From contig JALENG010000010.1 in assembly GCA_022767925.1 (NCBI GenBank), positions 1 to 35,368 on the forward strand: DNA of 35,368 nt, in the 5' to 3' direction. Each line of letters begins with the position of its first letter. Within the stretch, counting starts at the first letter, position 1. Positions 1 to 35,368 of this stretch are shown here, piece by piece. Position numbers and translations under genes: made by a program. The stretch comes from Clostridia bacterium (GTDB lineage: Bacteria; Bacillota; Clostridia; Oscillospirales; Acutalibacteraceae). The notes under the pieces were generated by a model. It had not been told where the DNA came from. It saw only the letters and a program-made list of their open reading frames with translations, and made no database searches.

Positions 1-3
1 TTT

Positions 4-79
4 TGGTGGACCTGAAGAGATTCGAACTCTCGACTTCTACAATGCGAATGTAGCACTCTCCCAGCTGAGCTACAGGCCC
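4..79 (-). tRNA. tRNA-Ala (anticodon CGC), CCA encoded
   Basis: Reverse complement GGGCCTGTAGCTCAGCTGGGAGAGTGCTACATTCGCATTGTAGAAGTCGAGAGTTCGAATCTCTTCAGGTCCACCA folds as a cloverleaf; anticodon loop TTCGCAT. Confidence 0.95.
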
Positions 80-195
80 ATATTTCTCACAGCGCTGATT
101 ATTATAACACGCGGTGAGAAAAAAAGCAACCCAAATTTCCGGAAAATTTTATTTTTACGGGATTTCACTTTTCAAAGGAATGGGGAAGCCGGGTT

Positions 196-891
196 TTACG
201 GCTGTTTGCGCGCCTTTTTGGCGGCCTGCTTTTTGGGATCAACGGCGCCGTTTGTCTCCACATAGCGGCAGAAATCCCTCATACAGCACACGTCGCACTT
301 CGGCTTGCGCGAATCGCACACGGCCCGTCCGTGCAGAACCAGCCGGTGGCAGAAATCGTTGCTCTTTTCCGGCGGCAGAATGGCCCGCAGGTCCTTCTCC
401 ACTTTGAAGGGGTCCGTCTCATCCGTCAATCCCAGCCGGCCACTGATGCGGATGCAGTGGGTATCGGTGACCACGGCGGGCTTTCCGAAAACGTCGCCCA
501 CAATCAGGTTGGCGGTTTTGCGGCCCACGCCCGGCAGTTTGACCAGCTCTTCAATGGTATCGGGTACCACGCCGCCGTACTCATCCCGCAGCTTGCAGCA
601 CAGCAGGAAGATATCGCGGGCCTTGCTTTTGTACAGCCCGCAGGAGCGGATGTATCCGGCGATTTCCTCCGGGGAGGATGCACAGTAGTCCTCCAGGGTG
701 GGATAGCGGGCAAACAGGGCGGGGGTGACCATATTCACACGGGCATCGGTGCACTGGGCGGCCAGCCGCACCGAGATCAGCAGCTGCAGGGGATCCACAT
801 AGGTCAGGGAACATTCGGCGCCGGGGTATTCTTTTTCCAGGGCCAGCACGGCAGCTTGGGCCTTAGCCCGGGCCTTTTCCTTCCGGTTCAT
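196..891 (-). CDS. nth: Endonuclease III (DNA-(apurinic or apyrimidinic site) lyase)
   Basis: ORF with [37 protein letters not shown] (HhH) and C-terminal 4Fe-4S cysteines ([17 protein letters not shown]). Start chosen at MNRKEK with an AGGAGG upstream. Confidence 0.95.
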
Positions 892-1092
892 GGGGGAACG
901 CCTCCTTTTCGTATCCATTGTCCTTATTGTACCGCAGAAAGCCCGTTTACGCAAGAGCCCGGATCCCCCCGTTTATGAATGAAAAAGATCGGGCTCCTGC
1001 ACAGCCGAAGGGGGAAAGCCGGGGATTTTTGGGGCTTCCCGCCAAAGAAAACGGGGTGGGGACAGCTTTTTTGCAATGGGGTGGATTTTCTG

Positions 1093-1121
1093 TTGCAAAA
1101 GCGGGCGATTGTGTGTATAAT
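1093..1121 (+). promoter_or_regulatory. Sigma-A-type promoter for glyA
   Basis: TTGCAA (1093-1098), 17-nt spacer, TATAAT (1116-1121), upstream of glyA. Confidence 0.75.
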
Positions 1122-1187
1122 CAGATTGATCAGGGGCCGGCACCCCCTGCTGTGCGGAAAAGCGCAGAAAAGAAAGGAAGGATAGTC

Positions 1188-2444
1188 ATGTATCAGGATA
1201 TGATGGATACCATTGGGTTTATTGAGGGAACCGATCCCGCCCTGGGGGCTGCCATGCAGCAGGAATTGCAGCGCCAGCGCTGCAATCTGGAGCTGATCGC
1301 CTCGGAGAATATTGTCTCTCCGGCGGTAATGGCGGCCATGGGGTCCATTTTGACCAATAAATACGCCGAGGGTTACCCGGGCAAGCGCTATTACGGCGGC
1401 TGCCAGTTTGTCGATGTGGTGGAGGATATTGCCCGCCAGCGCGCCTGCCAGCTGTTCGGGGCCGAGCATGCCAATGTGCAGCCGCACTCGGGCGCCCAGG
1501 CGAATATCGCCGTGTACTTTGCTCTGCTGCAGCCCGGCGACACGGTGATGGGCATGAACCTCTCGGAGGGCGGCCATCTGACCCATGGCTCCCCGGTCAA
1601 TCTGTCCGGCAAATACTTCAATTTCGTTTCCTACGGCGTGGATGCGCAGACCGGCCGCATTGATTACGACAAGCTGTACGAGCAGGCCATGCAGGTAAAG
1701 CCGAAGATGATCGTCTCCGGTGCCAGCGCCTATCCCCGCGCCATTGATTTTGCCCGCATTCGCGAGGTCTGCGATGCCTGCGGAGCCCTGATGATGGTGG
1801 ACATGGCGCACATCGCCGGTCTGGTGGCGGGCGGTATGCACCAGAGCCCGGTGCCCTATGCCGATGTGGTGACCACCACCACCCATAAGACCCTGCGCGG
1901 CCCCCGCGGCGGCATGATCCTGTGCAAGGAGCCCTATGCCAAGGCCATCGACAAGGCCATTTTCCCCGGCACGCAGGGCGGCCCGCTGATGCATGTGATC
2001 GCCGGCAAGGCCGTGTGTCTGGGCGAAGCGCTGAAGCCCTCGTTCAAGGTATACGCCGAGAATATCGTGAAGAACGCCCAGGCGCTGGCAAACGGCCTGC
2101 AGCGCCGCGGGGTGAAGCTGGTCTCCGGCGGAACGGATAACCACCTGATGCTGGTGGATCTGACGGGCCTGGAGCTGACCGGCAAGGAGCTGGAGCGCCG
2201 TCTGGATGAGGTGAACATCACCGCCAACAAGAACACGGTGCCCGGCGAGCAGCGCAGCCCGTTTGTGACCAGCGGCGTGCGCCTCGGTACCCCGGCGGTG
2301 ACTACCCGCGGGCTGAAGGAAGAGGATATGGACGTGGTGGCCGAGTGCATTGCCATGGCCATGGAACCGGACTTCGAGGAGAAGGCCGGCGAAATCCGCA
2401 GCAAGGTACACGGGATCTGCGAAAAGTATCCGCTGTATGAATAA
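1188..2444 (+). CDS. glyA: Serine hydroxymethyltransferase
   Basis: [17 protein letters not shown]...[38 protein letters not shown]...[25 protein letters not shown]. Confidence 0.97.
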
Positions 2445-2456
2445 GAAAAGCCCAAA

Positions 2457-2492
2457 AATGGGGGCGCGTATTTTTACGCGGCCCCTTTTTTC
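2457..2492 (+). terminator. Intrinsic terminator after glyA
   Basis: GGGGGCGCGTATTTTTACGCGGCCCCTTTTTT hairpin plus U-tract. Confidence 0.85.
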
Positions 2493-2510
2493 GGTTTTGG
2501 TAAAAGATCG

Positions 2511-2539
2511 TTTACAATTTTCCGGAAAACGTGTACAAT
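2511..2539 (+). promoter_or_regulatory. Sigma-A-type promoter
   Basis: TTTACA (2511-2516), 17 nt, TACAAT (2534-2539). Confidence 0.6.
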
Positions 2540-2608
2540 AGAACTATCGTTCCGCCATCCGGCAAAAAGGAACCGTGATTTTGGAAAAAGGGAAGGAGCC
2601 GCAGGTAC

Positions 2609-3304
2609 ATGGCTTTTTGGAAAGATCTTGTGAAAAAATTTCGGGGAGAGGAATCCCCCGCTTCTGAATATGGGAACCAGCCGGAAACCGTGACCGCTCC
2701 GGCTGCGCTGTCGGCCGCCCCGGCCGCAAAATCGCCGGTGCCGCCCATTGTGGATCCGGCCGCCGTTTACCGCAAAATCCGGATTCAGGCGCTGAGCACG
2801 CCGCCGGAATCGGAGGCAAAAGGGGACGAGCCGCCTTTTTACGGGGCGGTGGTCGATATCGCCTCGGAGCAGGGGTGCACCACGATGGTGTGCCGCTATC
2901 CCCAGGAGGTGGATCTGTATACAAAGCGCGGGGATATCATGATGGGAGTGCAGAAAAACGCCCCCTCGGTGCAGGAGGCCGCCGCGCTGTTCTGGAAGGT
3001 GGCCGCGCACTTTGCGGCGAATATGACGATGATGAAGGACGAGGATTACCAGCTGCCCCGTCCCAACCGCCACCGCGTATTTTTGCTGGCCCGGGAGGGG
3101 ATCTGCCGGGTGGAAATCGACCCGTCGGCCCCCTATGAATCGGGCAGCATGGAGCAAACCCTTTTGTATGCCTATTATCATCTGTTCCGCTGCATTGCCA
3201 AGCGCCGGGGCACCGGCGCGGACGTGCCGGAAGAGGAAACGGCTCCCCGGGAAGAGGCTCCCCGGGAAGGATCTTCCCGGGAGAAGGAAGAGTCGCAGGG
3301 ATAA
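2609..3304 (+). CDS. Hypothetical protein
   Basis: 231-aa ORF with upstream promoter and SD (GGAAGGAGCC); central conserved-looking domain and a charged low-complexity C-terminus; no family recognised. Confidence 0.75.
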   Translation: MAFWKDLVKKFRGEESPASEYGNQPETVTAPAALSAAPAAKSPVPPIVDPAAVYRKIRIQALSTPPESEAKGDEPPFYGAVVDIASEQGCTTMVCRYPQEVDLYTKRGDIMMGVQKNAPSVQEAAALFWKVAAHFAANMTMMKDEDYQLPRPNRHRVFLLAREGICRVEIDPSAPYESGSMEQTLLYAYYHLFRCIAKRRGTGADVPEEETAPREEAPREGSSREKEESQG

Positions 3305-3325
3305 CCTGGGAAAGGAGGCCGCAGC

Positions 3326-4609
3326 ATGGCGGCACCGCTTGCAGACCGGATTCGTCCCCAGACGCTGGACGAGATCGTGGGGCAAAGCCACCTGTTGGGC
3401 AAGGGGATGCCCCTGCGCCGGATTGCGGAATCCGGTGAGATTCCCAATATGGTTTTTTACGGGCCGTCCGGCGTGGGAAAAACCACCGTGGCCTCGATTC
3501 TCGCGAAGAGTACCCACAAGCACCTTTGCAAACTGAACGGGACCACCGCCTCCACTGCGGATATCCGCGAGGTGATCGCCCGGACCGGCACGCTGGACGG
3601 TATGAACGGGGTACTGCTGTATCTGGATGAGATTCAGTATTTCAATAAAAAGCAGCAGCAGACCCTGCTGGAATTTCTGGAGAACGGCAGCATCACGCTG
3701 ATCGCCTCCACCACGGAGAATCCGTACTTCTATGTGTACGGCGCCATTCTCAGCCGTTCCACCGTGTTTGAGTTTAAACCGGTGCAGCCCCGGGAGGTGG
3801 CCCCTGCCGTGCGCCGGGCCTTTTCCCTGTGCGGGGAGGACCGGCAGCCGCCCATCGAGGTGGAGGAGAGCGCCGTGCAGGTCATTGCAGCGGGCTGCGG
3901 CGGCGATGTGCGCAAGGCGGTCAACGCCGTGGAGCTGTGCGTGCTGACGGCCGTTCCCCGGGAGGACGGGACCCTGGTGATCGGGGAAGAGTTGGCGCGT
4001 TCGCTCACCCAGCGCAGCGCCATGCGCTATGACCGTGACGGCGACGAGCACTACGACATCGTGTCGGCCTATCAGAAGAGCATGCGGGGCAGCGACCCGG
4101 ATGCGGCGCTGCACTATCTGGCCCGCCTGCTGGAGGCGGGGGATCTGCCGTCGGCCTGCCGGAGGCTGCTGGTGTGCGCCAGCGAGGATGTGGGGCTGGC
4201 CTGGCCGCAGATTCTGCCGATTGTCAAGGCGGCCGTGGATACGGCCATGATGGTGGGCCTGCCGGAGGCACAGCTTCCCCTGGCGGATGCGGTGCTGCTG
4301 GTGTGCATGGCCCCCAAATCCAATTCGGCCCACGATGCGATCCGTGCGGCCATGAAGGATGTACAGGACGGGAAGGTGGGCGCCATCCCCCGCCATCTGC
4401 AGAACCGGCATTATGACGGGGCGGATGCGAAGGTGCGGGGCCAGCATTACTTATATCCCCACGATTATCCCGGCCACTGGGTCGGGCAGTCCTATCTGCC
4501 GGATCTTCTCCGGGACCGGCATTATTATGAATTTGGCGATAATAAAAATGAACAGGCGTTTAAAGCCTATTGGGATCAAGTGAAAAAGTCTGGAAAGGCA
4601 GGAGGCTGA
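3326..4609 (+). CDS. rarA: Replication-associated recombination protein A (MgsA/RarA AAA+ ATPase)
   Basis: PLADRIRPQTLDEIVGQSHLLGKGMPLRRIAESGEIPNMVFYGPSGVGKTTVASILA; Walker A/B and MgsA C-terminal SYLPD motifs. Confidence 0.93.
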   Translation: MAAPLADRIRPQTLDEIVGQSHLLGKGMPLRRIAESGEIPNMVFYGPSGVGKTTVASILAKSTHKHLCKLNGTTASTADIREVIARTGTLDGMNGVLLYLDEIQYFNKKQQQTLLEFLENGSITLIASTTENPYFYVYGAILSRSTVFEFKPVQPREVAPAVRRAFSLCGEDRQPPIEVEESAVQVIAAGCGGDVRKAVNAVELCVLTAVPREDGTLVIGEELARSLTQRSAMRYDRDGDEHYDIVSAYQKSMRGSDPDAALHYLARLLEAGDLPSACRRLLVCASEDVGLAWPQILPIVKAAVDTAMMVGLPEAQLPLADAVLLVCMAPKSNSAHDAIRAAMKDVQDGKVGAIPRHLQNRHYDGADAKVRGQHYLYPHDYPGHWVGQSYLPDLLRDRHYYEFGDNKNEQAFKAYWDQVKKSGKAGG

Positions 4610-4612
4610 AGA

Positions 4613-5263
4613 ATGAATTCGGATATTTTGAACCAGTTTACCTATGGAATGTATGCGGTTGGCGTAAAGGGAGAAAACGGCCCTTCTGCCTGTATCTGTA
4701 CATCCGTCTCCCAGGTGTCCCCGATGCCGGATTGCCGGATCTCCGTGTGCATGAGCCGGGAGAACTACTCCCACGCGTGTATTGAGCGAACCGGGATTTT
4801 CTCGGTTTCCATCCTCTCGAAGAACACCAGCGGGGCGGTGATCGGCGCGCTGGGCTTTACCAGCGGACGTTTTGGCGGAAAGCTGAAGAATATCCGCCAC
4901 CGGGTGCTGCGCGAGGGGGTTCCCGTGATCAAGGAGGATACCTGCTGCTGGGTTCTGTGCCAGGTGGTGGGCAAGGCGGATGCCGGTACCCACACGATTT
5001 TTATCGGCAAAGTGCTGGCCGGCAGTGAATCGTTTGTGGGGGAACCCATGACCTACGAGGATTACCGCACACAGATCAAGGGTGTTCCGGCCAGGAATGC
5101 TCCCATTTACCTGCCGCAGGCGGCCACCCGCGGGCAGGACGGCGAATCGTTCATCTGCCCGGTGTGCGGGTACCGTTTCAGTGATCCGGATACACCGTTT
5201 GAGGAGCTGCCGGAGAACTGCCCCAGCTGCGGGGCGCCGCGCTCGGCCTTTGTGCGTGGATAA
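4613..5263 (+). CDS. Flavin reductase domain fused to C-terminal rubredoxin domain (high-molecular-weight rubredoxin type)
   Basis: N-terminal flavin reductase-like (FTYGMYAVGV...) and C-terminal FICPVCGYRFSDPDTPFEELPENCPSCGAPRSAF rubredoxin motif. Confidence 0.85.
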   Translation: MNSDILNQFTYGMYAVGVKGENGPSACICTSVSQVSPMPDCRISVCMSRENYSHACIERTGIFSVSILSKNTSGAVIGALGFTSGRFGGKLKNIRHRVLREGVPVIKEDTCCWVLCQVVGKADAGTHTIFIGKVLAGSESFVGEPMTYEDYRTQIKGVPARNAPIYLPQAATRGQDGESFICPVCGYRFSDPDTPFEELPENCPSCGAPRSAFVRG

Positions 5264-5269
5264 TCGGAG

Positions 5270-5317
5270 AAAAAAGGGGGCTTCCTCGTGGGAGGAGGCC
5301 CCTCTTTTTGGGAGGAT
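5270..5317 (+). terminator. Intrinsic terminator
   Basis: AAAAAAGGGGGCTTCCTC-GTG-GGAGGAGGCCCCTCTTTTT. Confidence 0.75.
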
Positions 5318-5400
5318 TGTGAACGGGGTCGGGGAAGAAGGGGGGAAAAAGAAGCTCCTTCGGGCAAAATCGACAAAGTTCATTTTTTGTTCATTTTTTC

Positions 5401-5429
5401 TTGCATTTCCCGCAAAACCATGGTATCAT
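5401..5429 (+). promoter_or_regulatory. Sigma-A-type promoter of the permease leader
   Basis: TTGCAT (5401-5406), 17-nt spacer, TATCAT (5424-5429), preceded by T-rich UP-like sequence. Confidence 0.7.
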
Positions 5430-5456
5430 TTTGCAGATAAAGCGAAAAGGCGGTGG

Positions 5457-5555
5457 ATGACCATGACAAAACGATTTTTGAATTTTTCCAGGATCGGATG
5501 TCGCATTCCCGTTGCTTTTCATTTGGAGTATGGGCAGTATTCCTCTCAAGGATGA
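5457..5555 (+). CDS. Putative leader peptide (MTMTKRFLNFSRIGCRIPVAFHLEYGQYSSQG)
   Basis: Short ORF between promoter and terminator; stop codon TGA (5553-5555) lies in the loop/3' arm of the terminator hairpin; U5 tracts near the start. Confidence 0.45.
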   Translation: MTMTKRFLNFSRIGCRIPVAFHLEYGQYSSQG

Positions 5556-5576
5556 GAGGGGTGCCGCCTTTTTTTT
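5532..5576 (+). terminator. Leader intrinsic terminator/attenuator upstream of the permease
   Basis: GGGCAGTATTCCTCTC-AAGGAT-GAGAGGGGTGCCGCC followed by T8; stem of about 15 pairs with one mismatch. Confidence 0.85.
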
Positions 5577-5610
5577 GCTCACCTACATTCAACAAAGGAG
5601 AAGTGAGAAA

Positions 5611-7086
5611 ATGAGCGACAAAAACAATGGCGCCATTACCGACGCCAGAAAGCTCGGAATCCCGAAGATGCTGATTCTTGGGATCCAGCACACCTTCGCC
5701 ATGTTCGGTGCAACGGTTCTGGTTCCGCTGCTGACGGGGCTGGATGTGGCCACCACGCTGCTGATGGCCGGTCTGGGCACGCTGCTGTTCCATCTGCTGA
5801 CCAAGGGGAAGGTTCCGGCGTTCCTGGGCTCTTCGTTTGCTTTCCTGGGCGGTTACGCGGCCGTGGCCCCCGCTGCCGGGAAGGACGGCCTGACCCAGGC
5901 CGAGCTGCTGCCCTATGCCTGCCTGGGCGTTGCCTGTGCCGGTCTGCTGTACCTGGTGCTGGCGGCGATCATCAAACTGGTGGGCGTTTCCAAGGTGATG
6001 AAGTTCTTCCCGCCCATCGTCACGGGCCCCATCATCATCGCCATCGGCCTGAACCTGGCGGGCAGTGCGGTTAACAACTGCCGGACCTGCTGGCCCATCG
6101 CGATTATCGCCCTGCTCTCCATCGTGATTTTCAATATCTGGGGCAGAGGCATGGCCAAGATTATCCCGATTCTGCTGGGCATCGGCACGTCGGTGGTTGT
6201 GGCCATTATTCTGGCGGCCGTTTGCGGTCAGGTGGTGACCATCACCGCGGCGGACGGTTCGGTGCAGAACTTCATCTGCATTCTGGGCGATGCGAACATG
6301 AAGCTGTTCGATGTTGGAAAGCTGGAAGCGCTGCAGAATGCGGCCTGGTTTGGTTTCCCGATCACCGGCAGTGAGATCGTATTCGGCAATGTGGGGGATA
6401 CCTCCCGTGCGATCAGCGCCATCATTGCCATCATGCCCATCGCGCTGGCGACCATGATGGAGCATATCGGCGATATCTCTGCCATCAGCGCCACCGTGGG
6501 CAAGAATTTCATCAAGGATCCCGGCCTGCACCGCACCCTGATGGGCGACGGCCTGGCCACGGTTCTGGCCTCGCTGTTCGGCGGCCCGGCCAATACGACC
6601 TACGGCGAGAACACCGGCGTGCTGGTGCTGACCAAGGTGCATGATCCCAAGGTCATCCGCATTGCGGCCTGTGTGGCCATTCTGCTCTCCATGTCCCCGA
6701 AGGTATCGGCCTGCATCAACCTGCTGCCTGATGCGGTCATCGGCGGCATCTCCTTTGTTCTGTACGGCATGATCTCGGCCATCGGCGTCCGCAATGTGGT
6801 GGAAAACCATGTGGACTTCGCCAAGAGCCGCAACTCCATCGTGGCGGCGGTCATTCTGGTAACGGCCCTGGGCCTGGGCACGGTAGCCATCCCGCTGGGC
6901 AGCGTGACCATCGAGCTGACCGCTCTGGCCGTGGCTTCCATCGCCGGTATCGTCCTCAACGCCGTTCTGCCCGGGAAGGATTACAACTTTGACGAGGAAA
7001 TCCCCCAGGAAACGGGCGTCAGCTTTGAAATCCATGATTCTGTTCATGGAAAGCAGGGCTCTGGTGACAGCGAAGAGAACGCCTGA
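5611..7086 (+). CDS. uraA: NCS2 family uracil/xanthine permease (uracil permease-like)
   Basis: MSDKNNGAITDARKLGIPKMLILGIQHTFAMFGATVLVPLLTGLDVATTLLMAGLGTLLFHLLTKGKVPAFLGSSFAFLGGY; GPANTTYGENTGVLVLTKV; SD AAAGGAG. Confidence 0.92.
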   Translation: MSDKNNGAITDARKLGIPKMLILGIQHTFAMFGATVLVPLLTGLDVATTLLMAGLGTLLFHLLTKGKVPAFLGSSFAFLGGYAAVAPAAGKDGLTQAELLPYACLGVACAGLLYLVLAAIIKLVGVSKVMKFFPPIVTGPIIIAIGLNLAGSAVNNCRTCWPIAIIALLSIVIFNIWGRGMAKIIPILLGIGTSVVVAIILAAVCGQVVTITAADGSVQNFICILGDANMKLFDVGKLEALQNAAWFGFPITGSEIVFGNVGDTSRAISAIIAIMPIALATMMEHIGDISAISATVGKNFIKDPGLHRTLMGDGLATVLASLFGGPANTTYGENTGVLVLTKVHDPKVIRIAACVAILLSMSPKVSACINLLPDAVIGGISFVLYGMISAIGVRNVVENHVDFAKSRNSIVAAVILVTALGLGTVAIPLGSVTIELTALAVASIAGIVLNAVLPGKDYNFDEEIPQETGVSFEIHDSVHGKQGSGDSEENA

Positions 7087-7130
7087 GAACGAAAAAACGG
7101 GCGCCTTTGCCGGAAAAAATCCGTCCATCA

Positions 7131-7170
7131 AAATGCCTGCACCGCGAAAATGGCGGTGCAGGCATTTTTT
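7131..7170 (+). terminator. Intrinsic terminator after permease
   Basis: AAATGCCTGCACCGC-GAAAAT-GGCGGTGCAGGCATTTTTT; can also serve the opposite-strand gene. Confidence 0.9.
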
Positions 7171-7178
7171 CTTCTCTT

Positions 7179-7490
7179 TTAAAACGAGGCCGGGGGATCA
7201 ATCGTGGGCAGCTGGGTCAGGTTGCGGATTTCTTCATCCGGCAGGGTGCGCAGGTATTCGCTGCCGTTGCGTTCGGCCACGGCAACCCCCCGGATCCCGC
7301 CCTCTTTGGCCAGGGTGATGCCCTCTTCCTTGCTCAGGACTCTCCCATTTTCCAATTGATAGCCGCTGATGCGGCCCCCGTCCCGCAAAAGCGCCGTGAT
7401 GCGCTGGGCATCGGGCCCCGGGGTGGGAACCAATTTATTGATGGACCGGGGCAGCCGTCCCCGGTCGTTGGATTCCGGCTGTGTGGACAT
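7179..7490 (-). CDS. DUF3892-like small protein
   Basis: ITALLRDGGRISGYQLENGRVLSKEEGITLAKEGGIRGVAVAERNGSEYLRTLPDEEIRNLTQLP resembles the DUF3892 pattern. Confidence 0.7.
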   Translation of the reverse strand: MSTQPESNDRGRLPRSINKLVPTPGPDAQRITALLRDGGRISGYQLENGRVLSKEEGITLAKEGGIRGVAVAERNGSEYLRTLPDEEIRNLTQLPTIDPPASF

Positions 7491-7613
7491 GGCGGTCACT
7501 TCTCTCCTTTCCAAAAGAAATTCAGACGCTGTTATTGTGGCAGGGAACCATGGGAATATACCGAAGGGAAAAAGAAAGTTGTATGCGCCGGGGTGGAATT
7601 TGTATGGTTATGA

Positions 7614-7642
7614 TTGCTTTTTAGGCGCATTTGCCGTATAAT
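7614..7642 (+). promoter_or_regulatory. Sigma-A-type promoter for transketolase genes
   Basis: TTGCTT (7614-7619), 17 nt, TATAAT (7637-7642). Confidence 0.65.
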
Positions 7643-7685
7643 AAGGCTGTCTTTGGACAAATACAAAGCTGTTGGAGGAAATACG

Positions 7686-8531
7686 ATGAATGCCTGTGAA
7701 AAAAAGCAGCTGCAGATCAATGCCTGCAAGGTAAGAATGGGTGCGGTTGAAGGCGTGTTCTGCGCAAAATCCGGTCATCCGGGCGGTTCGCTGTCGGCGG
7801 CCGATATCTTCACGTATCTGTATTTTAAAGAGATGCGGATTGATCCGAAGGACCCGAAGAATCCTGATCGTGACCGCTTTGTCCTGAGTAAGGGCCATTG
7901 CGCGCCCGGGCTGTACGCTGCCCTGGCACTGCGCGGTTATTTCTCCATGGATGAGATGAAAAAACTTCGCCATATTGGTGCCATGCTGCAGGGCCATCCC
8001 GATATGAAGGGGACCCCCGGTGTGGATATGAGCTCCGGTTCGCTGGGGCAGGGGATTTCGGCCGCCTGCGGAATGGCCATGGCCGGAAAGATGGACGGGA
8101 AGGATTACCGTGTGTACACCCTGCTGGGCGACGGTGAGAGCGAAGAGGGCCAGGTTTGGGAGGCCGCCATGTTTGCCGGCCACAAAAAGCTGGACAACCT
8201 GTGCGTGATTGTGGACTACAACGGCCTGCAGATCGACGGTCCCATCAGCGAGGTGGCCGGTCCCGAGCCGTTTGACAGCAAGTTTGCCGCCTTCGGTTTT
8301 GACGTACAGGTGGTGGACGGTCACGATTTCGACGCACTGGAGAAGGCGTTTGACCATGCGAAAACGGTGAAGGGCCAGCCCAGCGCCATTATCTGCAAAA
8401 CGGTCAAGGGCAAGGGCGTGTCCTATATGGAGAACCAGGTTGGCTGGCACGGCACGGCTCCCAACGCCGAACAGTACGAAGTGGCAAAAGAAGAACTGCT
8501 CCGGCAGCTGAATGAACTGGAGGCGGAATAA
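7686..8531 (+). CDS. Transketolase, N-terminal subunit
   Basis: KSGHPGGSLSAADIFTYLYF, GDGESEEGQVWEAAMFAGHKKLDNL (TPP-binding); split transketolase. Confidence 0.94.
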   Translation: MNACEKKQLQINACKVRMGAVEGVFCAKSGHPGGSLSAADIFTYLYFKEMRIDPKDPKNPDRDRFVLSKGHCAPGLYAALALRGYFSMDEMKKLRHIGAMLQGHPDMKGTPGVDMSSGSLGQGISAACGMAMAGKMDGKDYRVYTLLGDGESEEGQVWEAAMFAGHKKLDNLCVIVDYNGLQIDGPISEVAGPEPFDSKFAAFGFDVQVVDGHDFDALEKAFDHAKTVKGQPSAIICKTVKGKGVSYMENQVGWHGTAPNAEQYEVAKEELLRQLNELEAE

Positions 8532-8532
8532 G

Positions 8533-9477
8533 ATGGCAGAAATGGTAAAAAAGGCTACGCGTGAGAGCTTCGGTATGGCCCTTGTCGAACTGGCCAAAGA
8601 AAACCCCGATGTCGTCGTACTGGATGCGGACCTGGCGGCTGCGACCAAGACGGGCACATTTAAAAAGGAATTCCCCGACCGCTTTATCGACTGCGGCATT
8701 GCCGAGTGCAACATGGTCGGCATCGCGGCCGGCATGGCCACCTGCGGGAAGATTCCGTTTGCCGCGTCGTTTGCCATGTTCTCGGCGGGCCGCGCTTTCG
8801 AGCAGGTGCGCAATTCCGTGGGTTATCCCAAGCTGAATGTGAAAATTGCCGGTTCCCATGCCGGTATTTCCACCGGCGAAGATGGTGCCACCCATCAGTG
8901 CTGCGAGGATATCGCCCTGATGCGCACCATCCCCGGCATGGTCGTGCTGAACCCCAGCGACCATTATGAGATGATCGCGGCCGTGAAGGCGGCGGCCGAG
9001 CACCACGGCCCGGTGTATATCCGCCTGGGCCGGCTGGCGGTGGAGAGCATCAATAACGGCGACGATTACACCTTCGAGCTGGGCAAGGGCATTACCCTGC
9101 GCGACGGCAAGGATATCACCATTGTGGCCACCGGCCTGATGGTGGGCGAAGCGGTCAAGGCCGGCAAGGTGCTGGCGGAACAGGGCATCGACGCCCGTGT
9201 GATCAACATTCACACCATCAAGCCCCTTGATAAAGAGCTGATCGTGAAAGCGGCCCGGGAGACCGGCCGGATCGTCACGGTGGAAGAGCACAATATCATC
9301 GGCGGCTTGGGTGAAGCGGTCAGCGCCGCTGTCTGTGAGGAGTGCCCGGTGCCGGTCACGCGGATCGGTGTGAACGATGTGTTCGGCCATTCCGGCCCGG
9401 CGGTCGATCTGCTCAAAGAATTCGGCCTGTCCAGCGACCACATCGTGGAAGTGGTAACGGGGCTTCTGAAGAAGTAA
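8533..9477 (+). CDS. Transketolase, C-terminal subunit
   Basis: VVVLDADLAAATKTGTFKKEFPDRFIDCGIAECNMVGIAAGMA; VEEHNIIGGLGEAVSAAV. Confidence 0.94.
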   Translation: MAEMVKKATRESFGMALVELAKENPDVVVLDADLAAATKTGTFKKEFPDRFIDCGIAECNMVGIAAGMATCGKIPFAASFAMFSAGRAFEQVRNSVGYPKLNVKIAGSHAGISTGEDGATHQCCEDIALMRTIPGMVVLNPSDHYEMIAAVKAAAEHHGPVYIRLGRLAVESINNGDDYTFELGKGITLRDGKDITIVATGLMVGEAVKAGKVLAEQGIDARVINIHTIKPLDKELIVKAARETGRIVTVEEHNIIGGLGEAVSAAVCEECPVPVTRIGVNDVFGHSGPAVDLLKEFGLSSDHIVEVVTGLLKK

Positions 9478-9489
9478 GCTTTCCGAAAA

Positions 9490-9553
9490 ATCAAAAAAGA
9501 AGCGGCCTGCTTTCTGCACCGGAGTTCCGGCGGGAAGCCGGCCGCTTTTTATT
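9490..9553 (+). terminator. Intrinsic terminator after transketolase genes
   Basis: AAGCGGCC(TGCTTT)...(GGGAA)GCCGGCCGCTTTTTAT imperfect hairpin plus U-tract. Confidence 0.65.
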
Positions 9554-9653
9554 TGTCAGCCTTTTTTCGGGAGGAAAGGGAAGAGGACCCTTCTCAAAAA
9601 CGGTCAATCGCTTTATAATGGAGGCAAACCGATCACGGCAGGGAGGAATACCC

Positions 9654-10283
9654 ATGAACGAGAAGTTTTCGGCGCTGCCCAAAGAGAAGCAGCAGGCCAT
9701 TCTCCGCGCGGGATACCGGGTTTTCTCGCAGAATTCCTATAAGAAAAGCCCGATGCAGGAGATCGCCGAAGAAGCCGGGATCAGCAAATCCCTGCTGTTC
9801 TACTATTTTCGAAATAAGCGCGCTTTGTACCTGTATCTATGGGATCACTGCGCCCGGGTGACCATTTCCGGTTTGAAGGAACACGGGTGCTATGGGCAGG
9901 CGGATTTTTTTGAGAGGCTCCTTCGGGGGATGCGGGCAAAGCTCGCCATCATGCGCCAGTACCCCGAAATGGGGAGGTTCGTGGTGCGGGCCTTTTATGA
10001 GAAAGATCCCCAGGTGGGGCCGGTCATCCGCCGGAGCGTGAAGCGGTACAAAGCCTTCCGGGAAGAGGCCCTTTTTGCGAACCTGGACCGAAGCCGGTTT
10101 GCCGATGGGCTGGATCTCTCCATGATGATCCGGGAGATGTACCTGGCATCCGAGGGCTATCTGTGGGAAATGCTGCAGCAGGGCTCTCTCGATCCGGAAA
10201 AGATGGAGAGGGACTTTCTTCAGCTGATCGGTTTCTGGAGAAGTGTGTACGAGAAAAAGGAGGGGGAAAATGAAGGCCATTGA
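9654..10283 (+). CDS. TetR/AcrR family transcriptional regulator
   Basis: N-terminal HTH: QAILRAGYRVFSQNSYKKSPMQEIAEEAGISKSLLFYYFRNKRALYLYL. Confidence 0.92.
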   Translation: MNEKFSALPKEKQQAILRAGYRVFSQNSYKKSPMQEIAEEAGISKSLLFYYFRNKRALYLYLWDHCARVTISGLKEHGCYGQADFFERLLRGMRAKLAIMRQYPEMGRFVVRAFYEKDPQVGPVIRRSVKRYKAFREEALFANLDRSRFADGLDLSMMIREMYLASEGYLWEMLQQGSLDPEKMERDFLQLIGFWRSVYEKKEGENEGH

Positions 10284-11151
10284 AACCTGCGGCCTGACCA
10301 AGTTTTACGGAAAATCCAGGGGCATTGTGGATTTGGATCTGTCCGTAGACGAGGGGGAGTTCTTTGGATTTATCGGTCCCAACGGGGCCGGAAAAAGCAC
10401 GACCATCCGCATTCTGCTGGGGCTTGTCCGGGCGGACAGCGGCAGCGCTTCTGTCCTGGGGAAGGACATCGCGGGGGAGAAGAGCGCCCTGCTGGAACAG
10501 GTGGGCTATCTGCCGTCCGAGACGATCTTTTACCCGGGTATGCGCGTGCGGGAGGTGATCGCGCTCTCCGCCGGCCTGCGGAAAAAGGACTGCCGCAGAG
10601 AAGCGAAACAGCTGTGCGACCGGTTTGAACTGGATGAAGGGAAAAAAGTGGACGAGCTGTCCTTCGGCAACCGGAAAAAGGTGGGCATCGTGTGCGCCCT
10701 TCAGCACAACCCCCGGCTGTGCCTGCTGGATGAGCCCACCGGCGGGCTGGATCCCCTGATGCAGCGGGAGTTTTTCTCACTGCTGCGGGAGAGGAACCGG
10801 CAGGGGGCCACCATTTTTCTCTCCTCTCATGTGCTCTCCGAAATCCAGCACAACTGCGACAGGGCGGCGATGATTCAGGAGGGGAAACTGATCGCCTGCA
10901 GCCGGGTGGAAGAGCTGGCCCGAACCCGGGCGCGGCGTGTCCATGTGCAGGGGAATCTGGATGTAAGCGGCCTTCCCGGTGTTCGGGATATCCACCGGGA
11001 GGAGGACCGCCTCAGCTTTTTGTACAGCGGCGATATCAACGCGCTGGTCCGGGAGCTGGCGAAAAACCCGGTGCGGGATTTGTCCATCCTGGAACCGGAT
11101 CTCGAGGAGATTTTTCTGCACTATTACCAGAACAGGGGGGAAAAAGCATGA
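10270..11151 (+). CDS. ABC transporter ATP-binding protein
   Basis: GPNGAGKSTTIRILLGL Walker A; LSFGNRKKVGIVCALQHNPRLCLLDEPTGGLDP signature/Walker B; overlaps the TetR stop by 14 bp. Confidence 0.95.
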   Translation: MKAIETCGLTKFYGKSRGIVDLDLSVDEGEFFGFIGPNGAGKSTTIRILLGLVRADSGSASVLGKDIAGEKSALLEQVGYLPSETIFYPGMRVREVIALSAGLRKKDCRREAKQLCDRFELDEGKKVDELSFGNRKKVGIVCALQHNPRLCLLDEPTGGLDPLMQREFFSLLRERNRQGATIFLSSHVLSEIQHNCDRAAMIQEGKLIACSRVEELARTRARRVHVQGNLDVSGLPGVRDIHREEDRLSFLYSGDINALVRELAKNPVRDLSILEPDLEEIFLHYYQNRGEKA

Positions 11152-11933
11152 TTATGATCCGGCACGAGCTGCGCCAGAACCGGGTTTCCTTCTGGGCGTG
11201 GACACTGTCCATCGGCTTTCTGATCGCCGTATGCATTGTCATATTCCCGGAGATGGAGGGACAGATGGACGGGATCGGCGAGATTTTCGCCTCTCTGGGC
11301 AGCTTCAGCGAGGCCTTTGGCATGGATAAAATCAGCTTTGGAACTTTCCTCGGCTTCTATTCGGTGGAGTGCGGGAATATTCTGGGCATTGGCGGGGCCT
11401 TCTTTGCGGCGCTGTGCGGCATTTCGGCCCTCGCGAAGGAGGAAAAACAGCACACCGCTGAATTTCTGTTCACCCATCCGGTGGGGCGCACCCGGGTGAT
11501 CACCCAAAAGCTCCTGGCCATTCTGATTCAGATTCTGGCGCTGAACCTCCTGGTGTTCGCGCTGGCGGTGGGGGCGGTGGCCCTGACCGGCGAACCGATC
11601 CCCCTGCGGGAGATGGCCCTGCTGCACATGGCCAACCTTCTGCTGCAGATCGAAGTAGCCGGGATCTGCTTTGGCGTCTCGGCGTTTCTGCGGCGCGGGG
11701 AGCTGAGCATCGGCATGGGAATTGCCATTCTTCTGTACTTTTTGGGGATCGTGGCAAACCTGTCGGAGGGGGCCGCCTTCCTCCGGGGGATCACTCCTTT
11801 CGGCTATACCGAGGGCGCGGATATTCTCGCAAACGGCAGCCTGGACGGCGGGTTGATTCTGTGCGGCATGGCATACACGGTTGTGGGAATCCTGACGGCC
11901 TACCGGAAATACACCGGGAAGGATCTGTCGTAA
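11148..11933 (+). CDS. ABC-2 type transporter permease
   Basis: Multi-TM ORF with KEEKQHTAEFLFTHPVGRTRVITQKLL; ATGA overlap with the ATPase gene. Confidence 0.9.
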   Translation: MIMIRHELRQNRVSFWAWTLSIGFLIAVCIVIFPEMEGQMDGIGEIFASLGSFSEAFGMDKISFGTFLGFYSVECGNILGIGGAFFAALCGISALAKEEKQHTAEFLFTHPVGRTRVITQKLLAILIQILALNLLVFALAVGAVALTGEPIPLREMALLHMANLLLQIEVAGICFGVSAFLRRGELSIGMGIAILLYFLGIVANLSEGAAFLRGITPFGYTEGADILANGSLDGGLILCGMAYTVVGILTAYRKYTGKDLS

Positions 11934-11958
11934 ACAAAACCGCCGTGTGGAAAAGAAA

Positions 11959-12013
11959 AGCTCCCCGGCTTTTGCGGATTTTCTCCTGCAAAAGCCGGGG
12001 AGCTCTGTTTTTC
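11959..12013. terminator. Terminator between convergent genes
   Basis: AGCTCCCCGGCTTTTGC-12-nt loop-GCAAAAGCCGGGGAGCT followed by a T-rich tract. Confidence 0.8.
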
Positions 12014-12044
12014 TTATGCTTTCCCGGGGGGAGGCAGAGGGACG

Positions 12045-13310
12045 TCAATCGTCCTCTTTTTCCTCCTCTTCCGGCGGAAGGATCAGCCGGATCTGGGTGG
12101 CGTGGCGCTTTTCCACGGCCATCACATAGACATCGCACCCCCGGTAGACGAAGTGATCGCCCGGCTCGGGGATATGGCCCAGTTCCTCCATCACCCAGCC
12201 GCCGACCGTGAAGGATTCGTACTCATCCTCATCAAAGGGGAGCTCGAACTGATCGAAGAAGTCCTCCAGATTGGCGTTGCCGGCGATCAGATAGGTGTGG
12301 TCGTCGATCTTTTCAAAATCGTTTTCCACCACATCGTGTTCATCCCAAATCTCGCCGACCAGCTGTTCCAGAATGTCCTCCAGGGTGACAATGCCCTCGG
12401 TGCCGCCAAATTCATCCACCACGACGGCCATATGTGTTTTCGATTGCTGAATCAGCCGCAGCAGCTTGGAGATTTTCGTGCTGCCGGATACGTAAATTAC
12501 CTTTTTAATCAGAGGACGGATGGTCGTCAGCCCGCGGCTGGATCCGGCGAAATAGTCCTTTTCGTGGATCATGCCCACAATGTTGTCGATGGTATCCTCA
12601 TAAACCAGCACCCGGGAGAAGGTACAGTTGACGAAAACCTTCCCCAATTCCTCCATGGTGACGGTGGTGCGCACGGCGGTCAGATCCACCCGGGGGGTGA
12701 GAATATCGTTGGCCTCCAGATCCTCGAACTCAATGGCGGAGCGGATCAGCTCGCCGTTCTCCTCGTTGATCCCGCCGTCGTTCTGTGCTTCGTCCACCAG
12801 GGTCATCAGATCCTCCGAGGTGGTCTTGTTCTCGTCCTTATGGTGGGACAGGCGGTTGACCAGCCGGTTCCACTGCATGAACAGGAAGTTCAGCGGGGTG
12901 AACAGGACGATCAGTCCGTGGAGGAGAGAGGCCGTTGCCATGCAGTAGGATTCCGAATTCTGCTTGGCCAGGGATTTGGGGGTGATCTCACCGAAGATCA
13001 GCACGGTGATGGTCATCACCCCTGTAGAGACGGTGACGGCCGAGGGCCCGTGGATCAGCTTTTCAAACAGCACGGTGGCCAGAGAGGTCGCCACAATATT
13101 CACCAGGTTATTGCCGATCAGGATGGTCGATAACAGCTTGTCATAGTCATCTGTCAGGCGAAGAACACGGGCGGCTTTTTTCTCGCCGGATTCCGCCAGG
13201 CTTTTCATGCGCAGTCGGTTGACCGTGGTAAAGGCGGTTTCGGTCGAAGAAAAAAACGCCGAGCATGCAATACAGAATACAATGACAAGCGATAGAGGGA
13301 TTACGTCCAT
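12045..13310 (-). CDS. CNNM/CBS-domain transmembrane protein (HlyC/CorC family)
   Basis: N-terminal CNNM TM domain (SAFFSSTETAFTTVNRLRMKSLAESG), CBS domains (KTHMAVVVDEFGGTEGIVTLEDILEQLVGEIWDE), CorC_HlyC C-terminus. Confidence 0.95.
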   Translation of the reverse strand: MDVIPLSLVIVFCIACSAFFSSTETAFTTVNRLRMKSLAESGEKKAARVLRLTDDYDKLLSTILIGNNLVNIVATSLATVLFEKLIHGPSAVTVSTGVMTITVLIFGEITPKSLAKQNSESYCMATASLLHGLIVLFTPLNFLFMQWNRLVNRLSHHKDENKTTSEDLMTLVDEAQNDGGINEENGELIRSAIEFEDLEANDILTPRVDLTAVRTTVTMEELGKVFVNCTFSRVLVYEDTIDNIVGMIHEKDYFAGSSRGLTTIRPLIKKVIYVSGSTKISKLLRLIQQSKTHMAVVVDEFGGTEGIVTLEDILEQLVGEIWDEHDVVENDFEKIDDHTYLIAGNANLEDFFDQFELPFDEDEYESFTVGGWVMEELGHIPEPGDHFVYRGCDVYVMAVEKRHATQIRLILPPEEEEKEDD

Positions 13311-13357
13311 AGGATTCGTTCATCCATTCCTTTCCGTTTCAAATTTGATGGAAAACA

Positions 13358-13396
13358 AGAAAAAAACCGCGAGCAAAACAACTTGCTTGCGGTTTT
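13358..13396 (-). terminator. Terminator downstream of tRNA-Ala(GGC)
   Basis: Minus strand AAACCGCAAGCAA-GTTGT-TTTGCTCGCGGTTTTTTTC. Confidence 0.75.
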
Positions 13397-13471
13397 GGTG
13401 GAGCATAGCGGGATCGAACCGCTGACCTCTACACTGCCAGTGTAGCGCTCTCCCAGCTGAGCTAATGCCCC
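13396..13471 (-). tRNA. tRNA-Ala (anticodon GGC), CCA encoded
   Basis: Reverse complement GGGGCATTAGCTCAGCTGGGAGAGCGCTACACTGGCAGTGTAGAGGTCAGCGGTTCGATCCCGCTATGCTCCACCA; loop CTGGCAG. Confidence 0.95.
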
Positions 13472-13599
13472 GTGTCGTTTGATTTTTTTGCCCGTCTCCC
13501 GACTGCTTGACTATATTACCACGCCGTACAGAAAAATGCAAGCCTTTTTTTGAAAAAATTTGAATTTTTCAAAAAAAGGAGAATTTCCACAAATTCTGT

Positions 13600-13641
13600 C
13601 CCCAAAAGAAAAGAAACCCTTGCCCGCACGGCGAGGGTTTC
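13600..13641 (-). terminator. Intrinsic terminator downstream of the DUF421 gene
   Basis: Minus strand GAAACCCTCGCCGTGCGGGCAAGGGTTTC followed by TTTTCTTTT. Confidence 0.65.
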
Positions 13642-13808
13642 CGCAAGGAAAACGCAGGGGAAAAAGCGCTCAGGGGGAGGAGGGGGGATCCTTCTTTTTT
13701 AGGGTGTGGAAAACCTTTTGATCCGTTCCCCCGGTCCCGGGGATGATCGGGCGGGCGTGTTCGTTTCCGTGCTTGGCCCTGCCCTGGATCAGCGGCACCG
13801 CGGGAGCT

Positions 13809-14501
13809 TCATGGCGGGGCGGATTCGTTTTTCCGGTCATACACCACGAATTTTAAATTGCGGTCGCACACGGCCAGAAAAACCTCTTTGGCCGAGTGGA
13901 TATGGCGCTGCTCCAGCTGCCGGAAGAGCCAGGTGCGGTCCAGTCCCATGCGCTTTAGGTTGCCCTCCAAAATTCGGCCGTCCATGATCAGTTCGGTAAA
14001 CAGCAGCTCCTGCTGCGGCGACAGGTTCATGTCCTTCGGGGTGGCGGGCCGGGAATCACTGACGGGAAGAATGGTCAGATTGCCGGTGTACTCATAGATG
14101 GCCGTTTGAATGGCGGTCAGATCGAAATAGCCCTGCTGCCGGCACAGAACCATAAATTCGCTCAAATCCAGCTTGGCTTTTTTCAGGTTTCCGCGGTACA
14201 GCTTCCCGTGGTCCATCAGGATGGTGGGAGTGCCGTTGAGATATTTGCGCGAGCGCGGGAATTTGTGGGAAATTACGCTGAGCAAAACCGTAACGCCGCC
14301 GTAGATAAGCATGGCGATCAGCGGCTTCCAGGGCTCTTCCAGCTCGGTGGCCATCTCAGCCGCGATCGAGCCGATGGTAATCCCGGTGATATAGTCGAAA
14401 AAATCCAGCTGGGCAATCTGCTTATGCCCGATAAACTTTGCGATGAGAAACAGTACGGTAAAGGATCCCAGTGCCGTCAGGCACAGGATCAGAAAATCCA
14501 T
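13809..14501 (-). CDS. DUF421 domain-containing membrane protein (YetF-like)
   Basis: TM N-terminus and LDFFDYITGITIGSIAAEMATELEEPWKPL; GTPTILMDHGKLYRGNLKKAKLDLSEFMVLCRQQGYFDLTAIQTAIYEYTGNLTIL. The 3' end may be frameshifted (see findings). Confidence 0.9.
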   Translation of the reverse strand: MDFLILCLTALGSFTVLFLIAKFIGHKQIAQLDFFDYITGITIGSIAAEMATELEEPWKPLIAMLIYGGVTVLLSVISHKFPRSRKYLNGTPTILMDHGKLYRGNLKKAKLDLSEFMVLCRQQGYFDLTAIQTAIYEYTGNLTILPVSDSRPATPKDMNLSPQQELLFTELIMDGRILEGNLKRMGLDRTWLFRQLEQRHIHSAKEVFLAVCDRNLKFVVYDRKNESAPP

Positions 14502-14588
14502 GCGATCGCCCCCTTGGGCCTTATTCTGGCCGGATACAGGGGAAAAATACGCCGGCACAGGGAGAATTTCGGGAAGAAGAAATAATTC

Positions 14589-14617
14589 TTGACAAATATT
14601 CAGGACTGTGCTACAGT
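14589..14617 (+). promoter_or_regulatory. Sigma-A-type promoter of the trp operon
   Basis: TTGACA (14589-14594), 17 nt, TACAGT (14612-14617). Confidence 0.75.
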
Positions 14618-14624
14618 AAAGATA

Positions 14625-14908
14625 CAAACCGTTGAAGCGGAGATAACGGTGATTATGCTTTCACAGAGAGCCCGGGGGGCTGGGATCCGGGTAAAATTAC
14701 AGATCATCAAATGGACCGCGGAGGGTGCAGTCAAATGCGTGGGAATGCACGCAGAGTATTCTGCAACGTGGGGCATACGTCAGTTGCCGGGGGTATGCTG
14801 GTACCCCGCTAAGCGCACAGTGGCATCGCTGTGAATCAAGGTGGCACCGCGGATAAAGATTTTATTCGTCCTTGACAGATCGTGTTTCTGTCAGGGATTT
14901 TTTTCTGC
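14625..14908 (+). promoter_or_regulatory. T-box riboswitch, probable Trp specifier (UGG)
   Basis: AGAGAG...GGGG stem I elements, candidate specifier TGG in ATCAAATGGACC, T-box sequence AAGGTGGCACCGCGG (14838-14852), terminator CCTTGACAGA-TCGTGT-TTCTGTCAGGG-ATTTTTTT. Confidence 0.9.
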
Positions 14909-14958
14909 TCCTTTGACGGAAAATGTCAAAGGAGCTTTTTTTGCGGGAGGAAACCGTC

Positions 14959-15231
14959 ATGAAATTTTCACCGACTCTGGAAGAAGTAAAGAAAATCGCA
15001 CAGACCGGGCAGTACAAGGTGCTGCCGGTCAGCTGTGAAATTTTATCGGACATCTGTACGCCCATGGAAGCGCTGAAGGTGCTGAAAAACGTGTCCACCC
15101 ACTGCTATATGCTGGAATCCGTTGCCGAAAAGGAGAAGTGGGGCCGCTACACCTTCCTGGGGTTTGACCCCAAAATGGAGATCACCTGCTCCAACGGCGA
15201 GATGAAGGCCGGGAATATCCACTGCCGATGA
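14959..15231 (+). pseudogene. trpE: N-terminal remnant of anthranilate synthase component I
   Basis: MKFSPTLEEVKKIAQTGQYKVLPVSCEILSDICTPMEALKVLKNVSTHCYMLESVAEKEKWGRYTFLGFDPKMEITCSNGEMKAGN is TrpE-like, then stops after about 90 aa; the chorismate-binding catalytic domain is absent. Confidence 0.88.
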
Positions 15232-15505
15232 GCTGATGCACGGAAAGCAGTCCCGGGTCAGGCTGGATCCGGACTGCCCCCTGTTCCAAAACTGCCCCGA
15301 AACGGCGCCGGTCGCCCGGTACCATTCCCTGATCGCGAAAGCCGATACCCTGCCCGACTGCCTGCGGGTGACTGCCGTCACGGAAAAGGGCGAGGTGATG
15401 GCTGTGCAGCATACCCAGTACCCGATTTACGGCATGCAGTTCCATCCCGAGTCCATTATGACCCCGGATGGGAAGACCATGCTGATGAACTTTATTACGA
15501 TCTGA
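15221..15505 (+). pseudogene. trpG: C-terminal remnant of anthranilate synthase component II (glutamine amidotransferase)
   Basis: [90 protein letters not shown] matches the TrpG C-terminal half; the nucleophile-Cys half (GVCLGHQ region) is absent; different frame from the trpE remnant. Confidence 0.88.
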
Positions 15506-15527
15506 GAAACAGAGAGGAGAAAAAACC

Positions 15528-16553
15528 GTGATTAAAGAAGCGATTGTCAAAATTGTGAATAAGCAGGACCTCACCTATGAGGAGGCCTACAGCGTGATGA
15601 ACGAGATAATGAGTGGAGAGACCACCCCCACCCAGAACGCGGCGTTTCTCGCGGCGCTCTCCACCAAGAGCACCAAGGCCGAGACGATTGTGGAAATCGC
15701 CGGCTGTGCCGCCGCCATGCGGGACCACGCGGTAAAGGTCGATGCCGGGAACGATCTGATGGAGATTGTGGGTACCGGCGGCGACGGGGCGCACAGCTTC
15801 AATATTTCCACCACCTCGGCGCTAATTACGGCGGCGGGCGGCGTGAAGGTGGCCAAGCACGGAAACCGGGCGGCCTCCTCCCAGTGCGGAACCGCGGATT
15901 GTTTGGAGGCGCTGGGCGTCAATATCCAGCAGAGCCCCCAGCGCTGCAAAGAGCTACTCGAGGAAGTGGGCATGTGCTTCTTCTTTGCGCAGAAGTACCA
16001 CACCTCGATGAAATATGTGGGCGCCATCCGCAAAGAGCTGGGGTTCCGCACGGTGTTCAATATCCTGGGGCCCCTTACCAATCCCGGAAGCCCCACCCGG
16101 CAGCTGCTGGGCGTTTATGATGAGTATCTGGTGCAGCCGCTGACGCAGGTGCTGATCAGCCTGGGCGTGCAGCGGGGCATGGTTGTGTACGGACAGGACA
16201 AGCTGGACGAGATCTCTCTGAGCGCTCCGACGACGGTGTGTGAATTTAGGGACGGCTGGTATAAAACCTACACCATTTCCCCCGAGGATTTCGGCTTGCA
16301 GCGGTGTGCAAAGAGCGACCTCACCGGTGGAACACCGCAGGAAAACGCCCAGATTACCCGGGAAATTCTGAGCGGCGCCAAGGGCCCCCGGCGCGACGCG
16401 GTCCTGCTCAATGCCGGTGCGGCGCTTACCATCGGCGGAAAAGCGGAGAGCATGAAGGAGGGTGTGGCGCTGGCCGCCGAACTGATCGACTCCGGAAAGG
16501 CCATGCAGACGCTGCAGGCGCTGATCGAAGTGAGCAACCGTGCGGAGGCGTGA
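15528..16553 (+). CDS. trpD: Anthranilate phosphoribosyltransferase (GTG start)
   Basis: [71 protein letters not shown]. Confidence 0.95.
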
Positions 16554-16554
16554 G

Positions 16555-17337
16555 ATGAACATACTCGAGCAGCTTGCCGCCAGCGCCATGGCGCGCACCC
16601 GGCGGGAGATGGAGATATGTCCGCCCGCCGTTGTCAAAGAGCAGGCCCTTGCCCTTGAAAAGGGGGACTTTGCCTTTGAAACCGCGCTGAGAAAGCCCGA
16701 ACTCTCCTTTATCTGCGAGTGCAAAAAGGCCTCTCCCTCCAAGGGGCTGATCGCCCCGGAGTTTCCGTACCGTCAGATCGCCCGGGAGTACGAGGCGGCC
16801 GGGGCCGACTGCATCTCCGTGCTGACCGAGCCGGAGTGGTTTCTCGGCAGCGACCGGTACCTGCAGGAAATCGCCCGGGAGGTCTCCCTCCCCTGCCTGC
16901 GCAAGGATTTTACGGTAGATGCCTACATGATCTACCGGGCCAAACTGTTGGGGGCCTCGGCGATCCTGCTCATCTGCGCCATTCTCCGTGAGGAACAGAT
17001 CCGGGATTCTCTGAAAATCTGCGATCGGCTGGGCCTGTCCGCACTGGTGGAAGCCCACGACGAAGAAGAGGTGCGCATGGCGCTGAGGGCCGGGGCCCGG
17101 ATCATCGGGGTGAACAACCGCAACCTGAAGGATTTCACCGTGGATCCCGAGAACAGCCGCCGCCTGCGCGAGCTGATTCCGCCCGGGGTGCTGTTCGTAT
17201 CCGAGAGCGGCGTAAAAACCCCCGGGGACGTGAAAAACCTGCGGCAGATGGGGGCGGATGCCGTCCTGATCGGGGAGACCCTGATGCGCGCCGCGGATAA
17301 AAAGGCCGAGCTTGGCAGACTGCGGGGGCTTTTATGA
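16555..17337 (+). CDS. trpC: Indole-3-glycerol phosphate synthase
   Basis: FICECKKASPSKGLIAPEFPYRQIAREYEAAGADCISVLTEPEWFLGSDRYLQEI; GVNNRNLKDFTVD. Confidence 0.96.
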   Translation: MNILEQLAASAMARTRREMEICPPAVVKEQALALEKGDFAFETALRKPELSFICECKKASPSKGLIAPEFPYRQIAREYEAAGADCISVLTEPEWFLGSDRYLQEIAREVSLPCLRKDFTVDAYMIYRAKLLGASAILLICAILREEQIRDSLKICDRLGLSALVEAHDEEEVRMALRAGARIIGVNNRNLKDFTVDPENSRRLRELIPPGVLFVSESGVKTPGDVKNLRQMGADAVLIGETLMRAADKKAELGRLRGLL

Positions 17338-17960
17338 CGAAAATAAAGCTCTGCGGATTGACAAGGCCGCAGGATATGGATGTGGCAAACGAACTGCACC
17401 CCGATTATATCGGTTTTGTGTTTGCCCAAAAGAGCCGCCGGTATGTCCCGCCCGCCGTGGCTGCGGAGCTGCGCGCCCGGCTGGATCCCGGGATCCGGGT
17501 GGTGGGCGTATTTGTCCGGGAAGCGCCGCAGACCATCGCCGGGCTGCTGCGGAACGGGGTGATTGACATCGCTCAGCTGCACGGCGGGGAGGGGGAAGCG
17601 TATATCCACACGCTCCGGGCCCTGACCGATGGGCCGCTGATCCAGGCCTTCCGGATGGATTCCCCGGCCGACGGGATCGCCGCCGAACACAGCCCGGCGG
17701 ATTTTGTCCTGCTGGATTCCGGGCAGGGCGGAACGGGAACGGTGTTTGACTGGACCCTGCTGCAAAAGGTGCGCCGCCCCTATTTTCTGGCGGGCGGGCT
17801 GAACCCCGGCAACGCGGCCCGGGCCGTTCGCTGCCTGCACCCCTATGCGGTGGATGTCAGCTCGGGGATCGAGACCGGCGGGGAAAAGGACCCCGAAAAA
17901 ATGAGGAGCTTTGTTCATGCTGTGCGCAGTGTGACCGAGACAGGAAAGGAAGAAGAATGA
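17334..17960 (+). CDS. trpF: Phosphoribosylanthranilate isomerase
   Basis: [59 protein letters not shown]. Confidence 0.95.
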
Positions 17961-19150
17961 TGACAAATCCAAAGGGCCGTTTCGGCGTCCACGGGGGGCA
18001 GTACATCCCCGAAACGCTGATGAATGCGGTGATCGAACTGGAAGAAGCGTACGAGCATTTTAAAAACGATCCGGAATTTAACCGGGAACTGCAGCAGCTT
18101 CTGAATGAATATGCAGGCCGTCCCTCGCGGCTTTACTATGCCGAAAAGATGACCCGGGATCTGGGCGGGGCGAAGATTTACTTAAAGCGCGAGGATCTGA
18201 ACCACACCGGTGCCCATAAAATCAACAATGTGCTGGGACAGGCCCTGCTGGCGAAGAAAATGGGGAAAACCCGCCTGATCGCCGAAACGGGCGCCGGGCA
18301 GCACGGCGTCGCCACGGCCACGGCGGCCGCCCTGATGGGGATGGAGTGCGTGGTGTTTATGGGTGAGGAGGACACCATCCGCCAGGCCCTGAACGTATAC
18401 CGGATGCGCCTGCTGGGCGCGGAGGTGCGGCCCGTGAAGACGGGTACCGCCACGCTGAAGGATGCCGTTTCCGAGGCCATGCGCGAGTGGACCAGCCGGA
18501 TTGCCGATACCCACTACTGCCTGGGCTCGTGCATGGGCCCGCATCCCTTCCCGACCATCGTGCGGGATTTCCAGTCGGTCATTTCCAGGGAAATCAAAGA
18601 ACAGATCCTGGAAAAGGAGGGAAAGCTGCCGGATGTGGTGATGGCCTGTGTGGGCGGCGGCTCGAACGCCATCGGTACTTTTTATCATTTCATCGGGGAC
18701 GAGGGGGTCCGGCTGATCGGCTGTGAGGCCGCGGGCCGGGGTATCGATACCTTCGAGACGGCTGCCACCATGAACACGGGGAAAATCGGCATTTTCCACG
18801 GGATGAAGTCCTACTTCTGCCAGGATGAGTACGGCCAGATTGCGCCGGTTTACTCCATCTCCGCCGGGCTTGATTATCCGGGCGTCGGGCCGGAGCACGC
18901 CCATCTGCACGATATTGGCCGCGCGGAGTACGTGCCGGTGACCGATGACGAAGCGGTGAACGCCTTTGAATACCTGTCAAAGACCGAGGGGATTATCCCC
19001 GCGATTGAATCCGCCCATGCGGTGGCCCACGCCATGAAGATCGCGCCCACGATGGAAAAGGACCAGATTGTTGTGATTACACTGTCCGGCCGGGGCGACA
19101 AGGACTGCGCCGCGATTGCCCGTTACAGAGGGGAGGATATCCATGAGTAA
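17957..19150 (+). CDS. trpB: Tryptophan synthase beta chain
   Basis: [66 protein letters not shown]. Confidence 0.97.
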
Positions 19151-19922
19151 GATTGCATCCGCCTTTGAAAAAGGAAAGGCGTTTATCGCGTTTATCACCT
19201 GCGGTGACCCCGATCTGGAGACAACGGCCGCCGTGGTCCGCGCCGCCGTGGAAAACGGGGCCGACCTGATCGAGCTGGGCATCCCGTTCTCCGATCCCAC
19301 GGCCGAGGGCCCGGTGATTCAGGGGGCCAACCTGCGTGCCCTGAACGGCGGCGTGACCACCGACCGGATTTTCGATCTGGTCCGTGAGCTGCGCCGGGAT
19401 GTGACGGTGCCCATGGTGTTTATGACCTATGCAAACGTGGTCTTTTCCTATGGGGCCGACCGGTTCCTCTCCACCTGCCGGGCCGTCGGAATCGACGGGC
19501 TGATCCTGCCGGACCTTCCCTATGAGGAAAAAGAGGAATTTCTGCCCGACTGCCGCCGGTACGGCGTGGATCTCATTTCGCTGATCGCGCCCACCTCGGA
19601 AAACCGCATCGCCATGATCGCGAGAGAAGCCGAGGGCTTTCTGTATGTCGTATCCAGCCTCGGCGTGACCGGCACGCGCAGCGAGATCAAAACGGATCTT
19701 GCGTCCATTGTCGAAGTGATCCGGCAGAATACCCGGATTCCCTGCGCCATCGGCTTTGGAATTTCCACCCCGGAGCAGGCCAAAGCGATGGCCGGCCTTT
19801 CCGACGGCGCGATTGTGGGATCGGCGATTGTCAAGCTGATCGAGAAATACGGGAAAGATGCCGCCGCGCCGGTGGGCGAGTATGTCCGCCGGATGAAGGA
19901 GGCCATCCGGTCCGCGGAATGA
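19143..19922 (+). CDS. trpA: Tryptophan synthase alpha chain
   Basis: [56 protein letters not shown]. Confidence 0.97.
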
Positions 19923-19972
19923 CCGGGGCCGCCGTGGGAACCGGCGATAAAAAGAACCGAAAGCAAAACGGG

Positions 19973-20003
19973 AAGGGAGCGGCCGGCCGGCCGCTCCCTT
20001 TTT
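19973..20003 (+). terminator. Intrinsic terminator after trpA
   Basis: AAGGGAGCGGCC-GGCC-GGCCGCTCCCTTTTT. Confidence 0.9.
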
Positions 20004-20268
20004 GTCCCATGGGAACGTAGCAGCCGCCTTGCAGGGGGCAGAAATATGCAGAGGCTGTATGTTTTTTCATAAAATGAATAAGAATGCTTTATTTACCGGG
20101 AAAAGAGTGCTATACTGTACTAAATAGGGAATGGAAGGAACAGGCGGCCGAAAAAAGAATTCTTTTTGCTCCCTTTTCCGCCGGTTGTTCACACAGCCAT
20201 CGCATTTCTGCGGTAAAATCCCAGCGATTGGGCTTCTGCTGCGGGCACAGCCAAAAAGGAGGAATTCT

Positions 20269-21558
20269 ATGCCAAACACATTGTACTGCGGTTCTGTGGG
20301 CAGTACACCGTTTCGGGGCATTTTTGATAAACGGTTTAAAACTCTGCGCACCACGGCCTACTTTTTCCTGCCGATGGAAAAGGGGAAAACGGCGGCCCGG
20401 GCGCTGGTCCCGTGCATTTTGTGCCGGGCCACCCGGAAAATTCCCGATTATACCCAGATGGGCCGGTATTTAAGCGGGCTGTACGGGGCTTCGCTTCAGG
20501 CCGACTGCGGAAAAATGGGGGATATGCAGCTGTTATCCGTCACCGTATCGGGGCTGGCGGACCGCTATGCGCTGGAGAAGGAAGCGATCAGTGAGAGCCT
20601 GCTGCAGCTGCTGGTGGATGTGATCCTCGACCCCCCGCTGGATGAACAGGGGAACTTTTTTGAGGAGAGCTTTTTGCAGGAGCGCCGCCAGATGATCGAA
20701 CAGTTGCAGGCTGAGTACAGCGATAAGCGCGTCTACTCCCTGCGCCGGCTGAACCAGATTATGTGCGGGGACGAGCCCTACGGCCTGCCGCGGCTGGGCA
20801 CCCGGGAGGAGCTGGAGAGCCTTACGGCCCGGGAGGTCACCCAGGCGTGGCGGGATCTGCTGAAAAACGCCCATATGGAGATTTTCAGCGTGGGGGACGG
20901 GGATCCCGCGCAGATCGAGCGGGCGCTGCTGCCCCTTTCCCGGGAGCAGAACGGCACTGTGCTCATGGGCTCCACGGTGCTCCGGGCCCCCAGGGGGCCG
21001 GTGCGCCGGGTAGAGGAAACCGACCAGGTGGCGCAGGCCAAGATGGTGATGGGTTTTCGCACGGGAACCGTGCCTCAGGAGGAGAACGAAGCCTATGCGG
21101 CAAAGGTCATGTGCGCGCTGCTGGGCGGCTCGCCCCAATCGAAGCTCTTCTGCCATGTGCGGGAAGAGATGAGCCTGTGCTACTACTGCTCCAGCCGGTT
21201 CCAGAACCTGAAAGGGATTCTGACCATCGAGAGCGGCGTGCAGCCGGACAATATCGGCCGGGCGCAGGAGGCAATCCTGCAGCAGGTACAGGCGATTCAG
21301 AACGGGGAGTTCACCAAAGAGGAGCTGGACTGCGCCAAGCTGTCCATGCAGAATTCCTACCGCACGGTGGAGGATTACGCCGGCAGTCTGGAGAGCTGGT
21401 ATATGTCGCAGGTGCAGTATCCGTTCCGCCATACCCCGGAGGAAGCCAATCGGGCCTGCTGGGCGGTAACGGCCGAACAGGTCATCGAGGCGGCCCGGAG
21501 TCTGCGTCTGGATACGGTCTACTGCCTGATCGGAGGGGATGCGCATGAAGAAAACTGA
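20269..21558 (+). CDS. yfmF: M16-family peptidase-like protein (YfmF-like)
   Basis: YfmF-like start KTLRTTAYFFLPMEKGKTAARALVPCILCRAT and lack of an HxxEH motif; paired with the following active-site-containing M16 gene. Confidence 0.85.
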   Translation: MPNTLYCGSVGSTPFRGIFDKRFKTLRTTAYFFLPMEKGKTAARALVPCILCRATRKIPDYTQMGRYLSGLYGASLQADCGKMGDMQLLSVTVSGLADRYALEKEAISESLLQLLVDVILDPPLDEQGNFFEESFLQERRQMIEQLQAEYSDKRVYSLRRLNQIMCGDEPYGLPRLGTREELESLTAREVTQAWRDLLKNAHMEIFSVGDGDPAQIERALLPLSREQNGTVLMGSTVLRAPRGPVRRVEETDQVAQAKMVMGFRTGTVPQEENEAYAAKVMCALLGGSPQSKLFCHVREEMSLCYYCSSRFQNLKGILTIESGVQPDNIGRAQEAILQQVQAIQNGEFTKEELDCAKLSMQNSYRTVEDYAGSLESWYMSQVQYPFRHTPEEANRACWAVTAEQVIEAARSLRLDTVYCLIGGDAHEEN

Positions 21559-22849
21559 AATCCGCACGATCGAAAGCCGGGTAGCCGGGGATTCCTACTA
21601 TGAAATCCGGCACCGCTCCGGGCTGAAGATTCTGGTCTACCCGAAGGAGGGGTTCCGTTCAACCTATGCGGTATTCGGCACCCGGTACGGTTCCATTGAC
21701 CAGACCTTCCTGCGCTCGGATGAAACCGAGCCCCAGACGGTTCCGGCGGGCATTGCCCATTATCTGGAGCACAAGCTGTTTGAGAGCGAAGAGGGCGACG
21801 CCTTTGCCCGGTTTGCCAAAACCGGGGCCAGCGCCAACGCCTATACCTCCTTTGATTCCACCTGCTATCTGTTCTCCTGTACCGATCAGCTGAAGGAGAA
21901 TCTGGAAATCCTGCTGGACTTTGTGCAAAGCCCGTACTTTACCGAGCAGACCGTGCAGAAAGAGCAGGGGATTATCGGGCAGGAGATCCGGATGTACGAG
22001 GATGACCCCCAGTGGCGGGTGCTGTTCAACCTGCTGGGCGCCATGTATCGGTATCACCCGGTGAAAGAGGATATCGCCGGCAGCGTGGAGAGTATCGCCC
22101 GGATTACCCCGGAGATGCTGTACCGCTGCTATCACACCTTTTACAATCTGCACAACATGGTGCTGGCTGTTGCGGGGCGTGTGGATGTGGATACGGTTCT
22201 TGAGGTGTGCGACCGCTGCTGCCGGGAGAACGGGGAGGTATCGGTGCGGCGGATTTTCCGGGAGGAACCGGCCGGAGTGCAGTCCCACTATGTGGAGCAA
22301 AGCCTGCCGGTGGCCCTTCCGCTGTTCGAGCTGGGATTTAAAGAGGATATGAAGCCCTCGGCCCAGTCGGATATGAAGACCGAGGCCGCGATGGAGGTGC
22401 TGCTGGAGCTGCTCACCTCCGACGCTTCCCCTCTGTTCCGCCGTCTGCTGGATGAGGGGCTGATCAACGAATCCTCCTTTTCCGGCGAGCGCTTTGAGGG
22501 CAGCGGATTTGCCAGCGTGCTGTTCAGCGGCGAGTCAACGGATCCCCGGCGCACGGCGGCCGAGATTCTGGAGGAAGTGGAAAAGCTGCGCCGCGACGGA
22601 ATTGCCCCGGAGGATTTCCAGCGGGCGAAAAAGGCGGTGTATGGGCGCAATATCAGTGGCCTGAACAGTGCCGAGGGGATTGCCAACGGCCTGGTGGCCA
22701 TGGCGCTCAGCGGACGGGAATTGTTTGCCTATATGGACGAATTGTCCGCGCTGACACCGGAGGATGTCACACAGTGCCTGCAGCGCTGTATGAATAAAAA
22801 TCAGGAAGTGTTGTCTGTCATCTGGCCCATGGGGCCTTCACAGGCATAA
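21545..22849 (+). CDS. yfmH: M16-family zinc peptidase (YfmH-like)
   Basis: GIAHYLEHKLFESEEGDAFARFAKTGASANAYTSFDSTCYLFSC contains HxxEH. Confidence 0.9.
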   Translation: MKKTEIRTIESRVAGDSYYEIRHRSGLKILVYPKEGFRSTYAVFGTRYGSIDQTFLRSDETEPQTVPAGIAHYLEHKLFESEEGDAFARFAKTGASANAYTSFDSTCYLFSCTDQLKENLEILLDFVQSPYFTEQTVQKEQGIIGQEIRMYEDDPQWRVLFNLLGAMYRYHPVKEDIAGSVESIARITPEMLYRCYHTFYNLHNMVLAVAGRVDVDTVLEVCDRCCRENGEVSVRRIFREEPAGVQSHYVEQSLPVALPLFELGFKEDMKPSAQSDMKTEAAMEVLLELLTSDASPLFRRLLDEGLINESSFSGERFEGSGFASVLFSGESTDPRRTAAEILEEVEKLRRDGIAPEDFQRAKKAVYGRNISGLNSAEGIANGLVAMALSGRELFAYMDELSALTPEDVTQCLQRCMNKNQEVLSVIWPMGPSQA

Positions 22850-22874
22850 AGCAAATCAAAGGAGGAAATTTTCA

Positions 22875-23894
22875 ATGTCGTATACCGTTCAGTTTCCCGG
22901 ATTGGGATTCAGTGTCAAGGTGAGTACGGATGCATTCACCATCGGCTCCCTCACGGTCAAATGGTACGGGATCATCATCGCCGCGGCTTTCCTGCTGGCC
23001 TTTGTCTATGCGTATAAAAGCTGCAAGAAGCTGCGCATTGACCGCGATTCTTTCATCGACGTGGTTCTGGTCGGCGTGATCTGCGGAATCATCGGGGCCC
23101 GTCTCTATTACGTACTGTTCTATCCGGGCGATAAATACTGGAACGACCCGCTGCAGATTTTCAACATCACCGAGGGCGGCCTTGGCTTTTACGGCGGTCT
23201 GATCGGCGGTGTTCTGGGTGGTCTGCTCATGGCGAAAATCCACAAAATGCCCGTGTGCCCCGTTCTGGATGCGGTAGCGCCGGCGTTCCTGCTGGCCCAG
23301 TCCATCGGCCGCTGGGGGAATTTTATCAACCAGGAAGCCTTCGGTACCAAGACGGATCTGCCCTGGCGGATGCTCAGCGTGAACACCCAGGAAGTGGTGG
23401 GCGGCGCCGCGCACCCCTGTTTCTTCTATGAATCCGTGTGGTGCCTGATCGGCTTTATCCTGCTGCATGTTCTCACCCGGAAGGCCCGCCGCTATGACGG
23501 TCAGATTGCCATCGGCTACCTGATCTGGTACGGCCTGGGCCGCTTTATGATCGAGGGGCTGCGCACCGACAGCCTGATGCTGCCGTTCCTCAATCTGCGG
23601 GTTTCGCAGGTGGTGGCGCTGGCTTCCGTATTGATCGGCGTGATTCTGCTGGTTCTGCTGCGGAACAATACCCATCTGACCGGCTGCGGCGCCAAAAAGA
23701 TCATGGAACTGAATAACATCGAGGATCTGATCCGCGAGGAGAAAATCCGGGAAGAGGAAGAACTGATGGCCGGTCCCAGCACGATTTTCGGCGATATGGA
23801 AGTGGATGTGGACGAGAGCGACGCGCTGGGTGATGAGCCGGAGACAAAAGAGGAAAACGCGGAAGAGAAGAAAGAGGAAGGCGAAGAGGAGTAA
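22875..23894 (+). CDS. lgt: Phosphatidylglycerol-prolipoprotein diacylglyceryl transferase
   Basis: VKWYGIIIAAAFLLAFVYAYKSCKK; GIIGARLYYVLFY; GRWGNFINQEAFG; RYDGQIAIGYLIWYGLGRFMIEGLRTDSL. Confidence 0.95.
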   Translation: MSYTVQFPGLGFSVKVSTDAFTIGSLTVKWYGIIIAAAFLLAFVYAYKSCKKLRIDRDSFIDVVLVGVICGIIGARLYYVLFYPGDKYWNDPLQIFNITEGGLGFYGGLIGGVLGGLLMAKIHKMPVCPVLDAVAPAFLLAQSIGRWGNFINQEAFGTKTDLPWRMLSVNTQEVVGGAAHPCFFYESVWCLIGFILLHVLTRKARRYDGQIAIGYLIWYGLGRFMIEGLRTDSLMLPFLNLRVSQVVALASVLIGVILLVLLRNNTHLTGCGAKKIMELNNIEDLIREEKIREEEELMAGPSTIFGDMEVDVDESDALGDEPETKEENAEEKKEEGEEE

Positions 23895-23927
23895 TCCGGC
23901 CGGCCTTATGGAAAGGAGGATGGGAAA

Positions 23928-24785
23928 ATGGGAATTCGCATTGACGGCAAGGCGATCGCGGCGGCGGTGCGCGCCGATGTAAAAAGCGAAGTGCAGGCCC
24001 TGAAGGAGCAGGGAATTTTTCCCGGCATGGCGGTTGTGATCGTGGGGGACGACCCGGCTTCGCGGATTTATGTGAACAATAAGAAAAAGGCCTGTGCCGA
24101 GGTGGGCATTTATTCCGAGGAATTTGCGCTGCCGGCTTCCACCACCCAGGAGGAGCTGATCCGGCTGGTCCACGAGCTGAATGCCCGGAAGGACATCCAC
24201 GGTATTCTGGTGCAGTCTCCGCTGCCGGTGGGGCTGGACGAGAAAGCAGTGGTAGAGAACATCGACCCGAAAAAGGATGTGGATGCTTTCCACGCCATCA
24301 ATGTGGGGCATATCATGATCGGCGATTACCACTTTCTGCCCTGTACGCCCGCCGGTGTGATCGAGATGCTCGAGCGCAGCGGGATTGCCATCGAGGGGAA
24401 GGAGTGCGTGGTGCTGGGCCGCAGCAATATTGTGGGCAAGCCCATGGCTATGCTGCTGCTGCACCACAACGGCACGGTGACCCTGTGCCACAGCCGAACC
24501 CGCAACCTGCCGGAGATTACCCGCCGCGCCGATATTCTGGTGGCGGCCATCGGAAAGGCCAAGTTTGTCACGGCCGATATGGTCAAGCCCGGCGCCGTTG
24601 TGATTGACGTGGGCATGGACCGCGATGAAAACGGAAAGCTGTGCGGCGATGTGGACTATCAGGCGGTGGAACCCGTGGCCTCGTATATCACGCCGGTACC
24701 CGGCGGGGTGGGCCCGATGACGATTGCCATGCTGATGAAAAATGCCGTCAGCGCCGCGAAGCTGCAGAACGGGCTGCCGGTATAA
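23928..24785 (+). CDS. folD: Bifunctional methylenetetrahydrofolate dehydrogenase/cyclohydrolase
   Basis: VGDDPASRIYVNNKKKACAEVGI; GILVQSPLP; VVLGRSNIVGKPMAMLLLHHNGTVTLCHSRT; TPVPGGVGPMTIAML. Confidence 0.97.
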   Translation: MGIRIDGKAIAAAVRADVKSEVQALKEQGIFPGMAVVIVGDDPASRIYVNNKKKACAEVGIYSEEFALPASTTQEELIRLVHELNARKDIHGILVQSPLPVGLDEKAVVENIDPKKDVDAFHAINVGHIMIGDYHFLPCTPAGVIEMLERSGIAIEGKECVVLGRSNIVGKPMAMLLLHHNGTVTLCHSRTRNLPEITRRADILVAAIGKAKFVTADMVKPGAVVIDVGMDRDENGKLCGDVDYQAVEPVASYITPVPGGVGPMTIAMLMKNAVSAAKLQNGLPV

Positions 24786-24836
24786 GCGAAGAGTAACGGG
24801 CCGTTTGGCGCCGGAAAATAGGGAGAGCGTACGTTC

Positions 24837-26720
24837 ATGGCACGTTTGTTGGATGCCGTCAATTCCCCGCAGGATCTGAAAAAGCTCACCCCGGAAGAGC
24901 TCGATATCCTATGTGAGGAGATCCGGGATACCATTATCCGTGTGGTGGGGAAAAACGGCGGACACCTGGCCTCGAATCTCGGGACGGTGGAACTGACGGT
25001 GGCACTGCACACCGTTCTGGATCTGCCAAAGGACAAGCTGATCTGGGATGTGGGACACCAGGCTTATACGCATAAACTGCTGACGGGGCGGCGGGAGGCC
25101 CTTTCCACCATCCGGTGTGAAAATGGGATTTCCGGTTTCCCCAAGCGGGAAGAAAGTGAATACGATGCCTTTAATGTGGGTCACGCCAGCACGGCCATCT
25201 CGGCGGCGGTGGGCATGGCGGCGGCTATGCAGATCACCGGAAAAAAAGAGCGGGTTGTGGCCGTGGTGGGCGACGGCGCGCTGACCGGCGGTCTGGCGCT
25301 GGAGGGACTGAACAATGCGTTCTGCCTGCACCGCAACCTGATTGTGGTGCTGAATGACAACAAAATGTCCATTTCCCGCAGCGTGGGCTCGCTGGCGCGG
25401 TATCTGTCGGTTCTGCGCACAAAGCCGCGGTACCGCCGGGCCAAGGGGCGGCTGGTCCGCTTCCTCGACAGCATGCCGGTGCTGGGCGGCGGCGTCCACC
25501 GGCTGCTGACGAGGGGAAAGAACGCCGTGAAGCGGGTGGTCTACCGGCGCAATATTTTCGAGGATATGGGCTTTCAGTATTACGGCCCGTTTGACGGGCA
25601 CGATGTGCAGGGCCTGATCCAGGCACTGCGGGTGGCCTGTTCCCTGGAAAGGCCGGTGCTGCTGCACGTGTGTACAGAGAAGGGGAAGGGGTATTCCTAT
25701 GCCGAGGAGGACCCCGGCTCCTTTCACGGCGTCCCGGCTTTCGACATCGAGTCGGGGCTGCCGGATGGGAAAGGCGACAACTTTTCCGAGGTTTTCGGCC
25801 GGACGCTGTGCCGTATGGCCAATGATGACATCCGTCTGTGTGCGATCACGGCCGCCATGCAGACGGGCACCGGCCTGACGGAATTTCGGCGCTGCTTCCC
25901 CCGCCGGTTCTTTGATGTGGGCATCGCCGAGGAGCACGCCGTCACCTTTGCGTGCGGGCTGGCCAGCGAGGGAATGCTGCCGGTTTTTGCGGTGTACAGC
26001 ACGTTCCTGCAGCGCAGCTATGACCAGCTGCTCCACGATGCCGGGCTGCAGAACCTGCATCTGGTGCTGGGAGTGGACCGCGCCGGTCTTGTGGGAGAGG
26101 ACGGAGAAACCCATCAGGGCATTTTTGATACGGCGTTCCTCAGCACCGTTCCCCACTGTATCATCCTGGCCCCCTCTTCTTACCAGGAGCTGCAGGGGAT
26201 GCTGCGCGAGGCGGTCTACGACCGCACCGGGATTGTGGCGGTGCGCTATCCCCGGGGAAAGGAACAGCAGTCCTTCCCCTACACGGGAAAGGACTGGGAG
26301 CTTTTGGGGGAGAAAACGGGCGACTTGCTGCTTCTCTCCTATGGCAAGGAGTATTTCTACGTCCATCAGGCGTATCAGAAGCTGAAAAAAGAGGGAAAAA
26401 GGGTCTCGCTTTTAAAGCTCAACCGTATTCACCCGGTTCCCGAGGGGGCTGTGGAAGCGGCCCGCTCCTTTGCGTGCGTCCAGTTCTGGGAGGACGCGAT
26501 TCACTGCGGGGGAATCGGCGAGCAGTATTTTGACAGTTTGCGGCAGAGGGGGATTGTGACGGATACCCGCCTGCATGCAATTGGGGCCGTACAGTCCGGA
26601 CAGGCCCCGCAGGAGCGCATGTATGCGCTGTACCGGCTGGATGCAGCGGCGGTGGAAGCGGCCGCCCGGTCCATCCTCGACAAGAGAAACCCATCGGAAA
26701 AACAGGGAGAGGGATTATGA
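24837..26720 (+). CDS. dxs: 1-deoxy-D-xylulose-5-phosphate synthase
   Basis: HLASNLGTVELTVALHTVLDLPKDKLIWDVGHQAYTHKLLTGR; GDGALTGGLALEGLNNA; DVGIAEEHAVTFACGLA. Confidence 0.97.
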   Translation: MARLLDAVNSPQDLKKLTPEELDILCEEIRDTIIRVVGKNGGHLASNLGTVELTVALHTVLDLPKDKLIWDVGHQAYTHKLLTGRREALSTIRCENGISGFPKREESEYDAFNVGHASTAISAAVGMAAAMQITGKKERVVAVVGDGALTGGLALEGLNNAFCLHRNLIVVLNDNKMSISRSVGSLARYLSVLRTKPRYRRAKGRLVRFLDSMPVLGGGVHRLLTRGKNAVKRVVYRRNIFEDMGFQYYGPFDGHDVQGLIQALRVACSLERPVLLHVCTEKGKGYSYAEEDPGSFHGVPAFDIESGLPDGKGDNFSEVFGRTLCRMANDDIRLCAITAAMQTGTGLTEFRRCFPRRFFDVGIAEEHAVTFACGLASEGMLPVFAVYSTFLQRSYDQLLHDAGLQNLHLVLGVDRAGLVGEDGETHQGIFDTAFLSTVPHCIILAPSSYQELQGMLREAVYDRTGIVAVRYPRGKEQQSFPYTGKDWELLGEKTGDLLLLSYGKEYFYVHQAYQKLKKEGKRVSLLKLNRIHPVPEGAVEAARSFACVQFWEDAIHCGGIGEQYFDSLRQRGIVTDTRLHAIGAVQSGQAPQERMYALYRLDAAAVEAAARSILDKRNPSEKQGEGL

Positions 26721-27532
26721 GCGAGAAGAAAAGGCTGGACTGCCTGCTGGTCGAAATGGGGCTGGCCGCCAGCCGGGAGAAAGCCCGGGCCTGTATTATG
26801 GCGGGCCAGGTCTATGTGGATCATCAGAAAGAGGATAAACCCGGCGCTGCCATTGCGCCCGGTGCGCAGGTGGAGGTGCGCGGGCCGCAGCTGCGGTATG
26901 TCAGCCGCGGGGGGTTGAAGCTGGAAAAGGCCATGCAGCAGTTCCCCATCACGCTGGAGGGGAAAACCTGTATGGATATCGGGGCCTCCACCGGCGGGTT
27001 TACCGATTGCATGCTGCAAAACGGCGCCAAACGGGTATACAGCATCGACGTGGGCTACGGCCAGCTGGCCTGGGCGCTGCGCCAGGATGAGCGGGTGGTC
27101 AATCTGGAGCGCACCAACGTGCGCTATCTCACTCCGGAGCAGGTGCCCGAGCTCTGCGATTTTTTCAGCGTGGATGTGTCGTTTATCTCCCTGACTCTGG
27201 TACTGCCGGTGGTACACCGCTTTCTGCGGGACGGGGGCGAGGGCGTTTGCCTGATCAAGCCCCAGTTCGAGGCGGGAAGAGACAAGGTGGGGAAAAAGGG
27301 GGTCGTGCGCGACCCGGAGGTCCACACCCAGGTGGTGGAGAAAATCGTATCCTTTGTGCAGACCATCGGCTTTTCCGTATGGGGGCTGACTTTCTCCCCC
27401 ATTAAGGGGCCGGAGGGAAATATCGAATACCTGCTGTATGTAAAGAAAGAGGCAGAGCCGTCCTGTGTGCCGGTTTCCCCGGCCGGGCTGGTGCGGCTCT
27501 CCCATGAAGAACTGGGGGGTGCCGGACGATGA
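26717..27532 (+). CDS. tlyA: TlyA family RNA methyltransferase
   Basis: S4 domain KKRLDCLLVEMGLAASREKARACIMAGQVYVDH plus GKTCMDIGASTGGFTDCMLQNGAKRVYSIDVGYGQLAWALR. Confidence 0.94.
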   Translation: MSEKKRLDCLLVEMGLAASREKARACIMAGQVYVDHQKEDKPGAAIAPGAQVEVRGPQLRYVSRGGLKLEKAMQQFPITLEGKTCMDIGASTGGFTDCMLQNGAKRVYSIDVGYGQLAWALRQDERVVNLERTNVRYLTPEQVPELCDFFSVDVSFISLTLVLPVVHRFLRDGGEGVCLIKPQFEAGRDKVGKKGVVRDPEVHTQVVEKIVSFVQTIGFSVWGLTFSPIKGPEGNIEYLLYVKKEAEPSCVPVSPAGLVRLSHEELGGAGR

Positions 27533-28380
27533 TCGCGGCGGTTGTTCCCAATCTGGATAAACTGGAAACCGAGCGCTGTACCCGCACACTGATCGCCAAG
27601 ATGGACGCCCTGGGCGCCCCGGTGCTGATGCAGGAGGAGATGCGCGCTGTTTTCGAGGATCCCCGGGTGCGCTTTGTGGACAGCGAAGAAGAGCTGTACC
27701 GGCAGGGCGATGTGCTGATCGCTGTGGGCGGTGACGGCACGATCATCCAGGTGGCAAAAGGTGCAGCACAGTACGGGAAAGCTGTATTGGGCATCAATGT
27801 GGGCCGGCTGGGGTTTGTGGCTACGCTGGAGCGCCACGAGCTGGATCAGCTGGAAAAGCTGGTGCAGGGCGCCTACACGGTGGAAAAGCGCATGATGCTG
27901 GATGTGTCCATCGGCGGCGAGGAGCGGCACTATTCGGTCCTCAACGATGCGGTTCTCTCCCGTGGTACGTATTCCCACATTCTGGACCTGGAGGTGCTGC
28001 TCAATAATGAGAGCATCTGCAATTACCGGGCCGATGGCCTGATTGTTTCCACCCCCACGGGCAGCACGGCCTATTTCCTTTCGGCCGGCGGACCGGTGGT
28101 GGATCCCTCGCTGGACTGCATCGGCCTGGTGCCGATCTGCCCGCACTCCCTGTTTACCCGTCCGGTTGTGTTCGGGGGCGATGCAACGCTGTGCGCCCGG
28201 GCTCACTGCGGCAGCGAGGAGGAGATTCTTCTGTCGCTGGACGGCGAGACCATTCTGCCCATCCGCTCGGCGGTGCCGGTCACCATCCGGCGCTCCCCCC
28301 TTACGGCGGGAATCATCCGGCTGAATCACAAAAATTTTTATCAGGTTGTCAATGACAAGCTGGCCGAAAGGAGACTGTGA
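27529..28380 (+). CDS. nadK: NAD(+) kinase
   Basis: AVGGDGTIIQVAKGAAQYGKAVLGINVGRLGFVA; GLIVSTPTGSTAYFLSAGGPVVDP. Confidence 0.95.
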   Translation: MIAAVVPNLDKLETERCTRTLIAKMDALGAPVLMQEEMRAVFEDPRVRFVDSEEELYRQGDVLIAVGGDGTIIQVAKGAAQYGKAVLGINVGRLGFVATLERHELDQLEKLVQGAYTVEKRMMLDVSIGGEERHYSVLNDAVLSRGTYSHILDLEVLLNNESICNYRADGLIVSTPTGSTAYFLSAGGPVVDPSLDCIGLVPICPHSLFTRPVVFGGDATLCARAHCGSEEEILLSLDGETILPIRSAVPVTIRRSPLTAGIIRLNHKNFYQVVNDKLAERRL

Positions 28381-28383
28381 AAC

Positions 28384-28839
28384 ATGAAAACAAGACGCCA
28401 CGCCAAAATTCTGGAACTGATCCGGGAAAAAGACATTGACACGCAGGAGGAGCTGCTGCGCTGCCTGCGCGAAGCCGGTTACGACGTGACCCAGGCCACA
28501 GTTTCCCGGGACATCAAGGAGCTGCGGCTGATCAAAACCCTGAGCAGCGAGGGCCGGTACCATTATTCCACCGGGCAGGAGAGCAATCCGGGGGTTTCCA
28601 CCAAGTTTCTCACGCTGTTCGCCGATTCCATCCTCTCCATCGAGGCGGCCGGGAACCTTCTGGTGGTAAAGTGCATGACCGGCATGGCCCAGGCGGTCTG
28701 TGCGGCCATCGACTCCACCCATTGGAAGGGCACGGTTGGAACGCTGGCCGGGGATGACACGGTTTTCATCGCCTGCCGCACCGAGGACGACGCCCTGAAT
28801 ATGCAGGGGGGCCTGAAAAAACTGCTGGCGGGCAGGTGA
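28384..28839 (+). CDS. argR: Arginine repressor
   Basis: RRHAKILELIREKDIDTQEELLRCLREAGYDVTQATVSRDIKELRLIKT; C-terminal GTLAGDDTVFIACR. Confidence 0.95.
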   Translation: MKTRRHAKILELIREKDIDTQEELLRCLREAGYDVTQATVSRDIKELRLIKTLSSEGRYHYSTGQESNPGVSTKFLTLFADSILSIEAAGNLLVVKCMTGMAQAVCAAIDSTHWKGTVGTLAGDDTVFIACRTEDDALNMQGGLKKLLAGR

Positions 28840-28846
28840 TACGGCA

Positions 28847-30523
28847 ATGCTCACACATTTGACCATTGAAAATATCGCGGTCATCGAACGGGCGGACGTG
28901 GATTTTTCCCGGGGAATGACCGTGCTGACCGGCGAAACCGGCGCCGGTAAATCCATCCTGATTGATTCCATCCACGCGGTTCTGGGCGGAAGGATCTCCC
29001 GGGATCTGATCCGCACCGGGGCGAAATCGGCCTGTGTGACGGCGGTTTTCGAGAGGATTCCCCGTTCTCTGGCGGCGGAGCTGGAGGAGCAGGGGGTCCC
29101 CGTTGTGCAGGAAGAGGACACGTTGATCCTGCAGCGGGAAATCCGGGCGGGCGGGAAAAGCCTGTGCCGGATTAACATGCGGCCGGTCACGGTGGCGGTG
29201 CTGGCGGCGGCGGGAGCCCAACTGCTGACGATTCACGGCCAGCACGAGAGCTACGAGCTGCTGGATAAAGAGCAGCACCGCGGCTATGTGGATGCCATGG
29301 GGCAGTTGGAGCCTCTGCGGCAGCAGTACCGGCAGGTGTATGGGGAGCTGCGGGCCGTGCAGAAGAGCATGGATGCCCTGCTGACCGACGAGGAGGAGAA
29401 GTCCCGCCGGGCGGATTTGCTTCGGTACGAAATCGAGGAGCTGGAAAACGGCGCCGTGACGGTGGGCGAGCAGGAGCAGCTGCAGCAAAAGCGGACCCTG
29501 TTCCGCAACAGCGAGAAGATGGCCGGGCAGCTCCACCGCTGCCGTGAGGCGCTGCAGGGCGGCGAAGAGCCCGGAGCCGTGGAGCTTTTGCAGCAGGCCG
29601 CCGATGCCGCCGAGGAGGCCGCGCACTTTTTGCCGCAGGCGGAAAGCTGGGCGGCCCAGCTGCGCAGCTGCTACTACGATCTGCAGGCCCTTTCGGAGGA
29701 GGAAGGGCGGTTTTCCGGGCTGCTGGATTTTGACCCGGAGGAGATGGCCCGGGTGGAGGAGCGGCTGGATGTCCTGTACCGGCTGGGGCTGAAATACGGC
29801 CGCACCGAGGAGGAGATGCTCGCCTATCTGGAGAAGGCGAAAAGAGAGCTCCTCGCCATTGAGCACGCCGACGAGGAACTGGAAAGGCTGCAGGCGCAGT
29901 TTGAGGAGAAAAAGGCGCAGGCCATTGCCCTGGCCCGCGAGCTGTCGCACCGCCGGCGAGATGCCGCACTGGAGCTGACCCGCCGTGTTTCGCAGGAGCT
30001 GGCGTTTCTGGATATGCCGGGGGTGTGCTTCCGGGTGGAGCAGGTGCGCTGCCCGCTGAATGAATACGGTTGTGACCGCATTCAGTTTTTGATCTCTACC
30101 AACCCGGGCGAGGAGCCCAAGCCCCTGTCAAAAATTGCGTCGGGGGGCGAACTGTCCCGGATTATGCTGGCCCTGAAGACGGTGCTGGCCTGTCACGACC
30201 CGGTGGACACCATGATTTTCGACGAGGTGGATGCCGGGATCAGCGGAAGCGCCGCCCGCAAGGTGGGGCAGAAGCTGCATGAGGTGGCCGAAAATGTGCA
30301 GGTGCTGTGCGTGACCCACACCGCGCAGATTGCGGCCATGGCCCACCATCAGTTCTGGATCCGCAAGGAAGTGGAGGACGGCAAAACCTACACCCGCGTG
30401 CAGCCCCTCAGCCGGGAGGAGCGCGTGCGTCAGATTGCCCGCCTGATCAGCGGCGGCGAGCTGACCCCGATTCTGCTGCAGAATGCTGAAGAAATGCTGA
30501 AAATGGGGGAAAACGGCGCTTGA
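28847..30523 (+). CDS. recN: DNA repair protein RecN
   Basis: MLTHLTIENIAVIERADVDFSRGMTVLTGETGAGKSILIDSIHAVLGGR; ASGGELSRIMLALKTVL...TMIFDEVDAGISGSAA. Confidence 0.96.
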   Translation: MLTHLTIENIAVIERADVDFSRGMTVLTGETGAGKSILIDSIHAVLGGRISRDLIRTGAKSACVTAVFERIPRSLAAELEEQGVPVVQEEDTLILQREIRAGGKSLCRINMRPVTVAVLAAAGAQLLTIHGQHESYELLDKEQHRGYVDAMGQLEPLRQQYRQVYGELRAVQKSMDALLTDEEEKSRRADLLRYEIEELENGAVTVGEQEQLQQKRTLFRNSEKMAGQLHRCREALQGGEEPGAVELLQQAADAAEEAAHFLPQAESWAAQLRSCYYDLQALSEEEGRFSGLLDFDPEEMARVEERLDVLYRLGLKYGRTEEEMLAYLEKAKRELLAIEHADEELERLQAQFEEKKAQAIALARELSHRRRDAALELTRRVSQELAFLDMPGVCFRVEQVRCPLNEYGCDRIQFLISTNPGEEPKPLSKIASGGELSRIMLALKTVLACHDPVDTMIFDEVDAGISGSAARKVGQKLHEVAENVQVLCVTHTAQIAAMAHHQFWIRKEVEDGKTYTRVQPLSREERVRQIARLISGGELTPILLQNAEEMLKMGENGA

Positions 30524-30547
30524 CTTTTTTTCTCCCCGTGATATAAT
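30520..30547 (+). promoter_or_regulatory. Sigma-A-type promoter of the tyrS T-box transcript
   Basis: TTGACT (30520-30525), 16 nt, TATAAT (30542-30547). Confidence 0.8.
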
Positions 30548-30559
30548 CAAACGTACAGG

Positions 30560-30820
30560 CGAAGAAGGAAAGAAGTACGGGTATTCCCACGGTCAAGAGA
30601 AGCTGCGGTGGGTGGAAGCAGCTGCGTGGAGGCCCCGAAATACATTCCGGAGCTGCCGGCTGAAAGGGAACGAGTAGGCGACGGGCCGTGTGTGCGCGTT
30701 AAAGCACAAGGGTATGACTGTACCCGTGAGGCCGGTGCTGTGAGGCATCGGTGAACTGAGGTGGTACCGCGGATTTTCCGCCCTCTGCATGCAACAGGAT
30801 GCAGGGGGCTTTTTCTTTTT
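30560..30820 (+). promoter_or_regulatory. T-box riboswitch, probable Tyr specifier (UAC)
   Basis: Specifier candidate CCCGAAATACATTCCGG, T-box AACTGAGGTGGTACCGCGG (to 30772), terminator CCCTCTGCAT-GCAACAGG-ATGCAGGGGGCTTTTT; immediately precedes tyrS. Confidence 0.9.
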
Positions 30821-30866
30821 CCAGCCGCCCTGCCGTTTGATTCAGGAAAGGAAGGAATGTACGAAA

Positions 30867-32090
30867 ATGGGTGTTTACGAGGATTTAAAAGAGCGCGGCC
30901 TGATTGCACAGGTCACCAATGAAGAAGCCGTGCGCCATCTGCTCGACGACGAAAAGATTACGTTCTATGTGGGGTTTGATCCCACGGCGGACAGCCTGCA
31001 TGTGGGGCATTTTGTCCCGATTATGGCCATGGCCCATATGCAGCGCGCCGGGCACCGCCCCATTGCGCTGTTCGGCGGCGGCACGGCGATGATCGGCGAT
31101 CCCACCGGCAAGACGGATATGCGCAAAATGATGACCGTCGAGACCATCGACCACAACATCGAGTGCTTTAAAAAGCAGATGTCCCGTCTGATTGATTTCA
31201 GCGATGGGAAGGCGATTATCGCCAACAATGGCGACTGGCTGCGGAATCTGAACTATATCGAATTTCTGCGGGAAATCGGCGTGCACTTCTCGGTGAACCG
31301 CATGCTGGCGGCCGAGTGCTACAAGCAGCGGCTGGAGCGCGGGCTGTCGTTCTTCGAGATGAACTATATGATCATGCAGAGCTATGATTTCCTGGAGCTG
31401 AACCGCCGGTATGGCTGCCAGATGCAGCTGGGCGGCGACGATCAGTGGAGCAACATGATTGGCGGCGTGGAGCTGTGCCGCCGCAAGGACGGCAAGAGCG
31501 TCGAGGCCATGACCTTCACCCTGCTGACCACCAGCGAGGGAAAGAAAATGGGCAAAACCGAGAAGGGCGCCCTGTGGCTGGATCCCAACAAGACCTCGCC
31601 CTACGAGTTCTATCAGTACTGGCGGAACGTGGCGGATGCCGACGTGATGCGCTGCATGCGCATTGTCACCTTCCTGCCCATGGACCAGATCCGCGAGATG
31701 GATACCTGGCAGGGCAGCGAGCTGAACAAGGCCAAGGAGATTCTGGCGTACGAAGTGACCAAGCTGATTCATGGCAAGGAAGAGGCCGACAAGGCCCAGG
31801 CGGCCGCCCGGGCCCTGTTTGTGGGCGGCGGCGACAGCGAGCATATGCCCACCACCGAGCTGACCCGGGACGAGCTGGGCGACGGCATTGCGATTCTGGA
31901 TCTGCTGGTGAAGACAAAGCTGGCGTCCTCCCGCGGGGAAGGAAAGCGCCTGGTGCAGCAGGGCGGCGTCACGCTGGGAAGTGAGAAGGTCACCGATCTG
32001 CAGCGGATGGTGACGCAGGCGGATTTTGACGGCGACGCGCTGATCCTGCGCAAGGGAAAGAAAGTTTTCCACAAGGTCGCCCTGGTATAA
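30867..32090 (+). CDS. tyrS: Tyrosyl-tRNA synthetase
   Basis: [65 protein letters not shown] (KMSKS-type). Confidence 0.97.
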
Positions 32091-32100
32091 ACAAAGCCAA

Positions 32101-32145
32101 AAGGGAGAAACAGAGAAGAGGATTTTTCTGTTTTTCCCTTCCTTT
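32101..32145 (+). terminator. Probable intrinsic terminator after tyrS
   Basis: AAGGGAGAAACAGA...TCTGTTTTTCCCTTCCTTTG hairpin with T-rich 3' side. Confidence 0.55.
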
Positions 32146-32212
32146 GTTTTGGAAGAATTCCCCATTTTGGAGGGGGAATTCCGGTTGTTTGGCAGAAGAG
32201 AAAGGAGAAACC

Positions 32213-34924
32213 ATGGAAAAAAGGAAAAGATGGGCCTGGGGGGCAGCATCGGCCGGCGTGGTGACGGCGCTGTTTTTGCTGATTTATGCCCAGTACGGCC
32301 TGTATCCCTTCGGCGGGGACAGCATCGGCTGGGGGGATATGAAGCAGCAGATTGCCCCGCTGCTTTTGCAGCTGCGCGGAATTCTGCTGGGACAGCAGGA
32401 TTTCTTTCTGCATATGCAAAGCGGGGGCATGGATTTCTGGGGGGTCTTCTTCTTTTTCCTCAGCAGCCCCTTCTCGTTTCTGGTGGTGCTTGTCCCCGCG
32501 CAGGGAGTCTATGATTTTCTGAATATTCTGGTCCTGCTCAAGTGCGCGGCGGCGGCCTTTTCCCTGTGTGTTTGTCTGCCCCGTCTGCTGCCGCGGCTGA
32601 CCGGGCCGGTTTGCCTGGCTTTCTCCGTCGGTTATGCCTTCTCGGGGTACAGCATGCTGTATTTTGTCAATGTCCACTGGCTGGATATGATGATCCTGTT
32701 CCCCTTTTTGGCCCTCGCTTTTCTGCGGGCCGTGCACCGGAGGAAAAACGGGGCGCTCATCGCGGCGCTGTCCCTGCAGCTGGTCATGGGGTTCTATCTG
32801 GGGTATATGGTGCTGCTGTTTCTGGCCATCGCGGCGGGGGCATATGTGTGGATCTGTGTGCCAAAGCCCCAGCGCCCGGCGGCCTCGCTGCGGGTGTGCG
32901 CGGCGGTGGCGGTTTCCCTTTTTCTGACGGCGGGGGTCTGGGTGCCGTTTATGCTGCAATATCTGCAGTCGGCCCGCACCACCGATTTTATCCTCAGCCT
33001 GCAGAGCGGCAGCTTCCTCACTCACTGGGCCACCAGCACCTGCACCCTTTTCTGCACTGCCACCTTCTGCGCCGGGGGCGTGTGGTGCGCGGTGTGCCGG
33101 GGAAAATGGGAGGGAGCCCGGTCGCGGCGGCTTCTGTTCCTGCTGGCCCTCAGCCTTTTGATGAGCGTTCCGCTGTGGATCGAGCCGGTCAATAAATTCT
33201 GGCATATCGGCAGCTATCAGGCGTATCCCTCCCGGTATGGGTTCATTCTGGTGTTTTTGTGGGCGCTGCTGGCCGCCGCTGTGTGGGAGAAAATGGAGCC
33301 CCGCCGTCTGAACAGCAGGGAAAAGGGGCCGCCGGTGCTGCTGATCGCTTTCTCCCTGTTCACCCTGGGGATTCTGGTGCTGGCGGCGATGGTGCTGATG
33401 ACCAGGATGGATATGCTGGACGACTACTGCCACACCCTGTGGGTGACGGAAGAACAGTGGAACAGCCTGATGCTGGTCCTGTTCTTCCTGTTCTGTGCGG
33501 CGCTTTTATTGTACGGGATCCGCCGGTATTCCCTGCTGGGGCCCCGGGTTCTCTCGCTGTTTCTGGTGGTTCTCACGCTGGTTCAGGCGTGGTTTACCGG
33601 CAGCGCTTTTCTCGGCGGCAGCGGGCAGGACCCCACTTATGAAAAGCAGCTCATTGCCCTGGGGGAGGATGTGCTGCCGCAGGAGGACGGCACGCTGCAC
33701 TATGTCAAGCAGAACCGCAAGAGCACCGACGTCAATCTGCTGGGGGGCGCGGGCTTTGCCAATCTCAGCCATTACACATCGCTGACCGCCCGCTCCATGC
33801 TGTATTCCATGAAAAAGCTGGGGTATTCCGGCTACTGGATGGAGGTCGGTTCGCACGGCGGGACGCTGTTCTCCGATGCCCTGCTGGGGGTGGACAGCGT
33901 TTTGTACCAAAAAAGGGAAGCCATTCCCGATGACCGGTACGACGCGGTGCTGGCGGAAAATGACGAGTTTACGCTATTGCACAGCGGGGAAACCTGGGGG
34001 ATGGGCCTGATCGTTCCCGCGGTGCCTCAGGAAATTGACTCTCACAATCGTCTGCAGGTGCAGACGGAACTGTTCCGTCAGCTTTTTCCCCGGGAGGACG
34101 AGCTGTTCCACTTCTATCAGCCCGCGGACAGCACCGGGGTGATGTACAGCTATGACCCGGACAGCGGGATCCACAATTACCAGCTGGAAACCGAGGAGCA
34201 GGCCGGTGTGCTGCGCTATACGATTGCGCTCACGGAGGAGGAAACGCTGTATCTCGATCTGTTCAAGGATACCACCAACCGCTTGTCCGAGCCGATCAAC
34301 GGCACGCTGAACGTCTTTGTCAACGGGGAGTGCGCGGCCGCTTCCTATCCGGATAAGTCGCAGAACGGCCTGCTGGATCTGGGCACGTTCCAGGCGGGGG
34401 AGACCGTGGAAATCGAAGTGTGGTTTTTGAAAAATGCCGAGGTCTACGGCTTTTCCGTCGCCGGGCTCCGCCGTTCGGTTTTCCGGCAGGCGGCCGGTTC
34501 GGCCCGGGGCTGCACGGTGACCCAGTCGGGGAACCGCCTGACCGTTTCGGTGGAAGAAGCGAGGCCGGGAGAATGGCTGTTCCTCCCGGTCCAGTATCAG
34601 ACGGGGATGCGCGCCTGGTGTGACGGGGAACCGGTCACGGTGCAGCGGGCCTTGGGTACCTTTACCGCCGTTTATCTGCCGCAGGGCGGCCGCACGGTCA
34701 CCCTGACCTATTGGCCGGATGGGCTCATTGCCGGCCTGACCGTCTCGCTGATCACCGCCGCCTTGCTGGGGCTGTGGCGGCTGCTGCGCCGGCGGGTGTG
34801 GCTGCGGCGGTTAAAATACCGGTTGCGGCTGCTCGCGTTCCCGGTGCTGCTGATGGTCAGCGCACTGGCGTTTTTCCTCGCGTTCCTCTTCCCGGTGGGG
34901 ATTTATCTGCTCCGCGCCGGATGA
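32213..34924 (+). CDS. YfhO family multi-pass membrane protein
   Basis: Many TM segments; YGLYPFGGDSIGWGDMKQQIAPLLLQLRG; VGYAFSGYSMLYFVNVHWLDMMILFPFLALAFLRAV; start MEKRKR with SD AAAGGAG. Confidence 0.85.
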   Translation: MEKRKRWAWGAASAGVVTALFLLIYAQYGLYPFGGDSIGWGDMKQQIAPLLLQLRGILLGQQDFFLHMQSGGMDFWGVFFFFLSSPFSFLVVLVPAQGVYDFLNILVLLKCAAAAFSLCVCLPRLLPRLTGPVCLAFSVGYAFSGYSMLYFVNVHWLDMMILFPFLALAFLRAVHRRKNGALIAALSLQLVMGFYLGYMVLLFLAIAAGAYVWICVPKPQRPAASLRVCAAVAVSLFLTAGVWVPFMLQYLQSARTTDFILSLQSGSFLTHWATSTCTLFCTATFCAGGVWCAVCRGKWEGARSRRLLFLLALSLLMSVPLWIEPVNKFWHIGSYQAYPSRYGFILVFLWALLAAAVWEKMEPRRLNSREKGPPVLLIAFSLFTLGILVLAAMVLMTRMDMLDDYCHTLWVTEEQWNSLMLVLFFLFCAALLLYGIRRYSLLGPRVLSLFLVVLTLVQAWFTGSAFLGGSGQDPTYEKQLIALGEDVLPQEDGTLHYVKQNRKSTDVNLLGGAGFANLSHYTSLTARSMLYSMKKLGYSGYWMEVGSHGGTLFSDALLGVDSVLYQKREAIPDDRYDAVLAENDEFTLLHSGETWGMGLIVPAVPQEIDSHNRLQVQTELFRQLFPREDELFHFYQPADSTGVMYSYDPDSGIHNYQLETEEQAGVLRYTIALTEEETLYLDLFKDTTNRLSEPINGTLNVFVNGECAAASYPDKSQNGLLDLGTFQAGETVEIEVWFLKNAEVYGFSVAGLRRSVFRQAAGSARGCTVTQSGNRLTVSVEEARPGEWLFLPVQYQTGMRAWCDGEPVTVQRALGTFTAVYLPQGGRTVTLTYWPDGLIAGLTVSLITAALLGLWRLLRRRVWLRRLKYRLRLLAFPVLLMVSALAFFLAFLFPVGIYLLRAG

Positions 34925-34945
34925 AAATTTGAAAAATTTGTCATT

Positions 34946-34973
34946 CATAGCCGACTTTTCCCCGGATACAATA
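34946..34973 (+). promoter_or_regulatory. Possible forespore (sigma-F/G-like) promoter of the SASP gene
   Basis: CATAG...15-nt spacer...GATACAATA resembles -35/-10 elements of forespore sigma factors; by eye only. Confidence 0.35.
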
Positions 34974-35085
34974 GGATTGCAAACGCAAAGCAGGCCGGGC
35001 GAAGCACAGCGGCCAGCAGCCCTTAGGCTCGCAGATCGGAAACAAGGTGCTTCGTCCCGGCAATATTTTGAGGAGGAGAAAAGTC

Positions 35086-35337
35086 ATGTCCAATAAGAAT
35101 GTTGTTCCTGAGGCGAAAGAATCCATGAACCGCTTTAAGATGGAAGCGGCCAACGAAGTGGGCGTCAACCTGAAGCAGGGCTACAACGGCGACCTGACCA
35201 GCAAAGAGGCCGGTTCGATCGGCGGCCAGATGGTCAAGAAGATGAGTACCATACGAACTGCGAACTATACCCGTGCAGACCGTACTGCAATCGGTCATGA
35301 GATCAAGGTTCGGTACATAGCGGCCATCACCATTTAG
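35086..35337 (+). CDS. Alpha/beta-type small acid-soluble spore protein, with atypical C-terminus
   Basis: MSNKNVVPEAKESMNRFKMEAANEVGVNLKQGYNGDLTSKEAGSIGGQMVKKM is SASP; the following STIRTANYTRADRTAIGHEIKVRYIAAITI is not SASP-like. Confidence 0.8.
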   Translation: MSNKNVVPEAKESMNRFKMEAANEVGVNLKQGYNGDLTSKEAGSIGGQMVKKMSTIRTANYTRADRTAIGHEIKVRYIAAITI

Positions 35338-35350
35338 GAGGGACATTGAT

Positions 35351-35368
35351 ATGAAAAAACTGATTTTG
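35351..35368 (+). CDS. Start of an ORF truncated by the window edge (MKKLIL...)
   Basis: SD GGAGGGACATTGAT then ATGAAAAAACTGATTTTG running off the end. Confidence 0.5.

Follow-up and report, generated by a model that had tools for sequence, protein, structure and literature searches.

A putative translation-dependent attenuator with a Shine-Dalgarno lock helix upstream of a uracil permease gene in Clostridia

Results

Leader, terminator and permease gene

The window, i.e., the whole stretch of DNA analyzed here, comprises 35,368 nucleotides of a Clostridia bacterium. It includes uraA, a permease gene preceded by a leader that has its own promoter-like site and intrinsic terminator. The features of the locus, all on the forward (+) strand, are listed below together with the evidence on which each rests.

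5276–5303, +, terminator of the upstream gene, separating the upstream transcript from the leader (terminator scan)
5401–5429, +, promoter TTGCAT-17-TATCAT: TTGCAT at 5401–5406, spacer of 17 nt, TATCAT at 5424–5429 (sequence)
5444–5459, +, 5' strand of the lock helix P1, spanning the Shine-Dalgarno (SD) region and the first ATG (MFE fold; own-versus-swapped pairing test)
5445–5453, +, SD region of the leader ORF, AAAAGGCGG (sequence; SD-like)
5463–5555, +, leader ORF MTKRFLNFSRIGCRIPVAFHLEYGQYSSQG, ATG at 5463–5465, 30 codons; alternative start ATG at 5457–5459 in the same frame; stop TGA at 5553–5555 (sequence; stop in the hairpin conserved in relatives)
5475–5487, +, two U5 (T5) tracts in the leader ORF, 5475–5479 and 5483–5487, candidate UTP-sensitive slow sites (sequence)
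5504–5520, +, 3' strand of the lock helix P1, the pyrimidine-rich tract CATTCCCGTTGCTTTTC shortly 5' of the terminator (MFE fold)
5533–5568, +, intrinsic terminator hairpin (attenuator), 16 pairs, about −23 kcal/mol (fold and terminator scan)
5569–5576, +, T8 tract of the attenuator (sequence)
5611–7086, +, uraA, NCS2 uracil permease-like, 491 aa (PDB matches, NCS2 profile)

An earlier reading of this locus from the sequence alone (the sequence-only reading) had named a promoter, a short ORF, its T5 tracts and the ribosome-binding site of the permease, and all of these are present in the sequence at the positions it gave. The strong terminator that it described, with about 15 pairs plus T8 at 5532–5576, was recovered as 16 pairs at 5533–5568 followed by T8 at 5569–5576. 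Both sequence and fold confirmed its placement of the leader stop, TGA 5553–5555, in the terminator loop and the first bases of the 3' arm. Folded together, leader and terminator are much more stable than their shuffles (z −3.9, 0/200). The hairpin at 5533–5568 is not the terminator of the upstream gene, a flavin-reductase/rubredoxin-like ORF (4613–5263), since that gene has its own terminator at 5276–5303.

The promoter of the window scores under the threshold of a generic 9-of-12 scan; the form TTGCAN-17-TATNAT is found again at the uraA leaders of relatives. Of the two in-frame ATGs, the alignment with G001, a genus-mate of the source genome G000, favours ATG 5463 over ATG 5457 as the likelier leader start, because the distance of 9 nt between AAGGYGG and the start is the same in both leaders (in the G001 leader, L002, the aligned motif is AAGGTGG). 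The SD of uraA itself, AAAGGAG, lies at about 5595–5601, and its ATG at 5611.

The best PDB matches of the permease are uracil permeases (E 7e-58). Against the profile of the NCS2 superfamily, TIGR00801, it scored 275.5 bits, below the cut-off of 291.8, and against the uracil permease equivalog NF007995 it scored 280 bits, below the cut-off of 477. The gene upp, required for using imported uracil, is present in the source genome.

Leader ORFs of relatives end at the terminator

By itself, the window leader is unremarkable: a stop in the hairpin has a p value of 0.15 when the leader is fully shuffled, and of 0.42 when the SD and start are kept. We therefore gathered the uraA leaders of relatives, and the significance comes from them. 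The sample consisted of 47 distinct leaders in which a promoter-like site and an intrinsic terminator precede uraA; many of the genomes sampled are metagenome assemblies, and the consensus rules and thresholds for selecting leaders were fixed after the sequences had been inspected. A leader was considered to pass if its best SD-led ORF stopped between 12 nt 5' of the hairpin and the hairpin end.

The stop was at or in the terminator hairpin in 38 of the 47 leaders, while 7.8 were expected from dinucleotide-shuffled leaders, a null in which phylogeny is unmodelled and for which genus-level repeats address kinship in part. The genus-weighted count was 23.2 out of 31, with 4.7 expected (z 9.6). 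When the SD and start were kept in place, 38/42 leaders had a stop at or in the hairpin, as opposed to 17.6 expected (z 7.5). L002 was scored as a failure, as a two-codon ATG frame slightly outscores its GTG frame, which ends in the loop. Two of the 38 passing leaders were dropped from later analysis, namely L041 and L106 (the "ORF" of the latter being two codons), leaving 36 leaders from 22 genera.

Comparison of the leader across relatives had been set as a check by the sequence-only reading. The leader ORFs, 13–41 codons long, are unrelated in sequence across genera (e.g., MNDLFTDRKTVFFFHFFYDSGK in L171 and MKVRTLLTKFSAPSVSVSSF in L178), and it is the position of their end that is kept. The G001 leader is very different in sequence, with a GTG start (VKVSYVVSRLSHFPFLFHFQKKRQDRFR), and its TAA also lies within the terminator loop. 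The first base of the stop precedes the first paired one by 1–2 nt in 12/36 leaders and lies 14–21 nt into the hairpin in 11/36; in some leaders the stop precedes the hairpin by up to 12 nt, and there ribosome blocking would be weak. The stop codons are TGA in 24, TAA in 9 and TAG in 3 of the 36 leaders. Conservation of the peptide sequence was also considered. L201 and L224 differ by 3 synonymous and 9 nonsynonymous codons, and thus the leader peptide itself is not conserved. The layout resembling pyrBI/pyrL that the sequence-only reading had suggested is supported by the recurrence of a stop-at-hairpin ORF in 22 genera, with its functional steps set out as proposals in the Discussion.

When the leader ORFs are aligned by their stops, the T fraction rises from approximately 0.27 to 0.45–0.58 within the last 18 nt. 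Phe, Ser and Leu abound in the C-terminal halves of the leader peptides, with Phe making up 17% and Ser 15% of the last 12 residues.

The pyrimidine tract before the terminator pairs with the leader Shine-Dalgarno region

Leaders from which the terminator was removed still fold more than their shuffles (mean z −1.82), because a helix, P1, joins the SD/start region to the pyrimidine tract before the terminator. In the MFE fold of the window leader, 5444–5459 pairs with 5504–5520. The SD pairs with the tract of its own leader at −17.65 kcal/mol and with the tracts of other leaders at −14.38 kcal/mol (p ≤ 5e-5, 29/34). With one leader per genus, the own-versus-swapped difference was −3.43 kcal/mol (p 0.0002), while the SD of uraA, serving as a control, had no own-tract preference (p 0.65). 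Shuffling within the tract weakens SD pairing (mean z −1.20 ± 0.21; Fisher p 6e-9, uncorrected for relatedness). Closely related leaders retain the helix despite changes on both strands, e.g., L015 versus L216.

The unpaired probability of the window SD is predicted to fall from 0.81 to 0.23 after 5504–5520 is transcribed. Across the 36 leaders, predicted SD openness remains at about 0.5–0.6 up to 30 nt 5' of the hairpin and drops to 0.18 at the hairpin itself, so that predicted closure is confined to the last 20–30 nt 5' of the hairpin. The corresponding openness is 0.29 with shuffled tracts, and 0.51 for the uraA SD at the same loci; the hiding of the SD is therefore partly a matter of tract composition and partly of specific pairing. 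What the sequence-only reading had not seen is that the SD of the leader ORF is paired with, and hidden by, the pyrimidine tract closest to the terminator. Such pairing of a leader-ORF SD with a terminator-adjacent pyrimidine tract is new here.

Search for PyrR, riboswitches and other mechanisms

The sequence-only reading could not recognize a convincing PyrR site and had proposed a search for one or for a known riboswitch; the search agrees with it. In G000, which is approximately 99.5% complete, no PyrR protein was found over the cut-off (best about 33.5 bits, cut-off 138), and none exceeded the family cut-off in G001. The PyrR-binding RNA (RF00515) was not detected in G000 or G001, and an Rfam search of the leader matched no riboswitch, T-box or other family. 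PyrR control was rejected on account of no protein over the cut-off and no RNA site, and a riboswitch or T-box on account of no Rfam match. Within the order as sampled, PyrR is present in 148 out of 394 genomes. It is absent from 30 of the 32 genomes that have such a leader and a known PyrR status; in the two PyrR-positive exceptions, G309 and G368, pyrR is not beside uraA in the sequence read. Loci in which pyrR adjoins uraA have no leader ORF of this kind, save the two-codon call in L106.

Further candidates were rejected. An antiterminator formed by the leader and the 5' arm of the hairpin has no pairing excess (mean z −0.30), and the complementarity of AAAAGGCGG and CCGCCTTTT (5445–5453 with 5564–5572) is without counterpart in G001. 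Reiterative transcription was set aside as there is no homopolymer run at the start site. An amino-acid leader-peptide attenuator was dismissed because the stop lies in the hairpin and the leader does not pair with the 5' arm beyond chance. The same device was also sought before pyrB, where the leader ORF is absent in G001 and none is convincing in G000; it is therefore not common to the whole pathway.

Discussion

We consider it likely that a translation-dependent transcription attenuator following the logic of pyrL/pyrBI lies before uraA. This type of attenuator demands a short SD-led ORF between promoter and terminator, a U-rich stretch inside the ORF 5' of the terminator, an overlap of the ORF with the terminator, and a pyrimidine gene downstream; each of these is present. 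UTP-dependent pausing and a read-through that requires leader translation would be its further marks. Translation of the leader ORF, obstruction of the hairpin by a ribosome, UTP as the signal and a timing-lock role for P1 are inferred; the ribosome probably decides whether uraA is transcribed. In the proposed process, the SD of the leader ORF would stay open until the pyrimidine tract (5504–5520) is transcribed. Given the U-rich stretches, we propose that the speed of the polymerase depends on UTP. When UTP is plentiful, the polymerase would pass quickly through these stretches and the tract would pair with the SD, forming P1. With P1 closed, no ribosome would load, the hairpin at 5533–5568 would form and transcription would end at T8. 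When UTP is scarce, RNA polymerase would be slow in the U-rich stretches, and a ribosome would initiate in time, holding P1 open. At the stop codon in the hairpin this ribosome would cover the 5' arm, whereupon termination would fail and uraA would be transcribed. A finishing ribosome should end in, or a few bases from, the terminator, keeping the hairpin open. Expression of uraA would lead to uracil import, with upp there to use the uracil. As the lock would shut once the tract is made, the outcome is proposed to depend on whether the ribosome started in time.

A more specific form of this mechanism is possible, and we advance it tentatively: a UTP-timed self-closing translation gate, in which one and the same tract would be both the slow stretch for the polymerase and the strand that hides the SD of the ORF. 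The decision would then be the loading of the first ribosome before the tract is finished. Transcription in Bacillota is classed as runaway (PMC13323073), and it speaks against an attenuator that under this regime a ribosome would rarely keep up. The gate, however, would need one timely initiation and not steady transcription-translation coupling, and would be workable where the polymerase outruns ribosomes. We therefore propose that, given the P1 lock, the device could work despite runaway transcription in Bacillota.

A translation-dependent attenuator might also respond to a signal other than UTP, i.e., ribosome availability, charged tRNA, CTP or ppGpp. The richness of the C-terminal halves of the peptides in Phe, Ser and Leu would suit such a signal, as would the tract, which is C-rich as well as U-rich and whose tie to UTP is itself deduced. 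Classical amino-acid attenuators have their leader stop far 5' of the terminator, and termination is averted when the ribosome stalls rather than when it finishes; here, the stop is at or in the hairpin. Moreover, no fixed single-codon run is conserved in the leader ORFs, and the downstream gene imports uracil. We regard a signal other than UTP as unlikely.

If P1 and the terminator instead made up a leader RNA that senses a protein or a ligand, in the manner of PyrR control or as a riboswitch, then the ORF would be incidental. The own-versus-swapped test, which shows P1 to be a real helix, and the usual control of Firmicute pyr genes by PyrR would both fit, but if the ORF were incidental, it would not stop at the hairpin in 23/31 genera. 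What the leaders share is only SD, ORF and stop position, with no common unpaired motif seen among them, and neither PyrR over the cut-off in G000, nor a PyrR RNA, nor an Rfam family was found. A sensing RNA is thus highly improbable. Chance, i.e., an ordinary leader with a terminator plus an open frame, could account for the window leader alone (p 0.15–0.42), but it is contradicted by the joint evidence over 22 genera and is barely credible.

The proposed attenuator of the pyrL/pyrBI type can be compared with known systems. The UTP-sensitive attenuator of E. coli pyrL-pyrBI likewise has a promoter, a short SD-led U-rich leader ORF (LPFFFPL), an intrinsic terminator overlapped by it and a pyrimidine gene (PMC5021804), and a close ribosome at pyrL prevents termination (PMC5021804). 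However, the frame of pyrL (44 aa) continues through the hairpin to a stop beyond it, whereas the uraA leader ORFs, with 13–41 aa, stop at the hairpin edge or in the loop, a difference that the sequence-only reading had not noticed. The gene downstream also differs (ATCase in pyrBI, a permease here), as does the phylum. The pyrL leader of E. coli MG1655 (L193) is predicted to fold with its SD CGGGAGGA paired to the U-rich tract UCUUCCCG in a P1-like manner (8 pairs); in this single sequence the pairing is not beyond shuffles (z −0.65).

The PyrR attenuators of Bacillota resemble the present leader in that a terminator precedes a pyrimidine gene of a Bacillota genome, and close uraA homologues in PyrR-plus relatives often adjoin pyrR; they differ from it in that here there is no PyrR over the cut-off and no PyrR-binding RNA. 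Control of a terminator by translation of a leader ORF, as proposed here, is reported in Bacillota for bmrCD, vmlR and tlrB, and for the histidine leader peptides before hisS paralogues (PMC2965389). Those systems respond through stalling to antibiotics or histidine codons, while here completed translation should prevent termination. A survey of premature terminators from 2010 noted that few leader peptides were known beyond Proteobacteria and Actinobacteria; the survey reported the histidine leader in bacilli and did not mention uracil (PMC2965389). In the open-access literature, which takes in few subscription journals, we found no prior account of a leader of this kind upstream of uraA.

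In Bacillota, where the polymerase is taken to outpace the ribosomes, attenuators like pyrL should not work. If more than 20 clostridial genera have kept a ribosome-dependent attenuator, the runaway view becomes directly testable outside Bacillus. Such an attenuator also suggests a mode of pyrimidine salvage control in many Clostridia without PyrR. The putative pyrimidine-sensing switch resembles that of E. coli and is unexpected in Bacillota, and the SD lock is a new idea that can be tested in E. coli pyrL too.

Other leaders and elements

A different attenuator lies before uraA in L003, L017, L018, L098 and L100. Their 5' element, TGCCGACAAGAT, is able to pair with the terminator's 5' arm (GGTCTTGTC...), which is an antiterminator layout; no Rfam family was matched in these leaders. 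L183/L053 and L184/L070 look similar to the TGCCGACAAGAT-type leaders. In L098 and L100, the element also reads ATG CCG ACR AGA TTG TAA (MPTRL), and L041 combines an element of this type with a leader ORF whose end falls within the terminator loop.

Upstream of pyrB in G000:C101 (L157) and G001:C2 (L133), a strong terminator-like hairpin follows the −10 box by approximately 15–25 nt. These hairpins start too early for an ordinary leader to fit; in G001 the sequence is AAAGGGGGGCTTTTTAAAAACAGCACCCCCTTTTTTT. Elsewhere in the window, an ordinary T-box leader (30553–30788; RF00230, 104.9 bits) lies directly 5' of the ORF at 30789–32090, which reads as a tyrosyl-tRNA synthetase.
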